Source: Nitrospirota bacterium
Lineage (GTDB): Bacteria > Nitrospirota > Nitrospiria > Nitrospirales > Nitrospiraceae
Reading direction: 5' to 3'
Length of the DNA: 42,695 nucleotides
Assembly: GCA_004296885.1 (NCBI GenBank)
Contig: SCVN01000022.1
Location: 1-42,695 of the forward strand
Below the pieces are notes generated by a model, which was not told where the DNA came from, ran no database searches, and worked only from the letters and a program-made list of their open reading frames with translations. The first letter of the stretch is position 1; each line of letters opens with the position of its first letter. Positions 1-42,695 of the stretch are shown here, in pieces. The position numbers were made by a program, and so were the translations under genes.

Positions 1-831
1 CCGATCGTCGGGGACTGCAAGTCCGTCCTGCGGGAGTTGGTCCAGATTCTGCGGGCCACGGTCAACGGGGATCAAAAGGATTTGCGGAAACCCTGGCTGG
101 ACCAGATCCGCGAGTGGCAGCGGGCGCACCCGTTGGCGTATGAGCAGGACCCGAACGGGGAAATCAAGCCTCAGCATATCATCAAGCGTGTCTTTGAGCT
201 CACAAAAGACCGGGACCCGATCGTGGCGACGGACGTCGGGCAACACCAGATGTGGTCGGCCCAGTACTTCAAGCTGGCCAAGCCGAACCGGTGGTTGACC
301 TCCGGCGGACTGGGAACCATGGGATTCGGTTTTCCTGCCGCCATGGGCGCCCAAGCGGCGTTTCCGGGCAAGCTGGTGCTGTGCATCGCGGGCGATGGCA
401 GTTTCCAGATGAACACCCAGGAACTGGCCACGGCGGTGGTGAGCAAGCTGCCGGTGAAGGTCTTTATCGTGAACAACCGGTTCCACGGGATGGTCCGTCA
501 GTGGCAGGATCTGTTCTACGAGGGCCGCTATGCCTCCAGCTATCTGGACAAGACTCCCGACTTTGTCAAGCTGGCGGAGGCTTACGGGGCCGTGGGGCTG
601 CGCGCGAGCAAGGTGTCTGAGGTGGACGACGTGATCCGCGAAGCCATGGCCGTGGACAAGCCGGTCCTGATCGACGTGCCCGTGTATCAGTATGAGAATT
701 GCTACCCGATGATTCCGGCCGGGGGCTGCAACCACGAAATGATCCTGACCGATCCGCCGGAGTTGAAGAAACAGCAGCCGGCCGGCTCGAAGGTGGCCGG
801 CGAAGATAAGGACACGGTGCTGACCGCCTAG
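1..831 (+). CDS. ilvB: Acetolactate synthase large subunit, C-terminal part (5' end outside window)
   Basis: This is the thiamine diphosphate (ThDP)-binding catalytic half of acetohydroxyacid synthase. The enzyme condenses two pyruvates, or pyruvate and 2-oxobutyrate, in the first common step of valine, leucine and isoleucine synthesis. The frame is open from base 1, so the true start lies upstream; the visible part is about 276 residues. The ThDP/Mg motif GDGSFQMN is followed about 25 residues later by the closing VNN, and the upstream stretch ATDVGQHQMW is typical of the C-terminal domain. The C-terminal tail is short and charged. The regulatory subunit gene ilvN starts 18 bases downstream, as in most ilvBN operons. 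Other ThDP enzymes such as glyoxylate carboligase are possible from this fragment alone, but the ilvN-ilvC context makes IlvB very likely. Confidence 0.95.
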   Translation, partial: PIVGDCKSVLRELVQILRATVNGDQKDLRKPWLDQIREWQRAHPLAYEQDPNGEIKPQHIIKRVFELTKDRDPIVATDVGQHQMWSAQYFKLAKPNRWLTSGGLGTMGFGFPAAMGAQAAFPGKLVLCIAGDGSFQMNTQELATAVVSKLPVKVFIVNNRFHGMVRQWQDLFYEGRYASSYLDKTPDFVKLAEAYGAVGLRASKVSEVDDVIREAMAVDKPVLIDVPVYQYENCYPMIPAGGCNHEMILTDPPELKKQQPAGSKVAGEDKDTVLTA

Positions 832-849
832 CGGTCGCCGGATACACAC

Positions 850-1368
850 ATGGGTCACATCATTTCCGTCATCGTCGAGAACAAGTTCGGAGTCCTGTCG
901 CGGGTGGCGGGCCTGTTCAGTGGACGTGGCTTCAACATCGAGAGCCTCTCGGTGGCCCCCACGCTGGACCCCTCCATGTCCATGATGACGATCGTAACCA
1001 CAGGCGACGATCGGATCATCGAGCAGATCGTCAAGCAGCTCAACAAGCTGATCGACGTGATCAAGGTCGTGGACCTCAACGAGAGTGAGTTCGTCGAGCG
1101 CGAAACGGCGCTCATCAAGGTCCACACCAAGCCGGAGGACCGGGCGGAGGCGCTGCGGATCGCGGACATTTTTCGCGCCAGAGTGGTCGACTCCACGCCG
1201 ACGACCTACACGATCGAAATCACCGGCGACACGAACAAGATCGAGGCGATCATCAACCTGCTGCAGCCGCTCGGCATCAAGGAACTGGCCAGGACCGGAC
1301 GGGTGGCGATCGCGCGGGAGCCGGTCCGTCCTGCGGCGACGCAGCCGAAGCGCGTCGCCAAAGAATAA
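850..1368 (+). CDS. ilvN: Acetolactate synthase small (regulatory) subunit
   Basis: This is the regulatory subunit of acetohydroxyacid synthase. It activates IlvB and carries the valine feedback site. The 172 residues match the usual bacterial length of 160-180. An ACT domain occupies about residues 3-78, with the typical opening SVIVENKFGVLSRVAGLFSG, where the valine site lies. The second half is the usual IlvN C-terminal domain, with the stretch PTTYTIEITGD. The ATG at 850 aligns with the family start, although no strong ribosome site is visible in front of it. It lies 18 bases after ilvB and 72 bases before ilvC, and a strong hairpin occupies the gap to ilvC. Confidence 0.95.
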   Translation: MGHIISVIVENKFGVLSRVAGLFSGRGFNIESLSVAPTLDPSMSMMTIVTTGDDRIIEQIVKQLNKLIDVIKVVDLNESEFVERETALIKVHTKPEDRAEALRIADIFRARVVDSTPTTYTIEITGDTNKIEAIINLLQPLGIKELARTGRVAIAREPVRPAATQPKRVAKE

Positions 1369-2454
<1,086 letters not shown>

Positions 2455-2493
2455 CGGGGCCGGCTCGGCCTGCCTGCATCCAGAGGCTTGTGA

Positions 2494-3141
2494 ATGGACC
2501 GCGCAGTCGGCATCCCGATCGTCAAAGAAGGCTTTCCGTTCGTCCTGGGCGCCGGCGGGCCGGCCGTCCTGGCCGTCAGCCTTGGATGGACCGGCCCGGC
2601 GCTGGCCTTGGGAGCGGCGGCGTTGTTTATCGCGTGGTTCTTCCGGAATCCCAAGCGGGTGGCGCCTCCTTCGCTCCATGCGGTCGTGGCGCCGGGCGAC
2701 GGGAAAGTCATTGCGGTGACCGAGGAGTATGAGCCTCGGTTTCTGAAAGACCAGGGGATCCGGGTCAGCATTTTTCTGAACATTTTTAACGTGCACGTCA
2801 ACCGGATTCCGTGCCAGGGCACGGTGGAAGACGTGGCCTATCAACCGGGGACCTTCGTTGCGGCGAATCGCCCGGATGCAACGCTGCGGAACGAGCAGAA
2901 CGCATTGATGATCCGGACCGCGCAAGGGGCCAAGGTGCTGTGCGTGCAGGTGGCGGGGCTGATCGCGCGTCGGATCGTCTGTTGGGTTTCTCCCGGCGAC
3001 CGCGTGGCCTGCGGGGAACGGTACGGTCTGATCCGGTTCGGATCGCGGATGGACATGTTTTTGCCGGCGGGCACGAAGGTGCTGGTGGGGGTCGGCATGC
3101 ATGTGAAAGGGGGCGAGACCATTCTCGCCGAGTTGGGGTAG
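2494..3141 (+). CDS. psd: Phosphatidylserine decarboxylase proenzyme, short type
   Basis: Psd decarboxylates phosphatidylserine to phosphatidylethanolamine at the inner membrane. The 215-residue length fits the short PSD-A form rather than the roughly 300-residue E. coli form. A hydrophobic hairpin spans about residues 15-50. NVHVNR near residue 99 carries the conserved histidine region. G183-S184 in the context LIRFGSRMDMF is the self-cleavage site; the serine becomes the pyruvoyl group of the alpha chain. It lies 39 bases after ilvC and 10 bases before pssA, the enzyme that makes its substrate, so the two steps are co-transcribed. No usable in-frame start lies closer to ilvC, and the start at 2494 keeps the family N-terminus. 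Confidence 0.93.
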   Translation: MDRAVGIPIVKEGFPFVLGAGGPAVLAVSLGWTGPALALGAAALFIAWFFRNPKRVAPPSLHAVVAPGDGKVIAVTEEYEPRFLKDQGIRVSIFLNIFNVHVNRIPCQGTVEDVAYQPGTFVAANRPDATLRNEQNALMIRTAQGAKVLCVQVAGLIARRIVCWVSPGDRVACGERYGLIRFGSRMDMFLPAGTKVLVGVGMHVKGGETILAELG

Positions 3142-3151
3142 GGAAACCGTC

Positions 3152-3964
3152 ATGCGGGGGCCCTTCATGAAGGACAAGGATAACAAGCCGGTGGCCAAGG
3201 AATTGAAGCGCAAACGGGCGGTGTATCTGATTCCGAATCTTTTGACCACCGGGAATCTGTTCAGCGGGCTGTTCGCGATTCTGGCCGTCTTCGACGAGCA
3301 CTATCTGGCTGCGGCGGTGGCCATCCTCGTCGCACTCGTTTTTGACATGTTGGACGGGAAGTCCGCACGGTGGACGAACAGCACCAGCCAGTTCGGGGTG
3401 GAGTATGACTCCCTGGCCGATCTGGTGGCTTTTGGCGTGGCGCCGGGGCTGTTGATGTATGGCTGGGGGTTGAAGGCCCAAGGCATGCTGGGCGCGGCGG
3501 TCATGTTCGCGTTTGTGGCCTGCGGCGCATTGCGGCTGGCCCGATTCAACGTGATGGCCACCGTCAGCGAGAGCAAGTATTTTACCGGCTTGCCGATTCC
3601 GGCCGCGGCCAGCGTGGTCGCGACGCTGATCATCTTCGACCATCACGTCGTCGGGTTGCCGGTGGAAAACAAACCGCTGGCGGTCCTCGTCATGACGCTC
3701 GTGCTGGCGTTCTTGATGGTCAGTACGGTCAAGTACCGGAGTTTCAAGGATTTGAAGTTCAGGCCGGGCCACCATTTCAACTATCTGGTCTGGGCGATCC
3801 TGGGGATCATGCTCGTGATCGCCTGGCCGCAGTTGATGCTGTTCCTGGTCTTCGCCGGCTATGCGGCGCTGGGGCCCGTCGAAAAGGCGGTGAGCCTGGT
3901 GGCCAGAGCGTTCGGCAAGAAGAGCGGCCAGGATCAGGCGGCGTTGGAGTCGAAAGAGTCGTAG
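3152..3964 (+). CDS. pssA: CDP-diacylglycerol-serine O-phosphatidyltransferase
   Basis: PssA is an integral membrane enzyme that joins CDP-diacylglycerol and serine to form phosphatidylserine, the substrate of the adjacent Psd. It has 270 residues and about seven or eight hydrophobic segments. The CDP-alcohol phosphatidyltransferase signature reads DMLDGKSARWTNS, then FGVEYDSLAD, giving the D-G-x2-A-R-x8-G-x3-D-x3-D pattern with every acidic residue present. The N-terminus KRKRAVYLIPNLLTTGNLFSG is the usual type II PssA start. ATG 3152 and ATG 3167 are both possible; the first is kept because it lies 10 bases after psd. The T-box leader of leuA begins directly after its stop. Confidence 0.94.
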   Translation: MRGPFMKDKDNKPVAKELKRKRAVYLIPNLLTTGNLFSGLFAILAVFDEHYLAAAVAILVALVFDMLDGKSARWTNSTSQFGVEYDSLADLVAFGVAPGLLMYGWGLKAQGMLGAAVMFAFVACGALRLARFNVMATVSESKYFTGLPIPAAASVVATLIIFDHHVVGLPVENKPLAVLVMTLVLAFLMVSTVKYRSFKDLKFRPGHHFNYLVWAILGIMLVIAWPQLMLFLVFAGYAALGPVEKAVSLVARAFGKKSGQDQAALESKES

Positions 3965-3971
3965 TTGAGCG

Positions 3972-4230
3972 GCGTCGAAGAGGAGTAGTAGGCGGTCCCG
4001 ACGGACCGGAGAGAGCTGGTGGGTGGTGCGAACCAGCCCGTCGGCCGCTGAACTCGCCTCGGAGCCGAGCCCGTGAAGTCCTCCGGATGGTAATGGGCTC
4101 CGCGTGACCCACGATAAGGGTCCAATGAAGGGCGCCGGAGTTTCAATCGGAAACTCCGATGCCGAAGCAGGGTGGTACCACGGAGCGCGATGAGCCTTCG
4201 TCCCTGGGCTATGGGGGGAAGGCTTTTTTT
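3972..4230 (+). promoter_or_regulatory. T-box riboswitch leader, Leu (CUC) specifier, upstream of leuA
   Basis: The landmarks of a tRNA-sensing T-box appear in order. An AGTA element (the S-turn strand of the specifier loop) lies near 3984. The distal stem I sequence GAGAGAGCTGG, then GGTGGTGCGAACCAGC, spans 4009-4036. GAA-CTC-G at 4050-4056 has CTC at 4053-4055 as a leucine specifier. A 9-bp hairpin lies at about 4136-4159. The T-box core AAGCAGGGTGGTACCACGG is at 4165-4183, whose TGG bulge pairs with the tRNA CCA end. A terminator follows at 4193-4230. Uncharged tRNA-Leu would stabilise the antiterminator and permit transcription of leuA. The specifier matches the gene controlled. Stem boundaries were drawn by eye. 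Confidence 0.93.
4193..4230 (+). terminator. Intrinsic terminator of the leuA T-box
   Basis: The arm AGCCTTC...CCC (4193-4203) pairs with GGG...GAAGGCT (4213-4223), with one G-G mismatch and one G-T pair in the middle, and is followed by seven T (4224-4230). Its 5' side lies directly after the T-box core, so antiterminator and terminator are mutually exclusive, as expected for a transcriptional T-box. Confidence 0.9.
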
Positions 4231-4249
4231 ATTGGAGGAGGGCAGGGCC

Positions 4250-5803
4250 ATGACGCGCATGATCCGAATCTTTGACACCACCTTGCGGGACGGGGAACAG
4301 TCGCCAGGGGCGAGCATGAACCTGGAAGAGAAGCTCATGATCGCCAAACAATTGGCCCGCCTGGGGGTGGATATCATCGAGGCGGGTTTTGCCTACAGCT
4401 CGCCCGGCGATTTCGAGGCGGTCCGGCAGGTCGCCCAGGAAGTGGAGGGGCCCACGATTTGCAGTTTGGCTCGGGCGAGGCCCGAAGATATCGACCGGGC
4501 GTGGGAAGCGCTGAAGGGCGCGCCGAAGGTGCGCATCCATACGTTTCTCTCGACCTCGGACATTCATCTGAAGCACCAATTCCGGATGAGTCGCGAGGAA
4601 GCGTTGAAGCGTGCGGTTGAGATGGTGCAGCGGGCGCGAGGCCACGTCGAAGACGTGGAGTTTTCGCCGATGGACGCCAGCCGGTCGGACCCGACCTACC
4701 TCTATGAGGTGATCGAGGCGGTCATCGCCGCCGGGGCCGGCACGGTCAACATTCCCGATACGGTGGGTTACACGAGTCCGCAGGAGTTCGGCCGGCTGAT
4801 CCGCGGGATCCGAGAGAAGGTGAAGAACAGTGACCGGGCGGTCATTTCGGTCCACTGCCACAATGACTTGGGGCTGGCCGTGGCTAACTCCCTGGCGGCG
4901 GTGTTGGAAGGGGCCGGGCAGGTGGAGTGCACCATCAACGGGATCGGCGAGCGGGCAGGCAACGCCTCGCTGGAAGAGATCGCGATGGGGCTGCGGACCC
5001 GCAAGGACTTCTACGGGGCCGATACCAACATCCGAACGGAGGAAATCATCAAGACCAGCCGCCTCGTCAGCAAGATCACGGGGATGGCGGTGCAGCCGAA
5101 CAAGGCCATCGTGGGCGCCAATGCCTTCGCCCACACCTCCGGCATCCACCAGGACGGTCTCCTCAAAGAGAAGAGCACCTATGAGATCATGCGTCCCGAA
5201 TCGGTGGGGTTGACCCAGAGCAAGCTCATCATGGGGAAGCTGTCGGGCCGGCATGCGTTCCGGCAGAAGCTCGAGGAACTGGGGTACAAGCTGTCCGACG
5301 AGGAGGTCAATCACGCCTTCACGCGGTTCAAACGGCTGGCGGATCAGAAGAAGGAAGTCTACGAAGAAGACTTGGAAGCCATCGTATCGGACGAGGTGTC
5401 GAAGATTCCGGAGCGCTATGTGCTCAAGTCGCTCTATGTCGAGAGCGGCACGAGCAAGACTCCCACGGCGACGGTCGAACTGGAGATCGACGGGCAGCCG
5501 GTGAAGCAGACCGGGACCGGCGACGGGCCGGTGGATGCGGCCTATCGCACCATCGCCGCCATGACCCAAACCAAGAGTTGCCTGCTGGGTTACTCGGTGG
5601 AGGCGATCACCGGAGGTACCGATTCGCAGGGCGAGGTTTCCGTGCGGCTGCAGGAAGACGGGAAGACGGCCAGCGGACACGGATCCGATACCGACATCAT
5701 CGTGGCCTCCGCGCGGGCCTATCTCAACGGGTTGAATAAGCTGGCGTTCTGGGCTTCGAAACACTTTGATCCAGGGCAGAAGGCCGGCTTGATTTACCAA
5801 TAA
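4250..5803 (+). CDS. leuA: 2-isopropylmalate synthase
   Basis: LeuA condenses acetyl-CoA with 2-oxoisovalerate in the first committed step of leucine synthesis. The ATG at 4250 has a strong ribosome site (GGAGGAGG) at 4234-4241 and gives 517 residues, normal for LeuA type 1. The start of the TIM barrel reads [15 protein letters not shown]. The metal motif [16 protein letters not shown] lies at about residues 202-217, followed by [17 protein letters not shown]. The C-terminal regulatory LeuA-dimer domain, where leucine feeds back, covers roughly residues 375-505. A longer frame would start inside the T-box and is not used. Regulation is by the T-box leader in front. leuB follows 58 bases downstream. 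Confidence 0.97.
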
Positions 5804-5861
5804 TGCGGCGGTACAGTGGCGCCGCATCAGTCGGTATGGGAGTCGAACGAGGAGTGAAGGA

Positions 5862-6938
5862 ATGAAGGCGCAGATTGCGGTCTTGGCCGGTGACGGTGTA
5901 GGAAAAGAAATTGTCCCCGAAGCGGTCAAACTGCTTCAGGCGGCGGCGGAGAAGTTTCACCATACGTTCACGTTTGTGCCGGCCCATGTCGGCGGCTCGG
6001 CGATCGACGCAGTCGGCGTGCCCTTGCCCGACGAGACCCTGGCGCTGGCCAAGTCGAGCGATGCGGTGTTGCTGGGCGCCGTGGGAGGGCCGAAGTGGGA
6101 AGGGTTGGATTATAAGATCCGACCCGAACGGGCATTGCTCGGGCTCCGCGAACAGTTGGGGCTGTTCGCAAATCTCCGTCCGGCCAAGTTGTATTCCATG
6201 TTGAGCGACGCCTCCACGTTGAAGCGCGAGGTCATCGAGGGCATTGATCTGCTGGTCGTGCGCGAGCTGACCGGCGGGATCTATTTCGGGAAACCGAAAG
6301 GCATCGAGAAGACCCCGGACGGTGAACGGGGCGTCAATACGGAAGTCTATACGACCCAGGAGATCCAGCGCATCGCCAAGGTCGCATTCGAGGCGGCTCG
6401 AATGCGGCGGCGCAAGGTCACCTCCGTGGACAAGGCCAATGTGCTGGAATCCTCGGAACTGTGGCGGCGGGTGGTCATCGACGTCCACCGGGGCTATCCG
6501 GACGTGGAACTGAGCCATATGTATGTAGATAACTGCGCGATGCAGTTGATCCGCAATCCCAAGCAATTCGACGTACTGGTGACCAGCAACTTGTTCGGAG
6601 ATATCTTGAGCGACGAAGCGGCGATGTTGACCGGCTCCATCGGCATGCTCCCTTCCGCCAGCATCGGCGCGAAGGCGGGGATGTATGAGCCGATCCATGG
6701 GAGCGCGCCCGACATTGCCGGAAAAAATGTGGCGAATCCCATCGCGACGATCGCCTCCGCCGCCATGCTCCTGTCCTACCAACTTCGTCTGGACAAGGAA
6801 GCAGAGGCCATTGAACGGGCGATCCAGCAAACCTTGGAGCAGGGCTATCGGACCAAGGATATTCAGGGCCCCGGGACCAAGCTGGTCGGGACGGTCGAAA
6901 TGGGCGATGCCATCCTGAAGAATTTCCGGCAAGGCTGA
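5862..6938 (+). CDS. leuB: 3-isopropylmalate dehydrogenase
   Basis: LeuB oxidatively decarboxylates 3-isopropylmalate with NAD and Mg or Mn, the third leucine step. The 358 residues match the family. The N-terminus [18 protein letters not shown] binds substrate and cofactor. [10 protein letters not shown] carries the substrate arginine and tyrosine region. [20 protein letters not shown] has the metal-binding aspartates, and [18 protein letters not shown] is the adenine-binding loop. GAGGAGTGAAGG before the ATG is a good ribosome site. leuC and leuD, the second step, are not in this window. An NHL-repeat gene starts 14 bases after its stop. Confidence 0.97.
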
Positions 6939-6952
6939 GGCATAGCTGTCTG

Positions 6953-8149
6953 ATGCTTGCATGCGCCAAATCCGGGACGATCGGAACGGTGGCCGGCACC
7001 GGGGAGCCGGGCCATGCGGGAGACGGGGGGGCTGCTACCCTGGCTTGCCTGAACGAGCCCAAGAGTCTCGCGGTGGCCAAGGGCTGCCTGTACATTGCGG
7101 ACAGCGAGAATCACGTCATTCGGAAAGTCGACCTGGCAAGCGGGCTCATCAGCACCGTGGCCGGATGTCCGGCTGGCATCACGCCGGTTCCTGTGGACAC
7201 AGTGGCGGCCGACGAGTCGTTCGACGACGATCCGCTCGGCGGGCCCAGCCAGGCCATGCCGGAGAAGTTTGCTCAACTCGGAGACTTGAGCGGGACCGTT
7301 CGGTTCGTGGTGGGCACTGCGCCCAAAACCGGACGGTTCGAAGGCGATGGGGGGCCGGCGACGAAGGCGACGTTGAACTTTCCCTCCGCGGTGGCGTTGG
7401 ATCGGCAAGGCAACCTCTACATTGCCGACACGATGAACCATCGGGTGCGGCGGGTGGATGCGGTGACCGGTATCATCACCACCGTGGCTGGCACGGGCCA
7501 GCATCGCTGCTCCGGGGACGGGGGGCTTGCGGCCGCCGCCGCTTTGAATGAGCCTTCCGCGCTGGTGGTGGACGATCAGGGCAACCTGTTCATTGCGGAC
7601 CAGAGCAATAACCGAGTGCGCCGGGTGGATGTGCAGACCGGCGTGATCACCACGATCGCCGGCACGGGGCAAGCGGCCTACACAGGAGATGGGGGGCCGG
7701 CCACGGACTCGGGGCTGGCCGGGCCCAGTGGCCTCGCGCTCGGTCCGGATGGTATGCTCTACGTGGCCGATACATTCAACGGGCGGATCCGCATGGTCGA
7801 TCTGTCCACCGGCCTGATTGCGACGGTCGCCGGAGACGGGGGCGAGTACCGGTACCAGGGGCATCCGCAGGAGTTCTCGACGAGTCTCTCCCGCCCCTAC
7901 GGGATCGCCCTGGATGGGGAGGGCCATATCCTGGTCACGGATTCGGACAGTCATCTGATCCGGCGATGGGATCGGCGGAAGAAGATCATCACACTCGTTG
8001 CGGGAAACGGCCTGGCCCGGTTTCACGGAGATGGAGGGCCGCCGCAAGAGAGCAGCCTCAACTATCCCTTCGGGGTGGCGGTGGACGAAACGGGCAACGT
8101 CTATATCGCCGATACGTTCAATCATCGGATCCGGATGATTGCGGCTTAG
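6953..8149 (+). CDS. NHL-repeat beta-propeller protein
   Basis: This 398-residue protein is made almost wholly of NHL repeats. The unit GxGGPAxxAxLxxPxxLAxDxxGNLYIADxxNHRIRxVD recurs about six times, separated by TVAGTG or TIAGTG turns. This predicts a beta-propeller used for protein, ligand or RNA binding. No signal peptide, transmembrane segment or catalytic domain is seen. The first repeat begins almost at the start codon, so the protein looks cytoplasmic or the true start may be missed. NHL proteins of this type are more often secreted. It sits between leuB and asd with gaps of 14 and 27 bases, so it is probably co-transcribed, but no link to amino acid synthesis is known to me. Confidence 0.85.
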   Translation: MLACAKSGTIGTVAGTGEPGHAGDGGAATLACLNEPKSLAVAKGCLYIADSENHVIRKVDLASGLISTVAGCPAGITPVPVDTVAADESFDDDPLGGPSQAMPEKFAQLGDLSGTVRFVVGTAPKTGRFEGDGGPATKATLNFPSAVALDRQGNLYIADTMNHRVRRVDAVTGIITTVAGTGQHRCSGDGGLAAAAALNEPSALVVDDQGNLFIADQSNNRVRRVDVQTGVITTIAGTGQAAYTGDGGPATDSGLAGPSGLALGPDGMLYVADTFNGRIRMVDLSTGLIATVAGDGGEYRYQGHPQEFSTSLSRPYGIALDGEGHILVTDSDSHLIRRWDRRKKIITLVAGNGLARFHGDGGPPQESSLNYPFGVAVDETGNVYIADTFNHRIRMIAA

Positions 8150-8176
8150 CCTGGTGCTGGAAAAGGGACTTGCCAG

Positions 8177-9190
8177 ATGTTGAAGAAGAAAGCGGCCTAT
8201 CAGGTGGCGGTGGTCGGCGCGACCGGAGCGGTCGGGGCCGAAATGATCCAGGTGCTGGAGGAGCGGAAGTTTCCGGTCGAGTCGTTGCATGCGCTGGCCT
8301 CGTCCCGTTCGGCCGGCGGCACGGTGTCGTTTCATGGCTCGGACGTGACGGTCGCGGAGCTGACGAAGGACTCCTTTGCCGGCATCGACATCGCCCTCTT
8401 CTCGGCCGGCAGCGACGTCAGCAAGGAATATGCGCCGATCGCGGTCAAAGCCGGTGCGGTGGTGATCGACAACAGCGCCGCCTGGCGGATGGACAAGGAC
8501 GTGCCGCTCGTGGTGCCGGAGGTGAATCCCCACGATCTGGCCAAGCACAAGGGCATTATCGCGAACCCGAATTGCTCCACGATCCAGATGGTCGTGGCGC
8601 TGAAGCCGTTGCACGACGAGGCTCGGATCCAGCGCATTGTCGTGACCACGTTCCAGTCCGTGTCCGGGACCGGCAAGGAAGCCATGGAAGAACTGATGGA
8701 GGAGTCCAAGGCGCTCCTCAGTTTCGGTCAGCCGGAGCCGAAGGTCTATCCCTATCAGATCGCGTTCAACTGCCTTCCTCATATCGACGAATTCCTGCCG
8801 ACGGGCTATACGAAGGAAGAGATGAAGATGCTCCACGAGACCAGGAAGATCATGGGGGATGCGACTATCCGGGTCACGGCTACCACGGTCCGGGTCCCGG
8901 TCTATATCGGCCATTCGGAGGCGGTCAATATCGAGACGGAGCGAAAACTCACGGCCAATGAGGCGCGGGCGCTCCTCTCGACCGCGCCGGGGGTACAGCT
9001 CTACGACGATCCGGCCCATGCCCTGTACCCGATGCCGCTGCTCGCGGCCGGGCAGGACGATGTCTATGTCGGCCGCATCCGGGAAGACGAGTCCATTCCC
9101 AACGGGCTGAATCTGTGGGTGGTGGCGGATAATCTCCGGAAGGGAGCGGCGCTGAACGCCGTCCAGATTGCCGAACTGTTGGTGCGGTAA
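8177..9190 (+). CDS. asd: Aspartate-semialdehyde dehydrogenase
   Basis: Asd reduces aspartyl phosphate to aspartate semialdehyde with NADPH. This is the branch point to lysine and diaminopimelate, threonine and methionine. The 337 residues begin with the nucleotide-binding VAVVGATGAVGAEMIQVL. The catalytic cysteine lies in IIANPNCSTIQMVVAL. The family motifs TFQSVSGTGKEAMEEL and VRVPVYIGHSEAVNIE, the latter with the catalytic histidine, follow. AAAAGGGA lies upstream of the ATG at 8177. It supplies carbon for isoleucine through threonine and diaminopimelate for the wall, linking the amino acid genes before it with the wall genes after it. Confidence 0.97.
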   Translation: MLKKKAAYQVAVVGATGAVGAEMIQVLEERKFPVESLHALASSRSAGGTVSFHGSDVTVAELTKDSFAGIDIALFSAGSDVSKEYAPIAVKAGAVVIDNSAAWRMDKDVPLVVPEVNPHDLAKHKGIIANPNCSTIQMVVALKPLHDEARIQRIVVTTFQSVSGTGKEAMEELMEESKALLSFGQPEPKVYPYQIAFNCLPHIDEFLPTGYTKEEMKMLHETRKIMGDATIRVTATTVRVPVYIGHSEAVNIETERKLTANEARALLSTAPGVQLYDDPAHALYPMPLLAAGQDDVYVGRIREDESIPNGLNLWVVADNLRKGAALNAVQIAELLVR

Positions 9191-9192
9191 CG

Positions 9193-9444
9193 ATGCAGGA
9201 TTGGAGCGGCCTGGGCAAATGGCTGCTGGCGACCGGCGGCTTGCTTGCGCTGCTTGGGGCGTTCCTGCTCGTGGCCGGGAAGTGGTCCGCGGAAGGAAGC
9301 CCCGGCTGGCTGAGTTGGTTTGGCAAACTCCCCGGCGACATTCTGATCAAGCGGGATCACGTCACATTCTATTTTCCCCTGGCCACCTGCCTGCTGCTCA
9401 GTCTGCTGGTCAGCCTTGTGCTCTACCTGCTGTCCAAGCGATGA
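9193..9444 (+). CDS. DUF2905 family small membrane protein
   Basis: This 83-residue protein has two hydrophobic helices, about residues 9-28 and 59-79. Between them is the family signature LSWFGKLPGDILIKRDHVTFYFPL, matching DUF2905 by its P-G-D and F-Y-F-P elements. Function is unknown. It starts two bases after asd ends, and its TGA overlaps the ATG of the SpoIID-domain gene, so it is translationally coupled in the same operon. DUF2905 genes are often found near ruvB and queA in other bacteria, and queA is two genes away here. Confidence 0.85.
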   Translation: MQDWSGLGKWLLATGGLLALLGAFLLVAGKWSAEGSPGWLSWFGKLPGDILIKRDHVTFYFPLATCLLLSLLVSLVLYLLSKR

Positions 9445-10637
9445 TGGCCCGGCCCCTCAGTGTCCTGCTCGGGTGTTTGTGCCTCGTCACGGCCGTGCCT
9501 GCTTGCGGGCAGGCGGAAGATGCCATCCGTGTATTGCTTGCCCAGGATGCATCACTGATCCAGGTCTCCACCGAACGGCGTTTGTCGGTACAGGGCGCCG
9601 GCGGCCACGAGCGCGTCTTCACGGACTCCATCATTATTGCCGCCTCGCCTGATGGCACATGGAGCCTCAACGGCGAGGTTCTCTCCGGGACCGGGCTGAT
9701 GCTCTCGGGCAGCGGAGCGGGCCTGACGTTGCGGGTCGGGCAAGGAATCGAATCCAACGCCGCCCCCCTTGTCGTGAGCGGAACCTTGCGGGTTTTGCGT
9801 GGAAAGGGCCCTGGCAGCGTGGCCGTCGTCAATCACGTGGATGTGGAGGAGTATGTCAAAGGCGTGGTGCCGGCCGAGATGAGTGCCGCCTGGCATCCGG
9901 AGGCGCTGAAGGTCCAGGCCGTGCTGGCCAGGACCTATGCCCTCTACCAGCGTCAGGCGAACCGGGAGCGGGAGTATGACGTGGTTGCGAGTACGCTGGA
10001 TCAGGTGTATCGGGGCCGCCAGGGGGTGGATCAGCGGGTCCAGGACGCAGTGGAGTCCACCAAAAGTCTTGCGTTGACCTATCAAAACGAGCCGATCCTG
10101 GCCGCATTTTCCTCGACGGCTGCCGGACCGACCGAGGATGCGATGAATGTGTGGTCCAAGGACTTGCCCTATTTGAAGGGCGTCGACTGTCCCTTCGATG
10201 CCAATTCGCCTTACTACCAATGGCGCGCCGAGTTCAAGCTGCAAGACTTGGAAGACAAGCTCGGCCGGCAGGGCCTCGCGATCGGCACGATCGCGAACCT
10301 GACGCCCTTGGCCTACAGCGCCGCTGGGCGAGTGGCCAGATTGCGCATCCTCCATTCCCAGGGCGAGTTGGTGCTGCGGGGCGAGGATCTGCGGCGGCTC
10401 GTGGGCTATGGGGTGATCCAAAGCACCCAATTTGAAGTCGAGTCCATCGGCAAGACCGTGGTCCTCTCCGGGCGGGGCGCCGGCCACGCGGTCGGGCTTT
10501 GCCAATGGGGAGCAAAGGAGATGGCCGACCTGGGGTATCGGTTCGACACGATTCTGCGCTACTATTTCCCTGGCACGGAACTCAAGACCGTGCGCGGCGC
10601 GGCGCGCTCGCCCGGTCCAAGCCCTGACTCCCGCTGA
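9441..10637 (+). CDS. SpoIID/LytB-domain protein, exported
   Basis: SpoIID-type proteins are lytic transglycosylases or amidase enhancers acting on peptidoglycan. The ATG at 9441 overlaps the previous stop and gives 398 residues with a signal sequence (MMARPLSVLLGCLCLVTAVPACG). A cysteine near residue 22 could be lipidated, but the lipobox (VPAC) is poor. The core domain reads VDVEEYVKGVVPAEMSA, then HPEALKVQAVLARTYALYQ, with the conserved glutamate. The C-terminus has GRGAGHAVGLCQWGAKEMA, the standard SpoIID ending. The organism shows no other sporulation gene here, so the role is probably wall remodelling in a Gram-negative cell. Its stop overlaps the queA start. Confidence 0.88.
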   Translation: MMARPLSVLLGCLCLVTAVPACGQAEDAIRVLLAQDASLIQVSTERRLSVQGAGGHERVFTDSIIIAASPDGTWSLNGEVLSGTGLMLSGSGAGLTLRVGQGIESNAAPLVVSGTLRVLRGKGPGSVAVVNHVDVEEYVKGVVPAEMSAAWHPEALKVQAVLARTYALYQRQANREREYDVVASTLDQVYRGRQGVDQRVQDAVESTKSLALTYQNEPILAAFSSTAAGPTEDAMNVWSKDLPYLKGVDCPFDANSPYYQWRAEFKLQDLEDKLGRQGLAIGTIANLTPLAYSAAGRVARLRILHSQGELVLRGEDLRRLVGYGVIQSTQFEVESIGKTVVLSGRGAGHAVGLCQWGAKEMADLGYRFDTILRYYFPGTELKTVRGAARSPGPSPDSR

Positions 10638-11656
10638 TGCAGCTCGCCGAGTTCGACGTTCCTTTTGACCCTTCCCTCATTGCCGATCGCCCCGCCGAGC
10701 CTCGGGATCAGGCCCGTCTGCTGGTGGCGCCCCAATCGGGCGGGCCGTTATCCCATAAGAAGGTGGCGGACTTGCCGGCCCTGTTGGCCGAGGGAGATCT
10801 CTTGGTCGTCAACGACAGCAAGGTCCTGGCCGCCAGGTTGACCGGACGGAAGCGGCCGGGAGGCGGGAAAGTCGAACTGCTTCTGGTGAGGCCGCTCGGC
10901 CCCGATATCTGGGAAGCCTTGATCAAGGGACGGATGAAGCCGGGGCAAGTAATCGACCTGGATGCCCGGACGAGCGTGACCGTTCTTGCACAGGGCCCGA
11001 CAGGCAGTACGGTACAGTTCTCGTCCGCGCAGCCGGCTGCCGATGTCATGAATCTGCTCGGCCAAATGCCGTTGCCGCCCTATATCAAACGAGAACCGGT
11101 CGATCAGGATCGCACCTGGTATCAGACCATCTTTGCCCGGCCGGAAGGCTCGATCGCCGCGCCAACCGCGAGCCTGCACTTTACGGAAGGGCTCCGCGAG
11201 GCCTTGCGAGAACGGGGGATCGGGCTGGCCACGGTGACGTTGCACGTCGGCCCCGGCACGTTCAGGCCGGTGACGGCCGACCGGATCGAGGACCATGTCA
11301 TGCATCCAGAGCGCTTTGAGGTTCCGGCGGAAACGGTCGAGGCAATCAGACGAGCAAAGGCGGCAGGCAAGCGGGTGGTGGCGGTGGGAACGACCGTCGT
11401 GCGGACGCTGGAGGCTTCAGGCAATGAGGCGGGCATGGTCCGGTCGATGACCGGAGACACGGCGCTCTTTATTACCCCCGGTTATCGGTTCCGCGTCGTG
11501 GACGCGCTGATGACTAACTTTCATCTGCCCCGCACGACGTTGGTCATGCTGGTTTCGGCTTTCGTGGGCTTGGACCGGCTGCGGGAAATCTATCGAGAGG
11601 CGGTGCAGGAGCGGTATCGGTTCTATTCGTATGGCGACACGATGCTGATTCTTTGA
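10637..11656 (+). CDS. queA: tRNA preQ1(34) S-adenosylmethionine ribosyltransferase-isomerase
   Basis: QueA moves the ribosyl group of SAM onto preQ1 at tRNA position 34 to make epoxyqueuosine. The 339 residues fit the family. Motifs include the start FDVPFDPSLIADRPAEPRD, DLLVVNDSKVLAARLTGRK, LPPYIKREP and VTLHVGPGTFRPV, then TNFHLPRTTLVMLVSAFVG near the C-terminus. The start codon overlaps the preceding TGA, which supports translational coupling to the SpoIID-domain gene. It is the last gene of this plus-strand run and converges on the SurA-like gene 88 bases away. Confidence 0.96.
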   Translation: MQLAEFDVPFDPSLIADRPAEPRDQARLLVAPQSGGPLSHKKVADLPALLAEGDLLVVNDSKVLAARLTGRKRPGGGKVELLLVRPLGPDIWEALIKGRMKPGQVIDLDARTSVTVLAQGPTGSTVQFSSAQPAADVMNLLGQMPLPPYIKREPVDQDRTWYQTIFARPEGSIAAPTASLHFTEGLREALRERGIGLATVTLHVGPGTFRPVTADRIEDHVMHPERFEVPAETVEAIRRAKAAGKRVVAVGTTVVRTLEASGNEAGMVRSMTGDTALFITPGYRFRVVDALMTNFHLPRTTLVMLVSAFVGLDRLREIYREAVQERYRFYSYGDTMLIL

Positions 11657-11666
11657 AGAGGCCGCC

Positions 11667-11726
11667 AGTTATCAGCATTTAGCCTGCAGCGGGGGGAGAA
11701 GAAATGCTTCTTTTAGGCTGATAGCT
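11667..11726. repeat. Inverted repeat between convergent genes
   Basis: An imperfect inverted repeat joins AGTTATCAGC...AGCCT (11667-11685) with AGGCTGATAGCT (11715-11726). A small inner stem AGAAG/CTTCT with a T-run lies at about 11697-11714. It fills the gap between queA (+) and the SurA-like gene (-). It may serve as a weak terminator for both, or be the remnant of a palindromic repeat. Confidence 0.4.
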
Positions 11727-11743
11727 GAACGATGATGGCTTCT

Positions 11744-12442
11744 TTACAGCAGTTCCTTGTGGATTTCGATGGGGACGCGGGCTTTCAAAGATTGCGTATA
11801 AGCCACCAGTGCCCGCTGTTGTTTCTGGAACAGGAAGTCCTGGAGAATTCGGTCGTTGGCCGATGAGCCGGTCTTCGGGTCCGCCTGGGGCTGCCTGGCC
11901 ATCAGAGCTTGCGCTTCCGAAATCTCGGAGGGCGTCAAGGCGACCGAGTCACGGATCACCATCTTGGCCTTGGCGCCGAGCAGCTCCACCGAATAGAGGG
12001 ATTCGAACAGGGGCGGGGTGAGCCGGTTTGCCGCCAGCAGGCGCCGGTAGAGTTCCGGATCGAACTGGCCGTTTCGCTGAAAGTCTCCCCGCCGCATAAT
12101 ATCGTCGCGCAGCTCTTCGGAACTGATGCGCAGCCCCATGTCTTGCGCGGCGAGCGTCCAGAGCTTGTTCTCGACCAGCCCTTCAATGACGAACTGCTTG
12201 ATCTCTTCTTCTTTCAGCTCGCCCTTGATGTTCTCTTTGTAGAAGCGATAGGTATTTTGGTAGTTCCGCTGGAACTCTTCCCGACTGATGGTCTGATCGC
12301 CCACCGAGGCGACGGCATTGGAGTTCTGGTCTCCAAATCCCCACCAACCCATGGTAATGACAAAAGCGAGGGCCAGGGCACCCATGATGGATTTCAGCAA
12401 CCAGGGGTACTTGTGTGCGCTGTCCCGCATCAACTTGATCAT
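11744..12442 (-). CDS. SurA/PpiD-like N-terminal chaperone, no PPIase domain
   Basis: This 232-residue protein has a single N-terminal anchor helix at about residues 14-35 (KSIMGALALAFVITMGWWGFG). It is followed by the SurA_N/PpiD pattern: ASVGDQTISREEFQRNYQNT, then helices typical of the chaperone lobe. PpiD and SurA family members usually continue into a parvulin domain; here the protein stops after about 195 periplasmic residues and no parvulin motif is seen. It may be an inner-membrane-anchored periplasmic chaperone for outer membrane proteins. A TAGGAG site precedes the ATG. It converges with queA and diverges from the RDD gene. Confidence 0.85.
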   Translation of the reverse strand: MIKLMRDSAHKYPWLLKSIMGALALAFVITMGWWGFGDQNSNAVASVGDQTISREEFQRNYQNTYRFYKENIKGELKEEEIKQFVIEGLVENKLWTLAAQDMGLRISSEELRDDIMRRGDFQRNGQFDPELYRRLLAANRLTPPLFESLYSVELLGAKAKMVIRDSVALTPSEISEAQALMARQPQADPKTGSSANDRILQDFLFQKQQRALVAYTQSLKARVPIEIHKELL

Positions 12443-12535
12443 GCCGCTCTCCTACCCGTGAGAAAATGAAAACGAGTCAGGATTCTACCGGGCTTCCCTG
12501 TCAGAAGGCAAGGGACAGATAATATAGTGGCGCAT

Positions 12536-12563
12536 TTGTGCTGCAGAGCCGGATTTGTTATAC
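12536..12563 (+). promoter_or_regulatory. Putative sigma-70-like promoter of the RDD gene
   Basis: TTATAC at 12558-12563 is a good -10 box. TTGTGC at 12536-12541, 16 bases upstream, is a weak -35 box (3 of 6). The leader would be about 20 bases and contains the ribosome site of the RDD gene. The opposite strand near 12520-12530 also has an AT-rich TATATT stretch that could serve the divergent SurA-like gene. Confidence 0.4.
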
Positions 12564-12589
12564 TTGTCCGATAATTACGAGGAGGAGAC

Positions 12590-14166
<1,577 letters not shown>

Positions 14167-14192
14167 GGCTTCCCGCCCGCGCGCGGAGGGCC

Positions 14193-15074
14193 ATGTTTCG
14201 CACGACATTCGGAACCAGGCGGGTCATGCTGCTCCTGTGTGTGCTGCTGCTCTCGCTCGTCTTCATCCTCCCCCAACAAAGCCGGAGTTTTCTGCAGGGC
14301 ATCGGGCAACCCCTCGCGCAACTCCTGTCGCTTCCCCTCACCGCATTGGCCGCGTTGGACCGAGGGGTGCAAGAGGTCTGGTACGGGTACCTCGCCTTGC
14401 ACCAGGTTTCGGAGGAGAACCGCCGGCTGCAACGGGAACTCCAAGCCTTGCGGGGCCGGAACAATGAGTTGCGCGAACTGGGCGTGGCCGGCCAACGTCT
14501 GGCCGCTGTGCTGGCTTTGAAGGAGCGGTTGAAGGCCAAGACCCTTGCGGCGCAGGTCATCGGCCGGGATGCCACGAACTGGTACCGGGCCATCGTGGTC
14601 GACAAGGGATCGCGGGATGGCGTCAAGGTCGAGATGGGCGTGATGGCGCCGGATGGGGCGGTCGGGCGGGTGGTCAAGGTGACGCCGTTCACCTCCGTGG
14701 TCTTGCTGATCACGGATCCGAACAACGCCGTCACCGGCTTAATTCAGCGCACGAGGGATGAAGGGATCGTGGAAGGCACGACCGAGGGCCGGGCGAGAAT
14801 GAAATACATTCCGTTGCTGGCAACCCTCCAAAGCGGCGACGTGATCGTCACGTCCGGGCTCACCGGAGGGTTTCCCAGGGGCGTGCCGCTGGGGACGATC
14901 ACCAGGATCGACAAGGCCGAAGGCGAGCTGTTTCAGTCGGCGGAGATCGTGCCGGAAGTGGATTTGCACAAGTTGGAAGAGGTGTTAGTGATTACGGATC
15001 CGCTGCCGGTCGGCGATGGTCTTGAGCCTTCCGCGGCGCCGTCCGGTCCCGTCTCTCCGGAGGTTCGCCCGTGA
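14193..15074 (+). CDS. mreC: Rod shape-determining protein MreC
   Basis: MreC is a bitopic periplasmic scaffold that links MreB to PBP2 and RodA. The 293 residues have one transmembrane helix (about 9-28), then a coiled coil (about 64-100, HQVSEENRRLQRELQALRGR), then the beta-rich MreC domain with VIGRDATNWYRAIVVDKGS and DVIVTSGLTGGFPRGVPLG. GGAGG lies just before the ATG. The TGA overlaps the GTG start of mreD. Confidence 0.95.
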   Translation: MFRTTFGTRRVMLLLCVLLLSLVFILPQQSRSFLQGIGQPLAQLLSLPLTALAALDRGVQEVWYGYLALHQVSEENRRLQRELQALRGRNNELRELGVAGQRLAAVLALKERLKAKTLAAQVIGRDATNWYRAIVVDKGSRDGVKVEMGVMAPDGAVGRVVKVTPFTSVVLLITDPNNAVTGLIQRTRDEGIVEGTTEGRARMKYIPLLATLQSGDVIVTSGLTGGFPRGVPLGTITRIDKAEGELFQSAEIVPEVDLHKLEEVLVITDPLPVGDGLEPSAAPSGPVSPEVRP

Positions 15075-15586
15075 AGCCGGCTCTCTATGCAGCGCTGGTA
15101 TTGGGACTGGTCCCTCTGCAGACGAGCCTGTTGCACTATCTCAGCCTTGGGAGCGTGCGCCCGGACTTGTGCCTGGTCGCTGCCGGCCTGATCGGGTTTC
15201 TCGCAGGGCCCGTCGAGGGAGTGCTGATCGGGATCGCGCTGGGATTCACACAAGATCTCTTCTCGGCCGGCACCCTGGGGCTCAATTTGATTGCCAAGGG
15301 GCTGGTCGGGCTGCTGGCCGGGCTGGCCGGCCGACAAGTCACGAACGCCACGATGGCGACGCTCTTGATGACCCTGGTGAGCCTCTCGGTGCTTGAGAAT
15401 CTGGTGTTTCTGTTCGTGGTCCGTGGGGGAGGGGAACTTGGCGATCGTCTGGCCGCTCTGCCGTCGATCCTGTTACCGGAGACGCTGCTGAATGTGGTGT
15501 TCGGCGCAGCCCTGTACTGGCTGCTCCCATTCCGCCCATCGGCGGAGCAGGAAATGGGGCGGAGGCCGATTGGATTGGTGGGCTGA
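15071..15586 (+). CDS. mreD: Rod shape-determining protein MreD
   Basis: This integral membrane protein of 171 residues has about five or six hydrophobic helices and completes the MreBCD complex. Typical MreD features are LHYLSLGSVRPDLCLVAAGL, then EGVLIGIALGFTQDLFSAGTLGLN. The start codon GTG overlaps the mreC stop, so it is translationally coupled. A 64-base gap separates it from mrdA and contains a good ribosome site for that gene. Confidence 0.92.
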   Translation: MKPALYAALVLGLVPLQTSLLHYLSLGSVRPDLCLVAAGLIGFLAGPVEGVLIGIALGFTQDLFSAGTLGLNLIAKGLVGLLAGLAGRQVTNATMATLLMTLVSLSVLENLVFLFVVRGGGELGDRLAALPSILLPETLLNVVFGAALYWLLPFRPSAEQEMGRRPIGLVG

Positions 15587-15650
15587 GCATGCCATGGAAG
15601 GTGCGGGCGGCGCGGACGCCGTTTAAATTTCGGGCCGCTTTGGAGGGCTG

Positions 15651-17531
15651 ATGCCGCAGTTCGGCACACAGCAGGAAGAGTTGCGCGAGATTCAGAGACG
15701 CTTGACGATTCTGAAGATCGCGCTGCTGGCGATCGTCGGGTTGCTGGCTCTCCGTCTCTGGGACCTGCAGGTCCGAGACGGGGCCTACTATCGGGATCTG
15801 TCGGAGAACAACCGGACTCGCGCGGTCATCTTGGAACCGGCGCGCGGGTTGATCTACGACCGGCATGGTGTCTTGTTGGCCAATAACGTCCCGAGTTTCG
15901 GCCTCTACGTCACGTTGGAGGATGTCAAAGATCGCAAAGCGCTCGTTGAGGGGCTGGTCGGCTTGATCGGCGTGGACGAAGCGGCCTTGAGGAAAAAACT
16001 CTCCGAGCGGGGTAGCAAACTCTTGCCCCGGAAGCTCAAAGATGGGCTGTCGCTGAGGGAAGCTGCCTTGATCGAGTCCCACCGGCTGGATCTGCCCGGC
16101 GTGATGATTCAGGCCGACTCCCAGCGCAATTACCCGAGCGGGCCGATCCTGGCGCACGTGCTGGGTTATGTCGGGCAAGTTTCGGCGGAGCAGCTCGAGA
16201 AAAGCGAGTCTCAGGAGTTACACCAAGGCAGCATGGTAGGCCAGTATGGCGTGGAGAAGGCCTATGACCGATTTCTCAGGGGCCAGGCCGGGCAAAAGGT
16301 GATCGAAGTCGACGCCCTGGGCCATGAAAAACGGACCGTGTCGGTGGAGAAGCCGGCGGCCGGGGACGATCTGTATCTGAGCATCGATCTGCGCTTGCAG
16401 CGGCTGGCCGAAGAGTTACTGGGAGACGAAGCCGGCGCCATTGTGGCCTTGGATCCTACCAATGGGGAGGTGCTCGCGTTGGCGAGCCGTCCGTCATTCG
16501 ATCCGAACGTGCTCTCGCGCGAGTTGACCGCGAAGCAATGGGACGCGATCGTTCAGAACGATTCCCATCCGCTGACGAACCGCGCGACCCAGGGGCAGTA
16601 TCCGCCGGGGTCCACCTTCAAGATCGTGATGGCCACGGCCGCGTTGGAATCGCACACGATCACGCCGTCCACGAAAATTCGTTGCGTAGGCGGTTTTCCA
16701 TTCGGGCGGCGGGTGTACAAGGACTGGAAGGCGGGCGGCCATGGGTTCATGGATGTCACCCAGGCCTTGGTGGAGTCCTGCGACGTATTTTTTTACACGG
16801 TGGGCCAACGGATGGGCATCGACATGATCGCCGACTTCGCGGATCAGTTCGGCCTGGGACAGGAAACCGGCGTCGAGTTGCCCTCCGAGCGGACCGGCAT
16901 CGTGCCTTCCACGGCCTGGAAGGCAAAAGCAAAGGGCCAGCCCTGGCTGCCCGGCGAGACGATTTCAGCCGCGATCGGGCAGGGATATGTGACCGTGACG
17001 CCGATGCAGATGGCGCACCTGATGGCCACGGTGGCGAACGACGGGGTGTCCTTCCGCCCTCGGATCGTGCGGGCGGTCATGGAGCGGGCGAGCGGCTTGG
17101 TGCACGAGGTCCCGACGGTCCCGCATGGAAAACTGGCGGTGGCGCCGGAGACGTTGGCCTTGATCAAAGAGGCCTTGGCCGGTGTGGTGACCAGAGGGAC
17201 GGCCGCACGCGCGCGATCAACACTCGTCAGCATTGCGGGCAAAACGGGGACCGCCCAGACGGCGGCGCTGCGGACCGGGCCCGAACGGGACATACCCAAA
17301 AGGCTTCGGGACCATGCCTGGTTCGTGTCGTACGCTCCCGTTGATGCCCCGCGCATTGCCGTCGCGGTGCTGGTGGAGCACATGGGGCATGGCGGGTCGG
17401 CCGCCGCACCCCTGGCCAAGCAGATCATTGAAGCGTTTGTGCGGTACGAACGAGCGGAGCCCAAGCTTGCCGGACGGCCCGATGCAGAAAGGCCCGAAGG
17501 CTTGGAGTTGGCCATGCAGGAGGCCCGATGA
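15651..17531 (+). CDS. mrdA: Penicillin-binding protein 2 (elongation transpeptidase)
   Basis: PBP2 is the class B transpeptidase that cross-links side-wall peptidoglycan with RodA. The 626 residues match the family. A single N-terminal membrane anchor lies at about residues 20-40. The pedestal domain contains RAVILEPARGLIYDRHG. The transpeptidase domain has the nucleophile S321 in PPGSTFKIV, the SxN-like SCD in ALVESCDVFFYTVGQ, and KTG at about residue 531 (AGKTGTAQT). GGAGGGCTG precedes the ATG. Its last bases overlap the rodA start (ATGA). Confidence 0.96.
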   Translation: MPQFGTQQEELREIQRRLTILKIALLAIVGLLALRLWDLQVRDGAYYRDLSENNRTRAVILEPARGLIYDRHGVLLANNVPSFGLYVTLEDVKDRKALVEGLVGLIGVDEAALRKKLSERGSKLLPRKLKDGLSLREAALIESHRLDLPGVMIQADSQRNYPSGPILAHVLGYVGQVSAEQLEKSESQELHQGSMVGQYGVEKAYDRFLRGQAGQKVIEVDALGHEKRTVSVEKPAAGDDLYLSIDLRLQRLAEELLGDEAGAIVALDPTNGEVLALASRPSFDPNVLSRELTAKQWDAIVQNDSHPLTNRATQGQYPPGSTFKIVMATAALESHTITPSTKIRCVGGFPFGRRVYKDWKAGGHGFMDVTQALVESCDVFFYTVGQRMGIDMIADFADQFGLGQETGVELPSERTGIVPSTAWKAKAKGQPWLPGETISAAIGQGYVTVTPMQMAHLMATVANDGVSFRPRIVRAVMERASGLVHEVPTVPHGKLAVAPETLALIKEALAGVVTRGTAARARSTLVSIAGKTGTAQTAALRTGPERDIPKRLRDHAWFVSYAPVDAPRIAVAVLVEHMGHGGSAAAPLAKQIIEAFVRYERAEPKLAGRPDAERPEGLELAMQEAR

Positions 17532-18649
17532 TCGACCGCGTGATGGACAGCCGTGAGCTGGACAGTTTTGACTGGCAGTTCCTGGCGGTCACGGCCGCCA
17601 TTCTCTCGCTGGGCGTGCTCTCCATCTACAGCGTGACGCATGCCCAAGCGGGAGCGGGCCTGCCGCTCTACGTCAAACAGGTGCTCTGGATTCTCGTCGG
17701 ATGCGCCGCCTTTCTGGCCATGCTCGTGGTCGATTACCACAAGATCGCCCGTTGGTCCTACGTCCTTTACGGCCTCATCCTGATTCTGCTCCTGGTGGTG
17801 CTGGCGGCCGGCAAGACGAGCCGCGGGGCGCAACGGTGGATTCCGATGGGCCCGTTTGCCTTTCAACCGTCCGAGTTTGCGAAGCTGGTGCTGATCTTGG
17901 TGCTGGCCACGTACTACGCCCATGCGCCGCGGGAGGGATGGATCCAGCGCGTCGTTCTGCCGGGGTTGTTGATGATGCCCGGACTCCTGCTGATTCTGAA
18001 GCAGCCGGACCTGGGGAGCGGGTTGAGCTTCCTGGCGATCTATGCGGCGCTGTTGCTGGTGGTGGGGATGCGGTCCAAAGCCATGGGCATCCTGCTGCTG
18101 TTTGCGGTGATGCTGTTCCCCTTTGCCTGGGAATTGTTGTGGGGCGCCCTGCACGATTACCAGCGCGAACGGATCATGACCTTCCTGGACCCGGCCTACG
18201 ACACCGGCGGCAAGGGCTACCACGCCCTGCAGTCGCGTATCGCCATCGGCTCCGGCGAACTCCTGGGCAAGGGGTTGCATGGAGGGACTCAGAGCCAGCT
18301 CAAGTTCCTGCCGGAAGGGCATACGGACTTTGTGTTTGCGGTGTTCGCGGAGGAGTGGGGGTTTCTGGGCACGCTGCTCGTGCTGGCCCTCTTCCTCGGA
18401 CTCCTCATGTTGTCGCTGGAAATCGCCTTGAAGGCGAAAGACGTTCTGGGGGCTCTCTTGGCGGCCGGCATCGTCGGGATGCTCGGGTTCTGTTTGATGG
18501 TGAACATCGGGATGACCGCCGGCCTCCTGCCGATCGTCGGAATTCCCTTGCCCCTGATGAGTTATGGCGGCAGCGCGGTCGTCACGACGATGGCTGCTCT
18601 GGGGTTGCTGCTGAATATCAAGCGACGGCGTCTGACGCTATTTTATTGA
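17528..18649 (+). CDS. rodA: Peptidoglycan glycosyltransferase RodA (SEDS family)
   Basis: RodA polymerises lipid II into glycan strands in the inner membrane and works with PBP2. It has 373 residues and about ten transmembrane helices. SEDS motifs visible are WIPMGPFAFQPSEFAKL, KQPDLGSGLSFLAIYAAL and the loop LPEGHTDFVFAVFAEEWGF, then PLPLMSYGGSAVV near the C-terminus. The start overlaps the mrdA stop, with AGGAGG four bases before it. It is the last gene of the rod-shape operon; a hairpin follows its stop. Confidence 0.96.
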   Translation: MIDRVMDSRELDSFDWQFLAVTAAILSLGVLSIYSVTHAQAGAGLPLYVKQVLWILVGCAAFLAMLVVDYHKIARWSYVLYGLILILLLVVLAAGKTSRGAQRWIPMGPFAFQPSEFAKLVLILVLATYYAHAPREGWIQRVVLPGLLMMPGLLLILKQPDLGSGLSFLAIYAALLLVVGMRSKAMGILLLFAVMLFPFAWELLWGALHDYQRERIMTFLDPAYDTGGKGYHALQSRIAIGSGELLGKGLHGGTQSQLKFLPEGHTDFVFAVFAEEWGFLGTLLVLALFLGLLMLSLEIALKAKDVLGALLAAGIVGMLGFCLMVNIGMTAGLLPIVGIPLPLMSYGGSAVVTTMAALGLLLNIKRRRLTLFY

Positions 18650-18665
18650 CGCCGAAGAACATGGT

Positions 18666-18693
18666 CGTCAGCCCTTGTGGCCAAGGCCTGACG
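18666..18693 (+). other. Stem-loop after rodA
   Basis: CGTCAG at 18666-18671 pairs with CTGACG at 18688-18693, and CCTT with AAGG inside, with one C-C mismatch. No T-run follows, so it is not a standard terminator. The 144-base gap between rodA and rng otherwise shows only the rng ribosome site (AAGGAG). Confidence 0.35.
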
Positions 18694-18793
18694 AACGACG
18701 CATCATAGAGCAAGCGACCGGGCGTGGAATCCGTGCGCCGGCGCGTGCGGGCTCTCAGGCCGGCCGCTTGCCCAGGAATACGAAGGAGATGTT

Positions 18794-20302
18794 ATGGCAT
18801 TGGAAATTGCAATCAGTATGACCCGGGAGGAGACACGAGCGGCCGTCCTGGACAATCGCGTCGTGACGGAACTGTATGTCGACCGGGCCAAGCACAAGGA
18901 TTTTGTCGGCAACATTTACAAGGGCAAGGTGGTCAAGGTCTTGCCGGGCATGCAGGCCGCCTTTGTCGACATCGGTTTGGAAAAAGCGGCGTTCATGCAC
19001 GTGTCGGACCTGTCGGGTGAGGCGGAGCCAGGCGATACGCTGGTTGATAACGAGGAGGACGACAAGGGCCCCGAAATGCCGCGGCCCCGGCGCCAGGGCT
19101 CCAAGCCGATCGAACAACTGCTCAACGAGGGCCAGGAACTCATGGTCCAGATTTCGAAGGGCCCGATCGGAACCAAGGGACCGCGCGTCACCACCTACGT
19201 CTCGTTGCCAGGACGGTACCTGGTCTTCATGCCCAACGTGGAGCACATCGGTGTCTCGCGGCGTATTCCGAAAGACGAGGAGCGGGCGCGGCTGAAGGAA
19301 ATCATGAAGCGTGTCCGCCATCCCGGCAGCGGCTATATCGTGCGGACGGTGAGCGAAGGAGTCAAGGAGGAGGAGCTGCGCTCGGACGTGGAATTTTTGA
19401 ACGTGCTCTGGCAGGACGTGCTGAAAAAGAGGGAACAACTGCCGGCTCCCTGCGCGCTCCACACCGACCTAACGTTGACTTTCCGGGTGGTCCGCGATCT
19501 GTTCACCAAGAAAGTGGACCGATTGTTGATCGACTCCCGGTCCGAGTACGAGGCGGTGAAGAATTTTGTCCACCGGTTCATGCCGGAGCAGACCTCCCGC
19601 ATCCAGTATTACGACAAGGAGGAAAGCCTCTTCGACTATCTGGGGATCGAGATGGAGATCGCCCGGGCCATGAACCGCAAGGTCTGGCTGAAGTCCGGCG
19701 GCCATATCGTCGTAGACCACACGGAGGCGATGACGGTCGTCGACGTCAATACGGGCCGGTTTGTCGGCAAGCGCGACCAGGAGGAAACGATCCTCAAGAA
19801 CAACCTGGAGGCGGTCAAGGAGATCGCCTATCAGATCAAGCTGCGCGGCATCGGGGGGATCATTATCATCGACTTCATCGATATGGAGCGGGAAAAGAAC
19901 CGGGATAAAGTCTACCAGGCGCTGGTCGAGGCCATGGGGAGCGACAAGGCTCGCACCAGGATTTCCAGGATCTCCGACCTGGGCCTGATCGAGATCTCGC
20001 GGGAGCGCGTCCGGGAAGACCTCTTGCGGGCGATGTCCGAGCCTTGCCATTATTGCGAAGGACGGGGGTACACCAAGTCTCCCACATCGGTGGCCTATGA
20101 GATTTTCCGCGAAGTCCGGCGCATCGGGAAGGCACCCGAAACGCAGACGATCGTCATCGGGGCCCATCCCGCGGTCGTCGATCTGTTGTTCGATGAGGAA
20201 CGTCAGGGTCTCGAAGAGCTGGGGCGGCAGGTTGACGGCAAGATCATCGTGAAGCCGGACCTGGGTCTGCACCTCGAGCAGTACGATATCGCCGTGCTCT
20301 GA
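18794..20302 (+). CDS. rng: Ribonuclease G / E family endoribonuclease
   Basis: RNase G cuts single-stranded AU-rich RNA, including the 5' end of 16S rRNA precursor and some mRNAs. The 502 residues lack the long RNase E tail, so RNase G fits. An S1 domain lies at about residues 36-130 (GNIYKGKVVKVLPGMQAAFVDIG). The catalytic Mg aspartates lie in MTVVDVNTGRFVG (about residue 313) and GIIIIDFIDM (about 355). The zinc-link CHYC is at about 418-421 (EPCHYCEGRGYTKSP). AAGGAG precedes the ATG. A charged insert around residue 80-95 (NEEDDKGPEMPRPRR) expands the S1 region. Confidence 0.95.
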   Translation: MALEIAISMTREETRAAVLDNRVVTELYVDRAKHKDFVGNIYKGKVVKVLPGMQAAFVDIGLEKAAFMHVSDLSGEAEPGDTLVDNEEDDKGPEMPRPRRQGSKPIEQLLNEGQELMVQISKGPIGTKGPRVTTYVSLPGRYLVFMPNVEHIGVSRRIPKDEERARLKEIMKRVRHPGSGYIVRTVSEGVKEEELRSDVEFLNVLWQDVLKKREQLPAPCALHTDLTLTFRVVRDLFTKKVDRLLIDSRSEYEAVKNFVHRFMPEQTSRIQYYDKEESLFDYLGIEMEIARAMNRKVWLKSGGHIVVDHTEAMTVVDVNTGRFVGKRDQEETILKNNLEAVKEIAYQIKLRGIGGIIIIDFIDMEREKNRDKVYQALVEAMGSDKARTRISRISDLGLIEISRERVREDLLRAMSEPCHYCEGRGYTKSPTSVAYEIFREVRRIGKAPETQTIVIGAHPAVVDLLFDEERQGLEELGRQVDGKIIVKPDLGLHLEQYDIAVL

Positions 20303-20325
20303 CGGAACCATTTGGGGGCAAAGCC

Positions 20326-21459
20326 ATGCCGATTCCGGTCGATCTCCGGTCCTGGCTGGTGTTGCGTGCGATCGCAGGGCTGGGTGACGCAGGCCTGTGC
20401 CGGCTCGTGCAGACGTTGGGTTCGGCAGAGGCGGTCTGCCGGGCTTCCGCCGAGGCGCTCATGGAGTCGGGCGGCGTGCGCCGCTCCGTGGCGGAGGCGA
20501 TCGTCCGAGGCCCCGACCCGGAAAGTCAGCGGGCGATTGATCGAGAGCACAATTTGCTCGAGCGGCTTCGGTGCAGCGTCGTCACGTATCTGGACCCCGA
20601 GTACCCGTCCCGGCTCCGCATGATTCCGGACCCGCCGCCGCTCTTGTATGTGAGCGGGGCCATGGAGGCGCGCGATCAGCATGCGGTGGCCATCGTGGGT
20701 TCGCGCCGCGTTTCTGCGGCCGGTCGGGCCGTCACCGAGGAGCTGAGCCGCGAATTGGCCGGGGCCGGTTTCACCATCGTCAGCGGGCTTGCGCGCGGGG
20801 TGGATGCCGCCGCGCACCGCGGGGCGATGGAGGCCAAGGGCCGGACCGTGGCGGTGTTGGGGTGCGGGATCGACCGGACGTATCCGCCCGAGCATGGGGC
20901 GTTGCGGGATCGTATCGAAGCTTGCGGGGCCGTCGTGTCGGAGCTGCCCTTGGGGGCCTTTCCCCACAGTTACCATTTCCCGCGCCGGAATCGCATTATC
21001 AGCGGGATGTGTCTCGGCGTCGTCGTGACGGAAGCGGCGGCGCAGAGCGGTTCGTTGATTACGGCGCGTTTGGCGGGGGAGCAGGGGCGCGAGGTGTTTG
21101 CGGTTCCCGGATTCATCAAGGCGGACAACAGCCGGGGCCCCAACGGCTTGATCAAGCAGGGGGCCAAGCTCGTCGAAGGGGCCATGGATGTCATCGAAGA
21201 ACTGCTCCCGCAGCTGGAGCCTCCCGTGCGGGACCGTATCCAGGCGCGTCTCCCGGCTCCATCAGTCACCAGCGGAGGGGTGCCGTCGGACCGGAATGAG
21301 GCCAAGGTCTATACCTTGCTGTCGGCGGAGCCCACGCACCTTGATGAGGTGATCGTCAAGGCGGGGATGTCCGCAGCCGATGTGACCAGCCTGCTGCTGG
21401 CCATGGAATTGAAAGGGTCGGTGCGCCAATTGCCAGGTCAGTCCTACATCAGGGTATAA
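20326..21459 (+). CDS. dprA: DNA-processing protein DprA
   Basis: DprA binds incoming single-stranded DNA and loads RecA during transformation; it is widespread even in bacteria not known to be competent. The 377 residues carry an N-terminal helical domain, then the Rossmann-like core: VAIVGSRRVSAAGRAV, SGLARGVDAAAHRGAM, VLGCGIDRTYPPEH, FPRRNRIISGM and AGEQGREVFAVPG. The C-terminal winged-helix domain covers about residues 315-377. It lies 23 bases after rng and 103 bases before topA, the common dprA-topA pairing. Confidence 0.95.
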   Translation: MPIPVDLRSWLVLRAIAGLGDAGLCRLVQTLGSAEAVCRASAEALMESGGVRRSVAEAIVRGPDPESQRAIDREHNLLERLRCSVVTYLDPEYPSRLRMIPDPPPLLYVSGAMEARDQHAVAIVGSRRVSAAGRAVTEELSRELAGAGFTIVSGLARGVDAAAHRGAMEAKGRTVAVLGCGIDRTYPPEHGALRDRIEACGAVVSELPLGAFPHSYHFPRRNRIISGMCLGVVVTEAAAQSGSLITARLAGEQGREVFAVPGFIKADNSRGPNGLIKQGAKLVEGAMDVIEELLPQLEPPVRDRIQARLPAPSVTSGGVPSDRNEAKVYTLLSAEPTHLDEVIVKAGMSAADVTSLLLAMELKGSVRQLPGQSYIRV

Positions 21460-21562
21460 TCAGAACACTTGCAAACCTGTTCGGGAAGGGGTATATCACG
21501 GCCCCTGCTCGAAGGGGTGTTTCTCGAGGCGTTGGAAAACGGCAATCGAGACAAGAGGAGAC

Positions 21563-23893
21563 ATGGCCAAATCATTGATCATCGTGGAGTCGCCGGCGAA
21601 AGCCAAGACCATTACCAAGTACCTGGGTCGCGGCTATACGGTGATGGCGTCGATCGGCCATGTCAAAGATCTGCCCACCAGCAAGCTGGGCGTGGATATC
21701 GAGCATGACTTTACGCCGCAGTATGTGACGATCAAGGGCAAGGCCAAGGTCCTGGCCGAGATCAAGAAGAAGGCGCTGGAGTCGGACAAGGTGTTTCTGG
21801 CGCCGGACCCGGATCGCGAGGGAGAAGCCATCGCCTGGCATATCGCGGAGGAAATCCAGGGCAAGTCCAAAGGGAAGGGGCCGGAGGTCTTCCGGGTCCT
21901 GTTCAACGAAATCACCGAGTCGGCCATCAAGCGCGCCCTGCAATCTCCCGGGCAGATTGATCTGAAGCTGGTGAATGCCCAGCAGGCCCGCCGAGTGCTC
22001 GACCGGATCGTCGGCTACCAAGGTAGCCAGTTGCTCTGGACCAAGGTGCGGCGCGGCCTGAGCATGGGGCGCGTTCAATCGGTGGCCGTGAAATTGATCT
22101 GCGATCGGGAAGCGGAGCGGGAGGCGTTCCGCACGGAGGAATACTGGTCCATCACGGCCACGCTGGCCGGAGCGAACCCGCCTCCATTCGAGGCCAAGCT
22201 GCACAGTGTCAACGGTCAGGAGGCTGTCATTGCCTCCGCCGCCGAAGCCGAGCGAGTCGTCACGGCAGTGCAGGGGAAACCCTTTGCCGTCCAGGCCATT
22301 GAGCGGAAGGAAAAGCGGCGCCATCCGGTGGCGCCGTTCATCACGAGCCGGCTTCAGCAGGAGGCCTCGCGCAAGCTCCGGTTCACCCCGAAAAAGACCA
22401 TGGTGTTGGCCCAACAGCTCTACGAGGGCCTCGAGATCGGGAAAGAAGGTCCGGTCGGGCTCATCACCTATATGCGCACCGACTCGCCACGCATTGGAGC
22501 CGAGGCCGCCGAGGAGGCCCGCCAGGTCATCCGCGAACGGTTCGGCAGCGACTATTTGCCCGCGACTCCGAATGTCTATAAGACCCAGAAGGCCGCGCAA
22601 GAAGCCCACGAAGCGATCCGCCCCACGTCGGCGCATCGGGACCCCGAGTCCATCAAGCAGTTTTTGGAGCGGGATCAATACATGCTTTACAAGTTGATCT
22701 GGAACCGGTTTGTCGCCTCCCAGATGGTGCCGGCCGTTCTGGAGGTGACTCGCGTGGACTGCGTGCCCCAGGGAATCCGGGACCAGTACCTGTTCCGGGC
22801 GAACGGCATGGTCGTCAAATTTCCTGGACACCAGGCCGTGTATCAGGAAGGGGTGGATGCGGAGGTTGCGCCGCAGGGTAAGACCGCCGATCAGGAGCGC
22901 GAAGAAGAGTCCGATCGGCGCTTGCCGATGCTGCAGGAAGGGGAGACGCTGCGTCTGGTTGGCCAGGAAGGGCAAGCTGTGCAAGGGGTGCTGCCGAAAC
23001 AACACTTTACGCAGCCGCCGCCGCGTTACAACGAGGCCCTGTTGATCCGTGAACTGGAAGAGCGGGGCATCGGGCGGCCCTCCACTTACGCGAGCATCAT
23101 TTCGACGATTCAGGACCGCAAGTATGTCGATAAGCTGGAGGGCCGCTTGGCGCCCACCGAAACCGGGCGGACGGTGAACAGCTTCCTGGTGAAGGGGTTT
23201 CCCGACATTCTGAATACGGACTTTACCTCCCTGATGGAAAAAGAGCTGGATGAGGTCGAAGAAGGAGAAAAGCCCTGGGTTAAAGCGGTGCGCGACTTTT
23301 ACGGCCCGTTCAGCAAGGACATGGAGAAGGCCAAGGATATCCCGGGGCCCAAGGATACGGTGGAGCCGCCCACCAACATTCCCTGCGAGAAATGCGGCCG
23401 CATGATGGAAATCAAGTGGGGCCGTAACGGCAAGTTTCTGGCCTGTCCCGGCTACAAGGAGGATCCGCCCTGCCGGAATACGCAGAACTTTGAGAAGCTG
23501 CCGGACGGCACGATCAAGATCGTGGCCAAGCAGGACATGACGACGGACGAAAAGTGCGAGAAATGCGGATCGCCGATGGTGATCAAATCCGGTCGGTTCG
23601 GCCGCTTTATGGCCTGCTCCGCCTATCCGGCCTGCAAGACGACCAAGCCCATTCCCCTCGGCGTCAAATGTCCCCAGGACGGAGGCGACTTGGCCCAGAA
23701 ACGGAGCAAAAAGGGCCGCACGTTCTACGCCTGTTCCAACTATCCCCAATGCGAGTTCGCGATCTGGGACCGCCCCATCAACAAACCCTGCCCGAACTGC
23801 CAGGCTCCGTTCCTTGTCGAGAAAACCAGCAAGCAGGCCGGCGTGACGGTACAGTGCCGGAACGAAGACTGCGGCTACCGCGAGGCCAGCTGA
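21563..23893 (+). CDS. topA: DNA topoisomerase I
   Basis: TopA is a type IA topoisomerase that relaxes negative supercoils. It has 776 residues. The TOPRIM domain starts SLIIVESPAKAKTITKYLG and contains DPDREGEAIAWH. The catalytic tyrosine is about residue 303 in LITYMRTDSPRIG. Four C-terminal zinc-ribbon repeats follow residue 605: CEKCGRMMEIKW, CEKCGSPMVIKSGRFG, CPQDGGDLAQKRS and CPNCQAPFLVEK. The third repeat has CPQD in place of CxxC, so its zinc site is probably lost. AGAGGAG precedes the ATG. A reading frame nearly as long runs antisense but shows no protein features. Confidence 0.97.
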   Translation: MAKSLIIVESPAKAKTITKYLGRGYTVMASIGHVKDLPTSKLGVDIEHDFTPQYVTIKGKAKVLAEIKKKALESDKVFLAPDPDREGEAIAWHIAEEIQGKSKGKGPEVFRVLFNEITESAIKRALQSPGQIDLKLVNAQQARRVLDRIVGYQGSQLLWTKVRRGLSMGRVQSVAVKLICDREAEREAFRTEEYWSITATLAGANPPPFEAKLHSVNGQEAVIASAAEAERVVTAVQGKPFAVQAIERKEKRRHPVAPFITSRLQQEASRKLRFTPKKTMVLAQQLYEGLEIGKEGPVGLITYMRTDSPRIGAEAAEEARQVIRERFGSDYLPATPNVYKTQKAAQEAHEAIRPTSAHRDPESIKQFLERDQYMLYKLIWNRFVASQMVPAVLEVTRVDCVPQGIRDQYLFRANGMVVKFPGHQAVYQEGVDAEVAPQGKTADQEREEESDRRLPMLQEGETLRLVGQEGQAVQGVLPKQHFTQPPPRYNEALLIRELEERGIGRPSTYASIISTIQDRKYVDKLEGRLAPTETGRTVNSFLVKGFPDILNTDFTSLMEKELDEVEEGEKPWVKAVRDFYGPFSKDMEKAKDIPGPKDTVEPPTNIPCEKCGRMMEIKWGRNGKFLACPGYKEDPPCRNTQNFEKLPDGTIKIVAKQDMTTDEKCEKCGSPMVIKSGRFGRFMACSAYPACKTTKPIPLGVKCPQDGGDLAQKRSKKGRTFYACSNYPQCEFAIWDRPINKPCPNCQAPFLVEKTSKQAGVTVQCRNEDCGYREAS

Positions 23894-23998
23894 TCGCTGC
23901 GCCAGCACGGATTCCTATCGTGTTTGCGATAATTTCACGGGCCGCGGCTCGTGGTCTCATCGAAGCGATTGATTTTGAGAGCCTCTCTCATCGAATTT

Positions 23999-24017
23999 GA
24001 TAATGATGATCGTTTGT
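23999..24017 (+). promoter_or_regulatory. Fur-box-like site upstream of the bacterioferritins
   Basis: The 19-mer matches the classical Fur box GATAATGATAATCATTATC at 14 of 19 positions, including an intact GATAATGAT left half. It lies 106 bases before the first bacterioferritin start. In this position it could repress or, as for some ferritins, be part of an activating arrangement. The match was scored by eye. Confidence 0.6.
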
Positions 24018-24122
24018 ACGTACAATGCCTGTTGACGAGTGCCGGTTCGAGGGGCCATACTCCATTTCATCGGGACCTGGGCGCCAGGGATTCCGCTCTT
24101 CACCGACTGCAAGGAGGCCGGT

Positions 24123-24602
24123 ATGAAAGCCAAAGAGGGGGTCATCGACCTGTTGAACAAGGTGCTCACGGCGGACCTGACCGCCATCAACCAATACTTC
24201 GTCCACGCCAAGATGTGCGAGAACTGGGGGTATGAGCGACTGCACCACCACGTGCGATCCCGCAGCATTGACGAGATGAAGGATGCGGATGAGCTCATCG
24301 GGCATATCCTCTATCTCGAAGGGGTTCCCAACGTGCAGCGTCTGGGGACGGTGCACGTGGGAGAAACGGTCCCGGAGCAGTTGAAGCTGGACCTGAAGGC
24401 GGAGCAGGAGATGCTCAAGATGTTGAGCGACGGGGTGGCTCATTGCACCAAGGCCGGGGATTTCACGACCCGGCACATGCTCGAGGACATGGCCAAGGAT
24501 GTGGATGCGCACATCGACTGGATCGAAACCCAGATGGAGACGATCAAGCAGGTCGGAGTGGAGAATTATCTCAGCGAGCAGATCAAGAAAGAAGGCAGTT
24601 AA
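24123..24602 (+). CDS. bfr: Bacterioferritin-like protein, di-iron ligands degenerate
   Basis: The 159-residue four-helix protein aligns end to end with E. coli bacterioferritin ([38 protein letters not shown]). By that alignment Met52, the haem ligand, is kept. The ferroxidase ligands are altered: position 18 is Asp not Glu, position 54 is Asp not His and position 127 is Val not Glu; Glu51, Glu94 and His130 remain. It may therefore be a haem-carrying, non-oxidising subunit that co-assembles with the next protein. The ATG at 24123 has AAGGAGG upstream; a longer frame to 24039 lacks a site. Fur control is suggested by the site at 23999. Confidence 0.9.
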
Positions 24603-24647
24603 AAAGCCGGGCGGTCGGCGGTCTCAGGGAGAAGAGAAGGGGATTCG

Positions 24648-25133
24648 ATGAAAGCGAAAGAAGGTGTGCTCGACTATCTGAACAAGATTCTTACCTGCGA
24701 GCTGACCGCGATTCACCAATATTTTCTCCACGCCGAGCTGTGCGAGCATTGGGGATTCGAGCGGCTGGAACACGCAGTCCGCTCCCGCAGCATCAGCGAG
24801 ATGCGACATGCCGAATCCCTGATCAAGCATATCCTGTATCTGGAAGGGATTCCGGATATGCAACGGCTGGCTCCCGTACATGTCGGTAAGACCGTGCCGG
24901 AACAGTTCAAGCTGGACCTAGCCGTGGAAATCGAGGATATCGCGTTGCTACGGAACGCCGTCGCCCATTGCGCCACCGTGGGAGACTTTACGACCAGGCA
25001 CCTGCTGGAGCATATGCTCAAAGACTCGGAAGAGCATATTGATTGGATCGAAACCCAGCTGGAGACCATCAAGCAAGTCGGCGCCGAGAAATACCTCAGC
25101 GAGCAGATCCACAAAGAGAGCGAAGGGACCTGA
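24648..25133 (+). CDS. bfr: Bacterioferritin, second copy
   Basis: This 161-residue bacterioferritin stores iron in a 24-mer shell and carries haem at subunit interfaces. It lies 45 bases after the first copy and clearly resembles it. Aligned to E. coli Bfr it keeps Glu18, Glu51, Met52 (haem), His54, Glu94 and His130. Position 127, the Glu of the ExxH motif, is Ser (DSEEH); a neighbouring Glu at 128 or 129 might substitute. It is the more likely ferroxidase subunit of the pair. Divergent pairs of this kind form mixed shells in some Proteobacteria. It converges with the small zinc-ribbon gene 51 bases downstream. Confidence 0.93.
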   Translation: MKAKEGVLDYLNKILTCELTAIHQYFLHAELCEHWGFERLEHAVRSRSISEMRHAESLIKHILYLEGIPDMQRLAPVHVGKTVPEQFKLDLAVEIEDIALLRNAVAHCATVGDFTTRHLLEHMLKDSEEHIDWIETQLETIKQVGAEKYLSEQIHKESEGT

Positions 25134-25184
25134 GAGCAGCCCGTCGCATCCGGGCGAACGCTCTCCTGTTTCCCGTCTCCTTGC

Positions 25185-25346
25185 CTACTTCTCCGAGATC
25201 CTGTTTCGCCGTCCGGTCGAGGCGCTGGATTGGTCGACCGACAGCGCAGTCTGGGTGATGGCATAGCCGCAATTCGCGCAAGACCAAAAGGCCCCGGTCG
25301 AAACCAGACGCGGTTGTTGGCAGTGCGGACAGTGCAGGATCGTCAT
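25185..25346 (-). CDS. 53-residue zinc-ribbon protein
   Basis: This short frame begins with ATG at 25346 behind a GAAAGGGGG ribosome site. It encodes MTILHCPHCQQPRLVSTGAF followed by WSCANCGYAI and a polar tail. Two CxxC knuckles (C6/C9 and C23/C26) about 14 residues apart make a clear zinc ribbon. Function is unknown. It follows the 70-residue gene and HD-GYP gene on the minus strand and may belong to that transcript. I found no rival frame with comparable features. Confidence 0.7.
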   Translation of the reverse strand: MTILHCPHCQQPRLVSTGAFWSCANCGYAITQTALSVDQSSASTGRRNRISEK

Positions 25347-25391
25347 CAGATGCCCCCTTTCCATGTGTCTGACGAACCGGTTGTCGGCTGC

Positions 25392-25604
25392 TTAATGGCA
25401 GGCTGAGGAAGGAGGGCGTGCTTGCAGCTCCGGGTCCAGCGCGGCCCCTTTGAGCACACCCGCCGCTTGCGCAACCTGTTCTGCCAGCATGAGAAATTCT
25501 TCTCTCGTGAGGTGGATGGTGACCAGGCCATAGCTGACATGGAGGCTGCCGCAGCCGCAGAGGTTCAGGATCAACTGCCCGGCTTGTTCGTTGGTGATTC
25601 TCAT
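25392..25604 (-). CDS. Small conserved-looking protein with CGCG motif
   Basis: This frame encodes 70 residues from the ATG at 25604, chosen because AAAGGA lies seven bases upstream; two ATGs slightly further up are also in frame. The sequence reads MRITNEQAGQLILNLCGCGS, then LHVSYGLVTIHLTREEFLML, then a helix EQVAQAAGVL. The CxC followed by a beta pair and a REEF-type helix suggests a compact fold. I cannot assign a family with certainty. It lies 110 bases after the HD-GYP gene and 45 before the zinc-ribbon gene, all on the minus strand. Confidence 0.6.
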   Translation of the reverse strand: MRITNEQAGQLILNLCGCGSLHVSYGLVTIHLTREEFLMLAEQVAQAAGVLKGAALDPELQARPPSSACH

Positions 25605-25713
25605 CAGGTGTCCTTTCATCATGTGGCATCGTGCTCAAGGGTGGGCGGGGGGCCTCGGAGGATAGAAGGCGCCCCGCCCGGGGAGCGGGCGGCACAGCCC
25701 GACCCCCACCTTC

Positions 25714-26379
25714 TTAACCATGCGTCCTCCCGATCGACTCATAGGAAACGATGTCGGGCCCAAGCCGGACGAATCTTTCCACGAGCTGGGGATCGAGCTG
25801 CGAGCCGGCGATGAGTCTGAGCAGGCGGAGGGCGGAGTCGCCGTCCATCGCCCGGTGGCCGGCGCGTCCCGACGTCATGGCGTCGAACGTGTCGGCGACG
25901 GCCAGGATGCGCGAGGCAAACGGAATGTATGTGCCTCTGACTCCGTAGGGATAGCCCGTGCCGTCCCACCGTTCGTGGTGATGGGCAATCCAGACCGAGG
26001 CCACGCTTAGGAAGGGGATCGGTTCGAGCAGCTCGGCCCCGGCGCGAGGATGAGACTGGACGAGGGCGTACTCGTCTGCGGCGAGAGGGCTGTGTGTATG
26101 CCGGATCTCCAAGGGAATCGTGAGCGTGCCGATGTCGTGCAGCAGAGCGGCGTATCCCAGGTCGGTCAGATCCGCGTCGGAGAGGCCGGACGCTTTCCCC
26201 AACAAGCTGGCGTACCGAACCGTCCGCTGGCCGTGCGCCAGGATGTCCGGGTCGTGCAGGCGGATGATCCGACTGAGGGCCGGCAGCACCTCCGAGGGTC
26301 GGCATTCAGCGCAGACGGCGGATAACAGGTCCGATGTCCAGGTCGACAACGTTTGGGGCGAGCTGTGTGGATAAAGCAT
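25714..26379 (-). CDS. HD-GYP domain phosphodiesterase-like protein
   Basis: HD-GYP proteins hydrolyse cyclic di-GMP and related dinucleotides. The 221 residues are almost entirely this domain: His49 in AHGQRTVRYA, HD at 81-82 (AALLHDIGTLTIPLEI), His110, the signature HHHERWDGTGYP at 133-144 and Asp163 in VADTFDAMTS. All metal ligands appear present. No receiver or other sensor domain is attached; about 45 N-terminal residues are of unknown fold. The ATG at 26379 has GGAGGA upstream; a longer frame from 26421 would run into the terminator of the next gene. Two small genes follow it. Confidence 0.87.
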   Translation of the reverse strand: MLYPHSSPQTLSTWTSDLLSAVCAECRPSEVLPALSRIIRLHDPDILAHGQRTVRYASLLGKASGLSDADLTDLGYAALLHDIGTLTIPLEIRHTHSPLAADEYALVQSHPRAGAELLEPIPFLSVASVWIAHHHERWDGTGYPYGVRGTYIPFASRILAVADTFDAMTSGRAGHRAMDGDSALRLLRLIAGSQLDPQLVERFVRLGPDIVSYESIGRTHG

Positions 26380-26404
26380 CCTCGTCCTCCGGTCACAATG
26401 TATA

Positions 26405-26445
26405 AAAACAACAGAGCCCACAACCGCTGGGCGGCTGTGGGCTCT
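26405..26445 (-). terminator. Intrinsic terminator of the porin-FMN operon
   Basis: AGAGCCCACA (26413-26422) and TGTGGGCTCT (26436-26445) form a perfect 10-bp stem that extends with CCGC/GCGG around a short loop. Read on the minus strand it is followed by a T-rich tract (TTGTTTTTA). It ends the minus-strand operon from 30007 to 26496 and separates it from the HD-GYP gene. Confidence 0.85.
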
Positions 26446-26495
26446 GGACGTGCGGTCTCGGGCCTGCTCTGCGCTGTCTCAAGCGAGAGTTCTCG

Positions 26496-27005
26496 CTAGT
26501 CTCCTCCCCGGGCCACCAAGGGCTGGCCGAGCCCCCACATTTCGTACATCGGGACCGCAAAGAGGACGAGGAATCCCAGGGTCATCAGCGTGTCGCCGGT
26601 GAGCATGCTCAAGGCAAAGACCGGGTGGACATAGGTGATGAGCCAGGGCGAGACCAAGTCCAGGACGACCCCTGCGCAGGTGGCATAGGTGGTTGCCTGT
26701 TTCAACCAGGTACCGACCGAAGTGAGGTACAGGACATGGATCAGGATCATGAACACGACCGGCATGGTAAACAGATGAAAGTGAGTGATTTCGGCCAACT
26801 CGCGGAACGACATGGGTTCGCCGAACGTGGCGTCGGAGCCTCGGTAATGGTCGGCGACCTGTTGGAGCGAAAAGCTCGTCATGCTGTGGGCCCAATAGAA
26901 AGAAAACACGAACGCGGCCAACATGAACAGCAGGAACGCCGTATAGAGCAACCGAATGTGGCGGTCACTGTCGCGAAGCTTGAACCGGGCGTTGAAGTTA
27001 CGCAC
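26496..27005 (-). CDS. Four-helix inner-membrane protein with conserved-type histidines
   Basis: This 169-residue protein has four hydrophobic segments, at about 18-38, 76-97, 104-126 and 138-156. Histidines lie at or near membrane edges or inside helices: H40, H53, H75, H77, H90 and H127. HFHLFTMPVVFMILIH places three in helix 2. This pattern would allow haem b binding, but no haem has been shown and the family is not known to me. The start is GTG at 27005, 17 bases after the FMN-binding gene. Context suggests it passes electrons from quinol to the periplasmic FMN protein encoded just before it. A terminator follows. Confidence 0.75.
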   Translation of the reverse strand: MRNFNARFKLRDSDRHIRLLYTAFLLFMLAAFVFSFYWAHSMTSFSLQQVADHYRGSDATFGEPMSFRELAEITHFHLFTMPVVFMILIHVLYLTSVGTWLKQATTYATCAGVVLDLVSPWLITYVHPVFALSMLTGDTLMTLGFLVLFAVPMYEMWGLGQPLVARGGD

Positions 27006-27022
27006 CTGCGTTTACCTGCTGC

Positions 27023-27712
27023 TCAGTCCCCAAAGAGTGACCCCAAAAAACCCTTCGCGCTTCGGCGAGCCACCACCTTGTCGCTCCCGAGCCCGATGGG
27101 TTTCAGGTAGAACTCGTCCACGAGGACGACCACCCGTTTGACGCCCGCGCTCATGGACCGAACGGACATGGTCGCGCCGCTGATGTTAATGATGTCCTTG
27201 TTGATCCGGATCGGATCGAGCACCGTTTTGCCTTCGTATTGATAGTTGAATCGTTTGGTCCCCACCTCGCTCCCGCGCGACTCGCGGAATACCAAGAGCT
27301 CGACGTTGATGACTCGGCCCTTGTTATCGACGCCGACCATGTAGGTCATGGGTTTGTGCTTGCCGATCGTATTCTGGACCATCGCATAACCGTCTGTGAT
27401 GGCGCCGGTTTCGGCTATGTAGACCTCGAAGGACTCTTCGGGGAACTTCCAGCCGATGATGGCTTCGACCGTCCGTTTCTGGTCCGGGCTCAGCCGCAGG
27501 ACTTCTTTCCTGATCCGCTCGGAGTTCGGGAACATGGTCTTGAGCGCCTCTTCCTCTTCGAGGAACTCCTCATGGTGGCTCATTTCTTCCGGAGTCAGCC
27601 AGCGCTTGAGCTCGTTGTCGTAGACCCGTTCGGCTAGAGCCGGATTCGCACCGGTCGCGAAGAGGGTCGTCAGGACTATGAATCGAACAATGATGGTCAT
27701 GCCGGGAGGCAT
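27023..27712 (-). CDS. Periplasmic FMN-binding domain protein (covalent FMN site)
   Basis: This 229-residue exported protein has a signal peptide ending near residue 27 (ANPALA before ERV). It is followed by a charged helical segment and an FMN-binding domain like that of RnfG, NqrC and NosR. The ApbE target motif SGAT lies at 178-181 (INISGATMSVRSM), so FMN would be attached to Thr181. ITDGYAMVQNTIGKHKPMTY is the usual first strand pair. The ATG at 27712 is used because AAGGAG lies five bases upstream; it overlaps the end of the lipoprotein gene. apbE lies about 3.5 kb away. The likely role is periplasmic electron transfer; a ferric or flavin reductase function is inference. Confidence 0.85.
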   Translation of the reverse strand: MPPGMTIIVRFIVLTTLFATGANPALAERVYDNELKRWLTPEEMSHHEEFLEEEEALKTMFPNSERIRKEVLRLSPDQKRTVEAIIGWKFPEESFEVYIAETGAITDGYAMVQNTIGKHKPMTYMVGVDNKGRVINVELLVFRESRGSEVGTKRFNYQYEGKTVLDPIRINKDIINISGATMSVRSMSAGVKRVVVLVDEFYLKPIGLGSDKVVARRSAKGFLGSLFGD

Positions 27713-28155
27713 CCGCGCTCCTTCAATTTGGCGTTGATCCGCTTCATGGTGTCGGTGATGGCTTCCTCCGACGGTTCGACGGGAATCCATTGGAACAGGT
27801 GCGCCCCTCCACGGAACCCCCAGTGTTCACGGACTTCGTTCACACCGACGGATGTGACGTCGTCCATCCGTTTGAGGGTCACGACCATGCGAGCCCGTTC
27901 CTTGTCCGTCTCGAGGTTGCGTCCGAAGGCTCCATACGGCCGTCCGACGACCGGGTTTTCGATCCAGGCGGTTTCGATAATCCCCTTGTTCTTGTCTTGA
28001 ACGGTGATGAGGCCGGCCTTCATAGTCTCCAGCGAGGCCTCCCAGACCTTGTCGTACGGACAGACCACATAGTTCTCCTGGACGCCTCCCAGCGCCGCGC
28101 AGCCGGCCGAGAGGCTGACGATGAGTAATGGTAGGAAAATTCGATACGTACGCAC
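27697..28155 (-). CDS. Putative lipoprotein, BamC-like helix-grip fold
   Basis: This 152-residue protein begins with GTG at 28155 behind TGGAG. A signal sequence ends in LSAGC, where Cys19 could be lipidated; the residue at -3 is Ser, so the lipobox is imperfect. The mature part begins near YVVCPYDKVWEASLETMKAG and continues VQDKNKGIIETAW, a pattern like the BamC/DUF3576 type helix-grip domain seen in outer-membrane lipoproteins. Function is unknown. Its 3' end overlaps the FMN-binding gene, so the two are coupled, and it lies 57 bases after the porin gene with a strong hairpin in between. Confidence 0.7.
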   Translation of the reverse strand: MRTYRIFLPLLIVSLSAGCAALGGVQENYVVCPYDKVWEASLETMKAGLITVQDKNKGIIETAWIENPVVGRPYGAFGRNLETDKERARMVVTLKRMDDVTSVGVNEVREHWGFRGGAHLFQWIPVEPSEEAITDTMKRINAKLKERGCLPA

Positions 28156-28178
28156 GCTTGCTCCACTGAAGCTCAGGC

Positions 28179-28204
28179 GGGGGAGGCGGCGTGCCGCCTC
28201 CCCC
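28179..28204 (-). other. Strong intra-operon hairpin between porin and lipoprotein genes
   Basis: A perfect 12-bp inverted repeat (GGGGGAGGCGGC with GCCGCCTCCCCC) surrounds two bases. It lies directly after the porin stop on the minus strand. No T-run follows, so full termination is unlikely. Such a stem can protect the upstream porin mRNA from 3' decay and make the porin more abundant than the downstream genes. Confidence 0.65.
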
Positions 28205-28212
28205 ACTATCAG

Positions 28213-29679
28213 TTAGAAATACGTGGCCGCGGACAACACCAACGTGTTGTTGCCGGTCACGCGCCGGCTCAGGACCGGGTCGTAATCCTGCATGTTGAAT
28301 TGGTACTCGGCCTTAAATACGGCGTCCTCAATCGGCCGGTAGTTCAAGCCGAAGGTCAATCGCTGTTGATCCCGGTCGGCCCCCGCGCCGTAATCCAGGT
28401 TCGTATTGACCTGATCCCAACGCAATACGGCGGTGAAGGTGGACCCAGGGCCGAACCGACTGGGCGCCAGTTTCGCCAGAAACTCCGGCATGAAGTGGTA
28501 ATTCATCTGGGCGTACATACCGCTCATCCGCTGGGGCCTGAGACGAGGAATCCCATCGGCGCCGGTGTAGAAGGTCTGGGTCATTCCCGGGAGGTTCTGT
28601 GAATTGCCCGAGATATAGGACCAGGCCGCTTCGCCGATGAGTTCCCAGGGGCCACGTTGGAAGGTCCAGTCCAGGGCATAGATGCTCAGACTGCGTTTGC
28701 CCTGCGGGTCATAGGTGCTGTAGTAGCCGGAGCCGGCGACTTCCGCTCCGAGGAAGGGACTGTAGGCCACGCGGCCAACCACGCCCTTGCCGTTGTTGTT
28801 ATCGAGTCCGTCGTCTGCAGGCGACTTGCGTTGCCGAGAGTTGCGCGTGCCGCTAGTTTCTGAAATGCGCGGAGCACCCGCCGTTGTGTAACCATTGGAG
28901 CCTGTAACCACATACAATTCGTAGTCCACCTTGGACAGCCGACCTGGGTAGAAGGTGCCGTAGAAGCCGGCCCCGGTTTCCGCCATCGTGGTCGGGATGA
29001 TGAACTGGGCCACGAGCGGTCGGTCGGTGAGGTCGTTCAAGGGAGAGTCGTGCAAGAGGTTGAATTTGCCGACCGGCAACAGCAGGATGCCCGCACGCAG
29101 GTTGATCTGTTCCTTGATCAGATAGTCGATCGTTGCAAATTCCAGGCTGATCTCATTGTCGCTTATTTCCCGAATACCATGCTCAATCTCGAGCTCCGAG
29201 GCAAACTTCACATGTTCTGTGATATCGGCATAGAAGAAAGGGACAAACCGTTGCTGGTCGAAGGTGCTAGTGGATTCCCCGATGCCGGGGTTGCCGGAGG
29301 CTCCGTTGTCGATCCGGACTTTACTCTGGTTCCGGTATTGGATGTCTGCATAGCCGCCCACGATGGCCTTGGGAGCGGCGACGAAGGGCTTGGCATAGAC
29401 CAAGCGGCCTGACCCGGTGGAGCTGAAGGACAGGGGGGCCTGCTCTTTTGCGCGGAGGTCCTTGGCGACATCCGGCAGGGGGCCCACGCCTGGCTCGGCA
29501 AATGGCTCGGCCGCCTTGGGCTCCATGGGTCCTCGTTCCCGCTTTTCGTGTTCCTTGAACTCTTGCACTTGCTGCTCCAACTTCTTAAGTCGTTCTTCGA
29601 GGGCCGTATCCTCCGCCCAAGCCGGCGAAGCCAGCAGGGGACAGAGAAGGAGAGCCCAGATGGTAGACCTGGTCTTCAT
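28213..29679 (-). CDS. Outer-membrane porin with N-terminal coiled coil
   Basis: This 488-residue protein has a signal peptide cleaved near AWA at residue 22. A short coiled coil (about 24-47, LEERLKKLEQQVQEFKEHEK) follows, then a long beta-rich region with alternating strands and a C-terminal Phe (LVLSAATYF), the usual outer-membrane barrel signature. It resembles phosphate-selective or generic porins of about 16 strands. It is not a TonB-dependent receptor: no plug domain or TonB box is seen. It is the main gene of the Fur-box operon and probably lets iron or small ligands reach the periplasm. The 157-base gap to the Com-like gene shows nothing further. Confidence 0.82.
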   Translation of the reverse strand: MKTRSTIWALLLCPLLASPAWAEDTALEERLKKLEQQVQEFKEHEKRERGPMEPKAAEPFAEPGVGPLPDVAKDLRAKEQAPLSFSSTGSGRLVYAKPFVAAPKAIVGGYADIQYRNQSKVRIDNGASGNPGIGESTSTFDQQRFVPFFYADITEHVKFASELEIEHGIREISDNEISLEFATIDYLIKEQINLRAGILLLPVGKFNLLHDSPLNDLTDRPLVAQFIIPTTMAETGAGFYGTFYPGRLSKVDYELYVVTGSNGYTTAGAPRISETSGTRNSRQRKSPADDGLDNNNGKGVVGRVAYSPFLGAEVAGSGYYSTYDPQGKRSLSIYALDWTFQRGPWELIGEAAWSYISGNSQNLPGMTQTFYTGADGIPRLRPQRMSGMYAQMNYHFMPEFLAKLAPSRFGPGSTFTAVLRWDQVNTNLDYGAGADRDQQRLTFGLNYRPIEDAVFKAEYQFNMQDYDPVLSRRVTGNNTLVLSAATYF

Positions 29680-29836
29680 ACATACTCCTTAGAGTTGAAA
29701 GAGAAGGTGGCCTAGCTCTGGACTCGGAAGGTCCTCTGGCTTGTCACGTTAATATTTCAACGAGCGATGGGGTACGAGTTGCTGACCTCCTTGCTTGGAA
29801 TGGATCTGGCGCGCTCAGCCCGCGCCTTGCGGTCGC

Positions 29837-30007
29837 TTAACGTTCGATCGATTCGAACGGAATCAGGACAATGCGCTTGCACCGTTTGCACTTGAGCTCC
29901 ACGCCGTCCTTGCGAAGTTTGGCGATCAGTTGCCCGCACTCGCAGCGCGCCTCGTGCGGGGGCGCGGGCAGCTCATTGACGGCACAAGAATGACTCAGCA
30001 TGTCCAT
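29837..30007 (-). CDS. Com-like zinc-ribbon small protein
   Basis: This 56-residue protein (from ATG 30007; ATG 30001 and TTG 30022 are alternatives and none has a good ribosome site) contains RCECGQLIAKLRKDGVELKC, then KRCKRIVLIPFE. The two Cys pairs form a compact zinc ribbon that resembles Com, the Mu translational activator, though no phage genes are near. It may bind RNA or DNA. It is the first gene behind the Fur-box promoter and reads toward the porin operon, so it would be made in iron shortage. Confidence 0.65.
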   Translation of the reverse strand: MDMLSHSCAVNELPAPPHEARCECGQLIAKLRKDGVELKCKRCKRIVLIPFESIER

Positions 30008-30029
30008 GATGTCCAGACTCAACGATAAC

Positions 30030-30048
30030 GATAGTGAGATTTATTATC
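30030..30048 (-). promoter_or_regulatory. Fur box over the promoter of the Com-like/porin operon
   Basis: GATAGTGAGATTTATTATC matches the Fur consensus GATAATGATAATCATTATC at 15 of 19. A further GATAAC hexamer abuts it at 30024. On the minus strand the right half reads GATAAT, a 5 of 6 match to a -10 box, so bound Fur would cover the promoter. It lies 22 bases before the Com-like gene. Confidence 0.72.
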
Positions 30049-30121
30049 ATTTAGAAACTCAAATTGCAAGCTTTTTTTTGAGGCGGCCCGGAAGCCTCAA
30101 AAAGCCTTGAAGCGGGAGAGA

Positions 30122-30138
30122 GTTATGGCGTACATAAC
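30122..30138 (+). promoter_or_regulatory. Perfect inverted repeat, possible operator
   Basis: GTTATG and CATAAC flank GCGTA, a 17-base dyad typical of a dimeric repressor site. A TATAAA box lies at 30164-30169, so the dyad would fall at about the -35 region of a promoter for the plus-strand lipoprotein-apbE genes. A 10-bp A/T-flanked stem-loop at 30075-30103 lies between this and the Fur box. Confidence 0.35.
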
Positions 30139-30217
30139 GGTGTGGCGGGCGATGCAAATTCCATATAAATAAGCTCGGATGTCAGCTGACGGTTCAGCGC
30201 AGGGGCGAGGAAAGAGA

Positions 30218-30547
30218 ATGTTGCCAAGACAGGGGATGGGGGTGCTTGCATCGATCCTGTTGGGGCTGACGCTCCTTGCGTGCACGCCCTGGCTGGAAGA
30301 TTTCTTGTCTTCTGCGACCGATCGAGCGACGCAAGAGGACGTTCGGCAGAGGTTGGGCCAACCGAGCCTCAAAGCTCCGTTGGAGGGAGGAGGGGAGATC
30401 TGGGCCTATCACATGACTTACGCGTCTTACGCAGGTGGCGCCGGGAAGACCAGTTGCTTCGAGTATCGGCTGACCTTTGACAAGCTGAAAGTGCTCCGTC
30501 AGTGGGATGCGCATGCCTGCGGGGCCAAGCAAGCGGAAGAAAGGTGA
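30218..30547 (+). CDS. Small lipoprotein, SmpA/BamE-like
   Basis: This frame encodes 109 residues from the ATG at 30218 (AGGAAAGAGA upstream). The lipobox TLLAC places the lipidated cysteine at residue 22. The mature part, ATQEDVRQRLGQPSLKAPLE, then GEIWAYHMTY, follows the SmpA/OmlA pattern of a helix, LGxP turn and beta hairpin. BamE itself supports the outer-membrane BAM complex, but similar folds have other roles. It diverges from the porin operon and leads a run of three lipoprotein genes ending with apbE. Confidence 0.75.
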   Translation: MLPRQGMGVLASILLGLTLLACTPWLEDFLSSATDRATQEDVRQRLGQPSLKAPLEGGGEIWAYHMTYASYAGGAGKTSCFEYRLTFDKLKVLRQWDAHACGAKQAEER

Positions 30548-30599
30548 CCGGTCGGGGCTTGCATTCGACAAGGGGCCCGAGACTCCAGTATCGTGAACC

Positions 30600-31214
30600 A
30601 TGGTTCTTCTTGGGATCATACGGAGGCTGTCGAACGGAGCGCTTCTGCTAAGCGCTCTCGTGGCCTGCGCCGCCTCGGTTCCGGCCGAAGCACCGGATTT
30701 GGCAGCCGGGCAAGTGGTCGTCTTCGGTCGGATCGTGACGGTACTCACAGCCCCCAGCAGCCGTCCCTACGAGCCGAAAGTCACATTCTTTGAAGTGCTG
30801 AATCGAAGCACCGGAGGCAGAATCAAGGTGACAATCGATTCCAACGACAAACTCTTCGTCGTGCAGTTGCCGACCGGCGACTACGAGGTGACCAGGGTCC
30901 AAATCCACGAAGGCCCCTTTGCGGCCATGGCCGATCTGTCGCTCGCGTTTCACATCGGCCAGGAACGTCTGGCCTACCTGGGGACTTGGCAAATGGGTGT
31001 CGATCAGCCGCGCAACGACCGGCATCTTCTGGTTGCGGTGGTGCAAAATCAAGCCGATCAGGTCGAAGCCGAACAGCACCTGATTGCGCACCATGCAGAC
31101 TTGGCCGATCAAACCATCACCACCCTTTTGCCGTCTCCCGCCGCGACCGACACCGCGTTATACGAAGTCATGCCTTACCCACGGGTCGTGCCCTACTTCC
31201 GGCGGCATTGGTGA
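30600..31214 (+). CDS. Putative lipoprotein of unknown function
   Basis: This 204-residue protein has a signal peptide and lipobox ALVAC (cysteine at about residue 23). The mature part has a beta-sandwich-like stretch (AGQVVVFGRIVTVL, LFVVQLPTGDYEVTRVQIHE) of the carboxypeptidase-regulatory kind, then a helical C-terminal segment (NQADQVEAEQHLIAHHADLA). I do not recognise the family. Its stop overlaps the GTG start of apbE, implying coupled synthesis, so it may assist the flavinylation or electron-transfer role of its neighbours. Confidence 0.72.
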   Translation: MVLLGIIRRLSNGALLLSALVACAASVPAEAPDLAAGQVVVFGRIVTVLTAPSSRPYEPKVTFFEVLNRSTGGRIKVTIDSNDKLFVVQLPTGDYEVTRVQIHEGPFAAMADLSLAFHIGQERLAYLGTWQMGVDQPRNDRHLLVAVVQNQADQVEAEQHLIAHHADLADQTITTLLPSPAATDTALYEVMPYPRVVPYFRRHW

Positions 31215-32275
31215 AGATCCCCACGATATTCCAGCGAAGCCGCCGCATCGAGGCCATGGCGTCCGGACTCGCGGCAATTTTTCTGCTCGCGGTGCCGTTG
31301 CTTTCGGCCTGTCAGTCCGTTGCCCCGCCTGCGCCGGTGATGGTCCAGCGGGCCCAGATGCTGATGGGCACGCTGGTGCGGATTAGCGCTGTTGCGCCGT
31401 CGGAGGCGCAGGCGCAAGCCGCCGCCACGGCCGGATTTCAAGAGATCCGGCGGTTGGAGGAGCTGCTCAGTACCTGGATTCCCACGAGCGAACTGTCGCG
31501 CGTCAATGCGGCCGCCGGGCGTGAGCCGGTGGCGGTCAGTCCGGATACCCTGCTGATCCTTCAACGATCCCTCGAGATCGCCAAGCTCACGGACGGAGGC
31601 TTCAATATTGTGGTCGGGCCGGCCATTCAGGCTTGGAGCGTCACCGAGCGGCAGCGAGTGCCGTCCGATATGGAGCTGGAGGCGCTGCGCCCCCTGCTCG
31701 ATCTCGCGCAGTTGCGGTTGGATCGGAAGGGCTCCACGGCGTTCTTGGCCAAGCCCGGCATGCGCGTGGATGTGGGGGGGATTGGAAAAGGATTTGCCGC
31801 CGATCGGGCGGTCATGGTCATGCAACGTGCCGGCGCCACCGCCGGCGTCGTGGCCTTGTCGGGAGACATCAAGACGTTCGGCCGATTGCCAGATGGACGC
31901 CCCTTTCCCTTCGGCATTCAACATCCCCGCAAAGAGGGGGCGTTGCTGGCCCGGTTGGACCTTCAGGACGAGGCCATCTCCACGGCCGGGGACTATGAAC
32001 GGTTCTTCGAACGTGAGGGTATCCGATACCACCATATCCTGGATCCCAAGACATTGAAGCAGGCCCGCGGATGCCAGAGCGTGACGATCGTGGCGACGGA
32101 AGGCATCATGGCCGATGGGCTGGATACGGGCATATTCGTCATGGGGCCGGAAGCAGGAATGGCTCTGATCGAGCGGTTGCCGGGAGTCGAAGGGGTGATC
32201 GTGGACCGTGAGGGACGGGTCCTGGTGTCCTCTGGCCTCAAGGGCCGGCTCACCATGGAATCTGGTTCGCCCTGA
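31211..32275 (+). CDS. apbE: FAD:protein FMN transferase (flavinylation enzyme), lipoprotein
   Basis: ApbE transfers FMN from FAD to Thr or Ser in an SGAT-type motif of periplasmic proteins. The GTG at 31211 overlaps the previous stop and gives 354 residues with a signal peptide and lipobox LLSAC. Typical motifs are MLMGTLVRISAV, LTDGGFNIVVGP, MRVDVGGIGKGFAADRAV, VVALSGDIKTFG, ISTAGDYERFF, HHILDPKT and MADGLDTGIFVMGPEAG, with the Mg-binding and FAD sites. Its natural target here is the FMN-binding protein at 27023-27712. An alternative start is ATG 31256. The stop lies six bases before the convergent tonB stop. Confidence 0.95.
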   Translation: MKIPTIFQRSRRIEAMASGLAAIFLLAVPLLSACQSVAPPAPVMVQRAQMLMGTLVRISAVAPSEAQAQAAATAGFQEIRRLEELLSTWIPTSELSRVNAAAGREPVAVSPDTLLILQRSLEIAKLTDGGFNIVVGPAIQAWSVTERQRVPSDMELEALRPLLDLAQLRLDRKGSTAFLAKPGMRVDVGGIGKGFAADRAVMVMQRAGATAGVVALSGDIKTFGRLPDGRPFPFGIQHPRKEGALLARLDLQDEAISTAGDYERFFEREGIRYHHILDPKTLKQARGCQSVTIVATEGIMADGLDTGIFVMGPEAGMALIERLPGVEGVIVDREGRVLVSSGLKGRLTMESGSP

Positions 32276-32281
32276 GGGGTG

Positions 32282-33217
32282 TTAGCGCAGTCTGTAGCTG
32301 ATCGGAACTTGCACGACCACCTGGGAGCGTCCCAAGGGTTGCGGCAAGGTCAGCGGAGCGGCTTTCTTCAAGACGGCCACGGCCGCGTCGTCCAGGATGG
32401 AGTGCCCCGAACTCTCCGAAACCGTCAAATCAACCAGCTGTCCGTCTTCGCCGATCACCGCTCGAAGCACCACTCTGCCTTCCCACCGGTTCGCGCGGGC
32501 CATGTGGGGGTAATGCTTCAGCTGCTCCACCTTGGTCCGGATCGTCTGAGCCAACCAGCCATAATCAGTCTTGGTCTGGGCAGTCTGACCCGGTTGGGCT
32601 GAGGGCCCGGGCTGAGACGAGGGAGTCAAAGAGGCCACAGTTGCGGGGAGCGCCTGGGGTGCCGGGATATCCTGGACCTGAGCCTGAGGACTGGTCTGGA
32701 TGGCTTGTGTCTCGACTGCCGACCGGGCTTGGGCTGCAGGGGCGTTGGCCACGACAGGAGGCGCTGCGGAGTGAGTTGAGGGAGCCGGGGTCGGAGGTGC
32801 GACAGGCGCGGCGACAGGTTCCGATGGCGCCGGTCCCTGTTGCGTGCCGGCCTCACTGGCTGTCGGTATCGGTTCGGCAGGCTTGACCACCGGCGCCGGC
32901 TGTGCGCTCTGTTGTCGGATGGGAGGAACCGGTTGCGTGGGCGTTGCGTCGGCTTTGACGGGCCGGGCCTGTGTCGGAGGCATCGGCTTGCTTGGTTGGG
33001 CCGTGGCCGGTTGAGCGTGGCTGAGTGATTCGGCAGACGTCCGGGACTCGACCTTGGAGACGACCCATCGAAACGGCTCCGGTTGGGGCGCCAAACGCAA
33101 GTCTGCAACCATGACGATCGCGGCCCCGACGGCCAATCCATGAAGGAGCAGACTGACGGCCCAGCTCCAGACACGGGCTTGGACTTCCCCGGCACGGTGC
33201 AACGCATGCACGGTCAC
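32282..33217 (-). CDS. tonB: TonB energy-transducing protein
   Basis: TonB carries proton-motive energy from ExbB-ExbD to outer-membrane receptors. The 311 residues have an N-terminal anchor (about 19-41, SLLLHGLAVGAAIVMVADL), a long Pro/Ala/Gln-rich spacer of about 150 residues that can span the periplasm, and a C-terminal TonB domain (YPHMARANRWEGRVVLRAVI, then LTVSESSGHSILDDAAVAVL). The GTG start overlaps the exbD stop. No TonB-dependent receptor is present in the window. Confidence 0.92.
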   Translation of the reverse strand: MTVHALHRAGEVQARVWSWAVSLLLHGLAVGAAIVMVADLRLAPQPEPFRWVVSKVESRTSAESLSHAQPATAQPSKPMPPTQARPVKADATPTQPVPPIRQQSAQPAPVVKPAEPIPTASEAGTQQGPAPSEPVAAPVAPPTPAPSTHSAAPPVVANAPAAQARSAVETQAIQTSPQAQVQDIPAPQALPATVASLTPSSQPGPSAQPGQTAQTKTDYGWLAQTIRTKVEQLKHYPHMARANRWEGRVVLRAVIGEDGQLVDLTVSESSGHSILDDAAVAVLKKAAPLTLPQPLGRSQVVVQVPISYRLR

Positions 33218-33588
33218 GAACGGACGACCTCCAGGCTGACTTGCTGGAATCCCAATCCGCGAACTTCATCCACCAATTGGACAAATCGTTCCAGCAACGT
33301 GACGCGGTCGGCGCGCACGACGACCAGGGATTCGCGCGGGTGGGGAAACAACGCGCCCTTGAGCTCATCCTGCGTGACGGGCCGATCGTTCATGTACAGG
33401 TGTCCGTCCGCCGTGAGGGTGATGACCAGCGGGACGTCTTTCCGGTCCCCCGCCTCCTTGGCCTTGGCGAGGTCCACGGGGATCTGGCCGGTCGTGATGA
33501 ATGTCGCCGTGGTGAGGACGATCACCAGCAGTACCAGCATGACGTCCACGAGGGGGATGACGTTGATCTGGTCCAGTTCACGATCCAT
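33214..33588 (-). CDS. exbD: Biopolymer transport protein ExbD/TolR
   Basis: This 124-residue protein has one N-terminal helix (VIPLVDVMLVLLVIVLTTAT) containing the essential aspartate, then a small periplasmic domain (VPLVITLTADGHLYMNDRPV). It converts proton flow to mechanical work with ExbB and TonB. It overlaps exbB by 11 bases upstream and tonB by four bases downstream. TolR is the alternative, but the TonB and iron context favour ExbD. Confidence 0.9.
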   Translation of the reverse strand: MDRELDQINVIPLVDVMLVLLVIVLTTATFITTGQIPVDLAKAKEAGDRKDVPLVITLTADGHLYMNDRPVTQDELKGALFPHPRESLVVVRADRVTLLERFVQLVDEVRGLGFQQVSLEVVRS

Positions 33589-34003
33589 GTTGCACCTTGT
33601 ATTGGGTGACCAGCTCGGTCACGCGGCGGCGCAGGACGTTGTTCATGACCACGCAGGGAATGGCGACGAGCAGGCCGGCGGCGGTGGCCTTGAGAGCCAG
33701 GCTGAGGCCGATCATGATCGTGCTGACCGCCATCGTGCCCGAGGTGCCCATTGTGTGAAACGTGAGCATGATGCCTAGGACCGTGCCCAGCAGGCCGATA
33801 TAGGGCGCATTGGCCGCGACCGTGCCGATGACGACCAGCCGTTTCGTCAGGGCCAACTCGAAGATCTGGAGGTTCGGGTATTGGGCCGGATCAATGCGGC
33901 GGTAGAAGAACCAACGCTCGACCGCGACCGCGACGGCCCAGAGACTGAGGGCCAGCAACAGGCCGATCACACCGTAGTCCACCGTTTCTTTCAGGGCATC
34001 CAT
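33578..34003 (-). CDS. exbB: MotA/TolQ/ExbB proton-channel protein, short form
   Basis: This 141-residue protein has three hydrophobic helices, at about 9-28, 59-78 and 95-120. The core APYIGLLGTVLGIMLTFHTM, then LSLALKATAAGLLVAIPCVV, is diagnostic of the family. Classical ExbB is about 240 residues; this version lacks the long N-terminal region and much of the cytoplasmic loop, as in a known short subgroup. It is the first gene of exbB-exbD-tonB. No clear Fur box was seen upstream. Confidence 0.9.
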   Translation of the reverse strand: MDALKETVDYGVIGLLLALSLWAVAVAVERWFFYRRIDPAQYPNLQIFELALTKRLVVIGTVAANAPYIGLLGTVLGIMLTFHTMGTSGTMAVSTIMIGLSLALKATAAGLLVAIPCVVMNNVLRRRVTELVTQYKVQHGS

Positions 34004-34085
34004 CGAGATTCTCCAGAGTCGTTAAGCTATCACAAGTCTTGCAAATGAGTCTATGTAGCATCGGGCGGGGTCTGCGCAGGCCGGG

Positions 34086-35207
34086 CTATGTGGGCGTCGG
34101 GTGGCCCTGTTCGAACAGGACGGTGTGCGTGGCCAGGACTTGCACGTTCACGAACGTACCGATGGGGTAGATACTGGTCGAGGTTTCACTGCTGTGCAGG
34201 ATGTCTCCCGAAGACAGTTGGACGGTGTAGAGATTCTCCGATCCCCGAAACTGCCGGGCCGTGATGCGGGCGGTGCCTTGCTCGGACGGGGCAATGTGCA
34301 CGTCATCCGGGCGGATCATAACCACCACCTTGGTGCCTGTCGCGAAGCGCTTGTGGTTCGGAAAGGGGCCGATCTCGGTGGTCACCTGGCCGTTCTCGAT
34401 CAGGCCGGGGATAAAGTCGGCCTGGCCGACGAAGTCCGCGACGAAAGGGCTGGCGGGGGTATGGTAAATGGCTTCCGGCGAGTCGAACTGCTCCAAGCGT
34501 CCGTCGCGAAGGACAGCGACCCGGTCGGCCATGGCGAAGGCTTCTTCGTGGTCGTGGGTGACCAGGATCGCCGTCGTGTTGGTCTGTAACAACAGGTCGT
34601 ATAATTCTTCCCGCATCTTGCCGGTCATGTCCGGGTCGAGATTGCTGAAGGGTTCATCGAGCAGCAAGACCGTCGGTTTCTGAGCCAGCGCCCGGGCGAG
34701 GGCCACCCGCTGCTGCTGTCCTCCGGACAGCTCGTGGGGGTAGCGTCGTTCCAACCCCGTCAGCCCGATCAATGCCAACATGGTGGAGACCCGAGCGAAC
34801 CGTTCCTCCTTGGACAGGTCGCGGAGTCCGAAAGCGATGTTGTCCAGCACGCGCAAATGGGGGAATAACGCATAGTCCTGGAAGACCATGCCCACACGGC
34901 GCCGTTCGGTGGCCACGAGGGACTCCGGCGAGGACACGAGGCGGCCTTCCAGGTAGACCTCTCCCGCTGTGATCGGCTCGAATCCCGCAATAACCCGCAA
35001 CGTGGTGGTCTTGCCGCATCCGGACGGGCCGAGCAGGCAGAGAATCTCCCCCTCACGGATGGCAAGGGAGATATCGCAAATCGCCGGTCGGGCCCGTTCG
35101 TAGGCGCAGGTGACATGGCGCAGCTCCAGCACCGTCGGGCAAGAAGGGACTTCCGGAAGCCGCCCTCCGGAGATCGCGTCATGGCGCTGACGTTGACCGA
35201 GCGACAT
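34086..35207 (-). CDS. fbpC: Ferric iron ABC transporter ATPase (FbpC type)
   Basis: This ATPase drives import by the permease encoded just upstream. The ATG at 35207 gives 373 residues and has AAGGG seven bases before it; a longer frame to 35246 is less likely. Walker A is GPSGCGKTTTLR, the signature LSGGQQQRVALARALAQ, Walker B VLLLDEPFSNLDPD and the H-loop VTHDHEEAFAMADR. The C-terminal 120 residues form an OB/TOBE regulatory domain, as in FbpC. Spermidine or sulfate importers share this architecture; the Fe-binding protein and fur in the same cluster point to ferric iron. Confidence 0.9.
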   Translation of the reverse strand: MSLGQRQRHDAISGGRLPEVPSCPTVLELRHVTCAYERARPAICDISLAIREGEILCLLGPSGCGKTTTLRVIAGFEPITAGEVYLEGRLVSSPESLVATERRRVGMVFQDYALFPHLRVLDNIAFGLRDLSKEERFARVSTMLALIGLTGLERRYPHELSGGQQQRVALARALAQKPTVLLLDEPFSNLDPDMTGKMREELYDLLLQTNTTAILVTHDHEEAFAMADRVAVLRDGRLEQFDSPEAIYHTPASPFVADFVGQADFIPGLIENGQVTTEIGPFPNHKRFATGTKVVVMIRPDDVHIAPSEQGTARITARQFRGSENLYTVQLSSGDILHSSETSTSIYPIGTFVNVQVLATHTVLFEQGHPTPT

Positions 35208-35236
35208 CAGGTTACCCTTGGGAAAAACGAGTCTGA

Positions 35237-35322
35237 AAGTCGGCAAGTCGGCAAGTCGGAATCCCCCGACGGTACTATTTCAACTTCCACCATAATTTTT
35301 CGACTTTATGACTTTCCAACTT
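35237..35322. repeat. Short AAGTC tandem and inverted repeats between permease and ATPase genes
   Basis: Three tandem copies of AAGTCGGC (35237-35259, the last lacking its C) face a related run in the opposite sense (GACTTTAT GACTTTCC AACTT at 35302-35322). The 21-base arms pair at 16 positions. It lies in the 127-base gap between fbpB and fbpC. It could form an RNA stem reducing or separating ATPase expression. Confidence 0.6.
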
Positions 35323-35334
35323 TTGAACTTACCA

Positions 35335-36921
35335 TCAGGCTGCGCGCCAATCCTTCGCGACCAGCAGCAGAATCGCCGGGATGGTCATGGCCACGATCAG
35401 GAGCGCCGAGGGGGCGGCCAATTGATAGTATTCTTCGCTGGCTTCCAGCCAGACCCGCACGGCCAGGGTGTCATAGCCCACCGGGCGGAGGAGCAGCGTT
35501 GCCGGCAGCTCCTTCATACATTGCAGAAACATCAAGACCCAGGCGGCGATGAAACCGCCACGGATGAGGGGCAGGGTCACCGTCCGAAGCGTGCCGGCCG
35601 GCCCGTAGCCGAGGCTTCGCGCCGCTTCTTCAAGATTCGGTGTGACTTGTTGCAAGGCCGGCTCCATGGTCTGAAGTCCGGCCGGGAGAAAGTGCAGGAC
35701 ATAGGCGGCGACCAGCACCAGGATCGTGCCGTACCAGAAGGGAGCGAGGTGGGAAACCAGGACCAGCAAGGCCAGGGCGCCAACCGGACCGGGCAAGACG
35801 TAGCCGGCGTAGACCGCTTGTGTGCAGAGGATGTGGAGCTTCGACGGTCGCCGGCTTGCCGCGTAGGCCAGCGGCGTGCCGATGACGATCGCCAGCGTGG
35901 CGGCCGACCCAGACAGGAGGAGGCTGTTCGCGATGAATCCCAGAAACCTGGCGTCCAGCGCTCCGTCCGCCAGCGCCGCGAGGCTCCACTTGATGAGGAG
36001 CCAGGCCGGCATGCCGAATGAGGCGCCGAACACGGCGGCCGCGTATGTCGTCGAGAGCCACGCGCCCAACGGAGGCAGCGCTTTGCGGGCCGGCGCGCGA
36101 TAGCGGCCGGTGGTCTGGTAGAACCGGCTTTGTTGACGGAACCACCGTTCGGCAATCAGGAAGAGCAGGGCGAGCAAGACCAGAAGCAGGCTCAATGAAG
36201 CGGCAGCGGCGTGATCGTAGCGCCCGCTCACTTGTTGGTATACGGCATAGGTGAAGGTCTGGAATCGGAGCAGCGACACGGCCCCGAAGTCTGAGACGAC
36301 GTATAACACTACCAACGACAGGCCGGCCACGATGGCCGGGCGCATCAGCGGCAGGGTGACGCGGAGCCAGGTCTGGAGCCGCGAGGCGCCGCAGGCCTGC
36401 GCAACCTCCTCAAAGGCCACGTTGAAATTCATGAGGGCCGCCCGGCTCAGCAGATAGACGAAGGGAAAGGTGTCCAGGGTCATGACCAGCGTGGCGCCGG
36501 AGAGGCTGTGGGGCGGGAAGATCCTGGCGCCGGGTCCGGCCCAGGCTTGCCAGACCTGCTCGGCGGGGCCTCCGACCCCAAGCAGGTATGTGTAGATGTA
36601 AGCCAGCACATAGGTCGGCATGGCCAGCGGCAGCACCAGCGCCCATTCCCAAAACCGTCTGGCGGGAAACTCATAACGGACCACCAGCCAGGCCAAGGAT
36701 ACGCCCAGCAGGAGGGTGCCGGTCGACACGCTCAGGGCCAGGGACCCGGTGTTGACCAGCAATTCGGGAATCCTCGTATTCCACAGACGGGTCCAGACGG
36801 TGGTGCCGGCCGATAGGGCCTGGTAGGTAACAAAGGCCAGGGGCAGGCAAATGAGGCCGGCAACGGTCAGCGCAAAAATTGAAAGAGGGGTGGGGGAGGC
36901 ATGGCGGACTGTGGTGACCAT
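35335..36921 (-). CDS. fbpB: Ferric iron ABC transporter permease (FbpB type, two-domain)
   Basis: This 528-residue inner-membrane permease has about twelve helices arranged as two fused binding-protein-dependent transport domains. Each half has an EAA-like loop: FNVAFEEVAQACGASRLQTW (about residues 164-183) and EEAARSLGYGPAGTLRTVTL near residue 435. Such fused permeases are typical of ferric iron uptake (FbpB, SfuB, FutB). It starts six bases after fbpA and is part of the same transcript. Confidence 0.93.
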   Translation of the reverse strand: MVTTVRHASPTPLSIFALTVAGLICLPLAFVTYQALSAGTTVWTRLWNTRIPELLVNTGSLALSVSTGTLLLGVSLAWLVVRYEFPARRFWEWALVLPLAMPTYVLAYIYTYLLGVGGPAEQVWQAWAGPGARIFPPHSLSGATLVMTLDTFPFVYLLSRAALMNFNVAFEEVAQACGASRLQTWLRVTLPLMRPAIVAGLSLVVLYVVSDFGAVSLLRFQTFTYAVYQQVSGRYDHAAAASLSLLLVLLALLFLIAERWFRQQSRFYQTTGRYRAPARKALPPLGAWLSTTYAAAVFGASFGMPAWLLIKWSLAALADGALDARFLGFIANSLLLSGSAATLAIVIGTPLAYAASRRPSKLHILCTQAVYAGYVLPGPVGALALLVLVSHLAPFWYGTILVLVAAYVLHFLPAGLQTMEPALQQVTPNLEEAARSLGYGPAGTLRTVTLPLIRGGFIAAWVLMFLQCMKELPATLLLRPVGYDTLAVRVWLEASEEYYQLAAPSALLIVAMTIPAILLLVAKDWRAA

Positions 36922-36927
36922 GCAGCG

Positions 36928-38004
36928 TTAGCGGAGCCCTGCCTGCTCAATCAGCGCCATGGCCGGTTCCCGCAATTCGCCCAAGCGGGCCAGGGGAACC
37001 GATGCGATGCGGAAGGACTCGCGTTTGGGGAGGGCCGGATCGGCCGGGACTTCAGGACGGAGGGGATATTCCTTGTTCACATCCGCAAACAGCTTCTGGC
37101 CCTCGTGTGACACCAGAAACTCCACCAGCCGCTTCGCTGCGTCCAGCTTGCGGCTCTGCTTGATGATCCCGACTCCGGCAACGTTCATGATCGCACCCAT
37201 GCCCTTGTCCTGCTGATCCAACATGTGGAGAGCGATGGGGGCGCCGGGATGGTCGGCCAGGTACCGGTAGAAGTAATAGTGGTTCACTAGGCCCAGGGCC
37301 ACCTCTCCCTTCGCGAGGGCGTCCACGATCTGGGAACTCTTCCCGTAGACGAACGTGCCGGCGTTGGCTTTGAGCCCGAGTAGGAACTGCTGGGTCCGCT
37401 CGTCGCCCTGGGCCGCCTTGATCACCGACACCCCGGCTTGCAGGTACTCGCTGCCTGCGTTGGGGATGGCGATCTTGCCTTTCCAGCGGGGGGCTGCCAA
37501 GTCCAGGACCGACCGAACATCGCCCGGCTTGACCAGATTGGTGTTGTAGACCAGGGTCCAGAAGCGTCCGGACAGCCCGATCCAGCTGCCATCCGCGGCC
37601 CTGAAGGTGGGCGGAATGGCTTGCTCGATTTCCTTCATGTGCAGAGGCTGCAAAAGCCCCAACTCCCGGGCCCGCTCCAGGCTGCCGGCATCGTTGGTAA
37701 TCAGCAGGTCGGCGGGGGTGCGGTCTCCCTCGGCTTGCAGCCGGTTCACCAGTTCCGTGGTGCCGGAGGAGAGGAGTTCCACCTGGATGCCGGTCTTGGT
37801 CTGGAAGGCATCCAGGACCGGCTTGATGAGCTTTTCAGCCCGCCCTGAGTAGACGATCAGCTTGTCGGCGGCGGCGCTCTCACCGATGAGTCCCGGGAGA
37901 CCGCTGAACAGCAGGGCTGCAAAGAAGCTCAGAAGCGCAAGGAAGCTCCGGCGACCAAGGCGATGGGTGGGGGGGCAGATAGAGGGCTGTCGGTGCGACT
38001 TCAT
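36928..38004 (-). CDS. fbpA: Ferric iron-binding periplasmic protein (FbpA type)
   Basis: This exported solute-binding protein of 358 residues has a basic N-terminus, a twin-arginine-like RRSFLALL signal (GRRSFLALLSFFAALLFSG) and cleavage near ESAAA. The mature start KLIVYSGRAEKLIKPVLDAF is typical of FbpA and FutA. The paired tyrosines in LVNHYYFYRYL are the Fe(III) ligands in this family. The possible RR motif suggests Tat export, seen for some FutA proteins. A Fur-box-like site lies 22 bases upstream. Confidence 0.92.
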   Translation of the reverse strand: MKSHRQPSICPPTHRLGRRSFLALLSFFAALLFSGLPGLIGESAAADKLIVYSGRAEKLIKPVLDAFQTKTGIQVELLSSGTTELVNRLQAEGDRTPADLLITNDAGSLERARELGLLQPLHMKEIEQAIPPTFRAADGSWIGLSGRFWTLVYNTNLVKPGDVRSVLDLAAPRWKGKIAIPNAGSEYLQAGVSVIKAAQGDERTQQFLLGLKANAGTFVYGKSSQIVDALAKGEVALGLVNHYYFYRYLADHPGAPIALHMLDQQDKGMGAIMNVAGVGIIKQSRKLDAAKRLVEFLVSHEGQKLFADVNKEYPLRPEVPADPALPKRESFRIASVPLARLGELREPAMALIEQAGLR

Positions 38005-38026
38005 TGCCTATCCAATGCGATAGAGT

Positions 38027-38045
38027 GAAAATGAAATTGATTCAC
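38027..38045 (-). promoter_or_regulatory. Fur-box-like site upstream of fbpA
   Basis: GAAAATGAAATTGATTCAC matches the Fur consensus at 13 of 19 and lies in the 75-base AT-rich gap between fur and fbpA, 22 bases before fbpA. Iron repression of the importer would be expected. A run of eight T (minus strand) at about 38057-38064 may end fur transcripts. Confidence 0.55.
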
Positions 38046-38079
38046 CATCTCAATACGGTAACAAAAAAAACCGGCTGCG

Positions 38080-38511
38080 TCAATGACGGCAAGTTGCGCA
38101 GACGCCGTACAGTTCCAGCTTGTGAGTTTTAATGGTGAACCCATTCCGTTTGGCGACTTCCTCTTGCAGCCGTTCGATATCGCAGTTTTCAAATTCGACG
38201 ATCTTGCCGCAGTCCGTACAGATCAAATGATCGTGATGTCCCTTGTGCGAGATGTTGTCGTACTGGGTCTGCGTGCCGAAATGGCGCGCCTGCGCCAGGC
38301 CTGCCTCGCAAAACAGATTCAAGGTTCGATAGATGGTCGCCAGCCCGATATGAGGGTCTTTCTTGGCCAACATGCGATACATCTGCTCCGCCGTGATGTG
38401 CTCCATCTTGAGGAACACGGAGAGTATTTGTTCGCGCTGGCGGGTCAACTTCAGTTGATGCTTGGCCAGGTGATCCCTCAGCAGGAGGGTCTCTTTGAGG
38501 TCTTTGTGCAT
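38080..38511 (-). CDS. fur: Ferric uptake regulator
   Basis: Fur-family repressor of 143 residues. The winged helix-turn-helix covers about residues 10-85 (LKLTRQREQILSVFLKMEHI, then HIGLATIYRTLNLFCEAGLA). The metal region HKGHHDHLICTDCGKIVEFE and the final CATCRH supply the two CxxC structural zinc pairs. PerR and Zur share this layout; the iron genes nearby favour Fur. ATG 38511 is used; GTG 38520 is possible and neither has a clear ribosome site. A weak Fur-like palindrome (GATAAT TG ATTATT, 38526-38539) upstream could allow self-control. Confidence 0.92.
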   Translation of the reverse strand: MHKDLKETLLLRDHLAKHQLKLTRQREQILSVFLKMEHITAEQMYRMLAKKDPHIGLATIYRTLNLFCEAGLAQARHFGTQTQYDNISHKGHHDHLICTDCGKIVEFENCDIERLQEEVAKRNGFTIKTHKLELYGVCATCRH

Positions 38512-38740
38512 AGGCGTCACGAGTTGATAATTGATTATTAAAAACCAAAACGGCTAATGGGTCAAGCAAGAGTTTTTATGGAAGCGCACGCGATGGGCCG
38601 GCGTCATGACGGACGTGTCGAGCCCTGTCCGGTTGCGTTGACGGGCCTGCGATCGGCGGACTATAGTGGCACGAGGTCGCATGATGACCGGATCCTTTCG
38701 GGTCAGCGGCGCTGCGGAATGACGGTCGGCTGGGTGGGAA

Positions 38741-39301
38741 ATGCGACAAGCTCATCAGATGACGATTGATCGGACGCTGTTGGTCTATCTGCTGCACCTG
38801 GCCGAGCCGCATGGGTTGATGAGCGACGTGAAGCTTCAGCAACTGGCGTTCCTCTGCGAACTGCAACTGTTCGGCAAGGGGACCAAGGGCCTGCATTTCG
38901 AGTTTTTCCGTTATGCCTACGGTGCGTTCAGCAAGGACCTGGACAACGATCTGCTCTCGCTCCGTCGCAAGGAACGGATTGAGAATTTCAGCCTGGCCGA
39001 CAAGGCCGAGCCGGTCCTTCAGATTCTGAAGGACGCGGTGGCTGGGGTGGAAACGAATGAACGGGTCATCGAGATTATCGACGCCGTGGCGGGCACCTAC
39101 GCGCCGCAAGACAGCGGCGCGATCACCCAATCGGTCGAAGCGGTCGAAATTTCCGTGCCGGAGCAGCCCGAGTTCAAGCTGGCGATCCGGGATATTTCTT
39201 TCCACACGACGCTGCTGGTTCCGTCCCGCATCGAGGTCCAGAGCGAATTCACGCTCCCCCCTCCGGTGCTGGCCAAGCTCAACGCCGCGCTCGGGTATTA
39301 G
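38741..39301 (+). CDS. Panacea-like (DUF4065/SocA-type) domain protein
   Basis: This 186-residue protein has residues 15-85 that follow the Panacea/SocA pattern: a helix, then VKLQQLAFLCELQLFGKG, then LHFEFFRYAYGAFSKDLDND, then SLRRKERIE. In the family this fold acts as an antitoxin or proteolysis adaptor. No toxin-like gene is seen next to it; it faces the convergent M32 peptidase gene. The C-terminal 90 residues are unassigned. Start ATG 38741; ATG 38759 is also possible. The assignment is by pattern only. Confidence 0.6.
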   Translation: MRQAHQMTIDRTLLVYLLHLAEPHGLMSDVKLQQLAFLCELQLFGKGTKGLHFEFFRYAYGAFSKDLDNDLLSLRRKERIENFSLADKAEPVLQILKDAVAGVETNERVIEIIDAVAGTYAPQDSGAITQSVEAVEISVPEQPEFKLAIRDISFHTTLLVPSRIEVQSEFTLPPPVLAKLNAALGY

Positions 39302-39312
39302 CGCAATCCTCG

Positions 39313-40857
39313 TCACGGTGCGGCGGGTAACCCATACAGCCGGCCGTACTTCTCTTCGAGATACGCAAGAAAGGGCTCGGGGTTCAGGGGACTCCCGGTC
39401 ACGCGCCGGATCAGGTGATCGGTGGTGAAGGTGCGGCCCCACCGGTGCACTTTCTGGTTGAGCCACTTTGTCAGCACGGTGAGCCGGCCCGCTGCGATCT
39501 CCTCCTCCAGCCCCTGAATGTCACGCCGCGCCTGCTCATAGAGCTGCACGGAGTAGAGATTGCCCAGCGCATAGGTCGGGAAGTAGCCGATCGCGCCCAA
39601 GGACCAGTGGACATCCTGCAGGACCCCTTCCGCGTCCGTCGGCGGGACGAGGCCCAGGTAGTCGCGCATCTTGTCGTTCCACGCGGCGGGCAAATCCTCC
39701 ACGGCGATCCGGCCCTCGATCAGATCCCGCTCGATCTCGAACCGCAGCATGATGTGGAGATTGTAGGTCAGCTCGTCGGCTTCCACCCGGATGAGCGAGG
39801 GTTGCACGCGGTTGATGGCCGCATAGAACCGATCCAGTTCCACGGCCAGCAACTGTTCGGGGAACAGCTGCTGCAGCAACGGATAGAAGCAGCGCCAGAA
39901 AGGACGGGAGCGGCCCACGCAATTCTCCCAGAGCCGGGATTGGCTTTCGTGAATTCCGAGGGAGAGGGCCTCGCCCAAGGGGGTCCCATAGCGTTCCTGG
40001 TCCAACCCCTGGTCGTAGAGGCCGTGCCCGCCTTCATGGATGCAGCTGAACAGGCAGGAGGAGAACTCCTTTTCATGGACGCGCGTGGTCACGCGCACGT
40101 CGGTCGGGTGGAAGGAGGTGGTGAAGGGATGGGCCGACAGGTCCAAGCGACCCCAGTTGAAGTCGTAGCCCATCGCGGTCAGCACCAGCTTGCCGAATTC
40201 CACCTGACGGGCTTGATCGTAGGCCTGAACGAGCACGGCATCGTCGACCGCGACGCGGCTGGCCGTCACCCGGTTGAGCAGCGGCACCAGCCTGGCTTTC
40301 AAGGTCGCAAAGAGCGGGGTCAGCGTGGCCACGGTGGCGCCCGGCTCGTAATTGTCCAGCAGCGCGTCATAGGGAGAGTCTCGGTAGCCCAGGTACTGGG
40401 TTTCTTCCAGTTTGAGCGCGACGATGGTGCGGAGATTCGGCAGAAACCGCTTGAAGGCATTCTGCGCCCTGGCCTCGGTCCAGACCTGCTGGGCGAGCGA
40501 AGATTCCCGTCCCAGCCGTTTGACGAAATCGGAGGGAAGTTTCTTGGCGCGGCTGAAGTCGCGCCAGGTTTCTCGCAGCAATGCGCGGGAGGGTTCGTCC
40601 CAGGCATCACCCGGTTGATCTCTGGCCTGGCCGGTCGCCGGGTCGATCCATGGGGCGAGCAGGGCTTCAACCTCCGGCGAGACCAGCTTGTCGTGAGCCA
40701 GCCCTTGCAGCGTGGCCAACTGGTCGGCCCGGGCCTGGCCGCCGCCGGGCGGCATGTAGGTTTCCTGGTCCCAGGAAAGGAGCGATGCGGCGCTGTTCAG
40801 GTGCTGGACCTCGCGCAGGTGGGCCAGGAGAGGTTGCAATGTCTCCAACGTTCGCAC
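39313..40857 (-). CDS. Carboxypeptidase Taq (M32) metallopeptidase
   Basis: M32 carboxypeptidases remove C-terminal residues with a zinc or cobalt ion. The GTG at 40857, behind GGAGG, gives 514 residues, the usual length. The HEXXH zinc site is HEGGH at 274-278 (SCIHEGGHGLYDQGL). Further family motifs are HPFTTSFHPTDVRVTTR, then GIHESQSRLWENCVGRS with the third ligand glutamate, and RVEADELTYNLHIMLRFEIE. No signal peptide is present, so it is cytoplasmic. It diverges from the O-methyltransferase gene. An ATG at 40878 gives seven more residues. Confidence 0.95.
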   Translation of the reverse strand: MRTLETLQPLLAHLREVQHLNSAASLLSWDQETYMPPGGGQARADQLATLQGLAHDKLVSPEVEALLAPWIDPATGQARDQPGDAWDEPSRALLRETWRDFSRAKKLPSDFVKRLGRESSLAQQVWTEARAQNAFKRFLPNLRTIVALKLEETQYLGYRDSPYDALLDNYEPGATVATLTPLFATLKARLVPLLNRVTASRVAVDDAVLVQAYDQARQVEFGKLVLTAMGYDFNWGRLDLSAHPFTTSFHPTDVRVTTRVHEKEFSSCLFSCIHEGGHGLYDQGLDQERYGTPLGEALSLGIHESQSRLWENCVGRSRPFWRCFYPLLQQLFPEQLLAVELDRFYAAINRVQPSLIRVEADELTYNLHIMLRFEIERDLIEGRIAVEDLPAAWNDKMRDYLGLVPPTDAEGVLQDVHWSLGAIGYFPTYALGNLYSVQLYEQARRDIQGLEEEIAAGRLTVLTKWLNQKVHRWGRTFTTDHLIRRVTGSPLNPEPFLAYLEEKYGRLYGLPAAP

Positions 40858-40952
40858 GCGATATCCTCCGTCGTACATTTGCAGGAATGCTATGATAGGC
40901 GGCCAGTCTACGCAACGGACAGGGCCTTTTCAATCTTCATGGAGGGCGAGGC

Positions 40953-41600
40953 ATGAAGGCGTTGGTGAATCCGGATATCGAAGCCTATGCGGAAGCCCAC
41001 TCGACTTCCGAGTCGGACCTGTGCCGGGCGTTGCGCGAGGAGACCTACAGGACGATGGAATGCCCCCACATGGTCGTGGGGCCCTTGGAAGGCGCCTTCC
41101 TGAAAATGATGGTGCAGCTCGTGCAAGCCAAGTTGGTGCTGGAACTCGGCATGTTTACCGGCTATAGCGCGCTCGCCATGGCCGAGGCCCTGCCGGAAGC
41201 TGGCCGCCTCGTCACCTGCGAGATCGAGCCGGGACCGGCTGCCCTGGCCAGGCGGTATTTTGCGAAAAGCCCCCATGGCCGCAAGATCGAGATCAAAATG
41301 GGCCCGGCGCTGGAGACCTTGCGCGGGCTGGCCGGACCCTTCGACCTGATTTTCATTGATGCGGACAAGATGAACTACCTCAACTATTACCGGCGGGCCA
41401 TGGAGTTGGTGTCCCCGACGGGCGTCATCCTGATCGACAACGTGCTCTGGGACGGCGACGTGCTGATCCAGCCTCCGCCGGACCAGAAGACCGCGATGAT
41501 CCAGGAACTCAACCGGACGGTAGCGGCCGATCCGCGCGTGGCGAGCGTGTTGGTGACGATTCGGGACGGCCTGCTGGTCGTGCGGCCAGTAGGACGCTGA
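40953..41600 (+). CDS. SAM-dependent O-methyltransferase (CCoAOMT-like)
   Basis: This 215-residue class I methyltransferase is of the caffeoyl-CoA/catechol O-methyltransferase type. Motif I is VLELGMFTGYSALAMAEALP, with the SAM acidic residue in VTCEIEPG. The metal and substrate region is FDLIFIDADKMNYLNYY, then LIDNVLWDGDV. Substrate is unknown. GAGG lies before the ATG. Its last codons (G-R-stop) fall in the left terminal repeat of a MITE-like element, so the C-terminus may have been altered by insertion. Confidence 0.92.
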   Translation: MKALVNPDIEAYAEAHSTSESDLCRALREETYRTMECPHMVVGPLEGAFLKMMVQLVQAKLVLELGMFTGYSALAMAEALPEAGRLVTCEIEPGPAALARRYFAKSPHGRKIEIKMGPALETLRGLAGPFDLIFIDADKMNYLNYYRRAMELVSPTGVILIDNVLWDGDVLIQPPPDQKTAMIQELNRTVAADPRVASVLVTIRDGLLVVRPVGR

Positions 41601-41782
41601 AAAAGGTCCCCAACTTTGTTCTCGGGCGCTCGAACCCCTCAACGAACGGAACGGCAAAGCTGAAGGCAAAGTACCTATCCGCTCGCATGTGATCGAAGCG
41701 AGCGGTTCAAGCGAAGCTTGGTATGTACCTCCTCGGGGTCCTCACGCCCTGCGGCCTCGTTGGATGACCTTTTTGAGCGTCC
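41592..41782. mobile_element. 191-bp MITE-like element with 17-bp terminal inverted repeats
   Basis: GGACGCTGAAAAAGGTC (41592-41608) and its complement (41766-41782, one mismatch) bound a short non-coding segment. An inner 8-bp dyad CCGCTCGC/GCGAGCGG lies at 41679-41705. No transposase is encoded. The left end supplies the stop codon of the O-methyltransferase. From memory, sequences like these ends recur between genes in Nitrospira; I could not check this. With the following stretch to 41944 it fills a gap of about 345 bases; 41783-41916 is AT-richer and shows no gene. Confidence 0.65.
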
Positions 41783-41944
41783 TGAATATTTGTATTGGGA
41801 AAAGAGGGCAGGGCAGTTTAACTGCTAAGGGATAAGAGAGAAAGAAGTAACCACCGATGCAGGCTGGAATAGCCGATCACGTCTGGAAGATGAATGATAT
41901 CGTCGGGCTCTTAGGCTAGAATCCTCAGTTAAAAGGAGGAGACG

Positions 41945-42112
41945 ATGAGCTTTATTTGGAAAACAATTCCAAAGCACAAGCGAAAAAGACTGCTCTGCAA
42001 GAGATGCAAGAATCCGCTAGTTGAACTGATTAGGCAACCTTCGACCGACAAAATATTAGTAAAGTGCCCGCTCTGCGATGGAAGAGGTGTGCCGATAGGG
42101 CTGTATCTTTAG
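41945..42112 (+). CDS. 55-residue AT-rich zinc-ribbon protein
   Basis: The ATG at 41945 has an excellent ribosome site (AAGGAGGAG, 41933-41941). The protein begins MSFIWKTIPKHKRKRLLCKR, then CKNPLVELIRQ, and later VKCPLCDGRGVPIGLYL. Two CxxC pairs (C18/C21 and C41/C44) give a zinc ribbon; the N-terminus is strongly basic, so nucleic acid binding is possible. Codon use is visibly AT-richer than all neighbours, which suggests recent transfer. A TAGAAT -10-like box lies at 41917-41922. Confidence 0.65.
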   Translation: MSFIWKTIPKHKRKRLLCKRCKNPLVELIRQPSTDKILVKCPLCDGRGVPIGLYL

Positions 42113-42151
42113 GGGGAACCAAACTTTACCAGTACCTATTCGAGAGCATGC

Positions 42152-42181
42152 TTGACGGAGAAAGTGGCTGTTTTGTATACG
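42152..42181 (+). promoter_or_regulatory. Putative sigma-70-like promoter of the EamA gene
   Basis: TTGACG (42152-42157, 5 of 6) and TATACG (42176-42181, 4 of 6) are separated by 18 bases. Transcription would start only a few bases before the ATG at 42192, implying a very short leader. Confidence 0.4.
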
Positions 42182-42191
42182 CCGGTCTGGA

Positions 42192-42695
42192 ATGAGTAAA
42201 CCATCTGAGACAGCGGCCCATGCCGCGCTGATTTCGGCTGCGGTCCTGTGGGGCGGGTCGATCGTCGCGCAGAAGATGGCGTTGACCTCCTTCTCGGCGG
42301 TCGAGGCGTCGGTCCTGCGCGATCTCGGAGGGTTGGCGATCCTCCTGCCTTTGTGGTGGTGGCAGGAAGGGAGGCTGGCTCAGCTCAGCCGTCGCGACGG
42401 CTGGATGCTTGCGCTCCTCGGCCTTGGCGTTCTGGGCAATCACTTGTTGATCCTCTTCGGTCTCCGGTATATCGGCGGGGCCGCCGCCGGCGTCATCATC
42501 GGCGCGAGCCCCGTAGTGACCGCGCTCCTGTCTTCGGTGCTGATTCAGGATGTGCCGTTGCGCGCGGTCTGGGCCGGCGCTCTGCTGTCCTTTGCCGGGG
42601 TGGGATTGGTGTCGGTTGCCGGGTTCCGCAGCGTCGGAGAGCAACCCTTGGTCGGCGGGGTCCTGGTGTTTCTCGGCGTGGCGAGTTGGGCGCTC
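42192..42695 (+). CDS. EamA/DMT family transporter (3' end outside window)
   Basis: The frame stays open from ATG 42192 to the window end, 168 codons. It shows the first five or six hydrophobic helices of a drug/metabolite transporter. ALISAAVLWGGSIVAQKMAL is the usual helix 1 with its WG motif. LRYIGGAAAGVIIGASPVVTALLSSVL is the EamA core of helices 3 and 4. Full proteins have about 300 residues and two EamA repeats. Substrate cannot be told. No good ribosome site precedes the ATG, in line with the very short leader predicted. Confidence 0.85.
   Translation, partial: MSKPSETAAHAALISAAVLWGGSIVAQKMALTSFSAVEASVLRDLGGLAILLPLWWWQEGRLAQLSRRDGWMLALLGLGVLGNHLLILFGLRYIGGAAAGVIIGASPVVTALLSSVLIQDVPLRAVWAGALLSFAGVGLVSVAGFRSVGEQPLVGGVLVFLGVASWAL

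Follow-up and report, generated by a model that had tools for sequence, protein, structure and literature searches.

The ilv-leu T-box of Bacillus subtilis reads a leucine CUC specifier, works by transcriptional antitermination and heads the whole ilvBHC-leuABCD operon. For Geobacter sulfurreducens and G. metallireducens, a leuA T-box with predicted specificity for tRNA-Leu(GAG) has already been published (PMC2494555, PMC2700814). According to a review, transcriptional T-boxes generally require a long Stem I with an AGAGA/UGxRA tip, and loss of this tip is typical of translational ones (PMC7583486). Our literature search, which took in few subscription papers, retrieved no T-box from Nitrospirae or Nitrospirota; the phylum table of a 2008 survey has no Nitrospirota row, and the phylum is unnamed in the main text of the TBDB and 2025 papers.

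Here, we describe a T-box upstream of leuA in a Nitrospirota bacterium (assembly GCA_004296885.1, contig SCVN01000022.1, positions 1 to 42,695; this whole stretch of 42,695 nucleotides is referred to as the window). Like the B. subtilis ilv-leu element, it has a Leu CUC specifier and the architecture of transcriptional antitermination, but the B. subtilis T-box precedes the entire ilvBHC-leuABCD operon, whereas that of the window sits between the ilv and the leu parts. With the Geobacter leuA T-box it shares leucine specificity, the predicted tRNA-Leu(GAG) and the leuA target, and Geobacter relatives likewise carry the T-box behind pssA in the order ilvBNC-psd-pssA-leuA. In contrast to those of the Nitrospiraceae, most Geobacter T-boxes are preceded by more than 100 nt of intergenic gap and by a strong sigma-70 promoter. 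The leader is a known kind of switch, the additional detail being its apparent position inside a long operon without a recognisable promoter of its own. It adds a family-wide T-box to the Nitrospirota, a phylum that includes nitrifying bacteria.

The leuA locus

The genes of the locus, all on the forward strand, are as follows.

37-3964 (+): upstream genes from ilvB (5' part lost at the contig start) to pssA, identified by NCBIfam matches, with gaps of 10-72 nt and an order that is kept in relatives
850-1368 (+): ilvN (NCBIfam)
1441-2454 (+): ilvC (NCBIfam)
2494-3141 (+): psd (NCBIfam)
3152-3964 (+): pssA (NCBIfam)
4250-5803 (+): leuA, 2-isopropylmalate synthase
5862-6938 (+): leuB (NCBIfam)
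6953-8149 (+): gene for an NHL-repeat protein, placed here by spacing and co-occurrence in relatives
8177-9190 (+): asd (NCBIfam)

An earlier note on this DNA, made from the sequence alone, had proposed leuA as the target of the T-box and a Nitrospirota-like genome as its source. Both proposals held: the gene matched TIGR00973 at 737 bits (cut-off 598.7), with several curated models in agreement, and the closest named LeuA relatives are from Nitrospira sp. The start codon of leuA is the ATG at 4250, preceded by GGAGGAGGG. Between ilvB and asd, only the pssA-leuA gap, which holds the T-box, exceeds 72 nt. The gaps before leuB, the NHL gene and asd are short (58, 14 and 27 nt, respectively), and no terminator-like sites were seen in them, which is compatible with the earlier note's suggestion that these three genes may share the control of leuA. 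From this spacing and the co-occurrence of the genes in relatives, leuB through asd (5862 to 9190) are probably on the same transcript as leuA. In one Nitrospira genome (L032), a 130-codon open reading frame that looks cupin-like by eye (7578-7970) lies between leuA and leuB; it is absent from the window.

A complete T-box precedes leuA

The earlier note had also suggested a comparison with the Rfam T-box model. In a search with an E-value threshold, RF00230 covered positions 3966-4208 (+) end to end (model 1-219 of 219) with 83.7 bits and an E-value of 6.3e-19, bearing out the T-box assignment, though this score falls short of the curated gathering score of 93 bits. For this reason, a default-threshold Rfam scan of the window returned no match. 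The whole-genome search with RF00230 found one T-box only, the same match, with an E-value of 1.4e-18. Positions 3966-4230 are a complete class I (transcriptional) T-box, in which we located every landmark that had been reported, namely those of Stem I, the CTC specifier, the T-box core and a competing terminator with seven T:

3980-4060 (+): Stem I, base helix 3980-3983 with 4057-4060, from the RF00230 alignment (helices 1-4 of the covariation test)
4010-4014 (+): AGAGA T-loop of the Stem I tip, for docking of the tRNA elbow; seen in the sequence, invariant in the 22-member alignment, motif as in PMC7583486
4027-4031 (+): the other T-loop of this tip, UGCGA, which fits the consensus UGxRA; from the sequence and PMC7583486
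4053-4055 (+): specifier codon CTC (Leu), from the RF00230 alignment
4067-4100 (+): Stem II, 6 pairs, 5 of them with two-sided changes, 99% paired
4101-4122 (+): Stem IIA/B pseudoknot, whose second helix (helix 7) covaries in 3 of 5 pairs
4131-4163 (+): Stem III, two-sided changes in 11 of 12 pairs
4168-4206 (+): antiterminator with the T-box bulge UGGU at 4173-4176, helices 9-10 100% paired, predicted -14.7 kcal/mol
4169-4183 (+): T-box core AGGGTGGTACCACGG
4194-4230 (+): intrinsic terminator, stem 4194-4223 and seven T at 4224-4230, 98.2% paired in 22 relatives, predicted -19.4 kcal/mol

The specifier lies in the expected GAA-CTC-G context. The genome encodes the matching tRNA-Leu(GAG) in a single copy, with its ACCA end encoded, and the UGGU bulge is complementary to this end, all of which fits the leucine specificity originally assigned to the element.

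The structure was further assessed by aligning 22 T-boxes of the window's own family. Overall, 93.2% of the cells of the named structure are paired across these relatives, compared with 33-50% when the partners were slid by 1-3 columns, and two-sided changes are found in 32 of the 55 pairs. The covariation score was 0.381 versus 0.05-0.13 for the slid controls, and no shuffle scored as high. Covariation is clear in Stem III and in the pseudoknot helices; in the terminator, it was not beyond chance among the 22 relatives, in which about 98% of the cells are paired and the pairs vary too little. The leader also folds better than all of 200 shuffled sequences (z -3.7).

Antiterminator and terminator are mutually exclusive since they share the strand 4194-4206. 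By predicted energies, the terminator fold lies about 7 kcal/mol below the forced antiterminator fold when tRNA is left out, and OFF is therefore the default fold, as expected of a default-OFF T-box. Taken as a whole, the leader is very probably a class I T-box riboswitch that recognises tRNA-Leu(GAG), with the response to the tRNA deduced from these elements. When leucyl-tRNA is plentiful, the leader would fold into the terminator, and RNA polymerase would stop before leuA. When uncharged tRNA-Leu is present, its anticodon GAG would pair with the CUC of Stem I, the AGAGA/UGCGA tip would hold its elbow, and UGGU would pair with its ACCA end, by which the antiterminator would be stabilised. Transcription would then run on into leuA and, probably, through leuB and the NHL gene to asd. 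The polymerases gated in this manner would most likely be those that started at ilvB.

Promoters and wiring of the probable operon

In the window, 15 nt separate the pssA stop codon from the base of Stem I. In the Nitrospiraceae loci, this distance is mostly 9-15 nt, and 28-58 nt in a minority; most Geobacter loci have 117-160 nt. To score promoters, we counted matches to the sigma-70 consensus, out of 12, in the 105 nt upstream of each T-box; such a consensus scan would miss other promoter types or a promoter deeper inside pssA, and the AT-rich outgroup loci (families f6, f15 and f19) are ambiguous under this score. Promoters scoring 10-11/12 were found in all six Geobacter loci, in 5/5 loci of family f9 (a sister family in the same class) and in 3/4 of family f16. 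Among approximately 45 Nitrospiraceae loci (a few genomes are counted twice), none had such a promoter, and the best score was 8/12. The best score upstream of the window's T-box was 5/12, and no promoter-like sites were found in positions 1-10700 of the window. High G+C does not account for this absence, as the regions upstream of f9 T-boxes reach 11/12 at a similar G+C. Elsewhere, the window's genome does contain such promoters, with 15 matches versus none with the reversed pattern. Upstream of ilvB, weak but recurrent TTGAC-17/18-TAnnAT candidates (9/12, individually weak) are present in the family; the window does not include the 5' end of ilvB.

The simplest reading of the locus is a T-box that would gate readthrough within an operon, an internal promoter being probably absent. 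As the Nitrospiraceae T-boxes mostly adjoin the pssA stop codon and no promoter was recognised, they are probably valves inside the operon. With moderate confidence, we thus favor a leucine-operated valve within an ilvBNC-psd-pssA-leuA-leuB-NHL-asd operon, gating polymerases begun at ilvB; our literature search found no precedent for a T-box inside an operon. If this is true, leucine starvation would lengthen the ilv-phospholipid transcript into leuA-leuB-NHL-asd, and one promoter would serve the valine/isoleucine genes, the membrane lipid genes and, on demand, the leucine genes and asd.

A real T-box with its own promoter in the 3' end of pssA, making leuA a transcription unit of its own, as it is in Geobacter, is a possibility that we weigh seriously and consider somewhat doubtful. 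T-box leaders usually begin just upstream of Stem I, those of Geobacter and f9 have dedicated promoters, and two Nitrospiraceae loci (L010 and L154) reach 8/12, higher than most shuffles. The low scores given above, here and across the family, argue against such a promoter.

Distribution and history of the element

T-boxes were found in 125 of the 395 sampled genomes of the phylum: 108 of the 110 from the window's family (Nitrospiraceae-like) and 17 in other families. The sister families within the same order had none in this sample. Wherever loci with an intact pssA-leuA junction were read, the T-box lies between these two genes. About half of the T-box matches in the sample are lost at the default Rfam thresholds, and relatives of identical anatomy fall both above and below the cut-off. 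The score of the window's leader, below that cut-off, could suggest a decayed, non-functional remnant, but given this scatter of same-anatomy relatives, the intact core elements, the strong covariation and the near-universal retention in the family, we consider a remnant very improbable. Least plausible of all is a leader-peptide attenuator or a plain terminator that senses no tRNA: leuA does have a terminator before it, and some leucine genes elsewhere are controlled by leader-peptide attenuators, but such an attenuator would not be expected to have the complete T-box architecture, the specifier and a UGGU that matches the end of the tRNA, and the covariation marks the constraint on the leader as structural.

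The order ilvB-ilvN-ilvC-psd-pssA-leuA is also present in many genomes that have no T-box, as well as in T-box-bearing Geobacter relatives. On a LeuA tree, the presence of the T-box requires at least eight changes, and LeuA of the window groups with the Nitrospirota and not with Geobacter. The element was therefore recurrently lost or moved, and a recent joint transfer of leuA and its T-box from Geobacter is unlikely. Its history may be one of ancient presence with losses, or of transfer of the leader only.

Variants in relatives

In family f9, leuA T-boxes are present in six of seven genomes, from three genera, and their Stem I stops just above the specifier loop. These leucine T-boxes (L164, L166, L167, L168, L175 and L178) have no AGAGA/UGxRA tip, yet they have a strong intrinsic terminator, and those that were scored carry the promoter TTGACA-17/18-CATAAT or TATCAT. 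We consider it an even chance that both parts of a joint reading are right, namely that the promoterless Nitrospiraceae Leu T-box is a valve inside the operon and that the transcriptional leuA T-box of this sister family functions even though its Stem I lacks the tip that binds the tRNA elbow. Versions of this one locus that have or lack a dedicated promoter, and that have or lack the tip, offer a natural series on operon wiring and on the parts that transcriptional T-boxes need.

Within the window's family, the specifier context is GAACTC in 20 of the 22 aligned members and GAACTG in L017 and L022; the CTG specifier of these two still encodes Leu and implies tRNA-Leu(CAG). Some Nitrospira T-boxes (L156, L158, L161, L162, L163 and L165) carry a palindrome, AGAATGTT...AACATTCT or a similar one, inserted into the 5' strand of Stem I, where it separates the specifier loop strand from the AGAGA loop; it is probably a dispersed repeat that forms an additional arm. 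In L153, L154 and L157, from three genera of the family, the distal loop of Stem I contains an extra hairpin. Finally, many Nitrospira loci (L009, L012, L016, L018, L027, L028 and L030) have a GCTGAAA...TTCTCGG... stretch after the terminator and before leuA that is not in the window; it looks like a dispersed repeat, and one similar stretch is present in the window's genome.

Follow-up and report, generated by a model that had tools for sequence, protein, structure and literature searches.

Flavinylated periplasmic proteins depend on a membrane partner for electrons. Five membrane classes that serve such proteins, together with links to iron, are described in PMC8238504. In PMC11334425 the membrane proteins linked to flavinylation and ferrosomes were extended by DUF4405 and FezC, for which binding of haem b was shown, and FezC was modelled as a homodimer forming haem sites. 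Here we consider a four-helix membrane protein (TM4) encoded in a stretch of 42,695 nucleotides from a Nitrospirota bacterium (contig SCVN01000022.1 of assembly GCA_004296885.1; 'the window').

TM4 resembles DUF4405 and FezC in being a membrane protein with conserved histidines that comes to notice through an apbE neighbourhood or an iron organelle (PMC11334425). However, DUF4405 has six helices and four central histidines, whereas TM4 has four long helices in the AlphaFold monomer and three strictly conserved histidines on one helix. Like the MsrQ-like and PepSY-like systems, the proposed one would use membrane electron transfer to a domain flavinylated by ApbE; for the PepSY-like clusters PMC8238504 reports iron links and Fur repression. 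Unlike these two classes, TM4 has no match to PF01794 or PF03929. More generally, hmmscan at E up to 1 gave no match between TM4 and the Pfam models Ferric_reduct, PepSY_TM, NQR2_RnfD_RnfE, DsbD, NapH-like and DUF4405. TM4 would, by inference, work like the known flavinylation membrane classes. The genome that contains the window was searched for three of these classes (models PF01794, PF03929 and PF03116), and none was found. The FMN_bind partner of TM4 aligns weakly to RnfG across the flavinylation site (E 0.0068); NqrB/RnfD (PF03116) was not found in the genome. Finally, the FTR1 permease, cupredoxin and FMN_bind protein of the P19/FTR1 iron-assimilation clusters (PMC8238504) also occur at the distant TM4 loci L129 and L135. 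The TM4 system differs from those clusters in having a dedicated four-helix membrane subunit together with a porin and ApbE, and FTR1 is found at none of the 80 close (Nitrospira) loci. With moderate confidence, we favour the reading in which a flavinylation system working in iron assimilation has TM4 as its electron-transfer subunit in the cytoplasmic membrane.

The operon and its flavinylation genes

The operon that includes TM4 has the order small zinc-ribbon-like ORF, porin, lipoprotein, FMN_bind and TM4 (Table 1), with the FMN_bind stop codon 17 nt ahead of the TM4 start. A homologue of TM4 was matched in 46 of the 61 genomes searched, including its own, and the ORF is therefore a real gene.

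Table 1. Features of the TM4 operon and its surroundings (window coordinates)
Feature	Coordinates	Strand	Remarks
Bacterioferritin 1	24039..24602	+	Fur-consensus-like sites upstream at 23993-24017
Bacterioferritin 2	24648..25133	+	
TM4 (four-helix membrane protein)	26496..27005	-	Invariant H75, H77, H90; 169 aa, GTG start
FMN_bind protein	27023..27790	-	PF04205 3e-8; SGATMS motif; Sec-like signal peptide by eye
Small putative lipoprotein	27697..28206	-	LSAGC lipobox by eye; no family over cut-off
Outer-membrane porin	28213..29679	-	Model matches OprP/OprO and other porins
Small zinc-ribbon-like ORF (CxCG...CxxC), operon leader	29837..30007	-	Weak zinc-ribbon matches only
Fur-box-like site	30030..30048	.	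22 nt upstream of small zinc-ribbon-like ORF
ApbE (FAD:protein FMN transferase)	30986..32275	+	PF02424 2.4e-79; only copy found in genome
TonB	32282..33217	-	
ExbD	33214..33588	-	
ExbB	33578..34003	-	
ABC importer ATPase	34086..35246	-	
ABC importer permease	35335..36921	-	
ABC importer solute-binding protein	36928..38004	-	
Fur-family regulator	38080..38520	-	Nearest to ferric-uptake regulators

We compiled close TM4 loci, keeping 80 of the 138 found. In every one of them FMN_bind lies directly upstream of TM4 (median gap 24 nt, range 12-151), and in 79 the FMN_bind protein carries the flavinylation motif [STG]GATMS. The lipoprotein was found in 75 and the porin in 74 of these loci; the missing cases are mostly cuts at contig ends, with L029 as a real exception. 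There (L029:7681-8001) a short FMN_bind remnant without the motif comes after the Fur-like box, TM4 comes next, and neither porin nor lipoprotein was found. In 60 of 63 upstream regions the first ORF of the operon is the small zinc-ribbon-like one. The porin model (pLDDT 62.5) matches OprP in Foldseek at 2.4e-11, with other porins scoring about equally; the L138 porin homologue exceeds the PF07396 cut-off (2e-6), whereas the porin of the window does not. Downstream of TM4 and on the same strand there is an HD-domain gene (PF13487; 25714-26421, minus strand), which may be co-transcribed with TM4 and has a homologue in 66 of the 80 close loci.

The initial annotation had named a flavoprotein as the partner of TM4, and at the sequence level the upstream gene bears this out through its FMN_bind domain and motif (Table 1). 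As far as its sequence tells, this neighbour is built to carry covalent flavin. As in ApbE-flavinylated FMN_bind systems, an FMN_bind protein with the S/T-GA-T/S motif is accompanied by an ApbE encoded in the same cluster. The true starts of both FMN_bind and ApbE probably lie inside the listed ORFs. A single FMN_bind and a single ApbE were found in the genome (E up to 0.01), both in the window; ApbE is divergent from the operon and was present inside the fetched stretch in 63 of the 80 close loci.

The coupling is also evident from a comparison of 36 hand-picked Nitrospiraceae genomes, 20 with TM4 and 16 without. All 20 genomes with TM4 have FMN_bind and 19 have ApbE, the one without a detected ApbE being G013, where TM4 lies on a 5.3-kb contig. 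Among the 16 genomes without TM4, 12 have no FMN_bind and four have just another type (277-aa frame), so that the TM4-associated type is restricted to genomes with TM4 in this comparison. ApbE is present in six of the 16, four of which carry the other FMN_bind type. This other type (E ~1e-17) was seen in G036, G153, G255, G267 and G311, with its own ApbE either ~3 kb away or on another contig.

At more distant, class-level loci of the TM4 clade defined below by H90, FMN_bind is fused to ApbE in seven of eight cases, and the remaining locus is truncated where its contig ends (Pfam was run on L129 only, and the other loci were assigned by profile and motif). The single ORF is found at L129:6480-8018 (minus strand), L130, L131, L132, L133, L135 and L136, and part of it at L134. 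All eight show a twin-arginine-like stretch between the ApbE and FMN_bind domains, and no export signal was seen by eye ahead of ApbE. At these loci flavinylation might take place in the cytoplasm and precede Tat export.

The TM4 family, its fold and its histidines

TM4 had been described as a four-helix membrane protein of an unrecognised family, and both parts of this description agree with our results. The AlphaFold model (mean pLDDT 78.4, pTM 0.73), for which the TM4 of the window was aligned with those of 76 close loci (77 sequences), has long helices at residues 13-40, 67-93, 99-122 and 128-158 and a short one at 47-55. Model confidence is just 61-65 for residues 51-80, which counts against the preferred reading. 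Neither Pfam nor NCBIfam gave a match over cut-off (hmmscan against Pfam at E up to 1 returned DUF1673 alone, at 0.05 and below cut-off), a PDB profile search with the close set described below gave none at E up to 10, and a PHROGs search gave none either. Judged by these searches, TM4 represents a membrane protein family without a name. Similar proteins may also occur in Proteobacteria. No literature on this operon was found among the titles and abstract openings of open-licence PMC papers. The single PDB profile match obtained with the wide set (E 0.21) was disregarded. Fold comparison by Foldseek (best E 4.1) and by VIA-align (Z 8.1, an unrelated helical bundle) was unusable, and this, too, counts against the preferred reading.

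The N-terminus of TM4 is basic, with a mean of 6.0 K+R versus 2.0 D+E over the 88 rows of the close alignment. In some TM4 relatives a CxxCH motif is located between helices 1 and 2, and c-type haem attachment takes place in the periplasm. Together these two points suggest a topology in which the helix 1-2 loop would be periplasmic and both the N- and C-termini cytoplasmic.

To describe histidine conservation we used a close set (88 rows, one of them the window's own genome copy, hence 87 sequences) and a wide set of 29 diverse, hand-chosen members spanning the phylum Nitrospirota. H40, H53, H75, H77 and H90 are each invariant in the close set (87/87), and H16 is present in 83 sequences. H127 occurs in the window sequence alone (1/87), with Ser in 85 of the others and Ala in one. 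In the wide set H75 and H77 are the sole columns invariant in all 29 members. H90 is retained in 18/29, H53 in 16/28, H40 in 5/28 and H127 in 3/29. Among other residues, Y54 is conserved in 28/28 and both W121 and W157 in 27/29.

The tree of the 29 wide-set members is split into groups of 18 and 11 (support 100/100). H90 is present in all members of the first group and in none of the second. Each of the 18 aligned H90-clade members is accompanied by an FMN_bind protein bearing the S/T-G-A-T/S motif, L132 having Ser for Thr, and E72 is likewise conserved in 18/18. Because the tree splits only once, the association of H90 with flavin represents one evolutionary event, not repeated co-variation; the dependence of this link on a single split counts against the preferred reading. 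In the other clade CxxCH is found between helices 1 and 2 in 8/11 members, which we counted as a sign of redox nature. Two of its members, L142 and L145, adjoin an FMN_bind-like protein without the flavinylation motif; among the other nine, the L140 frame is too short to judge CxxCH and the remaining eight show it.

The initial annotation proposed bis-His haem b ligation by H75, H77 and H90 bracketing helix 2, with H40 at the end of helix 1 and H127 between helices 3 and 4. All five histidines are where they were said to be, except that helix 2 contains H75, H77 and H90 instead of being bracketed by them. The ligation scheme retains the invariant histidines of helix 2 and loses much of the rest. 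H127 is ruled out as a ligand by its conservation, non-conserved histidines having been named as grounds for refutation. H40, invariant among the close sequences, falls under the same ground beyond the Nitrospira group, where it is mostly lost; with 5/18 in the flavin-linked clade it is retained only as a possible ligand of the Nitrospira group. H53, a conserved candidate ligand, had been missing from the list; in the flavin-linked clade it is found in 14/18 members, with Tyr in the other four. The strictly conserved histidines of this clade (H75, H77 and H90; 18/18) are all on helix 2, which counts against the preferred reading. Strictly conserved histidines on different membrane helices of one subunit, as expected of a bis-His b-type cytochrome, are not found in the flavin clade.

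Placed on an ideal helix, H75 and H90 are separated by ~60 degrees and ~22 Å and point to about the same face. Thus spaced, they are unable to hold one haem together, and this arrangement would instead suit two sites in a TM4 dimer. Since only helix-2 histidines are strictly conserved, a bis-His haem within a single subunit would need H53 or H40. Judged from the alignments, a haem bound without these two would need a second subunit or a non-His ligand, which leaves a dimer, another ligand or no haem at all.

Iron-related neighbours and the Fur-like box

The operon and ApbE sit between genes for Fur, an ABC importer, ExbBD and TonB and those for two bacterioferritins. Of 42 close loci of full length, 39 have ExbB nearby, 38 have TonB and 33 have bacterioferritin. 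The Fur proteins of the window, L129, L133, L137 and L138 score best with ferric-uptake models, below the cut-offs. An assignment of the ABC importer as FbpABC was dropped, as the NCBIfam models that score best with it concern 2-aminoethylphosphonate and molybdate, none of them reaching cut-off. These models, which are not for iron, count against the preferred reading; they lowered its weight and raised that of a respiratory alternative considered below. Phmmer matches to the importer ATPase or permease were left out of the iron evidence.

Fur itself was found in the fetched flanks of none of the 80 close loci, which also counts against the preferred reading. At 12 distant loci of the H90 clade, Fur is near in nine and Fur or FTR1 in ten, versus none of ten loci of the other clade (Fisher 1e-4, only a guide for loci of shared ancestry and unequal length).

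A Fur-like block is present upstream in 64 of the 80 close loci. Of the 18-mers in the 700 nt ahead of the porin it is the best conserved, being present in 50 of 62 loci, the next best elsewhere reaching 19/62. When the window was scored against the 19 positions of the Fur consensus, sites with at least 14 matches occurred only at 30030, before the porin operon, and at 23993-23999, before bacterioferritin 1. The conservation and sequence of the site at 30030 make it a candidate, Fur-like box of the operon. A genome scan with this box, which N. defluvii entered twice (as G323 and G032), found one exact site in each of two genomes. With up to three mismatches allowed there was no match in the window's own genome, which counts against a wide regulon. 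N. defluvii and G036 together gave five imperfect matches, of which one is clearly before an iron gene: it has three mismatches and lies 56 nt before a Bfd gene of N. defluvii. The other four (one in N. defluvii, three in G036) are not clearly ahead of iron genes, and a reversed control pattern gave two matches in G036.

Possible role of TM4 and its sister clade

The coupling to FMN_bind and ApbE, the flavinylation motif, the conservation of the family, the iron-related neighbours and the Fur-like box support the reading of TM4 as an electron-transfer subunit of an iron system. In such a system ApbE would place covalent FMN on the periplasmic FMN_bind protein. Electrons would enter TM4 from the quinol pool or from a cytosolic donor and would be passed to this FMN. 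The flavinylated protein would then reduce ferric iron that came in via the porin of the operon, and a transporter, FTR1 in some relatives, would take up the reduced iron. The direction of electron flow could also be reversed. The likeliest cofactor of TM4 would be haem b, bound by H75/H77 close to the periplasmic side and by H90 further inside the membrane, with a second copy of TM4 supplying the other ligands. We put the chances of haem b of any kind in TM4 at about even.

The cofactor is where the most serious alternative arises. TM4 could be haem-free, with HxH, Y54, E72 and W121 forming a quinol site or a docking site; it would then hand electrons directly from quinol to FMN or merely anchor or assemble FMN_bind. 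We regard this as a real, if minority, possibility. It would account for the strict or nearly strict conservation of H75/H77, Y54, W121/W157 and E72, most of which point toward the presumed periplasmic face, and for the absence of a conserved histidine on a second membrane helix. However, H90, ~20 Å further along helix 2, accompanies every flavin-linked member, and a periplasmic docking site would not need it. Alternatively, one haem b might be held within a single TM4 subunit by a helix-2 histidine and H53, or H40 in the Nitrospira group. The invariance of H53 and H40 among the close sequences and the retention of H53, or its replacement by Tyr, throughout the flavin clade fit such a haem. 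Yet H40 is rare in that clade, the four members with replaced H53 retain the same partner and H127 is peculiar to the window among the close sequences; we regard this arrangement as quite improbable.

Other alternatives concern iron rather than haem. The system might serve respiration or extracellular electron exchange, with the iron-related genes adjacent for other reasons. The c-type cytochromes adjoining the paralogue at the other-clade locus L150, the combination of porin and periplasmic carrier, reminiscent of electron export, and the best models of the ABC importer are in line with this. On the other hand, the Fur-like box and the presence of Fur or FTR1 nearby point to iron, and the porin, lipoprotein, FMN_bind and TM4 contain no CxxCH; we consider a respiratory role unlikely. 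Least probable, in our estimate, is that TM4 itself binds or moves iron through a metal site formed by HxH and H90, the flavoprotein setting the redox state of the iron. The iron-related neighbours would suit such a function, but no FTR1-like motif is apparent by eye, and paralogues with HxH occur without Fur or FTR1 nearby (0/10).

Returning to the preferred reading of TM4 as an electron-transfer subunit, a more specific version can be put forward only tentatively. TM4 may found one more class of membrane apparatus that transfers electrons to ApbE-flavinylated proteins, namely a Fur-controlled homodimeric cytochrome in which the same helix of both copies (H75/H77 and H90) would hold the haems. 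It might act as the assimilatory ferric reductase of Nitrospira and other Nitrospirota, and in the sister clade an inserted c-type haem motif would take the place of the flavoprotein. If the preferred reading is right, Nitrospira, a major nitrite oxidiser, would gain a candidate route of iron reduction and an unnamed protein family a testable job. The two clades would also provide a natural case in which flavin and haem substitute for each other on the same membrane core.

The window's own genome also encodes a TM4 paralogue, at G000:C23:50509-50802 (L149:5455-6300), in which helices 1 and 2 are separated by a CxxCH motif, HxH is retained and H90 is absent; a tblastn search of plasmids with this paralogue gave no match. 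At L142:3928-5846 a short member without H90 is followed by the FMN_bind-like protein without the flavinylation motif and then by a CxxCH-type member. After a CxxCH-type paralogue, the stretch L150:625-3108 encodes a cytochrome c (PF00034, 7.9e-11) and a protein of 410 aa; the latter, which has CxxCH close to its N-terminus and matches nothing in Pfam, might be an outer-membrane cytochrome.
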